From an uncultured Pontibacter sp. (GTDB lineage Bacteria > Bacteroidota > Bacteroidia > Cytophagales > Hymenobacteraceae), in the NCBI GenBank assembly GCA_947499125.1, contig CANMMP010000002.1:62001-126000 (forward strand): a DNA stretch of 64,000 bases, in the 5' to 3' direction. The translations under genes were made by a program, and so were the position numbers. Below the pieces are notes generated by a model. It was given only the letters and a program-made list of their open reading frames with translations, ran no database searches and was not told the origin of the DNA. Shown one piece after another: positions 1 through 64,000 of the stretch. Within the stretch, counting starts at the first letter, position 1. Every line of letters starts with the position of its first letter.

Positions 1-617
1 GGCAAAACTGCATCCAGGGTACTCCTGGACATAAACCCGCTAGCTTTTATATGAGAATGTCCTTTGTCTCGGTAAACACCGGTAACTACATACGGGCCGT
101 TGCTGAACGTAACCATCTGCCCCATAGCCTGCTGCGAATCACCAAAAAGCTTTTCGGCCAGGGTTTCGCTTAGTACAAGGGTTTTGGGCTTGTCAAGCAT
201 GGTCTCTATGTCGCCGGCCACTATCTCGTAGTCAAATATTTTAAAGAAGACGCTATCTGCAAAAAGCAGGTCGTCTACGTTATAGCTTTTCTCCTCTATC
301 CATAAGGTTTGCAGGCCCGGGCGTGCCAGCTGCGTTACATGCTCCACATCCGGGAAGTCAGCAACGAGGGCCGGGGCAAGGGCTGCGGGCGTAATCACTA
401 TTCGGTCCTGGCCGGCATCTGTATTTAACTCGGAAGCAATTCTAACTATTCTGTCGGAACGTGTAAAGTGGCTCTCGTAGTTTAACTCATCCTGAATGAA
501 CAGAAAAATAAGAATGCAGGAAGCTATGCCTACTGCAAGACCTGTAATATTTATAGCAGTGTATACCTTGTTGCGGTATAGGTTGCGGAGTGCGATCTTA
601 AAGTAGTTCTGCAACAT
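1..617 (-). CDS. ABC transporter permease, FtsX/MacB type (C-terminal part outside window)
   Basis: Only the first 205 or so residues are in the window; the gene runs off the left edge. The ATG lies 21 bp past the stop of the next permease gene, so the two are probably co-transcribed. The N terminus begins MLQNYFKIALRNLYRNK and has one membrane helix at about residues 20-42, followed by the start of an extracytoplasmic MacB-type core domain. It closely resembles the N terminus of the neighbouring 798-residue permease, so the two are tandem paralogues. The family couples to a LolD/MacB-like ATPase for export or lipoprotein-type extrusion rather than import. Substrate unknown. Confidence 0.9.
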   Translation of the reverse strand, partial: MLQNYFKIALRNLYRNKVYTAINITGLAVGIASCILIFLFIQDELNYESHFTRSDRIVRIASELNTDAGQDRIVITPAALAPALVADFPDVEHVTQLARPGLQTLWIEEKSYNVDDLLFADSVFFKIFDYEIVAGDIETMLDKPKTLVLSETLAEKLFGDSQQAMGQMVTFSNGPYVVTGVYRDKGHSHIKASGFMSRSTLDAVL

Positions 618-638
618 AATTAAATGATTTTTATAGTT

Positions 639-3035
639 CTATTCTGAACGTAGCGCTTTTACAGGGTCAGTGAGGGCTGCTTTGGTGGCGTGGTAGCTAA
701 CAGTTAACAAAGCTACAACCATAGTTGTAATGCCTGCCAGCGCAAACAATTTCCAGGTAAGTTCTGTGCGGTAAGCAAAGTTCTGTAACCAGTTATCCAT
801 CAGGTACCAGGCAATAGGTATGGCCAGTATAACTGCAATGGAAACCAGCAAAGCGAAATTGCCCGAGATCAGCATAACAATATCTGTTACAGTGCCTCCC
901 ATCACTTTTCGGATGCCAATTTCGCGGGTGCGTTGTTCCGCCATATAAGCTGATAAACCGAACAAACCCAGGCAGGCGATGAGGATGGTGAGGGCTGCGA
1001 AAAAACTAAATATGGTAAGCATCTTTTCTTCAGCCTGGTACTGCATATGGAAACTCTCATCCAGGAAAGTATAATCCATGGGATAGCCAGAGAAGTGTTT
1101 TTGCCAGACATCATCGATGGCAGCCAGGGTTGCAGGTAAAGGTACATTTGCGTGCAGCCGGACAAGTAGTTTTCCAAAATGGGGCTCAAGACGAATAACC
1201 AGCGGCTCGATCTTGCTGTGTAACGAAGTATAATGGTAATCTTTTACCACCCCGATCACGCTGCCATTGGCGGTCTCGTCCAGTGTTGGTTTTATGCGCT
1301 TATCTATAGCATCGGTCCAGCCTAACGCTCTTGCGGCAGCTTCATTCACTATAAACTTATAGTCTTCGTCGGTGCGTATATCTTTATTAAAGCCTCTGCC
1401 AGAGCTTAACTCTATTCCCATCAAAGAAAGGTAATCATAACCGACTCCAATGGTGTTTATGTTCTTCTTGATTAGCTTGTTATCATGTTCTACCAGGTAT
1501 TCGCTGGGTATGGCATCATCGCCAGGCAATTGCTGTGCATTAGATGCATAAAGTACCTGTGGCAACCTGCGGAGTTCCTCTTTAACAGTAGCCAGTTTCT
1601 CTTTTTGTTTTACCCAGCCAATAGATGGAATACGGACAGCCAGCACCTGTTCTTTATTAAACCCCAGATCGGCATTTTTTACGTGCAGCATCTGGCTATA
1701 CACTACAGCAGTGCCTATAACCAGCACCAGCGATACAGTAAATTGCAGCACCACAAGGCCTTTCCGTAACAGCGCATTACCGCCCTTCGGCGTTTGGTTC
1801 GTTTTAAGGACCTGCACCGGATTAAAGCCTGATAAATAGAAGGCCGGGTAACTTCCTGCTGCAATACCTATAAATAAAATGATCGCCAGCAACGCAAGCC
1901 CTAAGCCCGGGTTAAGTATAAATACGGTATTGATATTTTTGCCTGTAACGATGGTGAATAATGGCAGGAAAAGCTCCACTAACATTAAGCCTATTAAAGC
2001 GGCAACTATAGCCAGCAGCATAGACTCGCTTAAAAACTGAAGTACGATCTGGCCGCGGCTGGCCCCCATTGTTTTGCGCATGCCTACTTCTTTTGCCCGT
2101 TTTACAGAGCGTGCCGTTGCCAGATTTATATAGTTAACCGATGCGATAAGAAGTATAAACAAAGCGATAACCCCGAAGATGTAGACATACGTAATATTGC
2201 CAACTTCCCCGACAGGGTATTCCCGCTCATTGTCCAGGTAAGCGTCTGTAATTTTTTGCAGGCTATAGTTTGCGTGCGTTATACCTGCCATCGACTCGCC
2301 GGGAGTTGCCTTGCGTTTATAAAGGTCCTTTATCTTTTCCTGTAGTTGTGTCGCCTGATCGGGGTTGCGGAGCTTTACATACGTATAACCGCCTGCTCCT
2401 TTCCAGTCGGTTACATAATATTCTGTCTGGGAATCGGAGTGGAGTGGAAGTATAGCCCCCGGATCGATGTGGGATGGGTTTTCGGGAGCAATTACCCCGG
2501 TTACCTCAAAGCTTCTGGCAATGTATTTTACTGACCTGCCAAGGGCAACATCAGGCGAACCAAAAAGCTTTGTAGCTAACTCGGCGGTAATAACTATAGA
2601 TGCAGGATTGCTAAGCGCTGTTTTGGGGTTGCCAGCTATAAAGGGAAACTCCAGTACACTGAACAGCGAGCTATCGGCATAAATAATATTATCGACATAA
2701 AAGGCCTGTTCAGTAGTTCTGATGGCATTTTGCCCCATATTTACCAGCACGGTAGCGCTTTCAACTTCGGGGTACTCCTCAGGCAACAATTGGTTTAGCG
2801 GCCCGATTGCTGCAGCCATTTTGATCTGCTGATCTCCATGCTTTACATCACTGACTACCCTGTAAATGCGATCAGCGTTTTTAAAATGCTGGTCGTAGCT
2901 TAGCTCGTGTTGCAGGTACAGAAATATAAGCAAACAGGCTGCTATACCCGTAGACAACCCAACCAGGTTTATAAACGCATATACCTTGTTCCGTTGCAGG
3001 TTGCGGAGCGTAATTAGCAGGTAGTTTTTCAGCAT
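639..3035 (-). CDS. ABC transporter permease, FtsX/MacB type, 798 aa
   Basis: Large Bacteroidota-type permease with two repeated halves. Each half has an extracytoplasmic MacB-like core domain (about residues 45-240 and 470-640) followed by a three-helix FtsX membrane domain (about 285-400 and 680-790). There are also an N-terminal helix at about 20-42 and a linking helix at about 428-450. The conserved cytoplasmic loop motif TREIGIRKVMGG before the last helices is typical of the family and contacts the ATPase. Encoded between a paralogous permease and an ATPase gene, with an HlyD-type adaptor upstream, so it is probably part of an envelope efflux machine. Substrate cannot be read from sequence. 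Confidence 0.93.
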   Translation of the reverse strand: MLKNYLLITLRNLQRNKVYAFINLVGLSTGIAACLLIFLYLQHELSYDQHFKNADRIYRVVSDVKHGDQQIKMAAAIGPLNQLLPEEYPEVESATVLVNMGQNAIRTTEQAFYVDNIIYADSSLFSVLEFPFIAGNPKTALSNPASIVITAELATKLFGSPDVALGRSVKYIARSFEVTGVIAPENPSHIDPGAILPLHSDSQTEYYVTDWKGAGGYTYVKLRNPDQATQLQEKIKDLYKRKATPGESMAGITHANYSLQKITDAYLDNEREYPVGEVGNITYVYIFGVIALFILLIASVNYINLATARSVKRAKEVGMRKTMGASRGQIVLQFLSESMLLAIVAALIGLMLVELFLPLFTIVTGKNINTVFILNPGLGLALLAIILFIGIAAGSYPAFYLSGFNPVQVLKTNQTPKGGNALLRKGLVVLQFTVSLVLVIGTAVVYSQMLHVKNADLGFNKEQVLAVRIPSIGWVKQKEKLATVKEELRRLPQVLYASNAQQLPGDDAIPSEYLVEHDNKLIKKNINTIGVGYDYLSLMGIELSSGRGFNKDIRTDEDYKFIVNEAAARALGWTDAIDKRIKPTLDETANGSVIGVVKDYHYTSLHSKIEPLVIRLEPHFGKLLVRLHANVPLPATLAAIDDVWQKHFSGYPMDYTFLDESFHMQYQAEEKMLTIFSFFAALTILIACLGLFGLSAYMAEQRTREIGIRKVMGGTVTDIVMLISGNFALLVSIAVILAIPIAWYLMDNWLQNFAYRTELTWKLFALAGITTMVVALLTVSYHATKAALTDPVKALRSE

Positions 3036-3115
3036 AGTTCAGGTCAGGTTAAAAGCAGCGCAAGGGTTTATACTTATAGGTTAAGTATAAGGCCATCGTT
3101 AAGTATAAGCTATAT

Positions 3116-3832
3116 TTAGAGTAGTTCAGCAGCATGTTTGCGCACATTCATGTTCTCTGTTACAATCTGACCGTCAAATAAATTAACTATGCGGTGTGCG
3201 TATTCGGCATCGGAAGGGGAGTGGGTTACCATTACTACCGTTGTGCCCTGTTCGTTTAGTTCGCTTAGCAGCGCCATTACTTCTCGGCCGTGTACCGAGT
3301 CGAGGTTACCGGTTGGTTCGTCGGCAAGTATAAGGCTTGGGCTCGAAACTGTGGCACGGGCTATAGCAGCACGCTGCTGCTGACCACCTGATAGCTGCTG
3401 CGGAAAGTGGTTGCGGCGGTGTGCAATTCCCATTCGTTCCATGGCCTCGGTTACGCGCTTCTGTGTTTCTGCTTTGTTAAAACCCAGGTAAGCCAACGGC
3501 AGGCCAATGTTCTCCTCCACGGTCAGCTCATCAATCAGGTTAAAGCTCTGGAATACAAAACCAAGGTTCTCTTTTCTGATGCGGGCGCGCTGGCGTTCGC
3601 TGGCGTAGGCAATGTCCTGGCCCATAAACCTGAAAATACCTGACGAAGGACTGTCGAGGAGGCCAAGTATGTTCAGTAATGTAGATTTACCACAACCTGA
3701 AGGCCCCATTATCGCGACAAATTCGCCCTTTTTTATACTTAAGTCCACGCCAGCAAGGGCCGTGGTTTCAACTGTATCAGTAATGTATTTTTTCTGCAGC
3801 TGCTTTGTTTCGATGATGAGTTCCTGGTTCAT
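3116..3832 (-). CDS. ABC transporter ATP-binding protein, LolD/MacB-like
   Basis: Cytoplasmic ATPase of 238 residues that powers the adjacent FtsX-type permeases. Visible motifs: Walker A GPSGCGKST (about 43-51), Q-loop FQSFN, signature LSGGQQQR (about 143-150), Walker B LILADEP, D-loop and switch histidine in VTHSPSD. This full set indicates an active enzyme. The class usually drives export by mechanotransmission (MacB) or lipoprotein release (LolD). It sits between the adaptor gene and the permease gene, all read leftwards, with an 80 bp gap to the permease. Confidence 0.95.
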   Translation of the reverse strand: MNQELIIETKQLQKKYITDTVETTALAGVDLSIKKGEFVAIMGPSGCGKSTLLNILGLLDSPSSGIFRFMGQDIAYASERQRARIRKENLGFVFQSFNLIDELTVEENIGLPLAYLGFNKAETQKRVTEAMERMGIAHRRNHFPQQLSGGQQQRAAIARATVSSPSLILADEPTGNLDSVHGREVMALLSELNEQGTTVVMVTHSPSDAEYAHRIVNLFDGQIVTENMNVRKHAAELL

Positions 3833-3915
3833 GTGGTAGCGTTTTTTAAATGTCTTTCGTTTTATTTTGTACTATCGGAGCGGTAATTGTATTCGGTAAT
3901 ATTGTATTGCTATAG

Positions 3916-5166
3916 TTATTTAAGCTCAAGCCGGTCTACATCCTTATAGTTTTCATAAGTCGAGGTAACCACTTTTTCGCCGGGTTGCAAACCACTCAGC
4001 ACTTCATAGTAATTCGGGTTTTGCCTGCCAAGCTGTATTGTTCTTTTCTGGGCGAAAGTACCTGATTCATCAAGTACAAATACCCAGTTGCCACCTGTGC
4101 TCTGGTAAAAGCCGCCTCTTGGTAAAAGTATAGCTTTGCCGCTGTCGTTCAGGTTTATTTTAAGCTGTAATGTCTGTCCCCGGCGAATGCCTTCCGGGGT
4201 TGTATCGGCAAACTCCAGGTCAAGCTGGAAAGTGCTGTTCTGTACTTCCGGGAAAACCTTGGCCACTTTTACCTGGTAGGTTTTGCCATTAAACTCGAAG
4301 CTGCCACCCAGGCCCGGGTATATTCTTGAAATGTAGTGTTCGTCTATGTTCGCCTTTATCTTATATCCGTTCAGGTCGTCTATCTGTCCAATGTTTTCGC
4401 CGGGGGCTTTCGATTCGCCAACTTCTGCTTTTAAGGTAGAAAGCTGACCCGTAAAAGGTGCTGTTACATATAGGTTGTTCAGCGTATTGCGGGCCATGTT
4501 AATGTTTGCCTGCATGCGGCGTATCGATTCATCGAGCTGGCGAAGGCGGTCGTTCATAAGCTGCTCATCCTGTTTTACAGAGCGCTCTGCCAGGTCTTTG
4601 CGGCGTTTCAAGTATAAATAATTGTCTTTAGTTGATTCAAACTCTTCCTGCGGAATTACCTTTTCGGCTATGAGTAATTTATTGCGGTTGTAAGTGCGCT
4701 CGGCAGTAGCCAGGGTATACTCGATCTCGGCAAGCTCATTCAGTTTTCTTATCTGGTCCTGCTTCATCAGTATCTCCGAGTTCTGGCGTTCGTTCATCAG
4801 GTCGTACAACTGGGTTTCGCGGGTCATAAAGTCTATCTGCAGGGTTGTGTTCGATAGCTTTAAAATGGTGTCGCCTTTCTCTACCATGTGCCCGTCGTCG
4901 GTATAGATCTTTTCCACGCGGCCACCTTCGGTAATGTCAAGGTAAAAGGTTTTCAGCGGATCAACGGAGCCATCTACCGCTATAAACTCCTGGAACAAAC
5001 CTTCCTGTACCTGCCCCACCTGTATGCGCTGTGTTTCTACGTTTAGTTTAGAGGTGTGGTCAGCAAAAAGCATGGTATAAATAATGAACACCAGTACGAG
5101 TGAGATGCCAGCCGTAACAGCTAGTTTTTTGGGAGTAAATCTTTTTTTCTCGATGACGCGATCCAT
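3916..5166 (-). CDS. efflux adaptor, HlyD/RND periplasmic subunit family
   Basis: Membrane-fusion protein of 416 residues. An N-terminal membrane anchor at about residues 16-36 is followed by a lipoyl/barrel-sandwich half (near 80-100), a long alpha-helical hairpin rich in Glu, Gln, Arg and Leu (about 105-215), the returning barrel half (TAPFTGQLSTLKAEVGE) and beta-barrel domains. It would bridge the inner-membrane ABC permeases to an outer-membrane channel; no TolC-like gene is seen here, though the operon continues off the window. First gene of the operon, divergent from an NtrC-type two-component pair that probably controls it. Confidence 0.92.
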   Translation of the reverse strand: MDRVIEKKRFTPKKLAVTAGISLVLVFIIYTMLFADHTSKLNVETQRIQVGQVQEGLFQEFIAVDGSVDPLKTFYLDITEGGRVEKIYTDDGHMVEKGDTILKLSNTTLQIDFMTRETQLYDLMNERQNSEILMKQDQIRKLNELAEIEYTLATAERTYNRNKLLIAEKVIPQEEFESTKDNYLYLKRRKDLAERSVKQDEQLMNDRLRQLDESIRRMQANINMARNTLNNLYVTAPFTGQLSTLKAEVGESKAPGENIGQIDDLNGYKIKANIDEHYISRIYPGLGGSFEFNGKTYQVKVAKVFPEVQNSTFQLDLEFADTTPEGIRRGQTLQLKINLNDSGKAILLPRGGFYQSTGGNWVFVLDESGTFAQKRTIQLGRQNPNYYEVLSGLQPGEKVVTSTYENYKDVDRLELK

Positions 5167-5201
5167 AGTTTCGGAAAATTCATGGCTTGTGATGCTACTA
5201 A

Positions 5202-5219
5202 TGCCAAAATGTATGCCAC
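5202..5219 (-). promoter_or_regulatory. possible sigma-54 (-24/-12) promoter for the efflux operon
   Basis: Read on the minus strand, TGGCAT is followed after a short AT-rich spacer by TTGGCAT. This resembles the sigma-54 consensus TGGCAC-N5-TTGCA, but the GG-to-GC spacing is one base long, or else the -12 element is TTGG. It lies about 35-50 bp upstream of the adaptor ATG. The adjacent regulator is of the sigma-54-activating class, which is the main reason to propose it. Confidence 0.35.
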
Positions 5220-5284
5220 TAATTATAACTTATTGATTTGTAGATAGTTAACGATAAATATTCTAAAATGGCTATGTTTATAGT

Positions 5285-5325
5285 GTGCGGTTTCGGACAC
5301 TATACTGTATGCTACCGAACACCGG
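5285..5325. promoter_or_regulatory. possible enhancer site for the NtrC-type regulator
   Basis: An imperfect inverted repeat (GGTTTCGG ... CCGAACACC) lies between the divergent efflux operon and regulator gene, about 70-105 bp upstream of the candidate -24 element, a usual distance for an NtrC-type activator site. The match between arms is partial (about 7 of 9), so this is a weak call. Confidence 0.25.
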
Positions 5326-5456
5326 TACAATTCTGAAATGGGGAACAATCAAAAACTGAGGGCAGAAGTACCTTAAGGTATAGCAGGCAGTTTGATTTTA
5401 TGTGCAAAAAACTCTTACATTAGTAGTATAGATCCAACCTGAAAAACTACTGAAAT

Positions 5457-6848
5457 ATGAGTAAAGTAGCCTGCCACATATTAATTGTTGATGACGAAGA
5501 AGATATACTTACAGCCGGCAGGCTACTGCTTAAACAGCATTTCGCTTCTGTTAAAACCACATCAGACCCATACCAGATCCCGGCTATACTTAGCGAACAA
5601 TCTATAGATGCCGTTTTGCTGGATATGAACTATAGCGCCGGGGCAACCAGCAGCAAAGAAGGCCTGCACTGGCTAAAACAGATCAAGCTCCTGAACCCCG
5701 ATGTTACTGTTATCCTGATGACTGCTTACGGGGATATAGAACTGGCTGTGCGCGCCCTGAAAGAAGGAGCCTCCGACTTTGTGCTGAAGCCCTGGAAAAA
5801 TGAGAAACTGGTAGCTATACTTAAAGCCGCATGCCAGCAACGCCAGGAAGAACAAACCCCTCATAGATCAAAAGCCCCGGCAGGTACTGTTTACCATTAT
5901 GGTGAATTTATTGGTTCGTCGCCGGCTATGCAGCGTGTTTATCAGACAATAGATAAAGTGGCTGCCACCGATGCCAATGTGCTTATACTTGGCGAAAACG
6001 GCACCGGTAAAGAACTGGCGGCCCGCGCGCTGCATCAGAACTCGAGAAGGGTAGGGCATGCTTTTGAAAAAGTTGACCTGGGTGCCGTAAGTGAGACCTT
6101 ATTTGAGAGCGAACTTTTTGGCCATGCAAAAGGCGCTTTTACCGATGCCCGCGAAGAACGCACCGGCCGCATGGAAACTGCCAATGGCGGTACGCTTTTC
6201 CTGGACGAGATCGGTAACCTGTCGCTGGCCCTGCAGGCAAAGCTTTTAACGGTGCTGCAAAGCCGTCAGGTAATAAAGATCGGAACAAACAAGCCGCGCC
6301 CTATTGATATCAGGTTGATATGTGCTACCAATATGCCTTTGTATGATATGGTGCGCCAGGGCACGTTCAGGCAGGACCTTTTATACAGGATCAATACTGT
6401 AGAAATTAAGTTGCCTCCGTTGCGCGAACGCCGTGAAGATATAAAGCTGCTGGCCGATCATTTTCTGGCAGTTTACAGGCAGAAGTATAACCGCCCGAAC
6501 TTAAGTATGAACACCCAAACGCTGCACCGCCTTACTGCCTACCACTGGCCGGGCAATGTACGCGAACTGGACCACGCCATGGAACGCGCCGTTATACTTT
6601 GCGACGGCGACGAACTGCATCAGGGTGATTTCTATTTTGCTCCGGGAATGAGCGAGAACGGAACCAGGCAAACTGAGCATCAAACAACAAACCAACTAAC
6701 TGAAGGCGATTACACGCTGGATGCCCTCGAAAAAATGATGGTGCAAAAAGTACTTGTAAAACACGCAGGTAACATAACGCACGCCGCCAAAGAACTGGGT
6801 ATAACCCGAACCGCCCTCTATCGCCGAATCGAAAAGCATGGTCTATAA
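5457..6848 (+). CDS. NtrC-type sigma-54-dependent response regulator
   Basis: A 463-residue activator with three parts. The receiver domain spans residues 1-125, with acidic pair D12-D13, phosphoacceptor D56 and a conserved Lys in LKPW. The AAA+ sigma-54 interaction domain (about 150-390) has Walker A GENGTGKE and Walker B LFLDEIG. The C-terminal Fis-type helix-turn-helix ends ITRTALYRRIEKHGL. The sigma-54 contact loop reads GAFTDA rather than the textbook GAFTGA. Its stop overlaps the start of the histidine kinase by 11 bp, so they form one operon. Being divergent from the ABC efflux operon suggests that operon is the target (inference). Confidence 0.95.
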   Translation: MSKVACHILIVDDEEDILTAGRLLLKQHFASVKTTSDPYQIPAILSEQSIDAVLLDMNYSAGATSSKEGLHWLKQIKLLNPDVTVILMTAYGDIELAVRALKEGASDFVLKPWKNEKLVAILKAACQQRQEEQTPHRSKAPAGTVYHYGEFIGSSPAMQRVYQTIDKVAATDANVLILGENGTGKELAARALHQNSRRVGHAFEKVDLGAVSETLFESELFGHAKGAFTDAREERTGRMETANGGTLFLDEIGNLSLALQAKLLTVLQSRQVIKIGTNKPRPIDIRLICATNMPLYDMVRQGTFRQDLLYRINTVEIKLPPLRERREDIKLLADHFLAVYRQKYNRPNLSMNTQTLHRLTAYHWPGNVRELDHAMERAVILCDGDELHQGDFYFAPGMSENGTRQTEHQTTNQLTEGDYTLDALEKMMVQKVLVKHAGNITHAAKELGITRTALYRRIEKHGL

Positions 6849-8199
6849 CCAATTCAGGTTTAAACTGCTGTGGCAGGTAGGGCTGACCATGCTGAGCATG
6901 CTAGCTCTTGTAGTTGTGCTGTACCGTACCGAGTGGTATGTTACTGCCTTCTGCATTGGGGTGCTGCTGCTATTGCAATTATATGGGTTGGTGCATTTTG
7001 TGGAGCGCACTAACCGCGATATTACGAGTTTCCTTGAGTCTATGCGACATTCTGATTTTACACAACGTTTTCCGGAGGAGGGGAAGAATGCTTCGTTTGG
7101 TCATCTATACAAAGCTTTTAACGAAATATCAGGCTCGTTCCAGAAGATAAAAGCGGAGAAACAGGCGCACTATTTATACTTACAGGCTATAGTAGAGCAC
7201 GTTGGTACTGGTATCATTTCTTATGATGAAGATGGTAACGTAATGCTGTTGAATCATGTGGCTAAAGAAACACTACATGTACCGCATCTGACAAATATAA
7301 AATCCCTCAGCCATGTAAGCGAACCACTATTGGAAGTATTGCAAGGCATACAGAATAACGAGAAAGCCCTGGTAACCCTTCACTTTAAAGGCGAACAGCT
7401 TTTGCTTTCAGTGCATGCTAATGTGCTGGTGTCTCAGGGCAAACTGCTGAAAATTGTGAGCCTGCATAATATACAAGCCGAGTTGGAGGAACAGGAAGTA
7501 CAGACCTGGCAGAAAATGATACGGGTACTGACCCATGAGATAATGAATTCGGTTACGCCGGTCATATCGCTTACATCAACAGTTACAGGCATCCTCGAAA
7601 ATGAAATACAGGCCATGCAGACCGGGAAACCTATAAGCGAGGAGGCGCTGGAAGATATGCAGGACGGCCTGAGAACTATAGAACGGCGCGCAACCGGCAT
7701 GCTGCACTTTGTAAAGAACTACCGCCGCCTGATGCGCCTGCCGCTTCCTGAACTGCAGCCGGTAAGTTTAGTTGAACTGTTGCGCGAGGTTTATACTTTA
7801 CTGAAGCCCGATTTTGATAAAGAGCAGGTGAAGCTGGCTGTATACCTTCCTCAACCGGACATTGTGTTACAGGCCGATCCCGAACAACTGGAACAGGTAC
7901 TTATAAACCTACTTAAAAATGCGAAAGAGGCTTGCCGCCAAAGTATAGATCCGCAGGTAGAAGTAATAGCCTATGGCGACGAGAACCGTAAGTTTAATGC
8001 CCGCATCGAAGTAAGTGACAATGGCCCCGGTATTCCACACGAAGTGCTCGACAGGTTATTTATTCCGTTCTACACAACCAAAAAGCAAGGCTCCGGCATT
8101 GGACTAAGTTTATCGAAACAGATAATGCGGCAGCATGGTGGAAGTATAAGAGTAAGCAGCAAATCCGGCGAACCGACTGTTTTTACTTTGCAGCTGTAA
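6838..8199 (+). CDS. membrane sensor histidine kinase, NtrY/NtrB-like
   Basis: 453-residue kinase partnered with the overlapping upstream regulator. Two N-terminal membrane helices (about residues 9-28 and 34-53) leave almost no external loop, so the signal is probably sensed in the membrane or cytoplasm. A HAMP-like stretch and PAS-like domain (about 105-215) precede the dimerisation helix with phosphoacceptor His in LTHEIMNSVTP. The catalytic domain has N-box NLLKNAKEA, G1 DNGPGIP and G2 GSGIGLSLS, all intact. The ATG lies inside the end of the regulator gene, indicating translational coupling. Confidence 0.93.
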   Translation: MVYNQFRFKLLWQVGLTMLSMLALVVVLYRTEWYVTAFCIGVLLLLQLYGLVHFVERTNRDITSFLESMRHSDFTQRFPEEGKNASFGHLYKAFNEISGSFQKIKAEKQAHYLYLQAIVEHVGTGIISYDEDGNVMLLNHVAKETLHVPHLTNIKSLSHVSEPLLEVLQGIQNNEKALVTLHFKGEQLLLSVHANVLVSQGKLLKIVSLHNIQAELEEQEVQTWQKMIRVLTHEIMNSVTPVISLTSTVTGILENEIQAMQTGKPISEEALEDMQDGLRTIERRATGMLHFVKNYRRLMRLPLPELQPVSLVELLREVYTLLKPDFDKEQVKLAVYLPQPDIVLQADPEQLEQVLINLLKNAKEACRQSIDPQVEVIAYGDENRKFNARIEVSDNGPGIPHEVLDRLFIPFYTTKKQGSGIGLSLSKQIMRQHGGSIRVSSKSGEPTVFTLQL

Positions 8200-8222
8200 C
8201 CTTAAAACTGGCAACAATACCC

Positions 8223-8531
8223 TTACTCCACATACTTCTTAATAACCTGTGCTAACTGGTTGCCCGGCAACGCACCAGACTGTCGCCAGACGGCTTGTCC
8301 TTTATGGAAAAGTATAAACGTTGGTACACCCTGCACTTTAAACTGCGAAGCTGCCGCCTGGTTATTGTCCACGTTCACTTTCAGTACTTTCAGTTTGCCC
8401 GTAAACTCCGAGGCTACCTGTTGTATAACCGGGTTCATGGCTTTGCAGGGGCCACACCAATCAGCATAAAAGTCAACTAAAACCGGCATGCCCGGGCTGT
8501 TTATCAATTCCTGAAAAGATTTTTTTGCCAT
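8223..8531 (-). CDS. trxA: thioredoxin
   Basis: Small cytoplasmic disulfide reductase, 102 residues, with active site W25-C26-G27-P28-C29 and the conserved cis-Pro in GVPTFILF. I take the start at MAKKSFQEL because it gives normal thioredoxin length; the frame stays open 28 codons upstream, but that extension (MEFKKHFENRY...) is not thioredoxin-like. Convergent with the histidine kinase, with only a 23 bp gap and no clear terminator hairpin. Whether it is the main cellular thioredoxin or one of several cannot be told. Confidence 0.93.
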   Translation of the reverse strand: MAKKSFQELINSPGMPVLVDFYADWCGPCKAMNPVIQQVASEFTGKLKVLKVNVDNNQAAASQFKVQGVPTFILFHKGQAVWRQSGALPGNQLAQVIKKYVE

Positions 8532-8654
8532 TATCGCTGTCTTAAATTTGATGTTATACTTACGCGCAAGTACATAAAAAGTATACCTGTTTTCAAAGTG
8601 CTTCTTAAACTCCAACCCTTGTTTTTCTGTTTATTTAAGAGATCACAGGAAAGT

Positions 8655-8951
8655 ATGGCAGCTAAAAACGAAATTCAGGAATGCGAATTATGTGGCCGCG
8701 AAGTACAGCAGCTTTCGAGGCACCACCTGGTTCCACGCGAGGAGGGAGGCCGTTACGGTGCCACCGCCGATCTTTGCCAGCCCTGCCATAGTACGCTGCA
8801 CCTTACCTTCAGCAACCGCGAGCTGGCTATACTTTATAACTCTATTCCGGCATTGCAAAAAGCCGAGCCTTTGCAAAAATATCTAAACTGGGTAAAAGGC
8901 AAACGGCTGGAACGCATTAACAACCGGCGTGGCAGAAAAGCTAAAAAGTAA
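8655..8951 (+). CDS. small HNH-type zinc-finger protein
   Basis: 98-residue protein with two CxxC knuckles (C10/C13 and C41/C44) around an HNH-like core: H23-H24 followed by LVPREEGG, then C41QPC44H45 and H49. The layout matches small stand-alone HNH endonuclease-fold proteins. Nuclease activity is not shown by sequence, since the usual central Asn is not obvious. The basic C terminus (NNRRGRKAKK) fits nucleic-acid binding. Start chosen at MAAKNEIQ, preceded by an AGGAAAG ribosome site; an upstream in-frame start would add 19 unlikely residues and run into the thioredoxin promoter region. Confidence 0.75.
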   Translation: MAAKNEIQECELCGREVQQLSRHHLVPREEGGRYGATADLCQPCHSTLHLTFSNRELAILYNSIPALQKAEPLQKYLNWVKGKRLERINNRRGRKAKK

Positions 8952-8986
8952 GTTTTAGTATAGGCCCTGACCAGAACTATAGGTTA

Positions 8987-8994
8987 TACTTTTG
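8987..8994 (+). promoter_or_regulatory. Bacteroidota -7 box (TACTTTTG)
   Basis: Matches the TAnnTTTG consensus of the Bacteroidota housekeeping sigma factor and lies 33 bp before the ATG of the DUF6687-like gene. The -33 element is weak. Confidence 0.4.
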
Positions 8995-9027
8995 CTTCTG
9001 TGCAGGTTGTTTTGCACCTTTATACTT

Positions 9028-10089
9028 ATGATCAAAAAGCAGTTTATACCTTTCTCGGAGCTTAAAAGCAAGCAGGCAATTGTGGTGGATAGTACACACC
9101 CGAACGGGCTTATACTTTCGCACTGGCGTGGCGCACCTACTCCCGATGCTATCCGCGACGATACAAGTGCAGCTATCGTTCTGAATGCGATACGTACCAA
9201 CCTCCCGGGCCTGGAGCTACCTTATGTAACCGCCAATCATTTCGATATTGATGGCTTTGTAGGTGTCTGGAGTTTGCTTAACCCGGAACTGGCTATGGAG
9301 CACGAAGAACTGCTAAGGCAAATGGCGCTTATCGGCGACTTCAGGGAGCTTGACCTGAACCACCCGCTGGCCGGCGAAGCCCTTAAACTTGTTTGCTGGA
9401 TAAATGCCCGCGAGCGCGAACTGTTTTACAAACCCTTTGCTGCCGACGAAATGGAAGAAAAGGAGACCGTGCAGTGCGTTAAGAAATTTGAATATTTCCT
9501 GCCCCGTTTTAAACAGATACTGAAAGACCCCGACTGGGAACGAGGTGCCTGGGAAGATGAAGTAGGCGATGTACTTTTGGGTTACCGCACTTTATACAGC
9601 CCTGCTACCAAACTCACCCGCCACCCCAAGATCGGTCTGATTATAGTTGAAACACCTGAACCTGTGCATTATTACGCCCTTTTCAGTAGAACAGTAGGCT
9701 TTGATATAGTGCTGAGCATATACGATGATAACAGGTTTGAGCTGGAATATAAATATACTACCTGGGTTGATATTTCGTCGCGGCCAACCTTACCACGCCT
9801 GCCACTAGGGCCACTGGCTAATAAGCTAAACCAACTCGAAACCTCAGGCCATACCTGGACAGCTGATCCGGTAACTGAAACAGGCCCTTTACTCAGGTTG
9901 CAGGGTAAAGACCTGAGCCGCGAGATGACCTACGACAACCCGACCGAACGCAAGATCTATAGTTCAGGCATCTCCCCGGAAGTGTTAAAAGAAACTATAG
10001 TTGCGTATTTTAAAAATGGATACCAGCACATAACACCAAAGTATAACTGGACCTGGAAAGAGGTGAAAGCGCTCGGACAGGAAGTATAA
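9028..10089 (+). CDS. hypothetical protein, DUF6687-like
   Basis: 353-residue soluble protein without signal peptide or membrane helix. The N-terminal region (VVDSTHPNGLILSHWRGAP, DDTSAAIVLNA, TANHFDIDGFVGVWSLLNP) has Asp/His-rich motifs, DxTH, HWRG and HFDIDG, that could bind metal or phosphate. I recall the family as a Bacteroidota/Cyanobacteria protein of unknown function (DUF6687), but I cannot confirm this without a search. Start set at MIKKQF rather than 12 codons upstream because the candidate promoter sits between the two. Not clearly in an operon. Confidence 0.75.
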   Translation: MIKKQFIPFSELKSKQAIVVDSTHPNGLILSHWRGAPTPDAIRDDTSAAIVLNAIRTNLPGLELPYVTANHFDIDGFVGVWSLLNPELAMEHEELLRQMALIGDFRELDLNHPLAGEALKLVCWINARERELFYKPFAADEMEEKETVQCVKKFEYFLPRFKQILKDPDWERGAWEDEVGDVLLGYRTLYSPATKLTRHPKIGLIIVETPEPVHYYALFSRTVGFDIVLSIYDDNRFELEYKYTTWVDISSRPTLPRLPLGPLANKLNQLETSGHTWTADPVTETGPLLRLQGKDLSREMTYDNPTERKIYSSGISPEVLKETIVAYFKNGYQHITPKYNWTWKEVKALGQEV

Positions 10090-10204
10090 GTATGCCTGAA
10101 CCAGTGATTGTTATCACTTTTAGATTTTTTGCGTTAATGTGATTTGGTAACCTGCGTATACATAGCCATCTTCGTATATAATCGACCCTAAAGCAACTAT
10201 AACC

Positions 10205-11053
10205 ATGAAAAAGATACTTTGCCCAACCGACTTTTCGAATACTGCCGCCAAAGCCCTGGATTATGCTGTGTATATAGCCAAGAAAACGAATGCACATATT
10301 TCGTTGCTGCACGTGGTGCATTTGCCTATAGTTGATACCTCGGAAACGGCTTTAGTTGCCAGCGAATTGTTAGGGGAGCAGCTACGAGATGCCGGCGAAA
10401 AACTGAAAGTTATGGTTAGGCAGATGGAAGAAAGGTACGGCGCGAATGGTGCCGGAGGTTTTACCTGCGATTATATACTGAAAGAAGCCCTTTTGACTGA
10501 TATAGCTGAGCACCTCACCAAAAACGAAGGCTATGAGCTGATCGTGATGGGTACTACCGGGGGCGGAAGCGCCCTGGAAGAATTGCTGATAGGCAGTAAT
10601 ACCGAGGCGATGCTGGAGGAAGTAAAAAGCCCGCTGCTGGCCGTGCCTGCAAAAGCATCTCCCCCTGATTTTACCAAAATTGTATACGCCACCGATTATA
10701 CTCCTGAAGATAAAACTGCGTTGGAGAAAGTGATTGCGTTTGCGGCTATTTTTGGAGCATGCGTAGACCTGGTACATGTCACGAAAGAGGCTACAGTCGA
10801 TAAGACAGTTTCCAGCACTTTTTATGATGAGGTGCAACGAGCAAACCCGGGTACTGAACTATGCCTGAACGAAGTAGTTAGCCGCCATCCGGACGAAGGT
10901 CTAAAAGAGTATTTTGCCCGTGAAAATGCCAGCTTACTAACTGTGCTGAGACGAAAGAAAGGCTTTTTTGCTGAACTGTTTACCCAGCGCCTGGCCGACA
11001 GGCTTACTTACCAGGCCGAAGTGCCGTTGCTTGTCCTTCACGAAACAAAATAA
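10205..11053 (+). CDS. tandem universal stress protein (UspA x2)
   Basis: 282-residue cytoplasmic protein with two Usp domains (about 1-150 and 155-282). The first opens with MKKILCPTDFS and carries the ATP-binding pattern G-x2-G-x9-G-S/T as GTTGGG...IGSN near residues 115-130. The second opens with KIVYATDYTPED but ends FAELFTQRLADRLTYQAEVPLLVLHE and lacks that glycine pattern. So one half probably binds nucleotide and the other is structural. Monocistronic, followed directly by a strong terminator. Confidence 0.92.
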   Translation: MKKILCPTDFSNTAAKALDYAVYIAKKTNAHISLLHVVHLPIVDTSETALVASELLGEQLRDAGEKLKVMVRQMEERYGANGAGGFTCDYILKEALLTDIAEHLTKNEGYELIVMGTTGGGSALEELLIGSNTEAMLEEVKSPLLAVPAKASPPDFTKIVYATDYTPEDKTALEKVIAFAAIFGACVDLVHVTKEATVDKTVSSTFYDEVQRANPGTELCLNEVVSRHPDEGLKEYFARENASLLTVLRRKKGFFAELFTQRLADRLTYQAEVPLLVLHETK

Positions 11054-11078
11054 AAAAAGGCCCTGTAACGGGCCTTTT
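11052..11078. terminator. bidirectional rho-independent terminator
   Basis: AAAAGGCCC and GGGCCTTTT arms (11055-11063 and 11070-11078) close a six-base TGTAAC loop, with T runs on either strand. It begins at the usp stop codon and would also serve the leftward lipoprotein gene ending at 11100. Confidence 0.85.
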
Positions 11079-11099
11079 CTGTTTCATGCTATGCAGGTA

Positions 11100-11507
11100 T
11101 TAATATTCTGCACGAATCAGGTCTTCATCGAAAATGTGGTCTAATTCTTTGCTGCAAACCTGGCAATTATAGCGGCCAAAATGATCGATAGCGCGGGTAA
11201 GCGTTACGTTACGGTAAGTTCCCAGGCATCCTTTCAGCACTTCGCAATCGTTTTTTATATGGAAGATGTCAGAGTAGCCATCATCACAGATCCACACACG
11301 GTTTTTGGCGCTTTGTGCCGGTATAATAAAAAACTCAGGAGCTGGCCTTGGTGTTGTCGTATCAGCAACTGCTACCGGAGCCTGTTCTTCAGGGGTAGTT
11401 TGCTGTTGTGTATTATCTGATGGCTGGCATGCTGCAAGAGATGCTACAAGCAACGCAAAAACTATAAAACGACTGTGGAAGGCGCTCAGAAATTTGTTAA
11501 AGCTCAT
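11100..11507 (-). CDS. lipoprotein with C-terminal Cys/His domain
   Basis: 135-residue predicted lipoprotein: hydrophobic signal then lipobox LAAC, followed by a low-complexity Gln/Thr/Pro linker. The last 60 or so residues form a compact domain with C, H, C, C and a closing CxxC, which aligns without gaps to the C terminus of the neighbouring thermonuclease-like lipoprotein (RVWIC / VLKGC / NVTLTRAI against KVYLC / VLKRC / TVTQAQAI). The frame stays open to a TTG overlapping the upstream stop, but the ATG at 11507 gives a proper signal peptide. Function unknown; the Cys/His pattern suggests zinc or disulfides. Confidence 0.75.
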   Translation of the reverse strand: MSFNKFLSAFHSRFIVFALLVASLAACQPSDNTQQQTTPEEQAPVAVADTTTPRPAPEFFIIPAQSAKNRVWICDDGYSDIFHIKNDCEVLKGCLGTYRNVTLTRAIDHFGRYNCQVCSKELDHIFDEDLIRAEY

Positions 11508-11527
11508 GTATAGATAAAGGATAGTTT

Positions 11528-12385
11528 TCAATTAGGACTACAGGTTTTGTCGGGACGGCGGCCATGCTCACGTATAGCCTGTGCTTGCGTTACTGTTAGC
11601 ATATTGGTTTTACAACGTTTCAGCACGGAGCAATTTTGTGTAAAATGGTATACGGCACTTCCCGAACTATTGCAAAGATACACTTTTCGGGTTGTAGCGC
11701 CGGCAGGTAAAGGTGCATTTTGAGTAGCAGCCTCTTTTTTCTCTTTTTTCAATGCCGCTAACTCCCTTTCATTTTTCCGGAAATCCCAGGGGGCGACTGC
11801 TTTCGGGTCAGACCAAAGGCCGCGTTTAAAGCGGCGCGCATCAGTTTCCAGGTTAGCCAGCTTTACATCTTTCGAGTAATCTTTATAGTGCCAGGCGAAG
11901 CCTTCTTTTATTATTTCTTCGTTCAGGCTGCGGCCATCGGGTAAAATTATAGTGCCAACAGTGCGGCCATAACGGTCTTTGTTGTGCTCTATCAGTCGTA
12001 CAAATTTACCAAATGCCAGGTCTGATGTAAACTGTTTGGAACGCTGCCCAAACGCTTGGTTCTTTTCAGGAGCATCCACACCATACAGCCTTACTTTTAT
12101 GGTTTCGCCGTTACGGAGTAGTTCTATCGTGTCGCCGTCTTTTATAGCTACAACTTTATCGCCGGCTGTGCTGGCTGGTTTTGGCTTATTAGCGTCTGGT
12201 ACTGGCTGTGGAGCAGGCTGAGGTTGTTGCTGTTCGGGTGTTGCGGGAGGTGTGTTGCCGGCACGTTCCTGTATGGTGCGCTGCCTTTCCCGGAACTGTT
12301 CCTGCGCTTTTTCACGGTCGGAGTTGTTGCAGGCCAGTAAGCTAACCAGGCAAAGGTATAAAAACAGCGTTCGGATCATCTGCAT
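11528..12385 (-). CDS. thermonuclease-family lipoprotein with C-terminal Cys/His domain
   Basis: 285-residue lipoprotein (signal ending VSLLAC) with a Pro/Gln-rich linker (about 45-70) and a staphylococcal-nuclease-like domain (about 75-205). Nuclease-fold residues visible: KDGDTIEL, VRLYGVDAPEKNQ with the catalytic Arg, Asp and Glu, and RYGRTVG with the second Arg, so it is probably an active Ca-dependent nuclease outside the cytoplasm. A charged KKEKKE linker leads to a domain at about 232-282 shared with the next gene. Two in-frame ATGs (12385, 12379) are equally possible. Only 20 bp separate it from the downstream lipoprotein. Confidence 0.88.
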   Translation of the reverse strand: MQMIRTLFLYLCLVSLLACNNSDREKAQEQFRERQRTIQERAGNTPPATPEQQQPQPAPQPVPDANKPKPASTAGDKVVAIKDGDTIELLRNGETIKVRLYGVDAPEKNQAFGQRSKQFTSDLAFGKFVRLIEHNKDRYGRTVGTIILPDGRSLNEEIIKEGFAWHYKDYSKDVKLANLETDARRFKRGLWSDPKAVAPWDFRKNERELAALKKEKKEAATQNAPLPAGATTRKVYLCNSSGSAVYHFTQNCSVLKRCKTNMLTVTQAQAIREHGRRPDKTCSPN

Positions 12386-12500
12386 CAGTTTATACTATAA
12401 CTACCGACCTCAAACCTGGTAATTTATACTTAAAACGAAGTGCTTTCAGGTTAAGCGGAGATTTTATACTTGTGTATACTTATCCGGGTGAGGTGTGGTT

Positions 12501-14501
12501 TTATACGAGTTCGGCTGTTTGTAGTGCTGCATTTGTCACAGGCACCGCCTCCGTGATCATCGGAAGCGTAAAGATGAACGTACTGCCTTCCCCTAAAACA
12601 CTTTCCACCCAGATGTGGCCGTGGTTTAATTCCACAAAGTCGCGGCACATGGCAAGGCCCAAACCGCTGCCTCTTTCTTTTGCCGTACCTAAAGTGGTCA
12701 CGCTCTTTACACCAAACAGTTTTTCCTGCTTTTCAGGGCTTATACCTACACCCGTGTCACGCACGATCACCTTAACTGTATCTATGTCCGTAATGGCAGT
12801 TTCTATAGTTACGGTATCGTTCTCGTTACAGAATTTAATAGCGTTCGATACCAGGTTACGAAGTATAAGCTGCACCATATCAGCATCTGCAAAAGCCAGT
12901 GCATCAGGCGTGGTCTGGTTCAGGATAGTGATCTTTTTGCGCTCTGCCTGGGAAGTAAGCAGGTCTATCGTTTCCTGGGCTAACTGGTGTAAATTAAGCT
13001 CAGTTGGGTTGATCTTGATACCTTTCATCTGCGATTTTGCCCATAGCAACAGGTTATCTACTAGCCAAAGTGAGTTCTGCTGTTCTGTTTCAAGGGTTTT
13101 GGCCAGCTGTAAAAACTTTTCTTCGGGGATGCGACCCATCGCCAGTATATGCAACACCGATTTGAGAGATAGCAGCGGCCCGCGCAGGTCATGGGCAACT
13201 ATAGAAAACAGTTTGTCTTTTAACTGGTTCAGCGTTTCGAGTTCTTCTTTTTGCTGCTGTACTTTAAGTGCCTGAGCCGCCAGTGCATTTTTCTGTCGTT
13301 TTATACTTTCGCTATACTTGCTTACTTTTTTGTTTTTGCGGGAAAGCAGCTTATTCAGCCTTTTCATGCGGCGGTTGCCACGGTAAGCAAGCACTACCAC
13401 AGCCAGAGCCAAACTTAGCAGAATGATAGTAGCGTACTGGATGATCGATTTCTGCTCTATCTCTTTTTCATGGATCTCATGCTCGGCCAACAGCATCAGG
13501 TTCTCTTTTTCCTTTTGTGCAGTTTCGTACTTTACCTGGAAGCTGGTGGTCTGGCGGGTTATCTCCTCTGTGTTTATACTATCGCTGTAAGCTACATACA
13601 GATCCAGGTACTCATACGCTTTCTCATAATTTCCGCTTTCGCGGTAAAGCCGTTGCAGCACCTTAGCCGAATTCTTAGCTTCGCTTTTAGAGTTGGTTTT
13701 CTGAGCTATTTCCAGGCTATACTTGCCATACATAAAAGCTTTCTCATAATCCTTAAGTCCGGAATATGTTTCGGCAAGTCCGCGGTAAGCAAAAATACGG
13801 TCGTGCAGGCTGTTGCTTTTTATAGTTAAGGCAAGGCCACGCTGCAGGTAATGCAAAGCATTATCGTACTTCCCCAGTTTCTGGTATACTAAACCGATGT
13901 GAATAAGGCTTACTGTGGTTCCTTTGTTATCGCGGGCTTTTTCTTTAAGTGGCAGGGCTCTCAGGAAGAGGTTCAGGGCAGAATCCAGTTGTTCCTGCTC
14001 CTGGTATAAGCTACCCAGGCTGTTCAGCGACCTGCTTATAGATAGGGTGTCGTTTATAGCTTTGGCAAGATTATAAGACTGGGTGTAGAATGCATGCGCT
14101 TTAGTGAAGTTGCGCTGCATCAAATATATATTGCCAATGTTATTATAGCTCGAGCTTAACCCAAGTGTATCGGCTATGTTTTCTCTTATCTTAAGCGATT
14201 TATAGTAGAAGTCGGTAGCTGTATTGTAGTCGCCGAGGTTGTAGTAACCGGCTCCTGTACTGTTATATGCTCTTGCAAGCAGCGGCTGGTCGTTTATCTG
14301 TTCTGCCAGTTCAACAGCCTCTTTACCAAAAATTACGGCTTGTTTCGGGTTCGAGTACCAGTTTGATTTGCTGAGTTCGCAAAGCTCGAATACCTTATGA
14401 TGCATTGCCGATCTATCCTGCTCAGCAGGTTTCTGAGCTGTGGTCTTTGTGCCGGGCACAAGTACTAACAGCAAGTATTGTAAACACAGAACGGCAATCA
14501 T
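12501..14501 (-). CDS. TPR-containing sensor histidine kinase
   Basis: 666 residues: N-terminal signal/hydrophobic segment, a periplasmic array of about seven tetratricopeptide repeats (about 40-310), one membrane helix (about 352-374), a coiled-coil stretch rich in Lys/Gln/Glu, then HisKA with phosphoacceptor His in SIVAHDLRGPLLSL and a complete HATPase domain (NLVSNAIKF, DTGVGISPEKQE, GSGLGLAMC). The type is common in Bacteroidota, where the TPRs probably bind peptide or protein partners. No response regulator gene lies next to it, so it is an orphan kinase here. Confidence 0.93.
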   Translation of the reverse strand: MIAVLCLQYLLLVLVPGTKTTAQKPAEQDRSAMHHKVFELCELSKSNWYSNPKQAVIFGKEAVELAEQINDQPLLARAYNSTGAGYYNLGDYNTATDFYYKSLKIRENIADTLGLSSSYNNIGNIYLMQRNFTKAHAFYTQSYNLAKAINDTLSISRSLNSLGSLYQEQEQLDSALNLFLRALPLKEKARDNKGTTVSLIHIGLVYQKLGKYDNALHYLQRGLALTIKSNSLHDRIFAYRGLAETYSGLKDYEKAFMYGKYSLEIAQKTNSKSEAKNSAKVLQRLYRESGNYEKAYEYLDLYVAYSDSINTEEITRQTTSFQVKYETAQKEKENLMLLAEHEIHEKEIEQKSIIQYATIILLSLALAVVVLAYRGNRRMKRLNKLLSRKNKKVSKYSESIKRQKNALAAQALKVQQQKEELETLNQLKDKLFSIVAHDLRGPLLSLKSVLHILAMGRIPEEKFLQLAKTLETEQQNSLWLVDNLLLWAKSQMKGIKINPTELNLHQLAQETIDLLTSQAERKKITILNQTTPDALAFADADMVQLILRNLVSNAIKFCNENDTVTIETAITDIDTVKVIVRDTGVGISPEKQEKLFGVKSVTTLGTAKERGSGLGLAMCRDFVELNHGHIWVESVLGEGSTFIFTLPMITEAVPVTNAALQTAELV

Positions 14502-14557
14502 AGAGAAGGGTGTTAGTAAGCTCGTTTTCGGTAGTAGGTTATAGCATGTATTTAAAA

Positions 14558-14565
14558 CAAATATA
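14558..14565 (-). promoter_or_regulatory. Bacteroidota -7 box for the TPR kinase
   Basis: CAAATATA on the plus strand reads TATATTTG on the minus strand, matching TAnnTTTG, 57 bp upstream of the kinase ATG. Confidence 0.4.
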
Positions 14566-14650
14566 AGAGGTTACTTAGATATTTGCATACATATATAGGT
14601 GTTTTTATTTTGATGTACAGAACAGCATTTTAGCCTGTGTGTCAAAGCAT

Positions 14651-14684
14651 AAAAAAAGCCCTCTGCTTTAAGCAAAGGGCTTTT
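14651..14684 (-). terminator. rho-independent terminator of the TolB-amidohydrolase gene
   Basis: Arms AAAAGCCCT and AGGGCTTTT (14654-14662, 14676-14684) enclose a secondary TGCTT/AAGCA pairing; on the minus strand the hairpin ends in a seven-T run. It lies about 20 bp after the stop. Confidence 0.85.
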
Positions 14685-14702
14685 AAAGTATAAGCGTTCC
14701 TT

Positions 14703-17700
14703 TTATTTCTGTATACCTGGTACGCCTACCGGCATGGCGCTATGCCAGTTAAACTCAGGAGCCTTGCGGGCAGTAGGAGCCAGTTCGTCCATGTTACTGG
14801 CATCGTACAGGCGACCGTTGCGCATCACGTACTTAATAGTATTGGTGTTACGGATGTTCTCCAGCGGGTTGCTGTCCATAATTACCAGGTCAGCCAGTTT
14901 ACCGTTCTCAATAGATCCGATATCGCCATCCAGCCCCAGTGATTTAGCACCAAGTATAGTGGCTACTTTAAGGGCATCGTGGTTGCTCATGCCGCCAGAC
15001 TGTATAGACCAAACCTCCCAGTGGTATCCAAGCCCCTGCAACTGACCATGCGAGCCTACGCCTGCCAGGCCACCTTTTTTAACCAAGTCGTTCACAAACT
15101 CAGCGTGGCGCGAGAAGATATGCTCTTCTTCAGCAAACCAGCCTGGTCTGCGGCGTGCTTTCGAATCCAGTTCTGCTTTTGGCGTAAAGTAGTTCAGCTT
15201 TTTGTCGCCTACTACATCTTCTGTTGCATAGTAATAGTTTTCAGCCCAAGGGCCACCATATGATACCAGGAGAGTAGGCGTATAAGCCATTTTGGTTTCG
15301 GCTACAAAATCAATAACGTCTTTGTAAAGTGGGTAGATCGGGAAGGAGTGCTCATGACCAGGATAACCATCGATAGCCTGCGTCATGTTCAGTTTAAAGT
15401 CGAGGCCGCCTTCGGTAGTTGGTAACAAGCCCTGCTCTTTTGCAGCCATAATGATCCACTGGCGGTGCTGGCGGTTACCTACCAGGTACATTTTTATAGT
15501 TTTGGTATTGTAGTACTCCGAGTACTGGCGCAGTACGCTTTTTGCCTGGTCTAAACTCTTCAGGTTATACGACCAGAAACCAACACCAGGGCCAGTAGAG
15601 TAAACGCGTGGGCCAACCATTTTACCGGCATCTACCATGTCAGCATAAGTCAATACGTCTGTAGTTCCGGTCTGTGGGTCGCGGGTTGTGGTTACGCCGT
15701 AAGCCAGGTTAGCGGCATACATCCAAACCTGGTTGGTGTGCACGCCCCAACGCGGCCACATGTGTGCGTGCGTATCAATAAAGCCTGGCGTTATAGTTTT
15801 GCCTTTTACATCAATTACTTTAGCACCCTGCGGCACTGTAAGCGAACCACCTTTACCAACTGCTTTAATGCGGTTATTCTCCACCAGTATATCGCCGTTC
15901 TCGATCACTTCATTGCCGTTCATGGTAATGATGCGGGCACCTTGCAACAACACAATGCCTTGCGGAATATCGCGCTGTACCTGGATGGCAATTTTGGTCT
16001 CTTTCGGTTTATAACCTTCAATTACGATGGCTTCTTTTTCAGCATTGGCACTATCTGCTTTAACTTCAGTTTTAGCTTCTTTTTTCTTTTCAGCTGCCAG
16101 GTCCATTTCGTTTTGCTTGGCTCTGGCCTCATCCAGGTTATAAGCAAAGAAGCCATGACCTATGGTCCAGTAAACTGTTTTACCATCAGCAGACCAACTC
16201 GGGAACTGGCCACCAATTTCGGTTAACTTCCAGCTCGGGAACTGCGACGAAGCTACATCTGCTACCGATATAGTTGGCGTTTCGCCACCTACAACCGGTA
16301 TAGTTACCACATATATCTCGTTATTAATCAGGGCTAAGGCTTTGTCGCCAACAGGGGCTTTAATAAGTGTAGTTGCTTCTGATGGTTTTTGTTGAGGCTC
16401 GCGCTCGTTCTGGTGCAGCATGTGGCACATTTCTTCCATCACGCCATCGCCGGCAACCGTACCAAATGTAGTAATACCTTTTACTTTCAGGTAAGAGCGC
16501 TTATCAGTACCATCCCAACGGATCGAAATAAGGCCATCAGAATTATTGAACAGGTAAATACGGTCTTCGCCTTTTACAAAGTGAGGGTTAGCGCCAATGT
16601 TAGCATTAGTAACAAATGTGCTCTTGCCACCTTTGGCCGGAATCCAGTTTATAGTTTGGCGGGCATCAAAAGCGCCAGGTCCCGGAGCCACTTTATACTC
16701 GTGGGCTGAGCCTTTGGCAAATACGATACGCTCTCCGTTTGGCGTGAAAGCCGGCTCAGAGAAAACGGCATTTTCTTCGGTTAACCTCGATGGTTTACCT
16801 TTGCCATTTGCGTTGGTTTTATAGATAGCACCGCCTGTTTTCTCATCCCAAGTTACATAGGCTATCGTTTTACCATCCGGCGACCATGCTGGCTGAGCTT
16901 GTGTAAATTCCTGGTCTGTCAGGCGCTTTGGTGTACCGTTCGGGTACTCCATTACATAAAGTCTGTCGAGTGCAGTAAAAGCGATACGCTTGCCATCCGG
17001 AGACACGGCTGCATCGCGCAGCTGCGTTACCGTCATCATTTTATCGTCTTTTATCGGGTATTTAAAATCCAGCTGCGGACCTACAGCGATCTCAGTTTTA
17101 ACCTCGAAAGGAATTTCTTTGGCAGCGCCACCCGTTACCGGGATACTGTAAATTTTACCGCCATACGATGCTACCAGGTTTTTGCTGTCCGGCGTAAACG
17201 ACATGGCAGGCAGTACACCCATCGGGGCTATACTTTCCTGCTCATCGCGCTGAACCGGGTAAGCCAGCCATTTCTCTTCGCCGGTCGTTAAGTTCTGGGC
17301 AACGAGGCCGGTCTGGTTGTTGTGGCGCGTACCGTATACCAGCCAGGTTCCGTCCGGAGAAAGGGTAGGAGTAAAGGCAGAACCATAGCGGGATGTTCTT
17401 CCGTCCACTTCACCGGTCTGGCGGTCGAAGGTTGCCAGTTGGTACTGTGGCAGCTGCGCGTTATAGTTCCAGGCGCCGTTACGCTGCGAAAACCATATAT
17501 AGCGGCTGTCTTTGCCAAAAGCGGGCTCCACCGTTTTCAAGGTCTCAGGTTTGCTGATCAATTGAACACCAGTTCCACCATCTTTATGGTATAAATGTAA
17601 TTTCAGGTTACGACGACCTTTAGATGCTACCAGGTATTCGCCATCCGGAGTCCACTCAGCCGAGAAAAAGTTCTCGTTCTTACTCTTACTTATCTGCTTT

Positions 17701-18122
17701 GGCTTTTTAGTTGCCAGGTCCATCGTCCAGACGTTATCAGAGCCGCTTCTATCCGAAACGAATACAATAGACTTGCCGTCGGGGCTAAAACGGGCCTGCG
17801 TATCGAAAGCCATACCTTCGGTTAGTTGGGTAGCTTTACCTCCTGTTACAGGTAGCAGGTACAGGTCTCCGAGCATGTCGAAAATGATCTGCTTTCCGTC
17901 CGGGCTTACATCCAGTGCCAACCACGATCCTTCCGTTGTGTTAATGCTGATCTTGCGGGCTCCTTCTAAAGGAAGGTCTTTTTTGTCCTCCTTTTTCGTA
18001 TCGTCTTTTTTAGGTTTGGCTGCATCCTGGGCCATGGCCGGTTCTAACAGCAAACCAAGCGAGCAAAGCAGAAGCAGGTTCTTTTTCCAGCTGCGCTTAT
18101 AGTTTGTAATAGGTTTTTTCAT
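14703..18122 (-). CDS. TolB-propeller/amidohydrolase fusion protein, exported
   Basis: 1139 residues with a signal peptide (cleavage near AMAQD). Residues 50-660 are a series of TolB/WD40-like beta-propeller repeats marked by SPDGK, TPDGE and SADGK motifs. Residues 720-1110 are a metal-dependent amidohydrolase with the HxH site intact (GFIDTHAHMW), further His in GYPGHEHS and the terminal GSIENGKLADLVIMD strand. The fusion is known from peptidase-like and dipeptidase-like exported enzymes, and the propeller may gate substrates. Probably periplasmic. Lys/Glu-rich insert near 680-700 links the halves. Single gene between two terminators. Confidence 0.93.
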   Translation of the reverse strand: MKKPITNYKRSWKKNLLLLCSLGLLLEPAMAQDAAKPKKDDTKKEDKKDLPLEGARKISINTTEGSWLALDVSPDGKQIIFDMLGDLYLLPVTGGKATQLTEGMAFDTQARFSPDGKSIVFVSDRSGSDNVWTMDLATKKPKQISKSKNENFFSAEWTPDGEYLVASKGRRNLKLHLYHKDGGTGVQLISKPETLKTVEPAFGKDSRYIWFSQRNGAWNYNAQLPQYQLATFDRQTGEVDGRTSRYGSAFTPTLSPDGTWLVYGTRHNNQTGLVAQNLTTGEEKWLAYPVQRDEQESIAPMGVLPAMSFTPDSKNLVASYGGKIYSIPVTGGAAKEIPFEVKTEIAVGPQLDFKYPIKDDKMMTVTQLRDAAVSPDGKRIAFTALDRLYVMEYPNGTPKRLTDQEFTQAQPAWSPDGKTIAYVTWDEKTGGAIYKTNANGKGKPSRLTEENAVFSEPAFTPNGERIVFAKGSAHEYKVAPGPGAFDARQTINWIPAKGGKSTFVTNANIGANPHFVKGEDRIYLFNNSDGLISIRWDGTDKRSYLKVKGITTFGTVAGDGVMEEMCHMLHQNEREPQQKPSEATTLIKAPVGDKALALINNEIYVVTIPVVGGETPTISVADVASSQFPSWKLTEIGGQFPSWSADGKTVYWTIGHGFFAYNLDEARAKQNEMDLAAEKKKEAKTEVKADSANAEKEAIVIEGYKPKETKIAIQVQRDIPQGIVLLQGARIITMNGNEVIENGDILVENNRIKAVGKGGSLTVPQGAKVIDVKGKTITPGFIDTHAHMWPRWGVHTNQVWMYAANLAYGVTTTRDPQTGTTDVLTYADMVDAGKMVGPRVYSTGPGVGFWSYNLKSLDQAKSVLRQYSEYYNTKTIKMYLVGNRQHRQWIIMAAKEQGLLPTTEGGLDFKLNMTQAIDGYPGHEHSFPIYPLYKDVIDFVAETKMAYTPTLLVSYGGPWAENYYYATEDVVGDKKLNYFTPKAELDSKARRRPGWFAEEEHIFSRHAEFVNDLVKKGGLAGVGSHGQLQGLGYHWEVWSIQSGGMSNHDALKVATILGAKSLGLDGDIGSIENGKLADLVIMDSNPLENIRNTNTIKYVMRNGRLYDASNMDELAPTARKAPEFNWHSAMPVGVPGIQK

Positions 18123-18256
18123 GTTTGTCCTGATTATTGAACAAAAGGATATGGTTAGTTAAAGTAAATATAACAAATGGGATTATCTGTTGAAAGACCA
18201 TTCTACCAACAGGTTATAAATATCGCTTAATAGTTTCTAAAAGCAGGTTATCGCAT

Positions 18257-18291
18257 AAAAAAAGCCTGCTCAGTTTCGGGCTGAACAGGCT
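18257..18291 (-). terminator. rho-independent terminator of the 213-aa lipoprotein gene
   Basis: AGCCTG and CAGGCT arms with inner TCAG/CTGA pairing; followed on the minus strand by a T7 run. Confidence 0.8.
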
Positions 18292-18316
18292 ATAGTTTAT
18301 ACTATAATGTTTATAC

Positions 18317-18958
18317 TTACTCTTGTGGGCCAACCTTTATCTGGAGTGGGTTATAGCTGCCATTTGGAATAACTACCAGGCCATAAACGGTTTCGCCTGC
18401 GGCAACTTGCCTGCCGTACAGGTTATTGGTCTGTAAGTTGTGCAGCATATTCTTATTTGCATTGCTCGCCCTCAAAATGTTATAAAGTGTAATGGCTGGT
18501 CCTAATACATAACCTATTCTTATAGATTTGTCTTCCGTCTTGAGGCCGTTCACATAAGTTTCGTTCGTGATTTTTGATGGAGTTAGCAGCAAGTATAACA
18601 GGTAAATAGGCACGCCTTGCTTCAGCCTGCTATGTGCCAGGGTTGGCTCCAGTGGGGTAAATTGATTTGGACCTGAGAAAAAGCGCACATCGTTGTTGAT
18701 ATCTAAAGTATAAGCTGTGTTATTAGTAAGCTTTACAGCGGCAACTTTTACAAAGGTCTTATGCTCCTTCTTAGCATATTTCTTGTTGCCATATTCAGCT
18801 AAAACGCCCAGTTTATACTCCAGTACCACATTATTGTCTTCATGTTTTGCTTCGTAGCGCATTGTTTCGGGCTGCAAGGTTTTGTAACTCGACGCACAGC
18901 TACTAAAAAGAAAGATCAGGAGTAAAAGACCAAAGGAATTTGTAAAAGATGTTCTCAT
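18317..18958 (-). CDS. lipoprotein of unknown function
   Basis: 213 residues with signal peptide and lipobox FSSC at about residues 18-21. The mature part has an Ig-like beta pattern (VKVAAVKLTNNTAYTLDINNDVRFF) and a hydrophobic stretch PIYLLYLLLTPSK near 118-130, then a C-terminal AGETVYGLVVIP strand. The theme of ligand-like strand motifs resembles Bacteroidota envelope lipoproteins of unassigned role. I do not recognise a named family. Monocistronic, with its own terminator. Confidence 0.75.
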   Translation of the reverse strand: MRTSFTNSFGLLLLIFLFSSCASSYKTLQPETMRYEAKHEDNNVVLEYKLGVLAEYGNKKYAKKEHKTFVKVAAVKLTNNTAYTLDINNDVRFFSGPNQFTPLEPTLAHSRLKQGVPIYLLYLLLTPSKITNETYVNGLKTEDKSIRIGYVLGPAITLYNILRASNANKNMLHNLQTNNLYGRQVAAGETVYGLVVIPNGSYNPLQIKVGPQE

Positions 18959-19044
18959 ATAATGGCTAAAAGTTTTCGGTTTAAGTGGCTAAAGTATAAA
19001 AATAAAATTTGGTTGATGATGCTGACTTTGGAATTTCAATGGAT

Positions 19045-22000
19045 TTAACCGATCACTTCCACTTTACTGATGCCACCGGCCTGTTTCTGTATTTTTATCT
19101 GGGTGCTGATACGTTCTTTTAAAGCCTCCACATGCGAAATGATACCAATGGTTTTACCGCTGGCCTGCAGGTTTTCGAGCGTAGAGATGGCAGCATCCAG
19201 TGTGTCTGAGTCCAGTGTTCCAAAGCCTTCGTCTATAAAAAGCGAGTTAATTTGCGTACGGCGGCCAGCAAGGTCGGAGAGGCCAAGTGCCAGGGCCAGG
19301 CTTACCAGGAAGCTCTCGCCACCCGATAAGGTATTCATTGGTCGCACTGCTTCTGCCTGGTAGGTGTCTACTATCAGGAGTTCCAGGCTGTCTGTTTCTG
19401 ATTTTTGGATGCGATAACGGTCGTTTAGCTTATGCAGGTGGCGGTTTGCCAGATCTACCAGTCGGGCAAGGGTAAGGCCCTGCGCAAATTTGCTGAACTT
19501 AGAACCATCGTGCGAACCTATAAGCTTCGACAGGTTTTCCCAGCGGTTGTGCTCCAATTGCTGCACTTGCAGTTGGGCAGCCACGTCCTGGTTTTGCTGG
19601 CGTTGCTTTTCGTCCTGCTCCAGTAACTGTTCCAGCCTGGCGCGTTGAGCGATCAGTTCGCGATGCTCTGTGTTTCTCGCTATCAACTGTTGTTGCAGAC
19701 TTTCTATACTTTCGTCGGTCAGGTTAAGCGCTTCGGTTTCGGAGAGTTCCTGCCTGGCATCGCTCAACGACTTACGGGTTTCGGTAAGCTGCTTTTCTAC
19801 GAGTGCTTTCTGGTTGGCCAGGCGTTCCGCTTCTTCGCGTTCCAGCAACATTCTTGTTAGTGCTTCTATGGTTTCGATGCCTTTGTGGCGAAGCACCTGC
19901 AACAAACCATCGCGGAGCTTATCCAGTTCTGATTTCCGGTTCTGGTGGGTAGAAGTGTATTCCTTTTGTCGTTTTTGCTGTTCCTGTAGCTCCAATTGCT
20001 TGCGCTGCTGATTAGCACGAGCCTGCTCGGCCTGCCGGGCTCTATTATCCAGTTCAGCCTGGGCAGTATTTCGCTCTTCTTTTACCTTCTTGTTTCCAAA
20101 CAGGGTCTCACGCTCATCTTTTAATTTAACTAATTGGTCGTGCTGCTGTGCCAATGCAGTTTTTCTTTGCTCCAGTATCTGCTCTTTTTCTGCTGCTTTT
20201 TCTGCCAGGTTCTTTACCTGTTCCTGTAGTTGGGTAAAAGGCTCACGCAAGGCTTCATAAGCCTCATAATGTTGCTGGTAAGCACTTACTTTTTGCTCGA
20301 ATTGCTGTAATATCTCCTGGCGGTCTTTTGTAGTGAACTCAACCCCAAAACTTGCGGCAAACGACTGAGCCGATTCTGTGAAAACCTGTTGCTGCTCCTG
20401 TAGGTCCTTGAGTTGAGAAGTATAGCGCTGTAGTTGGCTGTTATGCATCTCGGCAGCCTGCTGCAGTTTGCCTGCTTTGTTATCCGCCTCAAGCTGAGAC
20501 AAAGTAAGCTGTTGCAATTGCTGGCCTATTGTTTCAATAGACTTGTTTAGCTGAACGGCTTCGTTGCAGGCTTGTTCCAGTTTACCCTTTATCTGGCGCT
20601 GTTCTTCCAGCAGTTGTTTTAATGCCTGGGTATCAGTTATGGGCACGGCTATACTTTGAGCCAGCTGGTTATAATTCTGGTTCAGTCGTTGTAACTCGGT
20701 TTCCCCTTCTGCTCGGGCTCTCTGGTTATTCTGCTGGTCGTTTTGGAGGGTGTTAAGTTTTAGCTGTAGTGCTTTTATAGTTTCGTCTAGCTCTTTTACG
20801 ATTTTCTGCTGTGTATCCCGGCGCTGCTCATCTTCGGTAAGTGTATCTTTATAGTTGCCCTCCACAAAAGGATGCTCCTCGGACCCGCATAATGGGCACG
20901 GTTGGTCCTTCTGTAATTGGTGGCGGTGTTGCTCGAGTTCCTGTATGCGCTGCTGTTGAGTTACCAGGCGCTGCAGGTCAGTTAGCTTCTGGGTAGCGTC
21001 GTTATAGTTTGCTTCAGATGATTCTATCGCCAGCTTTGTTTTTTGTAGCGTTAGCTCCAGCTCGGCATTGCTTTTATTCAGGCTCTCAACCTTTTGCTGC
21101 TGTGCTACATATTGCTCCGATATTTCTGCTAATCGGCTATAGTTTAAAACCACCTGCGGCTGCTCACGGGTAAGCTCATCGAGTTGCTGCAGGGTTTTAT
21201 TGGCCAGTATAGTTTGTAGCTGGGTTAACTTTTCCTGTTTCTGGGTGCTTAAGTTCTGCTGCTGCTGTTGCAGGTCTTTCTTACTGGCAGCTATACTTTG
21301 CAGTTGTTCGGCACCAAGTGCAAGCTGCTGATTTATAGTTTGCTGCTCCTGTTGCAGCCCTTTAATTTGCCGTTCTGCTTCGGATATGTCGCGCACAGTT
21401 TGCCTGAACTCGGGCAGGTTTTCGCGCAGGTCTTTCAGTCGCTCGTTCTCTTGAAGCCATTTTTTGTGCGCAGTAGCTTTTTGCGTGATCTTCTGTTTTT
21501 CTTCCTCTTTTTTAGCCAGGGTTTCTTTTTCCTTTTTCAGGTTCTCATCGAGCTGTACATAAGCATTTTTATCGACTATAAACTGCTCCCGGATCGTTTC
21601 CAGTTGATGGTCGAGTTGCTGTACTTTGTCGAGTAGGGGCTCGAGTTTGCGTATAGCTTCTTCCTGTTGCTGGTGGTCTTTTGTAGCTTGCATTGTTACC
21701 TGGCCGGCAAGCTCTAACTCGGCTTCCAGTACCGGGATCTGTTTTTCGAGTACGAGCAGCTGTTCCTGTACTTCGGTAAGCTGGCCGGTGGCTGCATTTA
21801 TCTGGGTAAGTTCACCTACAAACTGGTTTGCCTGTTCGTGCTGTTGCAGTCTGATGAAGTCAGGTTGTAGGCTTGCCAGTTTCTCCTCCTGGGTTTGCAG
21901 GTTGGCTTTGTATAGTTCGTTGCGCTTGCGGAGTTGCTCTAACTGGCTAAGCCAAGTACTTTTTTTTCGCAGGTTCTCAACGGCATCATTTAAAGTAAGT

Positions 22001-22689
22001 TCGCCCTGTTGATACTCGTTTATAGTTGCCTGGTAAGCCTGTTTTTCGTCTTCGGTAAGCAGTTTGCTCCCAGCCAGCCGACTTTCCATGGCTTCTTTTT
22101 TCAGGCGTTCTTCGCGGGCTTTCTCAAAGGCGAACCTCGAAATATCAGTATAAACCCCTGTGTCAGTAATTTTCTCGAGCAGGTTGCTGCGCTCGCCCGG
22201 TTCAGCTTTCAGGAATTTAGCAAAATCGCCCTGCGAAAGTATAACCGACCTTAAAAACTGATCATAGTCCAGGCCGCAAAGCTCTGCCACTTTAGCCGGC
22301 ACCTTGCTTATACCTGCTTCAATTATCTCTCCCGAATCCGCCAAACATACTTCCATCGTAGCTGGACGCAGGTCGCCTTCCGCTTTTTTATAAGCCCGGT
22401 GCAACGACCATTTAGAGCGGTATTGTTTTCCGTTCGCCTCAAACTCAACTTCCGAAAAGCTTTCGCCAGTGTGGCGTGTCATCAGTTCAGTAACCGACGA
22501 TTTTTTGTGGCGATGTGCCATACCATACAACCCAACCGTAATAGCATCCAGAATAGTTGTTTTACCAGCTCCGGTAGGTCCGGTTATAGCAAACAGACCA
22601 ACCTCAGCCAGTACGCCTTCATCAAAGCGAATAATATGCTCACCTTTCAGCGAGTTCAGGTTCTGGAAGCGGACAGACAGGATCTTCAT
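19045..22689 (-). CDS. sbcC: nuclease SbcCD subunit C (SMC-like ATPase)
   Basis: 1214-residue Rad50-like ATPase that works with SbcD to open hairpins and process double-strand ends. The N-terminal half-site has Walker A GPTGAGKT (37-44) and the Q-loop VILSQGDFAKFLKA. Two long Gln/Glu/Leu-rich coiled-coil arms flank a zinc hook CPLCGSEEHP near residue 597. The C-terminal half has signature LSGGESFLVSLALALGL and Walker B LFIDEGFGTLD. It is longer than E. coli SbcC (1048), with the extra length in the coils. Last gene of a four-gene leftward run beginning with sbcD. Confidence 0.96.
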   Translation of the reverse strand: MKILSVRFQNLNSLKGEHIIRFDEGVLAEVGLFAITGPTGAGKTTILDAITVGLYGMAHRHKKSSVTELMTRHTGESFSEVEFEANGKQYRSKWSLHRAYKKAEGDLRPATMEVCLADSGEIIEAGISKVPAKVAELCGLDYDQFLRSVILSQGDFAKFLKAEPGERSNLLEKITDTGVYTDISRFAFEKAREERLKKEAMESRLAGSKLLTEDEKQAYQATINEYQQGELTLNDAVENLRKKSTWLSQLEQLRKRNELYKANLQTQEEKLASLQPDFIRLQQHEQANQFVGELTQINAATGQLTEVQEQLLVLEKQIPVLEAELELAGQVTMQATKDHQQQEEAIRKLEPLLDKVQQLDHQLETIREQFIVDKNAYVQLDENLKKEKETLAKKEEEKQKITQKATAHKKWLQENERLKDLRENLPEFRQTVRDISEAERQIKGLQQEQQTINQQLALGAEQLQSIAASKKDLQQQQQNLSTQKQEKLTQLQTILANKTLQQLDELTREQPQVVLNYSRLAEISEQYVAQQQKVESLNKSNAELELTLQKTKLAIESSEANYNDATQKLTDLQRLVTQQQRIQELEQHRHQLQKDQPCPLCGSEEHPFVEGNYKDTLTEDEQRRDTQQKIVKELDETIKALQLKLNTLQNDQQNNQRARAEGETELQRLNQNYNQLAQSIAVPITDTQALKQLLEEQRQIKGKLEQACNEAVQLNKSIETIGQQLQQLTLSQLEADNKAGKLQQAAEMHNSQLQRYTSQLKDLQEQQQVFTESAQSFAASFGVEFTTKDRQEILQQFEQKVSAYQQHYEAYEALREPFTQLQEQVKNLAEKAAEKEQILEQRKTALAQQHDQLVKLKDERETLFGNKKVKEERNTAQAELDNRARQAEQARANQQRKQLELQEQQKRQKEYTSTHQNRKSELDKLRDGLLQVLRHKGIETIEALTRMLLEREEAERLANQKALVEKQLTETRKSLSDARQELSETEALNLTDESIESLQQQLIARNTEHRELIAQRARLEQLLEQDEKQRQQNQDVAAQLQVQQLEHNRWENLSKLIGSHDGSKFSKFAQGLTLARLVDLANRHLHKLNDRYRIQKSETDSLELLIVDTYQAEAVRPMNTLSGGESFLVSLALALGLSDLAGRRTQINSLFIDEGFGTLDSDTLDAAISTLENLQASGKTIGIISHVEALKERISTQIKIQKQAGGISKVEVIG

Positions 22690-22744
22690 GAGGTAATGGC
22701 TTTAATGGGTAAGTATCGGGCTAAGTTTGTTGAGGTTTTATTTG

Positions 22745-23632
22745 TTAAGTAATGTTTAAATAAGCAGCAGTTTCGGCAGTACAGATAAGGTAGTTCGGGT
22801 ATTTTGTTCTTCGTATTTGCTCAGTCTCTAACGGAGCTACATTATCTACTATGTTATAAAATTTATAGGCATGCGGCCTGAATAACTGTTCCAGTTCGAT
22901 ACCGATTTCATCATTCAAAACTTCTATTAAAATAGTTGGCTGTTGTTTTTGTAAAATTTCTCCAAGCCCTCTTACTACATAGGTTTCATGGCGCTCAGCA
23001 TCTATCTTTATCAGGTCGGGAGTTGTTTTATTGTTATTAAAGAAAGTGTCGAGGCGTACAGTTTCTACTTTGGTCTGGATGAGGTGTGTGTCACTGTGAT
23101 GCGGTTGCTTATGTATAGTTGCGTTATAGGTGTGCTCTGTAGCAGAGTCATGTATAAGTGCTTCGCCATTAGTATCGGAAACAGCTTTTTGTATGCACTT
23201 GATGTTATAGTTATTGAGGTCGTTGTTGCGGACAAGCTTTTGGTAAACGCGTGTTATAGGTTCGAAAGCTATTACTTCTGCCTGCGGGCGGAGGCATTTG
23301 GCTACCAGCGAAAAAAGCCCTGTGTTGGCACCTACATCCACTATCACTTCAGCTCTTTTGCACAGCCTTATCCATAGTCTCATGGTATATTCTTCGTGCC
23401 CTTTTACTAATCCATCCCAGAAAATGCGGTTTTCGAGCACATGCCCGTGGTGGTATAGTTTAAAACTGTGGTTGGTATCAATAGCTACATCAAAAACGCC
23501 TTTAAAATGCAGGTGCTGGTAAACTGCTTCCGGTAAACGACCAAAATTACGAAGTTGCTTATAGGCCTGCGGCTTTAACGGAATACCGTTATAGATAGCT
23601 CGCAATACTTTTCTGAAAGACTCCGGAAGCAT
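22745..23632 (-). CDS. FkbM-family methyltransferase
   Basis: 295 residues, no signal peptide. The SAM-binding Rossmann core is visible as VIVDVGANTGLFSLVAKC (motif I) and EVIAFEPI (acidic loop), with the FkbM hallmark DLIKIDAERHETYVVRGL near residue 200. FkbM enzymes O-methylate sugars, lipids or secondary metabolites; the acceptor here is unknown. It lies between a membrane-protein gene and sbcC with gaps of 27 and 55 bp, so it is probably co-transcribed with the sbcCD genes although no functional link is known. Confidence 0.9.
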   Translation of the reverse strand: MLPESFRKVLRAIYNGIPLKPQAYKQLRNFGRLPEAVYQHLHFKGVFDVAIDTNHSFKLYHHGHVLENRIFWDGLVKGHEEYTMRLWIRLCKRAEVIVDVGANTGLFSLVAKCLRPQAEVIAFEPITRVYQKLVRNNDLNNYNIKCIQKAVSDTNGEALIHDSATEHTYNATIHKQPHHSDTHLIQTKVETVRLDTFFNNNKTTPDLIKIDAERHETYVVRGLGEILQKQQPTILIEVLNDEIGIELEQLFRPHAYKFYNIVDNVAPLETEQIRRTKYPNYLICTAETAAYLNIT

Positions 23633-23659
23633 GGTTATACTTATAAATGTAGCCTGATT

Positions 23660-24592
23660 TTATTGAGTTATAGTTTCGTGTTGCTGTGCAATAGCCTGCT
23701 GGTTTTCTTTTATATTTTCCATGAGCTCGTTATACATTTTAAAGCTCATGAAACCAGATGGGTAACGGTAATGCCTGAAATTGGTGGTAACCAGGTTAAG
23801 GGCAGGCGGTGCTTTGGAAGCTGAAAATATTCCGACTTTATCTATTTCAGAAACGTGAAACGTTTTGCTCCACCATGGCATCAGGTAATTTTTAACGACT
23901 AAATAGTTATCGGAAACAAGAAAGTAGCGGCTCTGAAGTATAACGATATACAGCATGCCAGCCGCAAAACCAAACACCACCAACTGGCCAGCCCAGGAGC
24001 CGGTGCCTTGAATGCCCATTAAAGTAAAAATAAGGACGAACGGCAGAAATACCCAATAGCTGAAGACTTTGAGAGCAGACTGACGGTACACCGTAAAATC
24101 TTCTTCCTCTGTGTTATAGTTCGTTTCCGGAGGGGTTTGGGTGGCAACTGTAAAAGTGCTTATTTGTCCGGAAAGATGCTGCTTGAGATGGTGCAGGTTT
24201 AGCCGGATCAGGTGGCCATTGCTATAATTCTCGAGGAACAGTTTGATCTGCTTACCATTCTTCAGTTTTAAAGCACTAATCTCAGTATTGGCAAAAAGCG
24301 ACAGGTTGATAGAACTATACAGCTCGATTTCTGCAATTTCATTAAAATAAATCACTTTTCTGCCCACTCTTACTGCCTGGTTGCTTATTATGATCTTTGG
24401 TGACCTGGCAAGAACATAGAGCATCATGGCAGCAATGAAGCTTATTAAAATCAATAAAATGATCTGCTGTGGTGTCCCAAACCGACCTTCCTCTCCGAAA
24501 TTAAGAGCATAAATTGCTGTAGGGAAAGCCATACAAAAAACCATAAAGAGATGTGGCTTGTAGTTTAATCTGGTCTTAAAAGTTCCGGCCAT
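23660..24592 (-). CDS. membrane protein with PH-like cytoplasmic segments
   Basis: 310 residues with two pairs of membrane helices (about 14-34 and 40-62, then about 172-192 and 196-216). Each pair is followed by a beta-rich segment containing a PH-like motif: SPKIIISNQAVRVGRKVIYFNEIAEIEL and SRYFLVSDNYLVVKNYLMPWWSKTFHVSEIDKVGI. This two-fold helix-pair plus PH-like layout resembles bacterial PH-domain membrane proteins of unknown role. No catalytic motif. Located between sbcD and fkbM, in the same direction with short gaps. Confidence 0.7.
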   Translation of the reverse strand: MAGTFKTRLNYKPHLFMVFCMAFPTAIYALNFGEEGRFGTPQQIILLILISFIAAMMLYVLARSPKIIISNQAVRVGRKVIYFNEIAEIELYSSINLSLFANTEISALKLKNGKQIKLFLENYSNGHLIRLNLHHLKQHLSGQISTFTVATQTPPETNYNTEEEDFTVYRQSALKVFSYWVFLPFVLIFTLMGIQGTGSWAGQLVVFGFAAGMLYIVILQSRYFLVSDNYLVVKNYLMPWWSKTFHVSEIDKVGIFSASKAPPALNLVTTNFRHYRYPSGFMSFKMYNELMENIKENQQAIAQQHETITQ

Positions 24593-24650
24593 AAGTTTAT
24601 TATAAATAGCTGTGGACTTGTTGTTGGATATAAAAAGCTCAAAGCTATAC

Positions 24651-25883
24651 TTAGCTTTCCTCTCCCTGGCGCATCAGCTCCAGTAGCTCTGCGAATGTTT
24701 GTTGCAGTTCGGTATGGTCGCTGTCGGGGAACTCGCTTTGGCAGCGTTTCAGGAACACATCTTCTTCTTTTAGCAGGTGCAGTTCTGTTTCAGTTGCTAC
24801 CTGTTGCTCCAGTGCCTGCCGTTGTTTTTTAATTAGGGGCGGACGAAGTATAAGTAACTGTATCTCATCTTCACGCTGCTCAAACAGGCTGTTTATCTGC
24901 TGGTGCAGGTCAGGTTGAGCAGCTTCCAGTTCTACCTGCACTTCGGCCCAGGCGGGCAAAGTATAGCGGTTGTTATCGTAGGCAATAATCTGTTGTTTTA
25001 CTTTCTCCAGGTCGCCTTTAAAGCGCACGAGCTTGCGACAGGTGGGCACCTCAATTTCCCGCAGGTCAGTTAATGCACCGGCTTCAAAATCAAGTATAAG
25101 TATGATCTTGTTATCGGTTACCTCGCTAAAGCTAAGCGGAATAGGAGAGCCCGAGTAGCGGATATGGTGTGTTTTATTTACCAGTTGCGGGCGGTGCAGG
25201 TGACCTAACGCTACATAGTTAAACTCTTTCGGAAACTGATCTGCCCCGATCTGGGCCAGGTTGCCTACGTGTATCTCTTTTTCGCTTTCGGTGGTGCTGC
25301 CGCCGGCTGCAAATAAATGACCCATAGCTACAACCGGAATCTGCTGCGCTTTATAAGGAAGTATGTGCTCCACAAAACCGGCGTAATGGCTGGCTATACC
25401 TTGCTTCAGGCGTTTTTCACGTTCTTCGGTGCTTTCGCCGGGTACAGATAAACGTAGGTCCCGGTCGCGGAGGAACGGCACAGCACAAACTATAAGTTCT
25501 GTCTGTTCAGTATCCGGGTTGTTCAGTATAATGAGTTCATCCAGCGGGTTATCCGAAGCGCCTCCAATTACTTTTATGTTAAAGCAATCGAGCAGTTCTT
25601 TTGGTGCATTCAGGGTAGAAATGGAATCGTGGTTGCCTCCGGTTATAACTATATGGCGGCAGCAGGTAGCGCATACACGCGTCAGGAAATTATAGTATTG
25701 GAGGAGGGCTGTATTGGAAGGCGCCCCCGTATCGAACACGTCACCTGACATCAGCAGAACTTCCACTTTTTCCTGTTCTATAGTTTGTAGCAGCCAGTCC
25801 AGGAAATGCTGGTGTTCTTCCGTCCGGTCGAGGTTTACAAGGCGCTGGCCAAGGTGCCAGTCGGAGGTGTGTAGTACGCGCAT
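24651..25883 (-). CDS. sbcD: nuclease SbcCD subunit D (Mre11-like exonuclease)
   Basis: 410-residue Mn-dependent phosphoesterase. Metal-site motifs in order: HTSDWHLGQ (residues 5-13), LMSGDVFDTGAPS, ITGGNHDS, VAMGHLFA and ALGHLHRPQ. A C-terminal capping domain follows. The ATG at 25883 is preferred because a GGAG ribosome site stands 8-10 bases upstream; a TTG five codons earlier would overlap that site. In E. coli sbcD and sbcC are adjacent, but here two unrelated genes are inserted between them. Confidence 0.95.
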   Translation of the reverse strand: MRVLHTSDWHLGQRLVNLDRTEEHQHFLDWLLQTIEQEKVEVLLMSGDVFDTGAPSNTALLQYYNFLTRVCATCCRHIVITGGNHDSISTLNAPKELLDCFNIKVIGGASDNPLDELIILNNPDTEQTELIVCAVPFLRDRDLRLSVPGESTEEREKRLKQGIASHYAGFVEHILPYKAQQIPVVAMGHLFAAGGSTTESEKEIHVGNLAQIGADQFPKEFNYVALGHLHRPQLVNKTHHIRYSGSPIPLSFSEVTDNKIILILDFEAGALTDLREIEVPTCRKLVRFKGDLEKVKQQIIAYDNNRYTLPAWAEVQVELEAAQPDLHQQINSLFEQREDEIQLLILRPPLIKKQRQALEQQVATETELHLLKEEDVFLKRCQSEFPDSDHTELQQTFAELLELMRQGEES

Positions 25884-26091
25884 AATCTTCTTCTCCAAAT
25901 CCGTTTAAAGATACATTAAAATATACCTATACTGCAAGTTAGAGATAATAAGAATTTGCTGCTTTAGCTATAGTTTATACTTAGCCGAAGTAAGTGCGCT
26001 ACCTTACTGGTTTGGTTGTTTTTAGAAGCAAGGTGTTGCTTTGTGTCACGTCATCAATGGGTTAGGAGTTGTGCTTTGATGTGTGTATCAA

Positions 26092-26122
26092 TAAAAAAAG
26101 GACAAGCGCCGGGCTCATCCTT
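26092..26122 (-). terminator. rho-independent terminator of the rhodanese gene
   Basis: Ten-pair stem (AAGGATGAGC with GCTTGTCCTT, two G-T pairs) and a T-run on the minus strand, 60 bp past the rhodanese stop. Confidence 0.85.
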
Positions 26123-26180
26123 CTATATTTATACTTCAGAAAAGTAGATCCTGAAATCTTCGAATCTTGAAAGTCTTATT

Positions 26181-26561
26181 TTATTTTTCAACGGGCAGTC
26201 CGGCACTTTTCAGGTCTTCGTATCCGCCAATGTTATATATGTTCTTAAAGCCTGCCTCTTTCATTAACTGGGCTGCTTTGCCGCTGCGGTTGCCGCTTTT
26301 GCAATACAGGTAGTAAGTTTTATCCTTATCCCAGTTCTGTATACTTTTTGCAAAGGTGCCGTCCAGGTAGTCGTAATTCTCAGAGCCCGTCAGGTGTCCG
26401 TCGTTAAATTCCTGGGTTGTGCGCACATCCACCAGCATTCCTTCTTTGTCTGTTTGCTGCTTATACTCGGTTGCTGAAATCGTTTTAACGGTGCCGCCGT
26501 TCTGTTGCGGCTGGCTGCAGGCAAAAAGGCCGGACATTGCCATTATCATTAATACTTTCAT
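26181..26561 (-). CDS. rhodanese-like lipoprotein
   Basis: 126 residues: signal with lipobox LFAC (Cys15), then one rhodanese domain with active-site Cys87 in YCKSGNRSG, the loop expected of a sulfurtransferase. It would transfer sulfane sulfur or hold persulfide outside the cytoplasm. The start at MKVLMIMAM is chosen because it gives a lipoprotein signal; an 18-codon upstream extension breaks it. It follows an ArsR regulator and a YeiH-type transporter in the same direction, consistent with a small sulfur-response operon (inference). Confidence 0.88.
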   Translation of the reverse strand: MKVLMIMAMSGLFACSQPQQNGGTVKTISATEYKQQTDKEGMLVDVRTTQEFNDGHLTGSENYDYLDGTFAKSIQNWDKDKTYYLYCKSGNRSGKAAQLMKEAGFKNIYNIGGYEDLKSAGLPVEK

Positions 26562-26654
26562 AGTGTACTGCGATTGATTGTTTAGTAAAGTATACGCTAA
26601 ATTAGGGAAAAACAATAGATATTTTCAGGGTTTAAACAGAGCGCCTTCTGCTAA

Positions 26655-26960
26655 CTATACAGCTTTGCAACTGTTTATACACCCAATGATCATGGTAACG
26701 GTAACATCAGCCAGCGAATAAAATACGTTTTTCCCTTCGCGGCGGGTTTTAAGCAGGCCTTTATCGCGCATATTGGTTAAATGGTGCGAAAGCAACGATT
26801 GCTCAATACGTAAGGCATCCTGCAGTTCGCTCACGTTCAGGCTGCCGCTCTGGTCCAGCAGGTCAATTATACTTATCCGGATCGGGTGGGCTACACACTT
26901 TAAAAGGTAAGCTGCTTTTTCAAGTTTGTTTTGCTCTAATCTGATGTGTAAGTCGCTCAT
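26655..26960 (-). CDS. ArsR/SmtB-family repressor
   Basis: 101-residue winged-helix regulator (HPIRISIIDLL; SELQDALRIEQSLLSHHLTNMRDKGLLKTRREGKNVFYSL). Cysteines are at 22, 94 and 98, pairing a Cys before the first DNA-binding helices with two in the last dimer helix. That placement is compatible with a metal site or with a thiol/persulfide switch like those of SqrR and BigR. The neighbours (rhodanese, YeiH-type transporter) favour sulfide or sulfite sensing. A CATGAA-N6-TTCATG palindrome lies 33 bp upstream. Confidence 0.9.
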   Translation of the reverse strand: MSDLHIRLEQNKLEKAAYLLKCVAHPIRISIIDLLDQSGSLNVSELQDALRIEQSLLSHHLTNMRDKGLLKTRREGKNVFYSLADVTVTMIIGCINSCKAV

Positions 26961-26992
26961 GCTAAAATACTTCCTTTTGCTAATATTGATAA

Positions 26993-27010
26993 CATGAACA
27001 TATATTCATG
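26993..27010. promoter_or_regulatory. candidate ArsR operator, CATGAA-N6-TTCATG
   Basis: An inverted repeat with perfect six-base arms around CATATA sits just upstream of the arsR-type gene. Size and AT content match ArsR/SmtB operators, so autoregulation of arsR and rhodanese is likely. Confidence 0.55.
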
Positions 27011-27100
27011 CATATAAAACATTACAAAATTTAGCGGCAACAGGTTCCTGAAGTATAAGATTATAGTACAGAGCTATTTAAAACAGTGCAAATTTAAAGG

Positions 27101-28051
27101 TCAGACCAGGTAGATAACTCCCAGCAAGGACAAAGTGCCAACCAGCAACCAGAGCAGTAAGCCCTGCCAGAAAGGCCGTGCACTTATAGTTTTGAGAGTA
27201 GCCAGGTTAATGTTTATGCCTATCAGGAAAAGGCTGAGCACGAGTATTCTTTTGGCTATAGTTACCAGGATGGGGGCAATAGTTTGTGCAGATGGTATAA
27301 AAGTGAAGATAACCGAAGCCAGCACGAAAAGCGGAATAAAAAGCGGGATGCTAAGTTTGGTTTCTTTGCTCCGGAAAAGGTAAGCCGACAACAAGACCAT
27401 CGGCACGATCCAGAGGGCGCGGGTGAGTTTAAGGGTAGTCGCTATTTCGAGTGCTTTCTGGCTATAACGGCTTGCTGCGCCCACCACCGAACTGGTATCA
27501 TGTATGGCAATGGCTGCCCAGGTGCCAAACTGTTCATCTGTTAAATCAAACCAACTGCCTAAAGCCGGAAACACAAAAAGGGCAACGGCATTAAGTATAA
27601 ACACAATGGCCAGCGAAACGGAAATATCCTGGGGTTCGGCTTTTATAGTTGGTGCTACCGCCGCAATAGCGCTGCCGCCGCAAATAGCAGTACCCACATT
27701 AACCAGGTGCGAAAGTTTTGGTCCTACTCCCAGCATCCGGGCTAACAGGTAACCCGCCAGCAACGTAAACCCCAGCGATACAGCAGTATAAATTAAGCCT
27801 GTAAGTCCGGTCTCAGCTACCTGGTACATATTAATGCCAAAGCCCAAACCAACTACGGCTATTTGTAAGGCATATTTTGCACCTTTGGAAGTATAAGCCT
27901 GCCACGGATTGCCTACCAAAATGCCCATCACCAATCCAAGCAACAGCGCAAGCGGAGCAGAAAAGTAAGCGGTAAAAAGTATAGCCAGTATTAGGCCTGC
28001 GATAATTGTTTTCTGGAGTAGGGGATGATTCTGAAGTAGCGGTAAAGGCAT
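27101..28051 (-). CDS. YeiH-type putative sulfate/sulfite exporter
   Basis: 316-residue integral membrane protein with about ten helices, of the UPF0324/YeiH family (GLVMGILVGNPWQ; VGLGFGINMYQV; GTAICGGSAIAAVAPTIKA; AIAIHDTSSVVGAASRYS). The paired GTAICGGSAIAA and HDTSSVVGA motifs are the family hallmarks. Members are annotated as sulfate exporters, and some are linked to sulfite or taurine use; direct proof is limited. It ends 140 bp before the ArsR gene, with the candidate operator between them. Confidence 0.9.
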   Translation of the reverse strand: MPLPLLQNHPLLQKTIIAGLILAILFTAYFSAPLALLLGLVMGILVGNPWQAYTSKGAKYALQIAVVGLGFGINMYQVAETGLTGLIYTAVSLGFTLLAGYLLARMLGVGPKLSHLVNVGTAICGGSAIAAVAPTIKAEPQDISVSLAIVFILNAVALFVFPALGSWFDLTDEQFGTWAAIAIHDTSSVVGAASRYSQKALEIATTLKLTRALWIVPMVLLSAYLFRSKETKLSIPLFIPLFVLASVIFTFIPSAQTIAPILVTIAKRILVLSLFLIGININLATLKTISARPFWQGLLLWLLVGTLSLLGVIYLV

Positions 28052-28099
28052 TGCAGGTTTCTGGTAGCGAACTGTAAAGATATTCCTTACGGTTAAAAC

Positions 28100-29215
28100 T
28101 TAAAACGACTCGCCTAAAACTACGAAAAAGTTTATACCCTCATGGCCATAGCCGGCATCCACACGCACGTTTATCTTTTCTTTAGGGTCAAGGGCAAAGC
28201 GCAGGCCGGTACCTATCGTATACTTCAGTTTATCTGCAGCCAGGTCATCTGTTTTATCAAACACATCGCCTACGCCTGTAAAGGCTACCATGCCAAATCT
28301 TCCTTTTATAGGGAAGCGGTACTCCAGTTGCGTGGCGGCTACATTGCGGGCCAGGAACCGGCTGCGGGCATAACCGCGCAGCAAACGGTCACCGCCTATA
28401 GTGGCCATGCGCATAAAAGGTACTTCGTCGGTGTTTATAGTTAGTACTGTGTTAGTGGCTAAAATATGGTTGGGCTTCAGCGAAAAGTACTTACTGAAAT
28501 TCAGGTTATAGTTGCTGTAATTAAAGTCGCCGCCTAATATGCTGCCAAACCTGTATGCCGATAGCTCCAGTAACATGCCCTGGCTGGCATAGCTTACATT
28601 GTCGCGCTTGTCCAGTAAAAAGATCAGACCCAGGCCATTGTTAAAGCCACCGTTGTAGCCACTTATTTCCTGTGATAAAAGTTGGCTTGGCTTATCTTCT
28701 GAGATCGGGTTCGTTTCGTGGTTATAGTAGTTGGTAAACTGCAGGTCGGGCCCGATAAAGGTCTGGTTGCCTACTTTTTTCAAGCCAGCCAGTTTGGTGC
28801 CGATCAGGTCGTATTCGTAGCGTTCTTCGTTGTCTGTAGAGCTATTGTTGCCGGTGCCGTAAAAGCGATCGGTGTATATGCGGTGCCGCAGTTCGCCGCG
28901 TAGCAGGTATTTCTCTTCCCTGGTAAAGGCATTCCACTCCAGCCACTGGTCCATCTGTTTGTTAAGGGTATAATCCGCGATCAGTCTTACTGTAGAAAGC
29001 CGTGTATAAGTGCTGTCCGTTTTACTTTGCAGTTTAAAATACCCGATCAGGGCCGCGCCAAAGCCTAACTTGGTATCGGGAGTATAGTATATCACCGGAA
29101 TAGCGATAAGGCCCCTGGTCTTCTCTTTTTTTACGATAGTAGAATCGGGTGATTGCGCGGTTACAGGCAATTTGGCCAGCAGCAACAGCAGGACGAGCAG
29201 CAGAGAGCGGTGCAT
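28100..29215 (-). CDS. outer-membrane beta-barrel protein, BamA/D15 superfamily
   Basis: 371 residues with signal peptide (cleavage near VTAQS) and an almost entirely beta-strand mature part ending in an aromatic residue (GESF), as for outer-membrane barrels. The motif GDRLLRGYARSRF followed by YRFPIKGRFGMVAFTGVGDVF is the Omp85/surface-antigen barrel signature (VRGY/F loop). No POTRA domains are seen, so it is a short barrel-only member, not BamA itself. 48 bp upstream of the YeiH-type gene, same direction. Confidence 0.85.
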   Translation of the reverse strand: MHRSLLLVLLLLLAKLPVTAQSPDSTIVKKEKTRGLIAIPVIYYTPDTKLGFGAALIGYFKLQSKTDSTYTRLSTVRLIADYTLNKQMDQWLEWNAFTREEKYLLRGELRHRIYTDRFYGTGNNSSTDNEERYEYDLIGTKLAGLKKVGNQTFIGPDLQFTNYYNHETNPISEDKPSQLLSQEISGYNGGFNNGLGLIFLLDKRDNVSYASQGMLLELSAYRFGSILGGDFNYSNYNLNFSKYFSLKPNHILATNTVLTINTDEVPFMRMATIGGDRLLRGYARSRFLARNVAATQLEYRFPIKGRFGMVAFTGVGDVFDKTDDLAADKLKYTIGTGLRFALDPKEKINVRVDAGYGHEGINFFVVLGESF

Positions 29216-29594
29216 AAGTATAACGTATAAGTAGGTGTGTAGCCGGCCGCTCCTGCGTATGTTTCACGAAAGGCTTAGCTCTCAGTAAGGTATAATATTT
29301 TTTTGATTTAATCCATATGTGAACGAATGCAGGATATTTTTTAGTTATGGGTTAAAGTTTTAACAACGGTATCCATATATTTGGTTAACCTAAGAGGTTG
29401 TTTTGATTTTATTGTTGGAAGCGAAAAGGAGGATTTTCGGGTTCTGGCAAAACTCCTTTTGAGTGTCATAGCAGCGCAACGGCACGAAAAAGAGGTGAAG
29501 CCAGGTTCAGTTAAATACCCTTTGTAGCCCAATGAATAAAGTTAAAACAATCTCTAAACTAAGTCTAATCTATACTTTACCTCAAAACTAACCC
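29216..29594. other. 379-bp divergent intergenic region
   Basis: Separates the leftward beta-barrel gene from the rightward amidohydrolase. The only motif noted is TATATTTG at 29376-29383, which fits TAnnTTTG but lies 211 bp before the amidohydrolase ATG. A 63-codon open frame here has no ribosome site or recognisable product. No terminator or dispersed repeat seen. Confidence 0.5.
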
Positions 29595-32500
29595 ATGAAG
29601 AAAATCTTAACCATTGCAGCGTGCCTTGCCTTTAGTGCCGGCAGCGCGATGGCGCAGGAGACTTTTCCGCGCAATGGGGTGTATGATGAGCGTCCGGGCC
29701 TTGTAGCCCTGACCAACGCCACCATCCACACCGACTATAAGACCACGATCAACAATGCTACGCTGCTTATCCGGAATGGGAAAGTAGAAGCCGTTGGTGC
29801 CAATGTAAAAGTGCCTGCAGGTGCTGTAATAGTAGATGCCAAAGGCAAACATATATATCCCGGATTTGTGGATATGTATTCTGCTTACGGTTTGCCGGAA
29901 GTAAAGCCGGCTCAACGCAACTGGGGCGGAACTCCACAAATGGAGTCTAAAAAAGAAGGTGCTTTTAACTGGAACCAGGCCATTCGTCCGGAAACCAATG
30001 CGGTAGAACTATTTAAAGCCGATAAAAAACAGGCAGATGCATTACGCAAACAAGGCTTCGGTGCCGTGCTGGCCATTCACCAGGATGGTATTGCCCGCGG
30101 AACTGCGACACTGGTAACATTAGCTGATAAGCGCGAGAACGAAGTGATCGTGCTGGATAAAGCGGCCGGTGCGCTGTCGTTTGACAAAGGTTCCTCAACA
30201 CAGGATTATCCAAGCTCTTTAATGGGATCTATCGCCCTGTTGCGCCAGACTTACCTGGATGCGCAGTGGAATGCCAAGAACCCGGGCCGTGAGCAGAACA
30301 TCTCCCTGAAAGCCTTTACTGATGCAAACAAGTTTCCACAGATATTTGAAGCTGACGGTAAGCTGAATGTGCTTCGTGCAGATAAAGTAGGCGATGAGTT
30401 TAAAACGCAGTACATCATCAAAACAAGTGGCGATGAGTACCAGATGCTGAACGAGGTAAAGGCGACAAATGCCCCGCTTATCGTTTCGGTTAACTACCCG
30501 GATGCCTACAATGTGGAAGACCCTTACGATGCGCGTCGTGTGCCTTTGGAAGCGATGAAGCACTGGGAAATGGCTCCTGCCAACGCAGCTATGCTACAAA
30601 AAGCAGGTATAACCTTTGCTTTCACGGCATCAGACCTGAAAGATAAAAAAGACTTTTTGCCGAATGTGCGCAAAGCTATAAAGTATGGTTTATCAGAAGA
30701 AGAAGCCCTGAAAGCCCTTACTGCCACACCAGCTAAACTGCTTAAAGCTGAGAATATGGTAGGTAGCCTGAACGCAGGTAAACTGGCCAACTTTATAGTT
30801 ACATCAGGCAATTTGTTTGAAGATGATAACCTGATCCTGGAGAACTGGGTGCAGGGCGACCGCTACAAGATAACCGAAGTGCCATCCGACTATAGAGGAA
30901 TTTATACGTTGAAGATCGGCAATAACGCATCTAAAAAGCTGAAGATTGCCGGCACTCCTGAAAAGCCGGAGCTGTCAGTTATTGGTGCTGATACAGTGAA
31001 GGGTAAGATCTCTTTCAACGGAAACCTGGTAACGCTGTCGTTTACGGATGGCAAGAACAAGAAAGAAACGATACGCCTGAGCGGCTGGCTGGCTGATAAA
31101 AACCTGCAGGGCGAAGGCCAGTTGCCGGATGCCAGCACTGTAAAATGGTCGGCTACTTTCTCGGAAGCCATGACGCAGCAGGATAAAAAAGATTCTGCGA
31201 AGCAAGAGGAAACAATTGCCCTGGGTAACATGATCTATCCGTTCCGTGCGTACGGCCAAACCGAAATGCCGAAGCAGGAAACTATACTTATCAAGAACGC
31301 CACTGTCTGGACAAACGAGAAAGATGGTAAACTTGAGAATGCCGATGTGCTGCTAAAGAACGGTAAGATTGCGAAAGTAGGGAAAAACCTGAGCGAATCC
31401 GGAGCTAAAGTGATTGATGGAACAGGCAAACACGTTACGCCGGGTATCATAGACGAGCACTCGCACATTGCCCTGAATGCTGTGAACGAAGGTAGCCAAG
31501 CGGTAACCGCTGAAGTACGCATGCAGGACGTGGTTAACTCTGACGACATCAACATTTATCGTCAGTTGGCTGGTGGTGTTACAACCTCGCAGTTACTGCA
31601 CGGTTCGGCAAACCCGGTTGGTGGTCAGTCGGCTATTATAAAGTTACGCTGGGGAAAAAGCCCGCAGGACCTGTTAGTGGAAGGCGCTGATGGCTTCATA
31701 AAATTTGCGCTTGGCGAAAACGTGAAACAATCTAACTGGGGTAATGCGCAAACTATACGCTTCCCACAATCCAGAATGGGTGTGGAGCAGGTGTATGTAG
31801 ATGCCTTTACCCGCGCTAAAGAATACGAGCAGGCCTGGAAGAACTATAACAAGCTATCAAAAAGACAGCAGGCCAAAACCGCAGCCCCGCGCCGCGACCT
31901 GGAACTGGAAACATTAGTAGAGATCCTGAATGGCAAGCGCCACATTACCTGCCACTCTTATGTGCAGTCCGAGATCAACATGATGATGAAAGTGGCTGAC
32001 CAGATGGGCTTTAAGATTAACACCTTTACCCACATACTGGAAGGCTATAAAGTAGCTGACAAAATGGCCCAGCACGGTGCCGGCGGCTCAACTTTCTCTG
32101 ACTGGTGGGCTTACAAAATGGAAGTAAAAGATGCCATCCCTCAGAATGCCGGCATCATGAACAACCTGGGCGTAGTTACGGCCATCAACTCTGATGATGC
32201 TGAAATGGCGCGCCGCCTGAACCAGGAAGCTGCCAAGAGTGTGAAGTATGCCGGTGTGAGCGAAGAAGATGCCCTGAAAATGGTAACGCTTAACCCAGCT
32301 AAACTTTTACACTTAGACGATAGAATGGGTAGCCTGAAAGCCGGTAAAGATGCAGACGTGGTACTTTGGAATGAGCATCCACTATCTATCTATGCCCGTC
32401 CTGAAAAGACCTTTGTAGATGGTATAGCTTATTTTGATGCCGAGCGTGACGAGCAGATGCAGCAGGAATTGGAGAAAGAGCGTATGCGCCTTATCCAGAA

Positions 32501-32618
32501 AATGCTGACAGCCAAAGCAGGTGGAGCTAAAACGCAGAACCCAACTATAAAAAAGGCAAGCGTAATGCACTGCGAAGATGTAGAGCATCACGAAGAAGAA
32601 AGCTACCTGGCTCATTAA
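29595..32618 (+). CDS. exported tandem amidohydrolase, 1007 aa
   Basis: Signal peptide (cleavage near AMAQE) then two amidohydrolase modules. Module one (about 35-440) has the strand GKHIYPGFVDMYSAYG, where the metal-binding HxH is replaced by YSA, so it is probably inactive. Residues 440-550 form a beta-rich linker. Module two (about 560-960) is intact: GKHVTPGIIDEHSHIALN, CHSYVQSEI, THILEGYK, and AINSDDAEMAR for the catalytic Asp. The His-rich tail MHCEDVEHHEEE may bind metal. The domain ends GSLKAGKDADVVLWNEHPL as in imidazolonepropionase-like enzymes. Substrate unknown. Likely operon with the next gene (101 bp). Confidence 0.92.
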   Translation: MKKILTIAACLAFSAGSAMAQETFPRNGVYDERPGLVALTNATIHTDYKTTINNATLLIRNGKVEAVGANVKVPAGAVIVDAKGKHIYPGFVDMYSAYGLPEVKPAQRNWGGTPQMESKKEGAFNWNQAIRPETNAVELFKADKKQADALRKQGFGAVLAIHQDGIARGTATLVTLADKRENEVIVLDKAAGALSFDKGSSTQDYPSSLMGSIALLRQTYLDAQWNAKNPGREQNISLKAFTDANKFPQIFEADGKLNVLRADKVGDEFKTQYIIKTSGDEYQMLNEVKATNAPLIVSVNYPDAYNVEDPYDARRVPLEAMKHWEMAPANAAMLQKAGITFAFTASDLKDKKDFLPNVRKAIKYGLSEEEALKALTATPAKLLKAENMVGSLNAGKLANFIVTSGNLFEDDNLILENWVQGDRYKITEVPSDYRGIYTLKIGNNASKKLKIAGTPEKPELSVIGADTVKGKISFNGNLVTLSFTDGKNKKETIRLSGWLADKNLQGEGQLPDASTVKWSATFSEAMTQQDKKDSAKQEETIALGNMIYPFRAYGQTEMPKQETILIKNATVWTNEKDGKLENADVLLKNGKIAKVGKNLSESGAKVIDGTGKHVTPGIIDEHSHIALNAVNEGSQAVTAEVRMQDVVNSDDINIYRQLAGGVTTSQLLHGSANPVGGQSAIIKLRWGKSPQDLLVEGADGFIKFALGENVKQSNWGNAQTIRFPQSRMGVEQVYVDAFTRAKEYEQAWKNYNKLSKRQQAKTAAPRRDLELETLVEILNGKRHITCHSYVQSEINMMMKVADQMGFKINTFTHILEGYKVADKMAQHGAGGSTFSDWWAYKMEVKDAIPQNAGIMNNLGVVTAINSDDAEMARRLNQEAAKSVKYAGVSEEDALKMVTLNPAKLLHLDDRMGSLKAGKDADVVLWNEHPLSIYARPEKTFVDGIAYFDAERDEQMQQELEKERMRLIQKMLTAKAGGAKTQNPTIKKASVMHCEDVEHHEEESYLAH

Positions 32619-32719
32619 GTTGTTAAATTGTTAAAAGGCTAATTGCTGCAGGTTAAAAAAGTTGAGTTTATAGTTTTAGATCAACATTTTAACAATGCTG
32701 CAATGCAACAATTAAAATC

Positions 32720-34066
32720 ATGAAGATCAATAAAAGATATATATCCGCTTTTGCAGCTTTATTGCTGAGCACGGCTGCGTTTGCACAGGTGCCTGCTCCG
32801 GCTGCCAAGCAAAGCAAGCCTGTGTTGCTGAATGGTGCTACTTTGCACGTAGGCAACGGTACGGTAGTAGAGAATGCTGCCGTAGGTTTTGAGAATGGAA
32901 AGATAACCTATGCTGGTCCGCAGAGCGGTGTCAACAGCCTGAGCGGTTACGAAGTAGTAGACGTGACCGGCCAGCACATTTACCCGGGCCTGATACAGCC
33001 AAACTCCAGCCTGGGCCTGAACGAAGTAGAAAGCGTGCGCGCAACGATAGACTGGCGCGAAGTAGGTGATTTTAACCCGAATGTACGTTCTGTGATCGCT
33101 TATAACACGGATTCTGATATCATTCCAACAGTGCGTGCAAATGGCGTGCTGATGACACAACTTACTCCAATTGGTGGAACTATTGCTGGCTCGTCGTCGG
33201 TGGTGCAGCTGGATGCCTGGAACTGGGAAGATGCGATTGTGAAAGCTGATGAAGGTATACACCTGAACTGGCCGGCGATGCTGATACCAACCGGCGACAA
33301 AGAGCGTGATGAGCGCCTGAACCGTATGAAGGACCGTCGCGATGAAACGCTGCGCGACCTAAGCCAGTTACTGAGCGATGCGGCTGTTTTCAAAGCTGCC
33401 AAGTCCAATACCGAGAACCTGAAACTGAGCTCTATGGCTGGTTTGTTTGATGGTACAAGTAAGTTATACATCCATACCAACTATGGCAAAGAGATCATAG
33501 AATCGGTAAATTTTGCAAAGCAGCATGGCGTAAAGAACATGGTTATAGTTGGAGCAGGCGATGCCCTGGCCGTAGCCGATTTCCTGAAGGCGAACAACAT
33601 TCCGGTAATTTACTCGGGTGTGCATGCCCTGCCATCTCGTGCTGAAGAAGATGTGTACCAGCCTTACAAAACGCCATACCTGTTGCACAAAGCCGGTATC
33701 CAGTTTGCCCTGGATTACGACCTGAGCATACATGGCACACGTAACCTGCCATTTATTGCCGGCACAGCAGCAGCTTTTGGTCTGGATAAAGAACAGGCGC
33801 TGGCAGCAGTAACATTAAACACGGCTAAAATTTTAGGTATAGACAAGCAGACTGGTTCTGTGGAAGTTGGTAAAGATGCAACGATCGTGGTTTCGTCTGG
33901 CGATCTGCTGGATATGCGTACTAACAACGTAACCCACGCCTTTATACAAGGCCGCAAAATTGACCTGAACGATAAGCAGCAGTACCTGTACAAGAAGTTT
34001 GATAAGAAGTATAAGGAACAGCAGAAACAAGTTCCGACTGAAGCTACTACATCAACTGGTAAGTAA
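32720..34066 (+). CDS. degenerate amidohydrolase-like exported protein
   Basis: 448 residues with signal peptide (near AAFAQ). Overall amidohydrolase fold with N-terminal beta-sandwich strands and the C-terminal GSVEVGKDATIVVSSGDLL strand. But the metal loop reads GQHIYPGLIQPNSSLGLNEV, with HxH replaced by NSS. It resembles module one of the preceding 1007-residue protein (same GKHIYPG... and NNIPVIYSGVHALPSRAEEDVYQPY-type region), so the two diverged from a common unit. Probably a non-catalytic partner. Followed by a strong terminator. Confidence 0.88.
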   Translation: MKINKRYISAFAALLLSTAAFAQVPAPAAKQSKPVLLNGATLHVGNGTVVENAAVGFENGKITYAGPQSGVNSLSGYEVVDVTGQHIYPGLIQPNSSLGLNEVESVRATIDWREVGDFNPNVRSVIAYNTDSDIIPTVRANGVLMTQLTPIGGTIAGSSSVVQLDAWNWEDAIVKADEGIHLNWPAMLIPTGDKERDERLNRMKDRRDETLRDLSQLLSDAAVFKAAKSNTENLKLSSMAGLFDGTSKLYIHTNYGKEIIESVNFAKQHGVKNMVIVGAGDALAVADFLKANNIPVIYSGVHALPSRAEEDVYQPYKTPYLLHKAGIQFALDYDLSIHGTRNLPFIAGTAAAFGLDKEQALAAVTLNTAKILGIDKQTGSVEVGKDATIVVSSGDLLDMRTNNVTHAFIQGRKIDLNDKQQYLYKKFDKKYKEQQKQVPTEATTSTGK

Positions 34067-34090
34067 GCTATAGTTTATAGCTATACTTTT

Positions 34091-34126
34091 AAACGAGCTG
34101 GCAGTTTTCTGTCAGCTCGTTTTTTG
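34091..34126 (+). terminator. rho-independent terminator after the amidohydrolase pair
   Basis: Arms AAACGAGCTG and CAGCTCGTTT with further inner pairing to a TTTT loop, followed by a T run. 25 bp after the stop. Confidence 0.9.
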
Positions 34127-34295
34127 TTTTATACCTTCTTTTTTGTCATCCTGAGCGCAGCCGAGGGATTTTATGTGACCTATAGTTGAGGTTTCACCCC
34201 TTCCCAACCTTCCCCTTTTAAAGAGGGCCCCTACCCCCAAAACAGGGGAAGGAGCCTGGCTATTGTTTTATAGTTTAAGCTGTTGCAACCTGAAT

Positions 34296-34319
34296 AAAGA
34301 CGCAATGTATTGCGTCTTT
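34296..34319. repeat. GACGCAA/TTGCGTC palindrome, copy 1
   Basis: Ten-base arms around a TGTA loop. Related copies are at 52291-52312 and 52401-52418. Confidence 0.8.
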
Positions 34320-34337
34320 ACAATACCTTTCTGTAAG

Positions 34338-34355
34338 AACAGGTCGTGACCTGTT
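34338..34355. repeat. ACAGGTCGNGACCTGT palindrome, copy 1
   Basis: Near-perfect 18-bp palindrome. Exact-palindrome relatives are at 47039-47058 and 55461-55480. Confidence 0.8.
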
Positions 34356-34721
34356 TGCATATGGACTGAAACTATAGAACTATAACAGCAACTCTAGTAA
34401 TACCAGAAAATTCCCCGCCTTAGTCAAGGAGGGGTTAGGGGTGGTTGGATTTCGCAAACTACAGAACTATAAACTCTAATACATCAGTATCGAAAATTCC
34501 CCTCTCGGGAGGGGTAGGGGTGGGTTTATACTATAGCCAAAGCTAGTCCATATTTCTCCCTTCGGGCCAGTTAAGTCTGGAGACTCAATATCACCAAAGG
34601 TCACGAGTCAAGAGACTCGAGCCAGCATAAATGAACAGATTATAGAAGAAACTCCCTCTCTTGTTTTGGGGGTAGGAACCCAATTTAAAAGGAGAGGGCT
34701 GGGGAGAGATAAACTCTTACC

Positions 34722-36005
34722 CTAATAGTTCCACGGATACAGGTCGGGTTCTTTGGAGCCTCTAGTCTTCATGTGGAGCGGATGCACGGCATCAGTTTCG
34801 TCGAAGTATAAAAATGCATCGTAACGCTCCGGAATTATAGTAGGTACATAGTTGCCGAATGCTTCCATTTTAGGATCGTAAACAACACCGATAGCACGGT
34901 GAGGGATTCGGCGGTCAGCTAAACCATCTGCATCTTTCAGGTCGCTGCTAAGTATTAGTTTATCTTCGTCGCTGATGCTATGCAGTATCTCTTCCCAACT
35001 ACCGGGCTGTGCTGGCGGCACTTCCATCTTCTGCATAGGCGCACCCCACGACCTGCCGGCAATAACATGACCCTGGTAGCTGCCGAAACCAACAAGTTTT
35101 ACCTGGTCTTTGCCATACCTTTCGCGGGCTAACTGGCCTATATTATACATGCCGTCGTCAGCCATATCGGTAGCGCGTGCATCGCCAATGTGTGTGTTGT
35201 GCTCCCATACAATCGCTTTTGCGTCGGGACCATGAAATTCCATTAAGCGGTCGAGGGTATCCATCATATGCGAGTCGCGAATGTTCCAGGAGGCAGCTCC
35301 GCCACGCACCATCGTACGGTAATACTTTTCAGCATTTACAGCTACCTGAGCATTTTGCCGGGTATTAAATTCATTCTCCGGGTCGTCGGTATGCATAGGT
35401 GTTTTAATGATGCGCTGCAGCATGTGCAGTACCTCATCTTCGCAGTCAGATTGCACGAAAGTTGTAGAACGGGCATACTCCTGCGGGTCCCGCTTAAAGG
35501 GTTCGAAGCATTTAATGGCTGATCTGGCTGCCTCTACCGCTTGTCCATCATTCTGCTCCAGGTATTTCAGCACCTGCTCCAGCGACTCCCACAAACTATA
35601 AACATCCAGGCCATAAAAGCCTACTTTTTCGTTTGCTTTGCGGAGGTGGTTAAAGTCACGTATCCATTCCATAAGTGCAGCCACCTCCCAGTTTGCCCAC
35701 ATCCAGGTGGGCCACCGACGGAAAACCTGCAATACATCCGCAATCTTACTGCCCGAGTTCTGGTATCCTTTCACAAAACGATTTACAGCATAACATTCAG
35801 GCCAGTCGCCTTCCACCGCTATAAAATGAAACCCTTTTTCCTCAATCAGTCGCTTCGAAATGGCTGTTCGCCAGGTATAATATTCGGAGGTGCCATGCGA
35901 GGCTTCTCCCAGCATCACGACCCGGGCATTGCCCACTTCTTCTATCAGTTTGTCTAAATCTTTCTCTTTAGTTAGCGGTGTATAGCGGATCTGTTTGTTT
36001 TCCAT
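34722..36005 (-). CDS. erythromycin esterase family protein
   Basis: 427-residue cytoplasmic protein of the EreA/succinoglycan-biosynthesis esterase superfamily. Conserved blocks: VVMLGEASHGTSEYYTWR near residues 30-47 with the catalytic His, FIAVEGDWPECYAVNRFVKG with Glu, and VWEHNTHIGDARATDM with a second His. Family enzymes cleave macrolide lactones in only a few members. Most chromosomal ones, like this, have unknown substrates, so resistance should not be assumed. Convergent with the amidohydrolase gene, and the repeat cluster lies between them. Confidence 0.9.
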   Translation of the reverse strand: MENKQIRYTPLTKEKDLDKLIEEVGNARVVMLGEASHGTSEYYTWRTAISKRLIEEKGFHFIAVEGDWPECYAVNRFVKGYQNSGSKIADVLQVFRRWPTWMWANWEVAALMEWIRDFNHLRKANEKVGFYGLDVYSLWESLEQVLKYLEQNDGQAVEAARSAIKCFEPFKRDPQEYARSTTFVQSDCEDEVLHMLQRIIKTPMHTDDPENEFNTRQNAQVAVNAEKYYRTMVRGGAASWNIRDSHMMDTLDRLMEFHGPDAKAIVWEHNTHIGDARATDMADDGMYNIGQLARERYGKDQVKLVGFGSYQGHVIAGRSWGAPMQKMEVPPAQPGSWEEILHSISDEDKLILSSDLKDADGLADRRIPHRAIGVVYDPKMEAFGNYVPTIIPERYDAFLYFDETDAVHPLHMKTRGSKEPDLYPWNY

Positions 36006-36080
36006 AGCAAGGTAAAAGTTTGGGCAAGGCGGCTTCTTTAAATTTGCTGTATTGTACTAAACTAAAGCGCTTTATGTTTT

Positions 36081-36118
36081 AAAAAATAAGCCCGCACTAC
36101 CACCAGGGCAATGCGGGC
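36081..36118 (-). terminator. rho-independent terminator of the DUF4197 gene
   Basis: GCCCGCA and TGCGGGC arms; minus-strand transcript ends in a TTATTTTTT tract. About 30 bp past the stop. Confidence 0.8.
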
Positions 36119-36148
36119 CAACTATACTTTTAAAGTATAAACTATAGG

Positions 36149-36880
36149 TTAGAACTGATTTTCTTTTGCAAAAACGCGGCGAAGCAGCTCCGTTGTACGG
36201 GCGATCGGGTTTTCACGTATTTTCAGTTCTTCGTCGGCAACAAGCAGGAACAAACCATCTATTGCTTTCTGAGTGGCGTATTGGTCCAGGTTCGGGTTTA
36301 CTTTTTGCACCAATGGTATCTGGTTATACTTGTTCACCAGGTCAGCATAATAGCGGGTAGCGTTCGTTTTCTCCAACGACTTCTGCATGATCGGCATAAA
36401 CGCATTGGTGAGCTGGGTAGAAGTGGTGCGCTTCAGGTATTGCGTGGCAGCATCTTTGTCGCCTTTCAGAATTCCCCAGGCGTCCTGTATGGTCATCTGC
36501 TTAATGGCATTCACAAAAATAGGCACCGCACTTTGGGCTGCATCTTCAGCGCCACGGTTCAGGGTAAGTACAAACTTGTCAACTTCGCCGCCCAGGCCAA
36601 TATCGCGCAGGGTATTCTCCACTTTTTTTACTTCCGGCGGAAAAGGGATCCGGATAAGCGAGTTTTTGTAGAAGCCATCGGTTTGCGAAGCCTGGTTAGC
36701 TCCGTTCTTTATACCTATTTCCAGGGCTTGCCGTAATCCCGAAGCAACTTCGGTCTGGGTAACAGGGCCGCCGGTGGTACCGGCAAGTACTTCGTCCATG
36801 GTGCGCTGTATGTCGGTTACGGCGCAGCTGCTGGTGCCTATGGCCACAGCTACTAAAGAAGTGTAAAGTAATTTTTTCAT
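36149..36880 (-). CDS. DUF4197 lipoprotein-like exported protein
   Basis: 243 residues, mostly helical. The N terminus has a hydrophobic signal ending GTSSC, a likely lipobox. Residues 35-240 match my memory of DUF4197: GLRQALEIGIKNG, IPFPPEVKKVENTLRDIGLGGEVDKFVLTLNRGAEDAA, DAWGILKGDKDAATQYLKRTTS and a C-terminal A(T/I)xxxLDGLF-like segment (KAIDGLFLLVADEELKIRENP). Function unknown. Divergent from cinA. Confidence 0.9.
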   Translation of the reverse strand: MKKLLYTSLVAVAIGTSSCAVTDIQRTMDEVLAGTTGGPVTQTEVASGLRQALEIGIKNGANQASQTDGFYKNSLIRIPFPPEVKKVENTLRDIGLGGEVDKFVLTLNRGAEDAAQSAVPIFVNAIKQMTIQDAWGILKGDKDAATQYLKRTTSTQLTNAFMPIMQKSLEKTNATRYYADLVNKYNQIPLVQKVNPNLDQYATQKAIDGLFLLVADEELKIRENPIARTTELLRRVFAKENQF

Positions 36881-36945
36881 ATCGTTATAACATCTTTAAC
36901 TTGATGCGGTTTACAGTATCCTAAACATAAATCAGACCAAAAACC

Positions 36946-38205
36946 ATGAAAGCGGTAATCGCAGAGATCATCACCATCGGCGACGAAATACTATACGGGC
37001 AAATTGTTGATACCAATTCTGCCTGGTTGGGTACGGAACTCACGAATATAGGAATAAAAGTAAAACAGATAACTTCTGTTTCGGATGATGCCGCGCATAT
37101 AGTGTCTGCGTTGGATGAAGCAAGTAACCGGGCGGATATAATTCTGATAACCGGCGGGCTGGGGCCAACCAAAGACGACCTGACAAAACATGTACTGGCT
37201 GATTATTTCCATACTACCCTAAAACTACACGAACCATCGCTGACGGATATTGCTGTTATTTTTGAGCGGAGAGGTATAGAATTAACCGAGCTGAACAGGC
37301 AACAGGCTTTTTTGCCGGAAAGCTGCAAACCCGTGCGAAATGTATTAGGCACAGCGCCGGGCATGTGGTTTGAGCGCGAGGGCAAAGTATACGTATCAAT
37401 GCCGGGGGTGCCTTTTGAGATGAAGCGCATGATGACTGACATTGTGTTACCCAACCTGAAAGTCAGCTTTAAAACGCCCGAGATCATGCATAAGGTGATA
37501 CAAACAACCGGCATTGCAGAATCTATTTTGGCTGATAAACTGGAGGACTGGGAAACGAACCTGCCACCGCACATTAAACTGGCTTACCTGCCACATTTAT
37601 CAGGGGTGCGCCTGCGCCTGACAGGAACCGGTGATGATGCAGCTATACTTGAAAAGGAGTTGCAGGCCGAAGTTACTAAGCTGGCCACGATCATCCCGAA
37701 ATATATTTTTGCTTTTGGCGAAGTTAGCCTGGAAGAGGCAGTAGGTAGCCTGCTGAAAGAACAGAATTTAACCATAGCTACAGCCGAAAGCTGCACAGGC
37801 GGCTACCTGGCGCACAAATTTACGAGTGTGCCTGGCAGCTCGGCTTATTTTATAGGAAGTATAATTGCCTATCACAACGAGGTAAAAATACGCGAGCTGA
37901 ATGTAGATCCTGAAACCTTGCAGCAGCAAGGTGCCGTAAGTGAGGCCTGTGTGCGCGAGATGGCCGAAAATGTGCGTCGTAAGTTTGGCACCAGCATTGG
38001 CGTTGCTACCAGCGGCATAGCCGGGCCAGACGGTGGTACACCCGAAAAACCGGTCGGTACGATCTGGATCGCTTACGCCGACGAGCACAAAACTATAGCC
38101 CGGCAACTTAACTATAATAAAACCCGCCTGCTCAATATTGAGTTTACAGCCTTGGTTGTACTTAACCTCATCAGGCAAAGTTTGAACACAACCGTTGAGG
38201 AATAG
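36946..38205 (+). CDS. cinA: CinA-family protein (nicotinamide nucleotide amidase-type)
   Basis: 419 residues. The N-terminal MoCF-like domain (about 1-170) begins AEIITIGDEILYGQIVDTNSAWL and has the ITGGLGPTKDDLT phosphate-binding loop, assigned as ADP-ribose or NAD-related pyrophosphatase. The C-terminal CinA domain (about 260-415) has TIATAESCTGGYLAHKFT and TSGIAGPDGGTPEKPVGT, the NMN deamidase motifs. So it may recycle pyridine nucleotides; the competence-related name is historical. Full length for the two-domain form. Followed by the E2 gene after 126 bp, which has its own promoter candidate. Confidence 0.94.
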   Translation: MKAVIAEIITIGDEILYGQIVDTNSAWLGTELTNIGIKVKQITSVSDDAAHIVSALDEASNRADIILITGGLGPTKDDLTKHVLADYFHTTLKLHEPSLTDIAVIFERRGIELTELNRQQAFLPESCKPVRNVLGTAPGMWFEREGKVYVSMPGVPFEMKRMMTDIVLPNLKVSFKTPEIMHKVIQTTGIAESILADKLEDWETNLPPHIKLAYLPHLSGVRLRLTGTGDDAAILEKELQAEVTKLATIIPKYIFAFGEVSLEEAVGSLLKEQNLTIATAESCTGGYLAHKFTSVPGSSAYFIGSIIAYHNEVKIRELNVDPETLQQQGAVSEACVREMAENVRRKFGTSIGVATSGIAGPDGGTPEKPVGTIWIAYADEHKTIARQLNYNKTRLLNIEFTALVVLNLIRQSLNTTVEE

Positions 38206-38224
38206 GCTAAAATCCTTAACTTTG
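38195..38224 (+). promoter_or_regulatory. Bacteroidota promoter for the E2 gene
   Basis: A TTG at 38195-38197 and TAACTTTG at 38217-38224 match the -33/-7 pattern with 19 bp spacing. It implies a leader of about 100 nt before the ATG. Confidence 0.5.
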
Positions 38225-38331
38225 TTTCAGTTTTTAAGAAGTAAGACATTTTTGCAAAGTATAAACCGCTTTGTTTCATGCTTCTTTCCCGATCAAGAAC
38301 ACGATAAACGAATAACGTTCAACTATAAAAT

Positions 38332-39690
38332 ATGGCACTTGTAGAAATGGTTATGCCCAAAATGGGCGAGAGTATCATGGAAGGTACCGTTCTGAAATGG
38401 CTTAAAAATGTGGGTGATACCATAGAGCAGGATGAATCGGTGCTGGAAGTAGCTACAGATAAAGTAGATACAGAAGTACCTGCTATACAAGGCGGTGTGC
38501 TGAAGGAAATACTGGTACAGGAAGGTGATGTAGTTGCTGTCGGAGCTCCGATCGCGATCATCGCTACTGACGGAGACGATGCCGGTGCTGCTGCGCCAGC
38601 TGCTTCTGCTTCTGCTGCCGCTCCTCAGGCTGCCCCGGCTCAGGAAACTGCTGCTCCGGCCGCTTCAAATGGCTCTGCTGCTGTGGCTAAACTTGACCAG
38701 CCGGCTTCCGGCCGTTTCTATTCTCCGCTGGTACTTAACATTGCCCGCGAAGAAGGCATCTCGATGCAGGAACTGGAATATGTGCCAGGTACCGGCAAAG
38801 AAGGACGCGTTTCTAAAAAGGATATTATGGTGTACCTGGAGAACCGCTCCGGTGCTCCGGCCCAGGCTGCTGCTCCGCAGGCGCAACCACAGGCTGCTCC
38901 GGCACCTGCTGCATCTGCACCGGCTCCAGCTGCCCAACCACAAGCTGCTCCTCAGGTTAAGCCTGCTGCTTCTTATGGCGGCAACGTAGAGCTTATCGAA
39001 ATGGACCGTATGCGTAAGATGATCGCTGACCGTATGGTGGACAGCAAGCGCATCTCTCCGCACGTAACGTCTTTTGTTGAGGCTGACGTAACCAATCTGG
39101 TGAACTGGAGAAATAAATGGAAGAACGAGTATAAGAAGCGCGAAGGTGAGAACCTGACATTCACTCCGATCTTTATCCAGGCAATCGCAAAGGCTATCCA
39201 GGACTTCCCGATGATCAACGTGTCGGTTGATGGCGGTACGATCATCCGTCATAAAGACATTAACGTGGGTATGGCTGTTGCTTTGCCAAGCGGAAACCTG
39301 ATCGTGCCTAACATTAAGAACGCTGACCAGCTGAACCTGAATGGCCTGACCAAGAAGGTGAACGACCTGGCGAACCGTGGCCGTATGAACAAATTGACTC
39401 CGGACGACCTGGCAAACGGTACCTACACGGTTTCTAACGTAGGTTCTTTTGGCAACGTAATGGGTACGCCTATCATTATGCAGCCGCAGGTAGCTATTAT
39501 GGCAGTTGGCGCTATCAAAAAGAAGCCAGCCGTTATCGAGACACCGGAAGGCGACCTGATCGGTATCCGTCACTTTATGTACCTGTCTCACTCTTACGAC
39601 CACCGCGTGGTTGACGGATCGTTGGGTGGTATGTTCGTGCGCCGCGTAGCTGATTACCTGGAGAACTTTGATGTGAACCAGTCGATCTAA
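38332..39690 (+). CDS. 2-oxoacid dehydrogenase E2 (dihydrolipoamide acyltransferase)
   Basis: 452 residues. One lipoyl domain (1-80, modified Lys44 in ATDKVDTE), an Ala/Pro-rich linker, a peripheral subunit-binding domain (about 123-160, FYSPLVLNIAREEGI), a second long Ala/Pro/Gln linker (about 165-220), then the catalytic domain (about 225-450) with active-site SYDHRVVDG. It is the core of a pyruvate, 2-oxoglutarate or branched-chain complex; the acyl substrate cannot be fixed from sequence. E1 and E3 genes are not adjacent. Codon use is unlike most neighbours, with almost no ATA, as expected for high expression. Confidence 0.94.
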   Translation: MALVEMVMPKMGESIMEGTVLKWLKNVGDTIEQDESVLEVATDKVDTEVPAIQGGVLKEILVQEGDVVAVGAPIAIIATDGDDAGAAAPAASASAAAPQAAPAQETAAPAASNGSAAVAKLDQPASGRFYSPLVLNIAREEGISMQELEYVPGTGKEGRVSKKDIMVYLENRSGAPAQAAAPQAQPQAAPAPAASAPAPAAQPQAAPQVKPAASYGGNVELIEMDRMRKMIADRMVDSKRISPHVTSFVEADVTNLVNWRNKWKNEYKKREGENLTFTPIFIQAIAKAIQDFPMINVSVDGGTIIRHKDINVGMAVALPSGNLIVPNIKNADQLNLNGLTKKVNDLANRGRMNKLTPDDLANGTYTVSNVGSFGNVMGTPIIMQPQVAIMAVGAIKKKPAVIETPEGDLIGIRHFMYLSHSYDHRVVDGSLGGMFVRRVADYLENFDVNQSI

Positions 39691-39748
39691 TTATTGATAA
39701 AGGAGTTTTTTGACTTAGGACAAAAGACTACAACTATAAACTATAAGG

Positions 39749-39781
39749 AGCCTGCTGCAGCAATGTAGCAGGCTTTCTTTT
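39749..39781 (+). terminator. rho-independent terminator of the E2 gene
   Basis: AGCCTGCT and AGCAGGCT arms (39749-39756, 39767-39774) followed by TTCTTTT. Confidence 0.88.
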
Positions 39782-39853
39782 GGGATTATAGTTTTAGATA
39801 TATCTTTTTGCTAATATTAAAGTATAGATACTGATCAGATCAACTATAAAATT

Positions 39854-40369
39854 ATGAGAAAAATACTACCCTGGATACTGGCTGCCATATTCCTGTTTAT
39901 GGCCGTTTATTTTTACTGGCAAAAAAGCGAAGCCGAGAGCCGCCTGGCCATTGCAGACCGACAGGTGGAAAAGATAGACAGCGAACTGGAAGAACAAACG
40001 GAAATGTCAGACTCGCTGGAAGGTATGGTGATGCCACCTGATACGATGGAACTGGTGCCTCCGGGAGGCGCTGCTTTTGTAGACGAATTGGGCACGCTAA
40101 GCCAGGGAGATATGCAAAAGCTGCAACGCAAAGGCCTTAAAAGCCCGGAAACTGATCTGATGAACGACCTGAACCGCAAACAAAGCCAGCTTATACCTGA
40201 AAAAGGCACCATGGGCGGCACTATGGCTATCAGAGACACCCGCATACTGAACGACCGCTACGCGCTTGCTTATTATGAAGACGGGCACAATGGCGGTTAC
40301 CTGATCTTAAAATACACTGTAAACAACGGAACTATAAACTGGACTGTAGTTGACAGTTCTAAACTATAA
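39854..40369 (+). CDS. membrane-anchored hypothetical protein
   Basis: 171 residues. One N-terminal membrane helix (about 5-22), then a coiled-coil segment (KSEAESRLAIADRQVEKIDSELEEQ, about 24-50), a Pro-rich turn, and a C-terminal beta-rich domain (IRDTRILNDRYALAYYEDGHNGGYLILKYTV). I do not recognise it. Its stop is 10 bp before the ATG of the frameshifted SIMPL gene, so they form one transcript. Probably faces the periplasm. Confidence 0.75.
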   Translation: MRKILPWILAAIFLFMAVYFYWQKSEAESRLAIADRQVEKIDSELEEQTEMSDSLEGMVMPPDTMELVPPGGAAFVDELGTLSQGDMQKLQRKGLKSPETDLMNDLNRKQSQLIPEKGTMGGTMAIRDTRILNDRYALAYYEDGHNGGYLILKYTVNNGTINWTVVDSSKL

Positions 40370-40379
40370 ATCCCCGACT

Positions 40380-41077
40380 ATGAAACACTTATTCACCCTG
40401 GCGCTGCTTCTGATCAGCGTAGTGGCTTTTGCTCAAAAAGTAACACCCGATAACCACATTGTTGTAATAGGCCAAGCAAGTATAGATGTGCCTGCCGACC
40501 AGGTAAGGTTTAATGTTAACCTCATCTCCTCCGACTCATCAAGTATAGATAAGGTCTACCAGGAGCATCAGGAACAGGAAAATAAAATGGTAAAGTTGCT
40601 TAAAGAGCTGCAAATACCTGCTTCAGATATTCGTTATTATCGGTAGGGGAGCGGCAGGATTACCGTACCAAGCAAAATTACTTATATGGTAGCCAAACTG
40701 TATATTTTGTTCTGAGCGATATTTCCAAATTCTCAGAAGTGCAGTCCAAGCTGATAAAGGGAGGTTTTACGTCGTTCAGGAGTGATTTTACTGCCAGCGA
40801 AATTGAAAAGTACCGCACAGAGGGCATTGAGAAAGCCGTAGCATCAGCCCGCTCGAAAGCAGAAGTGATGGCAAAAGCTGCGAACAGGCAAATAAAGCGC
40901 GTGGTTAAAGTGGCCGATACCGAAGATAACGATCCGGGATTCCGTAATTTCAGGCAGAGTGATGGGCCGCTCAATGAAATTGTAGTAAGAGGGCAGTCTG
41001 TAATGGCAAACCTGATGGAATTTCCGCAAACTATAGCTGTGCAGGCACAGGTAAAAGTAGTATTTGAGCTGAGATAA
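40380..41077 (+). pseudogene. SIMPL-domain (DUF541) exported protein, frameshifted
   Basis: The ATG at 40380 opens a signal peptide (cleavage near AFAQK) and the SIMPL N terminus (HIVVIGQASIDVPADQVRFNVNL). It hits a TAG at 40644-40646 just after SDIRYYR. Reading continues seamlessly one base back as VGERQDYRTKQNYLYGSQTV... through to VKVVFELR at 41077, which is the conserved second half. A single missing base in the TATTATCGG stretch explains it: one extra C would give YYPVGERQ. Either a true loss-of-function mutation or a sequencing error; no slippery heptamer was seen. Function of the family: periplasmic, unclear (BP26-like). Confidence 0.85.
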
Positions 41078-41129
41078 AATCTTGCACGATAATTGGAGAA
41101 GGAAGTATAAACTATAGAAATTCAGGCTT

Positions 41130-41723
41130 ATGTTGATGATCCAAACTATACTTTCTTTTCTGTTGCTCTGGCTGCAATCGGGGGAGTTTATGCTTAAGCA
41201 AGACCTCATGAAAGATGCAAAGATACTGTCGGGTTCTTCTGTGTTTATTTCGGATAACACGCATGTATCGCCAACTATAAAACACATTGCCCACGACCTG
41301 CAACTGTTCGGCTTAGCCGCAAGTATAGATCTGGGTAAAGCAACTCATACTTCGGAGAACAGGCAGGGCACTGCCATACAACATTGGGCTTTACCGGAAG
41401 GCAATATCCGTGACCTGTATCAGGTAGATCTTTCGATCGTGACAGATACTATTGTGGATCAGCATTACTTAGTTAAACCGTCTACGCAGCAGCGCCTCAG
41501 CATCGATTCCAGTTTCAGAGCTTATATACTTGTAGCCGAAAATGGCCCGGTTTTATACTACCTCACTGAACTTGACCAGGGCTTGTTGCAATACCGCATC
41601 GGGGAGAGGGAGGTACAGTTAAATTACCCAAACAAAAAAGAGGGACTGAGCGATGTAATGCCTATGGTTGAAGCGGAGATGGACCAGCTGCTGAAGGAGT
41701 TTACAAAGTCAACCTATAAATAA
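41130..41723 (+). CDS. exported hypothetical protein
   Basis: 197 residues. The N terminus MLMIQTILSFLLLWLQSG is a weak signal or anchor. The body is alpha/beta (VFISDNTHVSPTIKHIAHDLQLFGLAASIDLGK; SSFRAYILVAENGPVLYYLTELDQG) without known motifs. I do not recognise a family. It follows the SIMPL gene by 52 bp and may belong to the same operon as it and the 171-residue membrane protein. Ends near a large palindromic hairpin. Confidence 0.65.
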   Translation: MLMIQTILSFLLLWLQSGEFMLKQDLMKDAKILSGSSVFISDNTHVSPTIKHIAHDLQLFGLAASIDLGKATHTSENRQGTAIQHWALPEGNIRDLYQVDLSIVTDTIVDQHYLVKPSTQQRLSIDSSFRAYILVAENGPVLYYLTELDQGLLQYRIGEREVQLNYPNKKEGLSDVMPMVEAEMDQLLKEFTKSTYK

Positions 41724-41790
41724 CTGAAAAACCGTTCCTCGTGAAACCGGACTTTATACTTGGCAAAGTATAACCCGAGTTAAGTAAAGC

Positions 41791-41838
41791 CTATAAACTA
41801 TAAAAGCTACCCTCACAGGTAGCTTTTATAGTTTATAG
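41791..41838. terminator. bidirectional terminator with 21-bp arms built on AACTATA
   Basis: Arms at 41791-41811 and 41818-41838 are perfectly complementary around a CTCACA loop. The inner GC part is AGCTACC/GGTAGCT; the outer part repeats CTATAAACTATAAA. It lies between two convergent genes, so it can end both. Confidence 0.85.
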
Positions 41839-41851
41839 TTAGTGAATCAGC

Positions 41852-42559
41852 TTAGGCCATGTTGTGATAAACAGCCTGCACGTCGTCGTCTTCTTCTATT
41901 TTCTCAACCAGGTTTTCTATTTCTTCTGCCTGCTCGTCGGTCAGTTCTGTTCTGGTGTTTGGTATGCGTTGCAGGTCGGCACTTATTACGTCTACGCCTT
42001 TTTCTTCAAGGGCTTTCTGCATCTGGCCAAAATCAGCAAAGGCAGTCTCCACTATAATTTCACCTTCGTGTTCGTAAATATCTTCTGCTCCGTGGTCTAT
42101 AAGCTCCAGTTCCAGCTCTTCAATATCAACACCTTCGGGGTTTATTTTAAAAATGCCTTTACGTGTAAAAATAAAATCGAGGGAACCGGTTTTGCCAACT
42201 GCGCCACCTGCACGCGAAAAGTAAACGCGCATGTTTGCAATGGTACGGTTTAGGTTATCAGTAGCAGTCTCTACAAGTATAGCAATGCCGTGCGGGCCAT
42301 AGCCTTCATACACTACTTCTTCGTAATCTTTTTCTTCTTTAGATGAGGCACGCTTAATGGCAGCTTCCACGCGGTCTTTTGGCATGTTAACGCCTTTCGC
42401 GTTATTTATAGCCGTACGAAGTCGGGAATTTGTTTCCGGGTTTGGTCCGCTTTCTTTCACGGCCATCACAATCTCTTTACCAAGGCGTGTAAATGCCTTC
42501 GACATCTTATCCCAGCGCTTAAACTTGCGGGCTTTTCTAAATTCAAATGCTCTTCCCAT
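41852..42559 (-). CDS. YebC/PmpR-family regulatory protein
   Basis: 235 residues, full length. Begins MGRAFEFRKARKFKRWDKMSKAFTRLGKEI, the Bacteroidota form of the YebC N terminus, and continues NMPKDRVEAAIKRAS, YEGYGPHGIAILVE and YLFSRAG-type strands. The family binds DNA or ribosome-associated targets; recent work links some members to relief of proline-stretch stalling, so the transcription-factor label is not secure. Downstream of the lone ABC ATPase, same direction, 75 bp away. Confidence 0.95.
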   Translation of the reverse strand: MGRAFEFRKARKFKRWDKMSKAFTRLGKEIVMAVKESGPNPETNSRLRTAINNAKGVNMPKDRVEAAIKRASSKEEKDYEEVVYEGYGPHGIAILVETATDNLNRTIANMRVYFSRAGGAVGKTGSLDFIFTRKGIFKINPEGVDIEELELELIDHGAEDIYEHEGEIIVETAFADFGQMQKALEEKGVDVISADLQRIPNTRTELTDEQAEEIENLVEKIEEDDDVQAVYHNMA

Positions 42560-42579
42560 GGTATCTGCTATTTATATTG

Positions 42580-42587
42580 CAAAGTTA
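42580..42587 (-). promoter_or_regulatory. Bacteroidota -7 box for yebC
   Basis: CAAAGTTA on the plus strand reads TAACTTTG on the minus strand, 20 bp upstream of the yebC ATG. Confidence 0.45.
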
Positions 42588-42634
42588 GAAAGCTTAGTCA
42601 AAATTAATAACCCCGGCGGGCAATTTTGCACACT

Positions 42635-43276
42635 TTATACTTTCGGTTTCTTTGGTGCCGGGTGGTAATCGGAAATGCGCAGTTGCTGGTCGCAAAAGCT
42701 ATACTCGTGTTGTATGTTAGAGCCAACTATAATAAGGCGGTTCTCCCGGTTCTGGCTAACGTGCTCCTGGTACCATGCTACACCTTCCTGGTCCAGGTTG
42801 GTGGTAGGTTCATCAAGTAACAGCAGGCTGGAGTCGGAGTAAATGGCCAGTCCCAGTTTAAGACGCTGCTTCATACCAGACGAAAAATCCTTTACAAATT
42901 TATACTTCGATTTTTCGAGGCCCATGCGCTCAATAAGCTGCAGGTGCGTAAGGTTCTGTCGAAGTGGCTTAAAACGGGTATGGAACTGGATCATTTCCAG
43001 CAAAGAAAATTCTTCAACCAGTTCTAAGTATGGGGCTGTTAATGAAAGCGAAGTATAAACTGCTTCGGGAGCTATGGTTTTGCCATTCTCGTAATAAGTT
43101 ATTTCGCCTTCGGAGTGCAGGTTGTGGCCCGAAATAACAGTAAGAAGAGTGGATTTACCGGACCCGTTATGCCCAAGTATAGCATAAGCAGTACCCGACT
43201 CAAATGTGTAGGTCAGGTTCCGGAAAATCCACTCGTAATTATAGCGTTTACCTAAGTTGCTTAGGTTAATTTGCAT
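42635..43276 (-). CDS. lone ABC transporter ATP-binding protein
   Basis: 213-residue ATPase with Walker A GHNGSGKST, signature SSGMKQRLKLG, Walker B LLLLDEPT and a switch region ending IIVGSNIQHEYSF, where the usual switch His is within SNIQHE. No membrane domain and no permease gene adjacent. The ATG at 43276 lies 11 bp inside the end of lpxA, so translation is coupled to lipid A genes; an upstream start would be out of the natural coding phase with lpxA. A role in lipid A or envelope export is a guess from position. Confidence 0.9.
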   Translation of the reverse strand: MQINLSNLGKRYNYEWIFRNLTYTFESGTAYAILGHNGSGKSTLLTVISGHNLHSEGEITYYENGKTIAPEAVYTSLSLTAPYLELVEEFSLLEMIQFHTRFKPLRQNLTHLQLIERMGLEKSKYKFVKDFSSGMKQRLKLGLAIYSDSSLLLLDEPTTNLDQEGVAWYQEHVSQNRENRLIIVGSNIQHEYSFCDQQLRISDYHPAPKKPKV

Positions 43277-44057
43277 CTTTACCGAAGTAGCTCTTAATAA
43301 TACCGCGGCCGGAGTTACGCACAAAGTTTAGAATCTCGTCGCGCTCTTTGCTCGGGGCAAGTTCTATCTCTATCTTATCAAGTGCTTCGGTGGTGTTATT
43401 GCCGCTCATAAACAGGATACGATAGATCTGCTGTACCTCATTTATCTGCTCGCTTGTAAAACCACGACGGCGCAAACCGATTGAGTTTATACCTGCATAG
43501 GTAAGTGGCTCACGCGCAGCTTTCACATACGGAGGCACATCTTTACGCACCAACGATCCGCCAGATATCATGGCATGAGAACCTATCTTCACGAATTGGT
43601 GAACAGCGCTTGACCCGCCTATGATAGCGTAATCGCCCATTTCTACGTGACCTGCCATCTGCACCGCATTTACTACAATACAGTTGTTGCCAACTACACA
43701 GTCGTGGGCAATATGGGCATACGACATGATAAGGCAGTTGCTGCCTACCACGGTGCGCATTTTATCTATAGTGCCGCGGCTAACGGTAACACACTCCCGG
43801 ATAACGGTATTATCACCGATAACGGCAGTTGTTTCTTCGCCGGCAAATTTCAGGTCCTGCGGAACAGAAGAGATAACAGCGCCAGGGAAAATCTTGCAAT
43901 TTTTACCAATGCGCGCACCTTCCATTATAGTAACATTAGGTCCGATCCAGGTGCCTTCGCCGATCTCTACATTTTTATAGATCGTAGAAAACGGTTCGAT
44001 CACTACGTTATGGGCGATCTTAGCTTCCGGGTGTATGTATGCTAATGGCTGATTCAT
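43266..44057 (-). CDS. lpxA: acyl-ACP--UDP-GlcNAc O-acyltransferase
   Basis: 263-residue left-handed beta-helix enzyme that adds the first 3-hydroxyacyl chain to UDP-GlcNAc, first step of lipid A synthesis. Hexapeptide repeats fill residues 8-185; the catalytic His lies in AHIAHDCVVGNNC and the conserved LpxA block GHVEMGDYAIIGGSSAVHQF is present. C-terminal helical bundle from about 195. Its ATG overlaps the lpxC/fabZ stop by 4 bp. Confidence 0.96.
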   Translation of the reverse strand: MNQPLAYIHPEAKIAHNVVIEPFSTIYKNVEIGEGTWIGPNVTIMEGARIGKNCKIFPGAVISSVPQDLKFAGEETTAVIGDNTVIRECVTVSRGTIDKMRTVVGSNCLIMSYAHIAHDCVVGNNCIVVNAVQMAGHVEMGDYAIIGGSSAVHQFVKIGSHAMISGGSLVRKDVPPYVKAAREPLTYAGINSIGLRRRGFTSEQINEVQQIYRILFMSGNNTTEALDKIEIELAPSKERDEILNFVRNSGRGIIKSYFGKDAN

Positions 44058-45448
44058 ACGTTTTTCTTAACTATACTTGCTGACATTTCTGCTTCCATAA
44101 CCAGTTGGCCGCCTACAAAGGCCTGACCGAACATTTTGGCTATGCCGCGCTTAATTGGGGCCAGCAGTTCACATTTAAAAATAATTGTATCGCCAGGCAG
44201 CACTTTGCGCTTAAAGCGGCATTTGTCCACACCCAGGAAATATGTCCAGTAATCTTCAGGATCTTCAACAGTATTAAGCACCAGTATACCGCCGGTCTGT
44301 GCCATGGCCTCTATCTGGATAACACCTGGCATTACAGGGTTACCCGGGAAGTGACCCTGGAAGAATGGCTCGTTCATAGTTACGTTCTTAATCCCGGTTA
44401 CCGTCGTTTCATCCAGGTGGATGATCTTGTCGATAAGCAGGAACGGGTAACGATGCGGCAACGTAGCCGATATCTGGTTTATATCCATTACAGGCGGCTT
44501 CTTTTCGTCGTACACAGGCACGCTTTGTATAGATGCTTCCTGAATGGCTCTTTTTATTCTTTTAGCAAAGGCAACGTTTGCGGCATGGCCGGGGCGCGCT
44601 GCCAATATCTGTCCTTTTATTGGTCTTCCGATCAGGGCAAGGTCGCCCATCAGGTCAAGAAGTTTATGACGGGCAGGCTCGTTTCTGTAACGTAGTTCTA
44701 CGTTGTTTAGCGTGCCGGTCTCTTTAACTTCTACTTTAGGCTTGTTCAGCATATCCGCCAGTGTAGCCAACTCTTCGTCTTTCACTACGCGGTCAACTAT
44801 AACTATGGCGTTATCCAGGTTGCCCCCTTTAATAAGGTCCTGCTTATAAAGCGCCTCCAGTTCGTGCAGAAAACAGAACGTGCGGCAAGGCGCGATCTCT
44901 TTCTCGAACTGGTTCATGTTTGTAATAGAAGCATGCTGGCTACCCAAAACCGGAGAGTTGTAATCTACCATAGCTGTCAGACGGTAGTCGTTCAGTGGTA
45001 AACCAACTATTTCTACGCCACGGGCTTCATCTTTATAAGTAATGCCTTCTGTCAACTCAAAATAATTGCGAAGCGCATTTTGTTCCTGTAAGCCAACTTC
45101 ATGCAGCGCCCTCACAAACTCGATAGACGAACCATCCATGATCGGAGGCTCAGGGCCGTCAAGTTGTATCAGCACGTTATCGATCTGGAGGCCAACAAGG
45201 GCGGCCAGGGTATGTTCAACAGTGTTTACACGAGCACCATTCTGTTCGATGGTTGTGCCCCGCGACAGGTCCACTACGTTGTCAACGTCGGCGGCAACTA
45301 TAGGCTGGCCAGGCAGATCGATGCGCTGAAACTTATAGCCATGGTTAGCAGAGGCAGGGTTGAATGTCATGTTAGACACCACGCCTGTGTGCAATCCAAT
45401 ACCGGAAACTGTTACCGGCGCTTTAATGGTATGCTGTTTATAGTTCAT
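44054..45448 (-). CDS. lpxC/fabZ: bifunctional LpxC deacetylase / FabZ dehydratase
   Basis: 464-residue fusion typical of Bacteroidota. LpxC part (1-300): zinc-binding His in NTVEHTLAALVGL and the RHKLLDLMGDLALIG block with the other His and Asp. FabZ part (about 315-460): LPHRYPFLLIDKI and FQGHFPGNPVMPGVIQIEAMAQ with catalytic His and Glu. It commits lipid A synthesis and supplies unsaturated acyl-ACP, so the two competing uses of 3-hydroxyacyl-ACP sit in one polypeptide. Co-directional with lpxD (160 bp upstream) and lpxA. Confidence 0.97.
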   Translation of the reverse strand: MNYKQHTIKAPVTVSGIGLHTGVVSNMTFNPASANHGYKFQRIDLPGQPIVAADVDNVVDLSRGTTIEQNGARVNTVEHTLAALVGLQIDNVLIQLDGPEPPIMDGSSIEFVRALHEVGLQEQNALRNYFELTEGITYKDEARGVEIVGLPLNDYRLTAMVDYNSPVLGSQHASITNMNQFEKEIAPCRTFCFLHELEALYKQDLIKGGNLDNAIVIVDRVVKDEELATLADMLNKPKVEVKETGTLNNVELRYRNEPARHKLLDLMGDLALIGRPIKGQILAARPGHAANVAFAKRIKRAIQEASIQSVPVYDEKKPPVMDINQISATLPHRYPFLLIDKIIHLDETTVTGIKNVTMNEPFFQGHFPGNPVMPGVIQIEAMAQTGGILVLNTVEDPEDYWTYFLGVDKCRFKRKVLPGDTIIFKCELLAPIKRGIAKMFGQAFVGGQLVMEAEMSASIVKKNV

Positions 45449-45608
45449 TTAACAGTAATTACTTGTTTGGCACTCGGCTTTAGCAAGTTGCCTTGAGGCC
45501 CGGGCACAGGTATAAACCCAGCTCGCAGCGGTAATCAGACTGCAAACTTAATGTTTTATATTCGGCCTTGCCACTTTTATTTTCCTGACTTTACAGGAGC
45601 TGTAAATT

Positions 45609-46634
45609 TTACTGACTTTTTTCGCGCAGTGCTTCTATTTCGCGCTGTAGTTCTGGTAGTTTTCTGAATACGGAAAGGGCACGCAGGTTTTGTTTAAAGT
45701 CGAAAGCCGGAGAGCCTTGTATTATAGTTCCTGGTGTTTTTATAGTTTTACCTACGCCTGACTGGGCACCAACTGTAGTTTTATCGGCAATGGTAATGTG
45801 GCCAACTATACCTACCTGGCCTGCAATTACGCAGTTATTGCCAATTTTAGCTGACCCCGAGATGCCGGTCTGTGCTGCTATTACGGTATTTGTTCCTATC
45901 TCTACGTTGTGCGCGATCTGTACCAGGTTGTCTATTTTTGTACCCTTCCGGATAATAGTAGAGCCCATGGTAGCACAATCTATAGTTGTATTTGCGCCAA
46001 CCGATACGTCATCTTCAAGCACTACATTACCTATTTGTGGAATGGTTTTGTAAGAGCCGTCGGCCTGTGGGGCAAAGCCGAAGCCATCGCTGCCCAGCAC
46101 AACACCTGCATGTATGGTGCAGTTGCTGCCTATAACGGTATTTGAGTATAGTTTAGCGCCGGCAAATATGGTGGTATTGTCACCTATAGTTACGTTGTCG
46201 CCGATGTAGGCATGAGGAAAAAGACGCACGTTATCGCCTATCTTGCAGTTGTTGCCGATGTAGGAAAATGCGCCACGGTAATGGTTTTCACCGATCTGGC
46301 TGTTACTACCTATGTAGCACGGCTCTTCAGTACCCGTTTTAGAAGCAAGTATAGCCTGCTGATAATATTCTAGTAATGTTGAGAAACTACTGTAAGGATC
46401 GCTAACGCGGATAAGAGCCGTATAAACAGGCTTTTTGAGCTCTAATTTATCTGAAACTATAACTGCACTGGCTCCTGTATTGTAAAGGTATGGTTCGTAC
46501 TTCGGGTTCGACAAAAAAGCAAGGGCGCCGGATTGGGCCTCTTCAATTTTGGCTAACGTGCTGACCTTTGCAGACTTATCTCCCTCAACTTCTCCCTGTA
46601 GCAGGTCTGCTATTTGTTGAACAGTAAATTCCAT
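45609..46634 (-). CDS. lpxD: UDP-3-O-acylglucosamine N-acyltransferase
   Basis: 341-residue trimeric left-handed helix enzyme, third lipid A step. N-terminal uridine-binding domain (about 1-100), then hexapeptide repeats (about 105-310) including the conserved GSDGFGFAPQADGSYKTIPQIG block and catalytic His in LVQIAHNVEIG. Short C-terminal helix. First gene of the lpx run. The 5-prime flank carries a TAnnTTTG box and then a repeat cluster. Confidence 0.96.
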   Translation of the reverse strand: MEFTVQQIADLLQGEVEGDKSAKVSTLAKIEEAQSGALAFLSNPKYEPYLYNTGASAVIVSDKLELKKPVYTALIRVSDPYSSFSTLLEYYQQAILASKTGTEEPCYIGSNSQIGENHYRGAFSYIGNNCKIGDNVRLFPHAYIGDNVTIGDNTTIFAGAKLYSNTVIGSNCTIHAGVVLGSDGFGFAPQADGSYKTIPQIGNVVLEDDVSVGANTTIDCATMGSTIIRKGTKIDNLVQIAHNVEIGTNTVIAAQTGISGSAKIGNNCVIAGQVGIVGHITIADKTTVGAQSGVGKTIKTPGTIIQGSPAFDFKQNLRALSVFRKLPELQREIEALREKSQ

Positions 46635-46682
46635 GTTGTAAAATTAGAGCAAAATCTTAAAAACGCTAATGCTTTGGGGGTG

Positions 46683-46690
46683 CAAACATA
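46683..46690 (-). promoter_or_regulatory. Bacteroidota -7 box for lpxD
   Basis: CAAACATA on the plus strand reads TATGTTTG on the minus strand, 49 bp upstream of the lpxD ATG. Confidence 0.4.
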
Positions 46691-46839
46691 ATAAAAACTT
46701 AGTGCCGTTTGGTTGTATTTCGTAATTATACTTGCTTGTAGGTAGTATAGGTTAAGATTAATGCAAAGCAGCAAATGCCTTTAATTAGGATTTATAAGGT
46801 ATAAGCAGGAGGCTTTATAGTTTATACAGAGAGGTTTGC

Positions 46840-47034
46840 TGTGGATGATCTTGTAGTTCTGTAGTTGCTTTGATCCAAGCACCCCTAACCCCTCCTTGTC
46901 TAAGGCGGGGAATAAACTAGAACAAAGTCCCCCTTTGAAGGGGGGAGGGGGATGATTTATAGTTAGCGTATTAACACCCCTATAGTCCCCTCAAGGGGAC
47001 AGTTCTGACATATATTTTTATAGTTTACGATATT
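46840..47034. repeat. mosaic repeat cluster 2, low-coordinate part
   Basis: Part of the 823-bp gap between lpxD and the HD gene, without any gene. Contains a CACCCCTAACCCCTCC element (about 46879-46910, complement of those near 34430 and 55650), a CCCCCTTTGAAGGGGGG block (about 46931-46950) and a CTATAGTCCCCTCAAGGGGAC palindromic element (46980-47001, complement of 55540-55560). Confidence 0.75.
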
Positions 47035-47398
47035 GAGCGGACAGGTCGCGACCTGTCCCTACGGAAGTATAACCATGAGAAAAGGTCGAAGCTTATAGTA
47101 TAAACTTTAGATAAGCAGTGGCTATGAGAAACTTTCCAGTCTTTGGGTTGAGCGCCTTTGATTTGTTGCGGTGCCGATAGGCAATCCGAGGTACGAGGAT
47201 AGCAAGAAAGCAACAGCGCGATGCCCGAAGGCGAGGCCTCGCGGCCGTGAGCGCAATAAGGTGGAGATGAAACTATAGGTTAGTAGAGCTCCCAGGATAA
47301 GAAATGGCTATGAAAGTATAGCTTGGTTGAATATGGAAAAAAGCTTTAACTATAAGCCTAGATAGATTTCTCACCATGTTCGAAATGACAAATGAGAA
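47035..47398. repeat. 364-bp inverted repeat, copy A
   Basis: Starts with the palindrome GGACAGGTCGCGACCTGTCC (47039-47058) and ends with a TTTCTCACCATGTTCGAAATGACA element (about 47367-47390). Between them are GGCAATCCGAGGTACGAGG and GAGGCCTCGCGGCCGTGAGC. The whole block matches, reversed and complemented, 55123-55484 with scattered differences and small indels. No gene. Short open frames inside are not credible. Confidence 0.85.
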
Positions 47399-47457
47399 AC
47401 TATTGGACATATAAGATCCCTCGGCTTACGCTCGGGATGACAAATAATAAAGCATCA

Positions 47458-48690
47458 CTAATGAGCTACTTCCCTCGGATAACACACATAATATTTCTCC
47501 ACTTTATTACTTAAAGCCTGAATATTCGGTAGGTCAGAAGCGTCAGCGGCATCAACTACATAACCTGCTTTTGTGAGTATATCAATAGACTGTCCTTCAG
47601 ATTGGTAAGCGTTGTTGCTGATCTTGCCCGATATCATCAGGTATTTAATGTCTTCTTCGCTAACCTTAAACCGGTCCTGCACCAATTCGCTAATACCTAG
47701 CATCATATCCTCTTCAATCGGTTTGCTGGAAATGATCACTTTAAAGAGCTTACGGTTTAAGATACAGCCAGCCAGATAAGATAGTACCGGGTCCTGGTGG
47801 GAAGCCCACTCTTTAATTCCACTCCAGATATCGTGGTCATCGAGGCTTACAAAACGCTCCAGTATAGTTGGGTCCTGCACAAAGTCCTGCATGGTAAGGT
47901 CGGAGGCCAGGAAGAATTTAAGGCAGGGGCTAGCTGATACATCTACTCCTTGCTGCAATAATTGGCGGGCACGCTGCACGGCACGCAATACCATATTTTC
48001 GGCACTAATTACGGTTTTGTGCAGGTATACCTGCCAGTACATGAGGCGGCGGCTCACCAGGAAGTTCTCTATACTATAGATCGCTTTTTCTTCTACTACC
48101 AATTTATCGTTGGCTACATCCAGCATTTTAATGATGCGGTCGGCGCCTATCTTGCCTTCGTACACACCGGTATAAAAGCTGTCGCGGTTCAGGTAATCCA
48201 GGCGGTCTACGTCGAGCTGGCTAGAAACCAGTTGGTGAAAAAAGCGGCGTTCGTACTTATCTGTAAATATATCGATAGCCAGGCTCAATCTTCCGCCAAA
48301 CTCTTCGTTAAGCATATGCATGATGTGCAACGACAGATGCTCGTGGTGTACCTCTTTAAATATAGCTGTTTCGAGGGCATGCGAAAAGGGGCCATGGCCT
48401 ACATCGTGCAGCAATATGGCAATAAGCGAAGCCTCCAACTCGGTATCGGAAATTTCGTTATTTTTACTTTTTAAAGTTTGTAAGGCCGTGTTCATCAGGT
48501 GCATGGCACCCAGCACATGATGGAAGCGTGTATGCAGTGCGCCAGGGTAAACCATTTCGGTGAGGCCCAATTGCTTTATGCGGCGCAAACGCTGAAAATA
48601 CGGATGATCGATGATGTCGAACAAGAGCTCAGACGGAACTGTTATAAAACCGTAAACCGGGTCGTTGAAGATTTTTTTCTTGTTCACCAA
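47458..48690 (-). CDS. HD-domain phosphohydrolase
   Basis: 410 residues. Metal site visible as HTRFHHVLGAMHLMN, ILLHDVGHGPFSHALE and SSQLDVDRLDYLNRDS, the pattern of deoxyguanosinetriphosphate triphosphohydrolase-like HD proteins (YdhJ/SAMHD1-like). Substrate not proven. There is no ATG: the frame opens at TTG 48690 or GTG 48687 after an in-frame stop, so a non-ATG start is needed. Divergent from porX, a pairing also seen in other Bacteroidota as I recall. Confidence 0.9.
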   Translation of the reverse strand: MVNKKKIFNDPVYGFITVPSELLFDIIDHPYFQRLRRIKQLGLTEMVYPGALHTRFHHVLGAMHLMNTALQTLKSKNNEISDTELEASLIAILLHDVGHGPFSHALETAIFKEVHHEHLSLHIMHMLNEEFGGRLSLAIDIFTDKYERRFFHQLVSSQLDVDRLDYLNRDSFYTGVYEGKIGADRIIKMLDVANDKLVVEEKAIYSIENFLVSRRLMYWQVYLHKTVISAENMVLRAVQRARQLLQQGVDVSASPCLKFFLASDLTMQDFVQDPTILERFVSLDDHDIWSGIKEWASHQDPVLSYLAGCILNRKLFKVIISSKPIEEDMMLGISELVQDRFKVSEEDIKYLMISGKISNNAYQSEGQSIDILTKAGYVVDAADASDLPNIQALSNKVEKYYVCYPREVAH

Positions 48691-48813
48691 TGCAATGCGT
48701 TAAGTTGGTTGTTCGGTTATTTGTTGTTCAGGCAATATGTTAAACGAGTGCTGCCGTATAGTATAGTTTCCATACTTTTATTACTATAACTAACGTAAGT
48801 ATAAAGTGGCGGC

Positions 48814-48830
48814 TTATAGTTTAACTATAA
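48814..48830. promoter_or_regulatory. palindrome TTATAGTT-T-AACTATAA between HD gene and porX
   Basis: Eight-base perfect arms around one T, in the divergent region, about 115 bp before porX. It may be an operator or just two facing copies of the heptamer common throughout the window. Confidence 0.35.
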
Positions 48831-48944
48831 AAGCGACAGTCCGTATTTCGGGCAACTATAAGTTAAAGTATACCGACACGTTACCCAGTTACGCTTACAA
48901 CAATTTAACAACGAAGCAGTTTAGCCTTTTATCTAAATAAAACT

Positions 48945-50507
48945 ATGCAAAGATATAACATTTTATGGGCCGATGATGAGATCGACCTTTTGAAGCCGCA
49001 CATTCTGTTCCTGGAAGATAGAGGTTACGACATTACACCTGTAAACAGTGGTGCCGATGCCATCGAAAAAGTACAGGAACAACCTTTTGATATGGTTTTC
49101 CTGGATGAGAATATGCCCGGCATCAGTGGCCTCGAAGCCCTGAACGAGATAAAGACCATCCGCCCGGCGATGCCTGTGATCATGATCACGAAAAGCGAGG
49201 AAGAGCACATTATGGAGGAAGCCATCGGGTCTAAAATTACAGATTACCTGATAAAGCCTCTGAACCCAAGTCAGATACTGCTATCCGTAAAAAAAGCACT
49301 TGATAATAAGCGCCTTGTAAGTGAAAAGACTAACCAGGGCTATCAGCGCGATTTCCGCCAGCTTGGTATGGCCTTTGGCGAGCGCCTGAGCCCGGGCGAG
49401 TGGGCCGATATCTATAAAAAGCTGACGTACTGGGAGCTGGAAATTGACGAGACCGAGAACAAAAGTATGGCCGATGTGCTGTATATGCAGAAAGACGAGG
49501 CAAACTCCAACTTCGCCAAGTTCATCATGGATAACTATGAAGAATGGATAAACAACGACTCGGATGATGCCCCGCTGATGTCGCACCAGCTGTTTAAAGA
49601 GCGCGTTTTCCCGATGATGAAGGAATCGGACAGGCCGGTATACTTTGTTTTGATAGATAACCTGCGTTACGACCAGTGGAAAGTGCTGGAGCCGATCATT
49701 AACGACTATTTTACCGTGGATTCGGAGGAGATGTATTATTCTATACTTCCTACTACCACAGCCTACGCCCGTAATGCCATCTTCTCGGGGATGTTGCCAA
49801 ACGACATCGCTAAAAAGTACCCGAATCTGTGGGTAAGCGATGATGAAGACGAAGGAAAGAACCTGAACGAACCACAGTTTCTGGATATTCAGTTTCAGCA
49901 GAACCGTGTGACTGACAAACACAGCTACCATAAAATTACGAACGTAGCAGCCGGCAAAGACCTGCTCAGCAAGTTCAGTAACCTCGATAATAACAAACTG
50001 AATGTTATAGTTTACAATTTCGTGGATATGCTGTCGCATGCCCGTACCGATAGCAACATGGTGCGCGAACTGGCCCCAGACGAGTCGGCGTACCGCTCTA
50101 TTACCCGCTCGTGGTTCCTGCACTCGCCGCTTTTCGATACGCTGAAGATGATAGCTGAGAAAAAAGGCCGCCTGATCATCACCACCGACCACGGAACTAT
50201 AAGAGTAAAACGACCTTTCAAGATAATCGGAGACCGCCAGACAAACACCAACCTGCGCTACAAGCACGGTAAAAACCTGGGCTACACCGATAAAGATGTT
50301 TTTACGGTGCGTAAACCGGAGAGATTTTTCTTGCCAAAAGCCAATGTTTCGACTACGTTTGTATTCGCGATAGAAGATTACTTTTTTGCCTATCCGAACA
50401 ACTATAACTACTACGTGAACTACTACAAAGATACCTTCCAGCACGGGGGCGTGTCGTTGGAGGAGTGCATCATACCATTTATAACGCTTACACCGAAGAA
50501 TGGATAA
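48945..50507 (+). CDS. porX: PorX, response regulator of the type IX secretion system
   Basis: 520 residues. Receiver domain (1-120) with acidic pair D10-D11, phosphoacceptor D54 in VFLDENMPG, Thr/Lys switch residues in MITKSEEE and IKPLNP. Then a helical linker and a PglZ/alkaline-phosphatase-like domain (about 200-515) with metal-ligand motifs FVLIDNLRYDQW, NFVDMLSHARTDSN and IITTDHGTIRVK. No DNA-binding domain. PorX with sensor PorY controls gliding and secretion genes; the PglZ domain is reported to hydrolyse oligonucleotides. Its stop overlaps the tsaE start by 8 bp. The kinase PorY is not in the window. Confidence 0.95.
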   Translation: MQRYNILWADDEIDLLKPHILFLEDRGYDITPVNSGADAIEKVQEQPFDMVFLDENMPGISGLEALNEIKTIRPAMPVIMITKSEEEHIMEEAIGSKITDYLIKPLNPSQILLSVKKALDNKRLVSEKTNQGYQRDFRQLGMAFGERLSPGEWADIYKKLTYWELEIDETENKSMADVLYMQKDEANSNFAKFIMDNYEEWINNDSDDAPLMSHQLFKERVFPMMKESDRPVYFVLIDNLRYDQWKVLEPIINDYFTVDSEEMYYSILPTTTAYARNAIFSGMLPNDIAKKYPNLWVSDDEDEGKNLNEPQFLDIQFQQNRVTDKHSYHKITNVAAGKDLLSKFSNLDNNKLNVIVYNFVDMLSHARTDSNMVRELAPDESAYRSITRSWFLHSPLFDTLKMIAEKKGRLIITTDHGTIRVKRPFKIIGDRQTNTNLRYKHGKNLGYTDKDVFTVRKPERFFLPKANVSTTFVFAIEDYFFAYPNNYNYYVNYYKDTFQHGGVSLEECIIPFITLTPKNG

Positions 50508-50946
50508 CACCGGAGTGGAAAGAGCTCAGTTAAAGATGTCGTCTCTGGAAGATCTGCCAGAGGCGGCTTCTATGCTTTTAGATGCTATGCAGCAGGGGCC
50601 TGTGGTTTTGTTTGAGGGCCCGATGGGTGCCGGCAAAACAACACTGATAAAAGAGCTATGCCGCCAGCTGGGAGTACAGGAAAACGTGAGCAGCCCTACT
50701 TTTGCCCTTGTTAATGAGTACGAAGGCGAAACAGGGAAACTAATTTACCATTTCGATTTTTATAGAATAAGCAACGAGCGGGAGGCACTGAACATCGGGG
50801 CGCTGGAGTATTTCGAGTCGGGTAATATATGCCTGATAGAATGGCCATCGCTGATACCGAACCTTTTACCGGAGCATTACCTGCTTGTAACCCTGCAACC
50901 CGACGCTGAAGGCGAGGTGCGTACCATGACGATAAACAAGGTATAA
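50500..50946 (+). CDS. tsaE: tRNA threonylcarbamoyladenosine ATPase TsaE
   Basis: 148-residue P-loop protein needed for t6A37 formation on ANN-reading tRNAs. Walker A GPMGAGKTTLIKE near residue 45, NVSSPTFALVNEYEG, FDFYRI and a C-terminal IEWPSLI segment, all family hallmarks. Starts inside the end of porX and ends 2 bp before ald, so the three genes are one translationally coupled operon. Confidence 0.95.
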   Translation: MDNTGVERAQLKMSSLEDLPEAASMLLDAMQQGPVVLFEGPMGAGKTTLIKELCRQLGVQENVSSPTFALVNEYEGETGKLIYHFDFYRISNEREALNIGALEYFESGNICLIEWPSLIPNLLPEHYLLVTLQPDAEGEVRTMTINKV

Positions 50947-50948
50947 GT

Positions 50949-52175
50949 ATGACGGAGCGATTTGCCTTAGAGATGGGAAAGATAGCAGCTGCACAGGCGC
51001 TTTACCCAAAAGAGTCGATGCTGGCTGTTGAAGACCGGCAACGCAGCCTTTTTATAGGTTTGCCGAAGGAGTCGTCGTTCCAGGAGAACCGCATAGGGTT
51101 AACGCCCGACGCTGTAAAGCAGCTAACCGACCATGGCCACCGCATTATAATAGAAGCAGGAGCCGGCAGCCATTCCAAATACTCTGATAACGAGTTTTCG
51201 GAGGCAGGTGCCAAAATAGTTTATACTACCAAAGAAGTATACGAAGCCGATATTATACTTAAAGTTGCGCCGCCTACTTACGACGAAATAGATTATCTGC
51301 GCCCGGGCCAGACACTAATCTCAGCCTTACAATTCGGCAGCCTTACTTCTGATTATATCAATGCCCTTCTGCGCAAAAAGATAAACGCCATCTCGTTTGA
51401 GTTGGTCCGTGATAAATCAGAATCGAAGCCTGTTGTGCGTGCTATGAGCGAAATAGCGGGCAGTACTGTAATGCTGGTAGCAGCAGAATATTTAAGTATA
51501 AGCAACGAAGGCCGCGGAATTATACTTGGCGGAATTACAGGAGTGCCACCAAGCAAAGTAGTTATACTTGGTGCCGGCACTGTAGCCGAATATGCGGCCC
51601 GCGCCGCCCTGGGTTTAGGTGCCGAAGTAAAAGTATTTGATAACCACATCTACAAACTTCGCCGCCTGAAGCATAATGTTGGTACCCAGTTGTTTACTTC
51701 TACTTTAGATAAAACGGTACTATACCATGAAATAAAACAGGCTGATGTTGTGATTGGTGCTTTGGTTGCCGAAGATGGCCGTATGCCGTGTATGGTGGAG
51801 GAAAGTGTGGTGGCCCAAATGAACCCGGGCTCCGTTATCATCGATGTTTGTATTGACCAGGGAGGTTGTTTCGAAACTTCAGAACTTACATCGCATAGTC
51901 GCCCGATCTTCCGTAAATACGACATTATACATTATTGCGTGCCCAACATTCCATCGCGGGTGCCGCGCACAGCTACTTCGGCACTGAGCAATATATTTAC
52001 GCCCATCCTTTCCGAGATATCCAAGTATGGTGGCATAAACGAAGTGCTGTTCATGAATGAGCATTACCGCAGCGGTGTATACATCTATAAAGGCAGCCTC
52101 ACCAATTCCCTGATCGCAAAAAAATTCGGGATGCGCTATAAAGAGTTGGGCCTGATGATAGCCGTGCGCAACTAA
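50949..52175 (+). CDS. ald: alanine dehydrogenase
   Basis: 408 residues, AlaDH/PNT family: NAD-dependent interconversion of L-alanine and pyruvate plus ammonia. N-terminal domain block GLPKESSFQENRIGLTP (about 35-52) with the catalytic Lys/His region, Rossmann motif VVILGAGTVAEYAARAALGLGAEVKVFD, and SVIIDVCIDQGGCFETSE. It is about 35 residues longer than the usual 370 because of an N-terminal extension, common in Bacteroidota. Followed by the GACGCAA palindrome that acts as terminator. Confidence 0.94.
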   Translation: MTERFALEMGKIAAAQALYPKESMLAVEDRQRSLFIGLPKESSFQENRIGLTPDAVKQLTDHGHRIIIEAGAGSHSKYSDNEFSEAGAKIVYTTKEVYEADIILKVAPPTYDEIDYLRPGQTLISALQFGSLTSDYINALLRKKINAISFELVRDKSESKPVVRAMSEIAGSTVMLVAAEYLSISNEGRGIILGGITGVPPSKVVILGAGTVAEYAARAALGLGAEVKVFDNHIYKLRRLKHNVGTQLFTSTLDKTVLYHEIKQADVVIGALVAEDGRMPCMVEESVVAQMNPGSVIIDVCIDQGGCFETSELTSHSRPIFRKYDIIHYCVPNIPSRVPRTATSALSNIFTPILSEISKYGGINEVLFMNEHYRSGVYIYKGSLTNSLIAKKFGMRYKELGLMIAVRN

Positions 52176-52177
52176 GA

Positions 52178-52215
52178 CTAAGATTTTTAAGATTGAATAG
52201 ATTGTGGGATTAGGT
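52178..52215. repeat. CTAAGATTTTTAAGATT element, left arm
   Basis: Together with 52459-52496 this forms an imperfect inverted repeat that bounds the gap between two convergent genes. A third copy lies at 58046-58081. Confidence 0.7.
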
Positions 52216-52290
52216 TGACCTCACAGTGTTTCTAAAACCTGTGAGTGTCTGTGTGAGAACCGGACTTATAAGGATTTAAAAGAAAATGTA

Positions 52291-52318
52291 GAGACGCAAT
52301 ACGTTGCGTCTCTTTTTT
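52291..52318 (+). terminator. ald terminator made of a GACGCAA/TTGCGTC palindrome
   Basis: GAGACGCAA and TTGCGTCTC arms around TACG followed by six Ts. It is also copy 2 of a dispersed palindrome family. Confidence 0.85.
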
Positions 52319-52497
52319 GTTTGAATCAGGATTTGCAGGATTAAAATGGATTAACAGGATTTCATAGGTTTATTGAAACTGCCTGCTCCGTGGCTGACAA
52401 GACGCAACGTATTGCGTCTCTACAAAATCCATCTATAGTTTCGGCGACTCTTTATTCAGCCTAATCCTACAATCTTTTAATCTAAAAAATCTTAGTT
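52319..52497. repeat. rest of the 322-bp convergent gap: repeats only
   Basis: Holds a TCAGGATTTGCAGGATT-type element (about 52325-52365), a third GACGCAA-CGTA-TTGCGTC palindrome (52401-52418) and the right arm CCTAATCCTACAATC... (52459-52496). No gene seen. Confidence 0.7.
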
Positions 52498-53397
52498 CTA
52501 GTTCTGCATCAATAATACTTTCCAGGCTTCGGTAACCTGGTTGTTTTCCAGGAACTTTTTGCCAAGTAGTTGCAATTCATTTTGGAGCACTGCAGGGTCG
52601 TTCTTATACTTGTTTATAGTATAGGCAACTATCGGGTCGGTTTTAAAAGCTTCTACTTCGGCGTGGCCAGGTATAGTTTCGGAGTTTCCGAGGCGGGCCA
52701 GGTTGTTGCCTGTAAGTATAGAACTGTTGCGAATATGTTCCGGTAGCATATCAATCCCGATGCCTTTGTTTCTTATTGGTTTTGGAAGCTCAAAAATGCA
52801 ATCGCCGTTTGCGCGCAGATAATAATCGCCACCCATACGGGCCACGCCATCGAGTTTAAATGGATCTATTTTGCCATATTCGTCCAATATAGCTTCGTTA
52901 ACATGCATCAGCAACACTTCGCAGATCACCAGGTTACCGGCACCACCTTCAGGTCCTAAACTGATCACATCATTCACCTTGCATTCAAACGAAACCGGCG
53001 CTTCCTGTACACGTGGCGGAGCTATCAAAACTGAAGCCTCTGCTGTTAGCCCGGATTTTACAAACTCATTTATTCCACGGTCGTATTCGGTGCTGGCCAG
53101 CGACATCTGCTCTACAATGTTATAGTTGGCAATATTGATCACCACTTCCTTTGTAGCCATCACATTCTCCAGGGTATGCTTGCTGGTATTGTCGCGCACA
53201 CGACGGGCAGGAGAGAATACCAGAATAGGCGGCTTGGCACTGAATACATTAAAAAAGCTGAACGGGCTCAGGTTTACGTTACCCTCCAGGTCGGTGGTGC
53301 TGGCAAAGGCGATCGGGCGCGGAGCAATGGCGCCAAGCAACAAAGCATGCACCTCCGATGTTTTAACGTCCTGTGGATCTATGGTTTTATATGACAT
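52498..53397 (-). CDS. flavin reductase-like (FMN-binding) protein
   Basis: 299 residues. The FMN-binding split barrel is indicated by RPIAFASTTDLEGNVNLSPFSFFNVFSAKPP and NIANYNIVEQMSLASTEYDRGINEF, as in the flavin-reductase/DIM6 family. Members reduce FMN or act as flavoprotein oxidoreductases for aromatic compounds. The C-terminal 60 residues are helical. Start at MSYKTIDP rather than 13 codons upstream (unlikely MGALQTIV extension). Same direction as fumarylacetoacetase upstream, with a terminator between. Confidence 0.9.
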   Translation of the reverse strand: MSYKTIDPQDVKTSEVHALLLGAIAPRPIAFASTTDLEGNVNLSPFSFFNVFSAKPPILVFSPARRVRDNTSKHTLENVMATKEVVINIANYNIVEQMSLASTEYDRGINEFVKSGLTAEASVLIAPPRVQEAPVSFECKVNDVISLGPEGGAGNLVICEVLLMHVNEAILDEYGKIDPFKLDGVARMGGDYYLRANGDCIFELPKPIRNKGIGIDMLPEHIRNSSILTGNNLARLGNSETIPGHAEVEAFKTDPIVAYTINKYKNDPAVLQNELQLLGKKFLENNQVTEAWKVLLMQN

Positions 53398-53449
53398 GTA
53401 ATCGCAGTTTAGAACTATAGTTTGTAATGCGCCCATTCAGGCTGTTATT

Positions 53450-53457
53450 CAAATATA
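53450..53457 (-). promoter_or_regulatory. Bacteroidota -7 box for the flavin reductase gene
   Basis: CAAATATA reads TATATTTG on the minus strand, 53 bp before the ATG. Confidence 0.45.
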
Positions 53458-53489
53458 CGGCTAATCGGGTAAGCTGGCAATCGTTACTG

Positions 53490-53533
53490 TTAAACTATAA
53501 AACCACCGGGTTAGCAGTGGTTTTATAGTTTAA
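53490..53533 (-). terminator. hairpin terminator of fumarylacetoacetase, arms with AACTATA
   Basis: Perfect 17-bp arms (53490-53506 and 53517-53533), TTAAACTATAAAACCAC against its complement, around a ten-base loop. The outer part is AT-rich and again carries the heptamer AACTATA. Confidence 0.75.
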
Positions 53534-53638
53534 AATTCCGGATTTGTATTGTCTATGGTTGAAATTAACTTACCCTAATCCCTCCAGGGAGATGAGTAAA
53601 AATAGCCATTTAACAATTTAACCTCCAACAATAATCAA

Positions 53639-54910
53639 TTAAAGCGCTGGCAGAACTTTGCCTTTTACTTCGCCAAAGCCGATACGAATACCATTCTTTT
53701 CACTGAATCCGCGCATGATCACGGTGTCGTAGTCGTTGATGAACTTGCGCTCGGTGCCGTCTGCTAGTGTTATAGGTTGGGTGCCGCGCCAGGTTAGTTC
53801 TAGCATAGAGCCGTAAGAGCCTTTCTCGGAACCGCTTATTGTTCCGGATGCATACATGTCGCCGACCTGCAGGTTACAGCCGTTGCTGCTCTGGTGCGCC
53901 AACTGCTGGTTCATGTTCCAGTACATGTATTTATAGTTGGATCGGCAGATGCTGGTTTCTGCACCGCTTTCCGGCTGTATCAGTACTTCTAGGTTAATGT
54001 CGTAGTTATGGTTGCCCGAAAACTCCAGGTAAGGCAGTGGCTTCGGATCCTGAACCGGTCCTTTCACTTTAAATGGCTCCAGGGCATCTAAGGTTACTAC
54101 CCACGGAGAGATAGACGATGCAAAGCTTTTTGCCAGGAACGGCCCTAATGGCACATATTCCCAGGTCTGCATATCTCTGGCCGACCAGTCGTTGAACAGC
54201 ACCAGGCCGAAAATATAGTTGTCTGCTTCGTTAGGGGTAATGCTCTCGCCTAGTTTGGTTTCTCTGCCGGTTATAAAAGCTACTTCCAGTTCAAAGTCCA
54301 GCAGGCGGCTTGGTCCGAAAGTTGGCGCATCAGCATCAGGTGCCTTGGTTTGTCCGTTTGGGCGGCGTACATCAGTGCCTGAAACAACTATAGAAGAAGC
54401 CCGACCATGGTAACCTATTGGAATATGTTTCCAGTTTGGTAACAGCGCGTTCTTAGGGTCGCGGAACATTGTGCCTACGTTAGTGGCGTGCTCTATGCTC
54501 GAGTAAAAATCGGTATAGTTGCCAACTTTAACAGGCATGCGCATACGCACATCATTTTGCTTTACCAGGCACTTTTCTATCAGCTCGCTGCTTCCGCTAA
54601 TTTCGTCGTTATCGTTGCGTAGCAAAGCCGAAACGCGATTGCGCACTGCACGCCACACTGGCTTGCCTAAAGCTATAAAGTCGTTAAGATGAGGGCGATG
54701 AAAAACATTCGGGTCGATATCAATGAGCTCGAAAAAGTTGAGGCGGCCCAGTACACAAAGGTCCAGCACATAATCGCCGATGGCAACACCTACGCGCGGG
54801 TCACGGTCGTCGGTCTCAAAAATACCGAATGGCAGGTTTTGTATCGGGAAATCACTGTTTGGGTCTATCTCTATCCAGGAATGGAGTGAAGGGTCGTTGG
54901 CTTTTAACAT
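53639..54910 (-). CDS. fumarylacetoacetase
   Basis: 423 residues: last enzyme of tyrosine/homogentisate degradation, splitting fumarylacetoacetate to fumarate and acetoacetate. N-terminal SH3-like domain (to about 120), then the catalytic barrel. Hallmarks: DFYSSIEHATNVGTMFR (catalytic His), RPNGQTKAP, LDFELEVAFITG (metal ligands Glu), NDWSARDMQTWEYVPLGPF and YDTVIMRG near the end. Start at MLKANDPSLHSW, with a -7 box 28 bp before. No other tyrosine-degradation genes lie nearby. Confidence 0.95.
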   Translation of the reverse strand: MLKANDPSLHSWIEIDPNSDFPIQNLPFGIFETDDRDPRVGVAIGDYVLDLCVLGRLNFFELIDIDPNVFHRPHLNDFIALGKPVWRAVRNRVSALLRNDNDEISGSSELIEKCLVKQNDVRMRMPVKVGNYTDFYSSIEHATNVGTMFRDPKNALLPNWKHIPIGYHGRASSIVVSGTDVRRPNGQTKAPDADAPTFGPSRLLDFELEVAFITGRETKLGESITPNEADNYIFGLVLFNDWSARDMQTWEYVPLGPFLAKSFASSISPWVVTLDALEPFKVKGPVQDPKPLPYLEFSGNHNYDINLEVLIQPESGAETSICRSNYKYMYWNMNQQLAHQSSNGCNLQVGDMYASGTISGSEKGSYGSMLELTWRGTQPITLADGTERKFINDYDTVIMRGFSEKNGIRIGFGEVKGKVLPAL

Positions 54911-54937
54911 AGTTACTGCTTCGTCAATGTATAAAGG

Positions 54938-54945
54938 CAAATATA
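54938..54945 (-). promoter_or_regulatory. Bacteroidota -7 box for fumarylacetoacetase
   Basis: CAAATATA reads TATATTTG on the minus strand, 28 bp before the ATG. Confidence 0.5.
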
Positions 54946-55122
54946 GTTATTTTGATACGGAAGGGAAAGTTGATTGTTGAATTGCTTAAGTGTTGATTTT
55001 GATTGGGGATTTTTGGATGGTTAAGTTGTTGAATTGTTAAATGGTTGAGGACCTAGCAGTGTGCGCAGTTCCTGCTAGTCGAAGATCCCGAACTTGTTTC
55101 GGGACATCTGTTATCCTATATC

Positions 55123-55484
55123 TTCTCATTTGTCATTTCGAACATCGTGAGAAATCTATTTAAGCTTATAGTTGAGGTTTATACTTTCTTGAAGCAAGCT
55201 ATACTTTCATAGCTTCTACTTATCCTGGGAGCTTTACCAACCTACAGTTTTATTGTTAGTTTGGCTCGCTCACGGCCGCGAGGCCTCGTCATTGGGCATC
55301 GCGCTGCTGCTTTCTTGCTATCCTCGTACCTCGGATTGCCTGCGGCATCGCAACAAATCAAAGGCGCTCAACCCAAAGACTGAAAAGTTTCTCATAGCTA
55401 AAGTTAGTTTATATTATATACTATAAGCTTCGATCTTTTCTCGTGGCTATACTTCCGTAGGGACAGGTCGCGACCTGTCCGCTC
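55123..55484. repeat. 362-bp inverted repeat, copy B
   Basis: Reverse complement of 47035-47398. Shared landmarks: TTTGTCATTTCGAAC near 55130, CACGGCCGCGAGGCCTCG near 55270, CTATCCTCGTACCTCGG near 55320, and the palindrome GGACAGGTCGCGACCTGTCC at 55461-55480. Same region also holds a separate TCCCGAACTTGTTTCGGGA element at about 55087-55104. Confidence 0.85.
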
Positions 55485-55535
55485 TTGGTCTGTAACTATA
55501 AAACTATAAATCCAACTTATAGCTACAACAGAAGT

Positions 55536-55835
55536 GTCCCCTTGAGGGGACTATAGGGGTGTAAAGACAGCAACTATAAAACTGTAAATGAACTAAAGCA
55601 ATAGCAGCAAATTCCCCTCCTTAGACAAGTCGCAGATCCCGGACTTGATTCGGGAGAGGGGTTAGGGGTGGTTGGACCACAGCAACTATAGAATTATAGC
55701 TGAGCTCCTTCCCCTGTTTTTAGGGGAAGGCTGGGAAGGGGTGAAACTCCAACTGTAACATTAACAGAAATTCCCCTCTCGGGAGGGGTAGGGGTGGGTT
55801 AACCCACTCTCCTGTTTTTAGGAGGGAGCAGGTGT
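55536..55835. repeat. mosaic repeat cluster 3
   Basis: Follows copy B in the 993-bp gap between two leftward genes. In order: GTCCCCTTGAGGGGACTATAG (55541-55561, complement of 46980-47001); a CTTAGACAAG half-element interrupted by TCGCAGATCCCGGACTTGATTC and resumed as GGGGTTAGGGGTGGTTGG (about 55615-55677); CTTCCCCTGTTTTTAGGGGAAGG (about 55708-55731, complement-like to 34235-34252); and CCCCTCTCGGGAGGGG (about 55775-55790, as at 34500). No gene seen. Confidence 0.75.
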
Positions 55836-55840
55836 GAGCT

Positions 55841-55880
55841 AAAAAAACAGCCCCGGCTTAAACTATAAACCGGGGCTGTT
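55841..55880 (-). terminator. rho-independent terminator after the nifU-like gene
   Basis: AACAGCCCCGG and CCGGGGCTGTT arms (55846-55856, 55870-55880) around a loop containing AACTATAAA; minus-strand transcript ends in a T7 run. Confidence 0.88.
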
Positions 55881-55903
55881 ATAAACTATAAGTGTAAATT
55901 TTA

Positions 55904-56173
55904 TTAACCGTCGATAGGCGTCAGGTTGATGGCCTCTACCGATACAAGCTCTGGCACAGCCCTTAAAACAGCTTGCTCTACACCGGCTTTCAGCGTCATG
56001 GCAGACATAGGACATGAGCCGCAGGCACCGAGTAGTTCCAGTTTCAATACCATCTCATCGGTTACTTCCAGCACTTTTACGTTGCCGCCATCAGCTTCCA
56101 GGTATGGCCTGATGGTATCTAATGCACCTTCAATGCGGTTCAGGAAATTTTCGTCTACGTTAATGGCTGCCAT
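55904..56173 (-). CDS. NifU C-terminal domain Fe-S scaffold protein
   Basis: 89 residues, a single NifU-CTD (Nfu) domain with C51-G-S-C54 and the LGACGSCPMSAMTLKAGVE motif. It holds or transfers a 4Fe-4S cluster as a dimer. Its ATG is 6 bp after the mrp stop, so the two are co-expressed; Mrp here lacks the CxxC usual for cluster binding, making this partner of interest. Confidence 0.94.
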   Translation of the reverse strand: MAAINVDENFLNRIEGALDTIRPYLEADGGNVKVLEVTDEMVLKLELLGACGSCPMSAMTLKAGVEQAVLRAVPELVSVEAINLTPIDG

Positions 56174-56179
56174 ATTTTC

Positions 56180-57283
56180 TTAGCTTTTAATTTCTACGGG
56201 TTGAGTTTTGGCTATAGTTGCGTTGCGAACAGAAACCTGCTGCGCCACAGCCTGGGCCAACTCTTTGAAAACACCAGAAGCCGGAGAATCGTTCTTTAAA
56301 ATCTCAGGAGTTCCGGCATCGCCACTCTCCCGTATGCTCTGCACGATCGGAATCTGGCCTAATAACGGTACTTCATACTTGTCTGCCAGTGCTTTACCGC
56401 CACCTTCACCAAAAATATAATATTTGTTTTCCGGTAGCTCGGCTGGTGTAAAGTACGCCATATTCTCAACAACGCCCAAAACTGGTACGTTAATTTGTGG
56501 CTGTCGGAACATTTGCAGGCCTTTCATGGCATCGGCCAGGGCTACTTTCTGAGGAGTAGTAACTATAACTGCACCTGTTACCGGCAGTGCCTGTACCATA
56601 GTTAAGTGTATGTCAGATGTCCCCGGCGGAAGGTCGATCAGCAGGTAATCCAGGTCGCCCCAGTCAACATCCGAAATAAACTGCTTCAGGGCAGAACTCG
56701 CCATCGGGCCACGCCATATAACAGCACCATCCGGAGGAGTCAGGAAGCCGATCGACATCATTTTTACGCCGTATTTTTCAACTGGCATAATGTAATTCTT
56801 GCCGTGGTCGCCCTGTATCATACGCGGGCGCTCTCCTTCCACACCAAACATAGTTGGCATCGACGGACCAAAAATATCCGCATCTATCAAACCAACTCGT
56901 GCGCCAGACTGTGCCAGGGCAATTGCCAGGTTAGATGTTACAGTAGATTTGCCTACGCCACCTTTACCAGAAGCCACCGCAATGATGTTTTTAACACCAC
57001 CTACTACGGCAGCATTATCGGTGCGGGCTGTGGTTACGCGCGAGGTCATGTTTACGGTAACTTCAGCATCCTTATCAACCATCGTATAAATGGCACGCTC
57101 GCAGGCGTTACGGATAAGGTCTTTCAGGGGGCAGGCCGGGGTGGTAAGTATAACGGTAAAGCTAACTTTTTTGCCGTCTACCTGCACATCCTCAATCATG
57201 TTCAGGGTAACCAGGTCTTTGCCAAGATCCGGTTCCTCTACATAGCTGAGGGCTTTTAGTATATCTTCTTTAGTAATAGCCAT
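56180..57283 (-). CDS. mrp: Mrp/NBP35-type P-loop Fe-S carrier
   Basis: 367 residues. N-terminal MIP18/DUF59 domain (1-85, TTPACPLKDLIRNACE) and an ATPase domain with deviant Walker A SGKGGVGKST (near 105), LIDADIFGPS and LIDLPPGTSD. The usual C-terminal CxxC of cluster-binding members is absent: the expected region reads VENMAYFTPAELPENKYYIFGEGGG with no Cys. Start at MAITKED, 19 codons inside a longer frame that would cross the promoter box. Confidence 0.94.
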   Translation of the reverse strand: MAITKEDILKALSYVEEPDLGKDLVTLNMIEDVQVDGKKVSFTVILTTPACPLKDLIRNACERAIYTMVDKDAEVTVNMTSRVTTARTDNAAVVGGVKNIIAVASGKGGVGKSTVTSNLAIALAQSGARVGLIDADIFGPSMPTMFGVEGERPRMIQGDHGKNYIMPVEKYGVKMMSIGFLTPPDGAVIWRGPMASSALKQFISDVDWGDLDYLLIDLPPGTSDIHLTMVQALPVTGAVIVTTPQKVALADAMKGLQMFRQPQINVPVLGVVENMAYFTPAELPENKYYIFGEGGGKALADKYEVPLLGQIPIVQSIRESGDAGTPEILKNDSPASGVFKELAQAVAQQVSVRNATIAKTQPVEIKS

Positions 57284-57314
57284 AAGTATAAAAAACTTGT
57301 ACTTGGGTATGCCA

Positions 57315-57322
57315 CAAAGATA
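57315..57322 (-). promoter_or_regulatory. Bacteroidota -7 box for mrp-nifU
   Basis: CAAAGATA reads TATCTTTG on the minus strand, 32 bp before the mrp ATG. Confidence 0.5.
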
Positions 57323-57511
57323 CAAACAAAATACTTGCAATGCAGGCCGATGAAAAGGTGATATTTATCATTGTGGTATGAATAGGTAAACAGCTGTTAT
57401 CCTGGTTTGTTAGGTTGGTTGAGTTGGTTTGGTTGTATTTTATAGTTGCAGCGATGTGGTAAAACAGCCAGATTACTGTAACTTATAGAGCTATTAACTA
57501 TAAACTATACT

Positions 57512-58039
57512 ATGAGAACACCTGACATGGAAGCCGTACAGGGCGATATAACCAAAATAGAAGCCGATGCCATTGTGAATGCAGCTAACAGTAGCCTGCT
57601 GGGTGGCGGTGGCGTTGATGGTGCCATACACCGGTCCGGCGGTCCGGCAATTCTGGAAGAGTGCAAAGCTATTCGGGCAAAACAAGGTGGGTGCCCCACC
57701 GGTGAGGCCGTTATTACCACAGCCGGGAACCTGCCGGCAAAGCATGTTATACATACGGTTGGCCCTGTCTGGAATGGCGGAAATAAGAATGAGCCGGAAT
57801 TACTGGCCAGTTGCTACCAGAACAGCCTGCGCCTCGCCGAAGAGCATCAACTAAAAAGTATAGCTTTTCCGAACATCAGCACCGGCGTATATGGCTACCC
57901 AAAAGACAAAGCCGCTATAGTTGCCACTGATGCTGTAAAAAACTATTTTCAGAAGAATCCCGATTCAAGTATAGAACAGGTGAAGTTCGTGTGCTTCGGC
58001 AACCAGGATTATAGTTTGTATAAGGGACTCCTGGGCTAA
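57512..58039 (+). CDS. macrodomain protein, O-acetyl-ADP-ribose deacetylase type
   Basis: 175-residue stand-alone macrodomain of the YmdB class. Ligand-loop motifs: [35 protein letters not shown] (Asp, Asn and Gly-rich loop) and [17 protein letters not shown] (distal loop). It removes O-acetyl or mono-ADP-ribose groups. No ADP-ribosyltransferase gene is adjacent. The ATG is preceded by a CTATAAACTATACT run and no clear ribosome site. Confidence 0.94.
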
Positions 58040-58045
58040 GCTGGA

Positions 58046-58081
58046 ACTAAGATTTTTAAGAATGAAGGATTTTAGGATTAG
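58046..58081. repeat. CTAAGATTTTTAAGAATG element, third copy
   Basis: Matches the left arm at 52178-52215, including the closing TTTTAGGATTAGG. A partner arm AATCTTACCAATCTTAGTTC is at about 58218-58237, forming an inverted pair around AT-rich DNA with repeated CAATTTAACA. Confidence 0.65.
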
Positions 58082-58245
58082 GCTGCCCCGGGATAAATAG
58101 GGATTTGAATAACTTAATTGACAAGTAAATAATCAGACATTAACAATTAAACCTTAAACAATTTAACAATCAGCAACCAACAATTTAACACATCAAGCCA
58201 AATCCCACACTCCCTAAAATCTTACCAATCTTAGTTCTGAATTCT

Positions 58246-58253
58246 TATCTTTG
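58246..58253 (+). promoter_or_regulatory. Bacteroidota -7 box for dnaG (TATCTTTG)
   Basis: Matches TAnnTTTG and lies 23 bp before the dnaG ATG. Confidence 0.5.
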
Positions 58254-58276
58254 TCATCCCTCAAAAGTATAGTACC

Positions 58277-60184
58277 ATGTCCCTCATTCCGAAAGAAACC
58301 GTTGACCAGATAATTGCCCAGGCCGATATAGTGGAGGTGGTTGGCGATTTCGTTTCCTTAAAGAAGAAGGGGCAGAACATGTGGGCCTGCTGCCCTTTTC
58401 ACCACGAAAAATCTCCCTCGTTCTCGGTTTCGCCGGCTAAAGGCATTTACAAGTGCTTTGGTTGCGGCAAGGCGGGTAACTCGGTGCAGTTTATTATGGA
58501 TGTGGAAGGCTCCAGCTTTCCGGAGGCACTAAAATACCTTGCAAAAAAGTATGGCATCGATATTCCGGAAGAAGAGACCTCGGAGTATAGCCACGAACAG
58601 AGCGAGCGTGACAGTTTATACATCGTTTCAGAATTTGCTAACAAGCATTTCCAGCATAACCTTTATAACCACGATGAAGGAAGTATAGGCCAGTCGTACC
58701 TGAAGCAGCGTGGCATTAGTGGGGCAACTATAAAAAAGTTTGAGCTCGGCTATAGTGTAGATGCCTGGAGCGACCTGACCGATGCTGCCCTGAAAGAAGG
58801 CTACAAACAGAAGTACCTAGAGGCTACCGGGCTAACTATAGTTAAAGAAGACAAGCGCTACGACAGGTTCCGGGCGCGTGTCATGTTCCCGATACACAAC
58901 GTGTCGGGGAGGGTGGTTGGTTTCGGTGCCCGTACACTAAAGTCCAACGACAAAAAAAGCCCGAAATACCTGAACTCGCCGGAGTCGGAGATATACCACA
59001 AGAGCAATGTGCTGTATGGTTTATTTCAGGCAAAGCAACCGATGCGCATGCAGGACATGTGTTACTTGGTGGAAGGTTACCTGGATGTGATCTCGCTTCA
59101 CCAGGGCGGCATCGAAAACGTGGTATCTTCGTCGGGTACGTCGCTTACGGAAGGGCAGATAAAGCTGATAGCACGCTATACGCATAACGTAACGGTGCTG
59201 TACGATGGCGATGCGGCAGGTATAAAAGCTTCGTTGCGCGGTATCGACCTGATATTGGAGCAGGGCCTGAATGTGCAGGTAGTTACTTTCCCGGAAGGTG
59301 AAGACCCTGACTCATACATACAAAAAGTAGGCGACACGGCCTTTAAAGCCTATGTGAAAGAGCATGCCCAGGATTTTATCTCTTACAAGTCGAGCCTGTA
59401 TGCAGAGGAGGCCAAAGGCAACCCGGTAAAGAAAGCAGAAGCCATACGAGAGATCGTAACCACTATCTCCAAAATTCCGGACTCTATAAAGCGTTCTGTT
59501 TTCTTCCAGAGTACTAGTCTTATTTTTGATATTGATGAGCAGGTACTGATATCGGAGTATAACAAAATGCACCTGCAAGGGCGCCAGCAACAGCAAAAAG
59601 CCAGTGCCCCGGACAATTACACGCCTCCGCCTATAGTTCCGGAACAGGAAAAAGAAGACTCGGATGCCGATATACTGAAGCGTTACGAGCGTGAGATAGT
59701 GCGCATGATCCTGCATTACCCTGACCAGATACTGGAAGAAGGTATAACTACCAGCCAGTATATGCTGGAGCAGCTCGATGATATTGAGTTTGTTACGCCG
59801 CTTTATGTGCAGATCATTAACATTGTAAAAGACAGCCTGAATAACGGCAACCTGCCAACGGCCCAGGATTTTATAAATTACCCGAAGGAAGAGATCCGGA
59901 TGGAAGCTATTTCGCTGCTGTCGGAGCCTTATGAGCTGAGCCATAACTGGGAAACCCACCAGGTTTTTGTACCCAAAGAAACCGACCTGCTGCCTTATGG
60001 TGCCGAGCGTGCCGTGCTGCGCCTGAAATGGAGAAACGCCGAGATACTGCTTAAGAACGAACGCGAAAAGCTACGCCTTGTAACCGACCCAACCGAAGTA
60101 GACCGCGTCCTGAACATGATCATCGCCCTGAACAACTACTATAGCCAGTTAGGTAATATGCTGGGGATTGTAGTGAACAGGTAG
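58277..60184 (+). CDS. dnaG: DNA primase
   Basis: 635 residues. Zinc finger CHC2 with C39, H42, C60, C63 (CCPFHHEKSPSFSV and YKCFGCGKAGN), then the RNA polymerase core with TOPRIM motif LVEGYLDVISLHQGGIENVVSSSGTSLTEGQ and YDGDAAGIKASLRGIDL, and a C-terminal helicase-interaction region. Makes RNA primers for replication. Full length. The C terminus carries a Gln/Pro-rich stretch (GRQQQQKASAPDNYTPPP, about 438-455) separating catalytic and helicase-binding parts. Confidence 0.97.
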   Translation: MSLIPKETVDQIIAQADIVEVVGDFVSLKKKGQNMWACCPFHHEKSPSFSVSPAKGIYKCFGCGKAGNSVQFIMDVEGSSFPEALKYLAKKYGIDIPEEETSEYSHEQSERDSLYIVSEFANKHFQHNLYNHDEGSIGQSYLKQRGISGATIKKFELGYSVDAWSDLTDAALKEGYKQKYLEATGLTIVKEDKRYDRFRARVMFPIHNVSGRVVGFGARTLKSNDKKSPKYLNSPESEIYHKSNVLYGLFQAKQPMRMQDMCYLVEGYLDVISLHQGGIENVVSSSGTSLTEGQIKLIARYTHNVTVLYDGDAAGIKASLRGIDLILEQGLNVQVVTFPEGEDPDSYIQKVGDTAFKAYVKEHAQDFISYKSSLYAEEAKGNPVKKAEAIREIVTTISKIPDSIKRSVFFQSTSLIFDIDEQVLISEYNKMHLQGRQQQQKASAPDNYTPPPIVPEQEKEDSDADILKRYEREIVRMILHYPDQILEEGITTSQYMLEQLDDIEFVTPLYVQIINIVKDSLNNGNLPTAQDFINYPKEEIRMEAISLLSEPYELSHNWETHQVFVPKETDLLPYGAERAVLRLKWRNAEILLKNEREKLRLVTDPTEVDRVLNMIIALNNYYSQLGNMLGIVVNR

Positions 60185-60218
60185 GGTTATAATTTAAGGA
60201 AGAGAAAGTTAAATCTTC

Positions 60219-60404
60219 ATGCAGATAGTTTACGCTTTGATTTCTTTTGTAGTAGGTTTTCTTACCCTTTTTATAACTTATAAAGATGAGAAAAGGTGTA
60301 AGCCTAATTGGTCTGTCAGTTATACAATGCACCTTAAAGGATATGTTGGCGGTATTGCCTTCGTATTAATTGGATTGATGTTAGTCTTAGAATACCTGAA
60401 ATAA
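60219..60404 (+). CDS. small two-helix membrane protein
   Basis: 61 residues: MQIVYALISFVVGFLTLFITY (helix 1), a short loop KDEKRCKPNWSVSYTM, then GYVGGIAFVLIGLMLVLEYLK (helix 2). The compact helix-loop-helix and the AGGAAGAG ribosome site before the ATG make it credible despite its size. No family recognised. 34 bp after dnaG, possibly co-transcribed. Confidence 0.6.
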   Translation: MQIVYALISFVVGFLTLFITYKDEKRCKPNWSVSYTMHLKGYVGGIAFVLIGLMLVLEYLK

Positions 60405-60830
60405 CCTCCTCTCATACGGATTTGTAATCCGATTCTATTCTTCTGACTTTCTTTAAAACATAAGCGGATTATAAATCCTGATAGAATATACTTTCGGATT
60501 GCAAATCCGAAAGAGCAATGAGAGCAGCGTTCATGCAACAGCCTTTGCCCGCTATACTTATAGTTAACTAAAATCCCTGCTTTCTATAGTTGACTAACCT
60601 ATACTTTCCTCCTCAAACTATAAAAATAATCGTGTTTGCTTTAGAGTAGGACCTTAACTTTCTACCTTTGTTCAGTTTTCCGCATTTCTGTTGCCGATAG
60701 CTATACTTTGCCGGGGGAGTCGTTTTGAACAATGCCCTGTTTTTTATAGTTATGGTAGTAGAAGCACTGAGTTTCTTAACAGTAGGGAAGGAGCAGGTAT
60801 AAACTTCGTTTCTGACCTTCAAATCATCTT
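60405..60830. repeat. 426-bp gap with CGGATT/AATCCG palindromes and ribBA leader
   Basis: Three palindromes: CGGATT-TGT-AATCCG (60417-60431), CGGATT-ATA-AATCCT (60465-60479, imperfect) and CTTTCGGATT-GCA-AATCCGAAAG (60491-60513, perfect). From about 60550 on there are several TATACTT/TATAGTT heptamers and the ribBA promoter. No gene and no FMN riboswitch motif seen. Confidence 0.7.
60663..60670 (+). promoter_or_regulatory. Bacteroidota -7 box for ribBA (TACCTTTG)
   Basis: Matches TAnnTTTG; implies a leader of about 155 nt before the ATG. Confidence 0.4.
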
Positions 60831-62060
60831 ATGGAGAATACACAAGAACCTATAAAACTCGACTCGATCGAGTCTGCCATCGAAGATATCCGCCAGGGTA
60901 AAGTTATTATTGTGGTGGACGATGACGACCGCGAGAACGAAGGCGATTTTATCTGCGCTGCCGAGATGGTAACGCCCGAGATCATCAACTTTATGGCTAC
61001 CCATGGCCGTGGCCTTATTTGTGCGCCGCTAACCGAAGAACGTTGCGACGAACTTGGCCTGGAGCTGATGGTAGGCCGTAACACCGCCCTGCATGCTACG
61101 CCATTCACTGTTTCCGTTGACCTGATCGGGCACGGATGTACAACTGGTATTTCGGCATCAGACAGAGCGAAGACCATACAGGCTTTAGTGGATCCGAACA
61201 CAGACCCGAACTCGCTGGGCAAGCCGGGACACATTTTCCCGCTGAAGGCGAAGAAAGAAGGCGTATTGCGCCGTGCCGGACACACCGAAGCTGCTGTAGA
61301 CCTTGCCCGTTTGGCTGGTCTGGCACCTGCCGGTGTACTGATCGAGATCATGAACGAAGATGGTACGATGGCCCGCCTGCCGGACCTCGTAAAAGTGGCA
61401 GAACGTTTTAACCTGAAGCTGATCTCTATTAAAGACCTGATCGCTTATCGCCTGAAAGCGGAAAGCCTGATAGACCGTGAGATTGCCGTACAATTACCAA
61501 CCGACTTCGGCGATTTTGACCTGTATGCATTTACGCAGCGCAGCAATGGCGCCAAGCACCTGGCCCTTGTAAAAGGAACCTGGGAAGAAGGCGAACCGGT
61601 GCTGGTACGTGTACACTCATCGTGCGTAACCGGCGATATTTTTGGCTCATGCCGATGCGATTGCGGACCGCAACTTCACGAAGCAATGCGTATGGTAGAG
61701 AGCGAAGGCAAAGGCGTTATAGTTTACATGAACCAGGAAGGCCGTGGCATTGGCCTCATCAACAAACTGAAAGCTTATAAACTACAGGAGCAGGGCCGCG
61801 ATACCGTGGAGGCAAACCTGGAGCTTGGCTTCGGTATGGATGAGCGCGATTACGGTGTAGGTGCACAAATACTACGCGACCTGGGCGTTACTAAAATGCG
61901 CCTTATCTCGAACAACCCGCGCAAGCGTACCGGCCTGATGGGCTATGGCTTAGAAGTGGTAGAGCGCGTTCCGATTGAGGTTGCCCCAAACAAGCATAAC
62001 GAAAAGTACCTGGCCACCAAACGCGACAAGCTGGGCCACGAAATTAAAGCGCATCTGTAA
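60831..62060 (+). CDS. ribBA: bifunctional riboflavin enzyme RibBA
   Basis: 409 residues. RibB (1-205): 3,4-dihydroxy-2-butanone-4-phosphate synthase with [16 protein letters not shown] (metal Glu) and [14 protein letters not shown], plus the [14 protein letters not shown] block. RibA (about 210-405): GTP cyclohydrolase II with zinc cysteines in [27 protein letters not shown] and [11 protein letters not shown]. Together they make both precursors of lumazine. Full length, so both activities are expected. Shares a bidirectional terminator with the permease gene beyond. Confidence 0.96.
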
Positions 62061-62078
62061 AAGATCAGCTTATACTTT

Positions 62079-62121
62079 AAAACAAGAAAGCCAGTGCATG
62101 TAGCGCTGGCTTTCTTGTTTT
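62079..62121. terminator. bidirectional terminator between ribBA and the ABC-2 permease
   Basis: Sixteen-base arms AAAACAAGAAAGCCAG and its complement (62079-62094, 62106-62121), extended inward by a G-T pair. Serves both convergent genes. Confidence 0.92.
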
Positions 62122-62134
62122 AGGGCTATAGTTA

Positions 62135-62905
62135 CTATAGATCGCGGAAGCGGAGAACGAGGTAACTTAACAGTAAAAACAACCCGATGTAAAGTATAGC
62201 AGGTATAGTTGCTATGCCCGGCGAAAGCTGTTCTATAGTTCCCGCCACCTGTCCCCAAAGGTCCTGGCCGGGCATTGGAGTAAGGCTATCCAGCGCTTTC
62301 ATCGGGAAATACTTGTCTATATGGTCGGGCAGGTTGTAGTGGATGATGGGCTCCACGAGCTTGGTATAAACTATAAATGCAATAATGGCCAGCCCACTTT
62401 TACGAATGAAAAACGCAAAGAGAATAGCAAGTGTCATATATGCCACGGCCTGCACAAAGTAGTAAGGCAGGTAATCTATCTGGCTGAAAATGGCACTACC
62501 CGACGTGTCTTTGCTATAGATCAAACCAAAGTATAGGCCCAGCGCCAGCAAAAACAACGTACTGAAAGTTGCCAGCCCCAGCACCACATAAGATTTACTG
62601 AGCACAGCTTCGGCTTTGGAGAGGCCATCAATTACCTGTTGGCGTAGTGTGCGGTAGCTGAACTCATCGGTTACCAGCACAATAACAAGTATACCTAGCA
62701 GCAGGTTAAAAAAGTGAGCCACATAGGTTAAGCGCATCCAAAGTTCAGGAAACTGGTAGGTTTCGTCACCCAACGATTTGCCGTTCACTTCTATGCTGCT
62801 ACTGGTGTAAAGTATAAGCACCATCAGCAATACAAAAATGGCCAGTATGATCCAGAAGGTGCGGTAAGGGAGTATTTTTCGGAACTCGGTTCGGAGTAGG
62901 TTCAT
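62135..62905 (-). CDS. ABC-2-type exporter permease
   Basis: 256 residues with about six membrane helices: one near 15-35, a long extracytoplasmic loop, and clustered helices at 60-85, 105-128, 145-170, 175-195 and 228-250. The loop VNGKSLGDETYQF follows helix 1. No ATPase domain; its ATPase partner is encoded just upstream. An in-frame TTG two codons upstream (62911) is possible, but the ATG at 62905 starts 6 bp after the ATPase stop. Confidence 0.9.
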   Translation of the reverse strand: MNLLRTEFRKILPYRTFWIILAIFVLLMVLILYTSSSIEVNGKSLGDETYQFPELWMRLTYVAHFFNLLLGILVIVLVTDEFSYRTLRQQVIDGLSKAEAVLSKSYVVLGLATFSTLFLLALGLYFGLIYSKDTSGSAIFSQIDYLPYYFVQAVAYMTLAILFAFFIRKSGLAIIAFIVYTKLVEPIIHYNLPDHIDKYFPMKALDSLTPMPGQDLWGQVAGTIEQLSPGIATIPAILYIGLFLLLSYLVLRFRDL

Positions 62906-62911
62906 CAGCAA

Positions 62912-63802
62912 TTACGATTTAATAAGCTCAAGAAACTGTTTTTCGAGGGTGGTGCGGCGGGCAACCAACTGCGACAGCACAATGCCCTGTGCAAACATAT
63001 CGCGGTTAAGGTCTGTGGCCGAGTAACCATCCTGCAGGGTAAGTATAATGTTGCTCTTTTCCTGGGCAAACTGTGTTACATAAGGCAGGCGCTCCAGCAG
63101 GGTAAGCACAGGCTGCAGTTCGTCGGCGCTTATCAGCAGCTGCTCGGCTTTAGATACAATATTGCCAACAGGCCCGTCGGTTACAAGTTTGCCGGTGCGC
63201 AATACGGCCACGTGGGTACACACTTTTTCTACTTCATCGAGCAGGTGGCTGGCCAGAATTATAGTTTTGCCCTGCGCTGCAATACGCAGTATCAGGTCGC
63301 GCACTTCGGCTATACCCTGCGGGTCCAGGCCATTGGTAGGTTCGTCCAACACCAGCACTTCAGGGTCGTTCAGCATGGCGGCGGCAAGTGCAAGCCGCTG
63401 TTTCATACCCAGCGAAAAACCTTTAAACGTAGTATGGCTGCGTGTGCCCAGGCCTACCAGGTCCAGCATTTTGTTTATGTTATCGTGGCTGGCGGCTTTG
63501 TTATCGGCTATTACTTCGAGGTTGCGGCGCGCAGAAAGGTAAGGGTAAAAGTTAGGAGTTTCGAGAATAGCGCCAACACGGTGTTTCGTAGCTTTGCTTA
63601 TGCCTTCGCCAAACCACGAAAAGGTACCGCCAGTCGGCCGGATAACATCCAGCACCATCCCCAGCGTTGTTGTTTTTCCGCTACCGTTCGGGCCGAGCAA
63701 ACCATAAATGCTGCCTTCCTCTACCTGCAGGTTCAGGTTGTCTACGGCTTTCAGGGAGCCATACTTTTTCGAGAGATTATCTATACTTAAAACAATTGCC
63801 AC
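62912..63802 (-). CDS. ABC-2-type exporter ATPase
   Basis: 296-residue ATPase with Walker A GPNGSGKTT, signature SLGMKQRLALA, Walker B VLVLDEPTNGLDPQG and switch His in ASHLLDE, then a C-terminal helical extension. Start set at GTG 63802 (VAIVLSIDNLSKKYGS...), which fits the family and leaves a normal leader from the -7 box at 63841-63848; a TTG at 63829 would leave almost none. Forms an exporter with the next gene. Substrate unknown. Confidence 0.93.
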   Translation of the reverse strand: MAIVLSIDNLSKKYGSLKAVDNLNLQVEEGSIYGLLGPNGSGKTTTLGMVLDVIRPTGGTFSWFGEGISKATKHRVGAILETPNFYPYLSARRNLEVIADNKAASHDNINKMLDLVGLGTRSHTTFKGFSLGMKQRLALAAAMLNDPEVLVLDEPTNGLDPQGIAEVRDLILRIAAQGKTIILASHLLDEVEKVCTHVAVLRTGKLVTDGPVGNIVSKAEQLLISADELQPVLTLLERLPYVTQFAQEKSNIILTLQDGYSATDLNRDMFAQGIVLSQLVARRTTLEKQFLELIKS

Positions 63803-63840
63803 AAGTATACTTTTTAGTGATGAGCCCAATGCAGGCTAAA

Positions 63841-63848
63841 CAAATATA
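63841..63848 (-). promoter_or_regulatory. Bacteroidota -7 box for the ABC-2 exporter
   Basis: CAAATATA reads TATATTTG on the minus strand, 39 bp before the GTG start. Divergent from the truncated gene at the right edge. Confidence 0.5.
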
Positions 63849-63909
63849 GCGTTTTTGTTTTATAGTTTAGGATGCAGGTTTGGCCGCATTTCATTATCTT
63901 CACTTACAG

Positions 63910-64000
63910 ATGACCAGACACCCGACAGAGCCCGACAGTACAGCTTATAAAAAGGAGTTGCTAACCATAAGCACCGAAAAAGCCAATGTGCTGGCGCTCG
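63910..64000 (+). CDS. truncated gene, unknown product (start only)
   Basis: An ATG at 63910 opens a frame of 30 codons (MTRHPTEPDSTAYKKELL...) up to the window edge without a stop. The charged N terminus and position after a promoter-like gap make it plausible. Too short to identify. Confidence 0.5.
   Translation, partial: MTRHPTEPDSTAYKKELLTISTEKANVLAL

Follow-up and report, generated by a model that had tools for sequence, protein, structure and literature searches.

A Cys/His module shared by a lipid-anchored nuclease and its acidic neighbour in Pontibacter, best explained as a secreted, diverged relative of the Ada zinc-binding domain

Two adjacent genes of an uncultured Pontibacter sp. 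encode lipoproteins, one of them a nuclease, that end in a similar Cys/His tail, which raises the question of what this shared module is and how it came to lie in both proteins. The genes were examined within a window of 64,000 nucleotides (the whole stretch of DNA analysed), where they lie head to tail on the minus strand. The first (11528..12385) encodes a thermonuclease of 285 residues that consists of a lipobox (SLLAC with Cys19, recognised by eye), an SNase domain, a linker and the C-terminal module. Its catalytic domain (residues 97–193; 11807..12097) belongs to Pfam PF00565 (E=2.7e-25), carries the motifs DGDT, RL.GVD.PE and DRYGR, and matches staphylococcal nuclease in structure over 122 residues (VIA-align Z 19.7, rmsd 1.7). 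The D, R, D, E and R of DGDT, RL.GVD.PE and D.YGR are invariant in 23/23 rows of the SNase alignment A4, for which rows were chosen by the presence of DGDT, and we take these to be the catalytic residues of the S. aureus enzyme. The module covers residues 234–282 (11540..11686), as judged from the tail alignment, alignments A1–A3 and the AF2 model, with C238, H247, C252, C258, D279 and C282 as its characteristic residues. The second gene (11100..11507) encodes a small acidic lipoprotein with the lipobox SLAAC (by eye). It probably starts at ATG 11507 (135 residues) rather than at TTG 11531 (143 residues), and the ATG leaves a 20-base gap after the TGA stop of the nuclease gene. Its module (11145..11303), located by a single-sequence search of the genome and by AF2, carries C82, H91, C96, C102, C123 and C126 (numbered from the TTG).

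A hairpin resembling an intrinsic terminator follows the small gene on the minus strand (11053..11080; −17 kcal/mol, z −5.67) and can also be read on the plus strand, after the neighbouring plus-strand gene. The order of nuclease, small lipoprotein and an opposite-strand universal-stress-like gene (window 10205-14501) recurs in 11/14 named Pontibacter loci, and in 8/14 the nuclease is preceded by a sensor-kinase-like gene. At one Pontibacter locus (L036, G008:C14) the nuclease frame seems broken upstream of the module, which is left in an ORF of only 109 residues.

We initially assessed if the similarity of the two tails is real. The first-pass annotation had described a gap-free C-terminal match over about 49 residues, and this holds: the tails align ungapped over 50 residues (58 in the whole-protein alignment), with 16 identities at the first 49 paired positions. 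All of the identities it listed were found in the alignment, namely four Cys (C1, C2, C3 and the last), one His, VLKxC, VT, AI and GR, and the last Cys of the small protein does belong to a CxxC (C123, C126), the corresponding element in the nuclease being DxxC (D279, C282). As the tails are short (50 residues) and rich in Cys, chance or Cys/His composition might be suspected of producing the match. The local score is 86, and none of 5000 shuffles exceeded 50; masking every Cys lowers it to 49, which is still above the highest of 5000 shuffles (41), so Cys bias does not account for it and the low-complexity concern raised at the outset falls away. Both copies are also retained in 50/50 same-genus genomes listed (this genome included), and relatives of the module occur across the phylum. 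Composition bias was ruled out on the shuffles, and we regard chance resemblance of either kind as extremely improbable; the two copies are homologous.

The first-pass annotation had not recognised the module as a named family, and this stands at the level of curated cut-offs (Pfam, NCBIfam, PHROG). In Pfam, it was unclaimed in both window proteins, with no match to the Ada zinc-binding family PF02805 at E up to 10, and unclaimed again among 37 module rows at E up to 1, where PF02805 was not among the families listed. Nothing convincing for the module was found in NCBIfam with the two window proteins or in PHROGs with the 37 rows, a PDB sequence search with the module alignment A1 gave chance-level matches only (best E 0.21), and a search of the whole genome with PF02805 returned matches elsewhere only, all under the cut-off. 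Both window proteins fall below the PF02805 cut-off and lack its four-Cys zinc site with the reactive Cys38, each having His in place of Cys38. The same substitution is seen in several proteins that do pass the PF02805 cut-off. In the titles and abstract openings searched, no account of this module or of an SNase-Ada tail was found. What needs amending is that the module is widespread and appears to be a distant relative of PF02805.

The relationship to Ada was approached through structure models and profiles. The small module was modelled by AF2 with a mean pLDDT of 87.7 (core blocks ~95), and in the nuclease model it forms three strands and a helix (pLDDT blocks 85–94). The best of 12 Foldseek matches in the PDB was N-Ada bound to DNA (1u8b_A), a weak match (E 1.9, prob 0.23, TMq 0.46). 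With VIA-align, 1u8b_A alone among 18 chains reached a Z of 2 or more (Z 3.5, rmsd 3.5, 51 residues aligned, chain 22-76), a weak score of a size that may reflect a common arrangement. In profile comparison, alignment A3 (75 rows) matched the Ada-type alignment A5, made of 8 Ada rows and 5 His-type rows, at P=7.8e-6 with the module His opposite Ada Cys38; the score was 28.3, where 200/200 column shuffles gave at most 16.4 and the reversed A5 gave P=0.37. A3 also matched 9 small secreted relatives that lack C1 (P=1.1e-9) and 12 SNase-borne Ada-like tails (P=4.2e-8), and the latter matched 8 true Ada rows at P=3.1e-13 over 47 columns. Set directly against the 8 true Ada rows, A3 gave a weak match confined to the C-terminal half (P=2.7e-4), its score of 22.6 exceeding 150/150 shuffles (best 17.4). 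Calling the module an Ada domain in one step was ruled out, PF02805 and the 8-row Ada profile being insufficient alone; the link to PF02805 is at the superfamily level, by profiles and intermediate sequences, and weak when direct. The module is best explained as a secreted, much-diverged relative of the Ada zinc-binding domain. For N-Ada, Cys38 is described as a zinc ligand together with three other Cys and as the acceptor of the methyl group (PMC10814553). With His at this position, methyl transfer by the module is not expected.

The module recurs in Bacteroidota in small secreted proteins, in SNase tails and in other fusions. A single-sequence search of the genome itself found three copies: the two described here and a third elsewhere, in a 93-residue ORF. 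The third (L003, G000:C1:1256013-1256165) is of the generic small secreted type and has a tRNA-like stretch in its flank (by eye). Family-wide, 87/150 genomes had a match at E<=0.1; of the 63/150 unmatched genomes, in rows ordered by kinship, those listed (20) all belong to other genera. In the Pontibacter genomes the pair is in tandem on one strand in 43/50, and 11-12 kb apart on opposite strands in 7/50. At E<=0.01, profiles found matches in 23/296 genomes (A1), 39/395 (A2) and 54/296 (A7, including some of the plain Ada-like kind). Most of the module ORFs that were read out are short (~60-105 residues from stop to stop), and by eye they begin with what resembles a signal peptide. The proposed search for other fusions was productive: the module follows a bacterial SH3 domain in Hymenobacter (L095; PF08239, E=9e-9), follows a long region matching no known family in L100, and precedes a long C-terminal region in L092, and similar tails are borne by SNases of other phyla. 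Plasmid searches gave 6 records at E<=1, all from Hymenobacter. Phage searches gave 5 (best E 0.8), of which one was informative, a Fusobacterium phage protein annotated as Ada metal binding; scanning with this protein found 6 relatives in viral contigs, and none in the genome contigs scanned. The Fusobacterium phage (L113) and five viral contigs (L145-L149) encode a tiny secreted Ada-like protein, and in L113 a CI-type repressor gene lies near it. Seven small secreted Ada-like proteins (L254, L257, L260, L263, L265, L269, L270) carry a second C-terminal Cys/His motif (~KxGxxCKRxT...GxCxQH) after the module, possibly a second zinc knuckle. A module that is unnamed in the libraries searched and common in Bacteroidota as stand-alone secreted proteins now has a plausible identity.

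For nucleases, we surveyed the top 80 among 515 confirmed relatives from named genomes, all retrieved by their SNase part, and judged the tails by eye. A Cys/His tail was recognised in 29/80 and absent in 51/80 (L190 being incomplete). Of the C1/C3 type were 17 Pontibacter/Rufibacter and 2 Aquimarina tails. The remaining 10/29, of the H-x3-C type, came from Desulfobacteraceae and other Deltaproteobacteria, Cloacimonadota, Hydrogenedentes, Armatimonadetes and Hinthialibacteria, one of them degenerate (L198). Eight of these ten were searched against Pfam, and PF02805 was found in 6/8 (E<=1), above the cut-off in 4/8. Elsewhere in Bacteroidota, five further Ada-tailed SNases were found (L256, L261, L266, L267, L268). 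Secreted nucleases of several phyla thus have an Ada-type tail in common.

The residue pattern had been read as suited to zinc binding or disulfides, and at the level of sequence patterns this is borne out for metal and/or disulfide chemistry. In our model, one Zn(II) would be bound by the His, C2 and the terminal CxxC, with DxxC (Pontibacter nucleases) or CxxE (many small Bacteroidota proteins) as variants of the terminal pair, and a C1–C3 disulfide would brace the fold outside the cytoplasm. When metal-ligand conservation was examined, as the first-pass annotation had proposed, it was found for the His, present in 29/29 recognised SNase tails, and only in part for the terminal CxxC, which varies (DxxC, CxxE, CxxG). 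Among 110 motif-selected modules the terminal pair is CxxC in 68/110, DxxC in 23/110 (all Pontibacter nucleases) and CxxE in 19/110, the latter making up 19/39 of the other small copies. In this motif-selected set D replaces Cys (C4) in 23/23 Pontibacter nucleases and 0/13 other module-bearing SNases, and at named loci the residue is D in 14/14 Pontibacter nucleases and C in 3/3 from Rufibacter. The Fusobacterium phage protein and 5/6 of its viral-contig relatives have CxxG, and given these copies and the D and E replacements, zinc is not implied for every copy. That C1, H, C2 and C3 look invariant in A1–A3 is partly an effect of how the rows were extracted, with motifs that require most of these residues. 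A profile without C1 yielded 41 modules, told by eye from 12 chance ORFs and with L272, L273 and L276 left out (L272 and L276 had been fetched with a profile containing C1); C1 and a Cys at C2+6 were both present in 21, both absent in 19 and mixed in 1 (L258, with Cys at C2+6, another at +10 and no C1), and 8 of the 19 with neither have another Cys at C2+5, +7 or +8. As related sequences are not independent events, this pairing of C1 and C3 supports a C1–C3 bond and does not prove it.

The same pattern could be read as an extracytoplasmic, all-disulfide domain without metal, serving as a rigid unit for surface display or protein–protein contact. Most copies do have signal peptides or lipoboxes (by eye), CxxC-type copies have an even number of Cys, and C1 and C3 are gained or lost together with the one exception. 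However, the His kept in every recognised tail would be needless in a disulfide-only domain, Asp (all Pontibacter nucleases of the motif-selected set) or Glu in place of one CxxC Cys fits a metal ligand better than a broken disulfide, and the bridging profiles lead to a known zinc family. We consider the metal-free reading unlikely. The zinc reading is preferred, with the His, C2 and the terminal pair as the likely ligands, and the co-occurrence of C1 and C3 suggests a disulfide between them. If these assignments are right, the Ada metal module has a large branch that is extracytoplasmic and not concerned with repair.

As for how two neighbours came to share the module, duplication and fusion to the nuclease had been proposed. 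The duplication is upheld, and the order of events was probably the reverse. In a tree of 110 rows and 50 columns (unrooted, bootstrap not settled), the 30 Pontibacter small copies group in a single clade (100/100), which lies on the same side as the nuclease tails of Hymenobacteraceae (98/90), with weak support for its sister (81/54). Generic small proteins fall on the other side in 35/39 cases, including the genome's own third copy, and on the nuclease-tail side in 4/39. The nuclease–module fusion also occurs in Rufibacter and other genera of the family, with similar fusions in other phyla, and at 3/3 named Rufibacter loci the nuclease has no small lipoprotein beside it. Because of the fusions in Rufibacter and other phyla, and because the free copies lie on the nuclease-tail side, we place fusion first, followed by duplication and release: the nuclease fusion is probably older, and the small lipoprotein a duplicate released in the Pontibacter lineage. 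The opposite order, with a free module joining the nuclease as the latest step, was set aside in favour of release on the tree and the Rufibacter loci.

The copies differ in charge. Mean core net charge is −1.3 for Pontibacter small modules (n=30, range −4 to +2), +3.0 for Pontibacter nuclease modules (n=23), +5.6 for other nuclease modules (n=13), +4.4 for generic small proteins (n=39, range −1 to +9) and +2.4 for other fusions (n=5); the mature pI is 9.61 for the nuclease and 4.74 for the small lipoprotein. These charges prompt the idea of a partnership and do not prove it. On the lipid-anchored nuclease the module would most likely act as a basic appendage that makes the enzyme more stable and/or keeps nucleic acid close to the SNase active site as DNA or RNA outside the cytoplasm is degraded. 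The small lipoprotein is most likely a tandem duplicate of this tail that was freed in the Pontibacter lineage and became acidic; having turned acidic, it is likelier to be a partner of the nuclease than a binder of nucleic acid. Taken as a whole, the account of a secreted, divergent Ada-type zinc module that forms a basic nuclease tail, with the small lipoprotein as its freed acidic duplicate, is one that we hold with moderate confidence. Within it, the homology of the two copies, the wide distribution, the recurrent fusion to SNases, the near-perfect C1/C3 pairing, the position in the tree and the opposite charges are computed results, whereas zinc, the disulfide, binding of nucleic acid and the partnership are inferred.

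A more specific role can be envisaged, in which the small acidic lipoprotein is a cognate modulator of the neighbouring nuclease (an inhibitor, a chaperone or a DNA-mimic cover). Both genes persist in all of the Pontibacter genomes listed, including the 7 with the genes separated on opposite strands, and the mean charges of the two modules are opposite. In the motif-selected set and at the named loci, the change of C4 to D in the nuclease is likewise particular to Pontibacter. In Aquimarina sp. MMG016 (L225), a tail-less SNase (2435-2935) has a separate gene for a secreted module protein directly behind it on the same strand (2958-3236); in two other Aquimarina (L226, L229) the two are fused. 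However, co-retention within one genus may be ordinary inheritance, acidic charge may be surface adaptation only, and the two Pontibacter-specific changes amount to one event each, so that we consider a modulator doubtful. Slightly more doubtful is the form in which the free copy is a dedicated regulator of the nuclease outside the cytoplasm: as a tail set loose, it would compete with, or cover, the enzyme's basic tail or active-site surface. If true, the enzyme would be under the control of a duplicated copy of the zinc module that it carries itself. The Pontibacter pair poses a testable question: does a detached acidic duplicate regulate its enzyme of origin?

Three known systems offer comparison. 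First, the module resembles PF02805 and the N-Ada of E. coli in ligand order and approximate spacing (C/H-x3/4-C ... CxxC); N-Ada (1u8b) is its best PDB match and the profile links run mainly via intermediates. Unlike Ada, the module is secreted, has His for the methyl-accepting Cys38 and an added C1/C3 pair, and the two window proteins, which are under PF02805 detection, have no AraC or alkyltransferase part. Second, secreted SNases with a PF02805-type tail from Cloacimonadota, Deltaproteobacteria/Desulfobacteraceae and other Bacteroidota have the same layout of an SNase and a C-terminal Ada-like module. These tails are H-x3-C without C1, whereas those of Hymenobacteraceae and Aquimarina have C1/C3 and mostly H-x4-C, and the Pontibacter nucleases have DxxC. 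Third, the window nuclease has the full domain and catalytic motifs of staphylococcal nuclease (thermonuclease, PF00565), from which it differs in being lipid-anchored and in carrying the extra C-terminal module.
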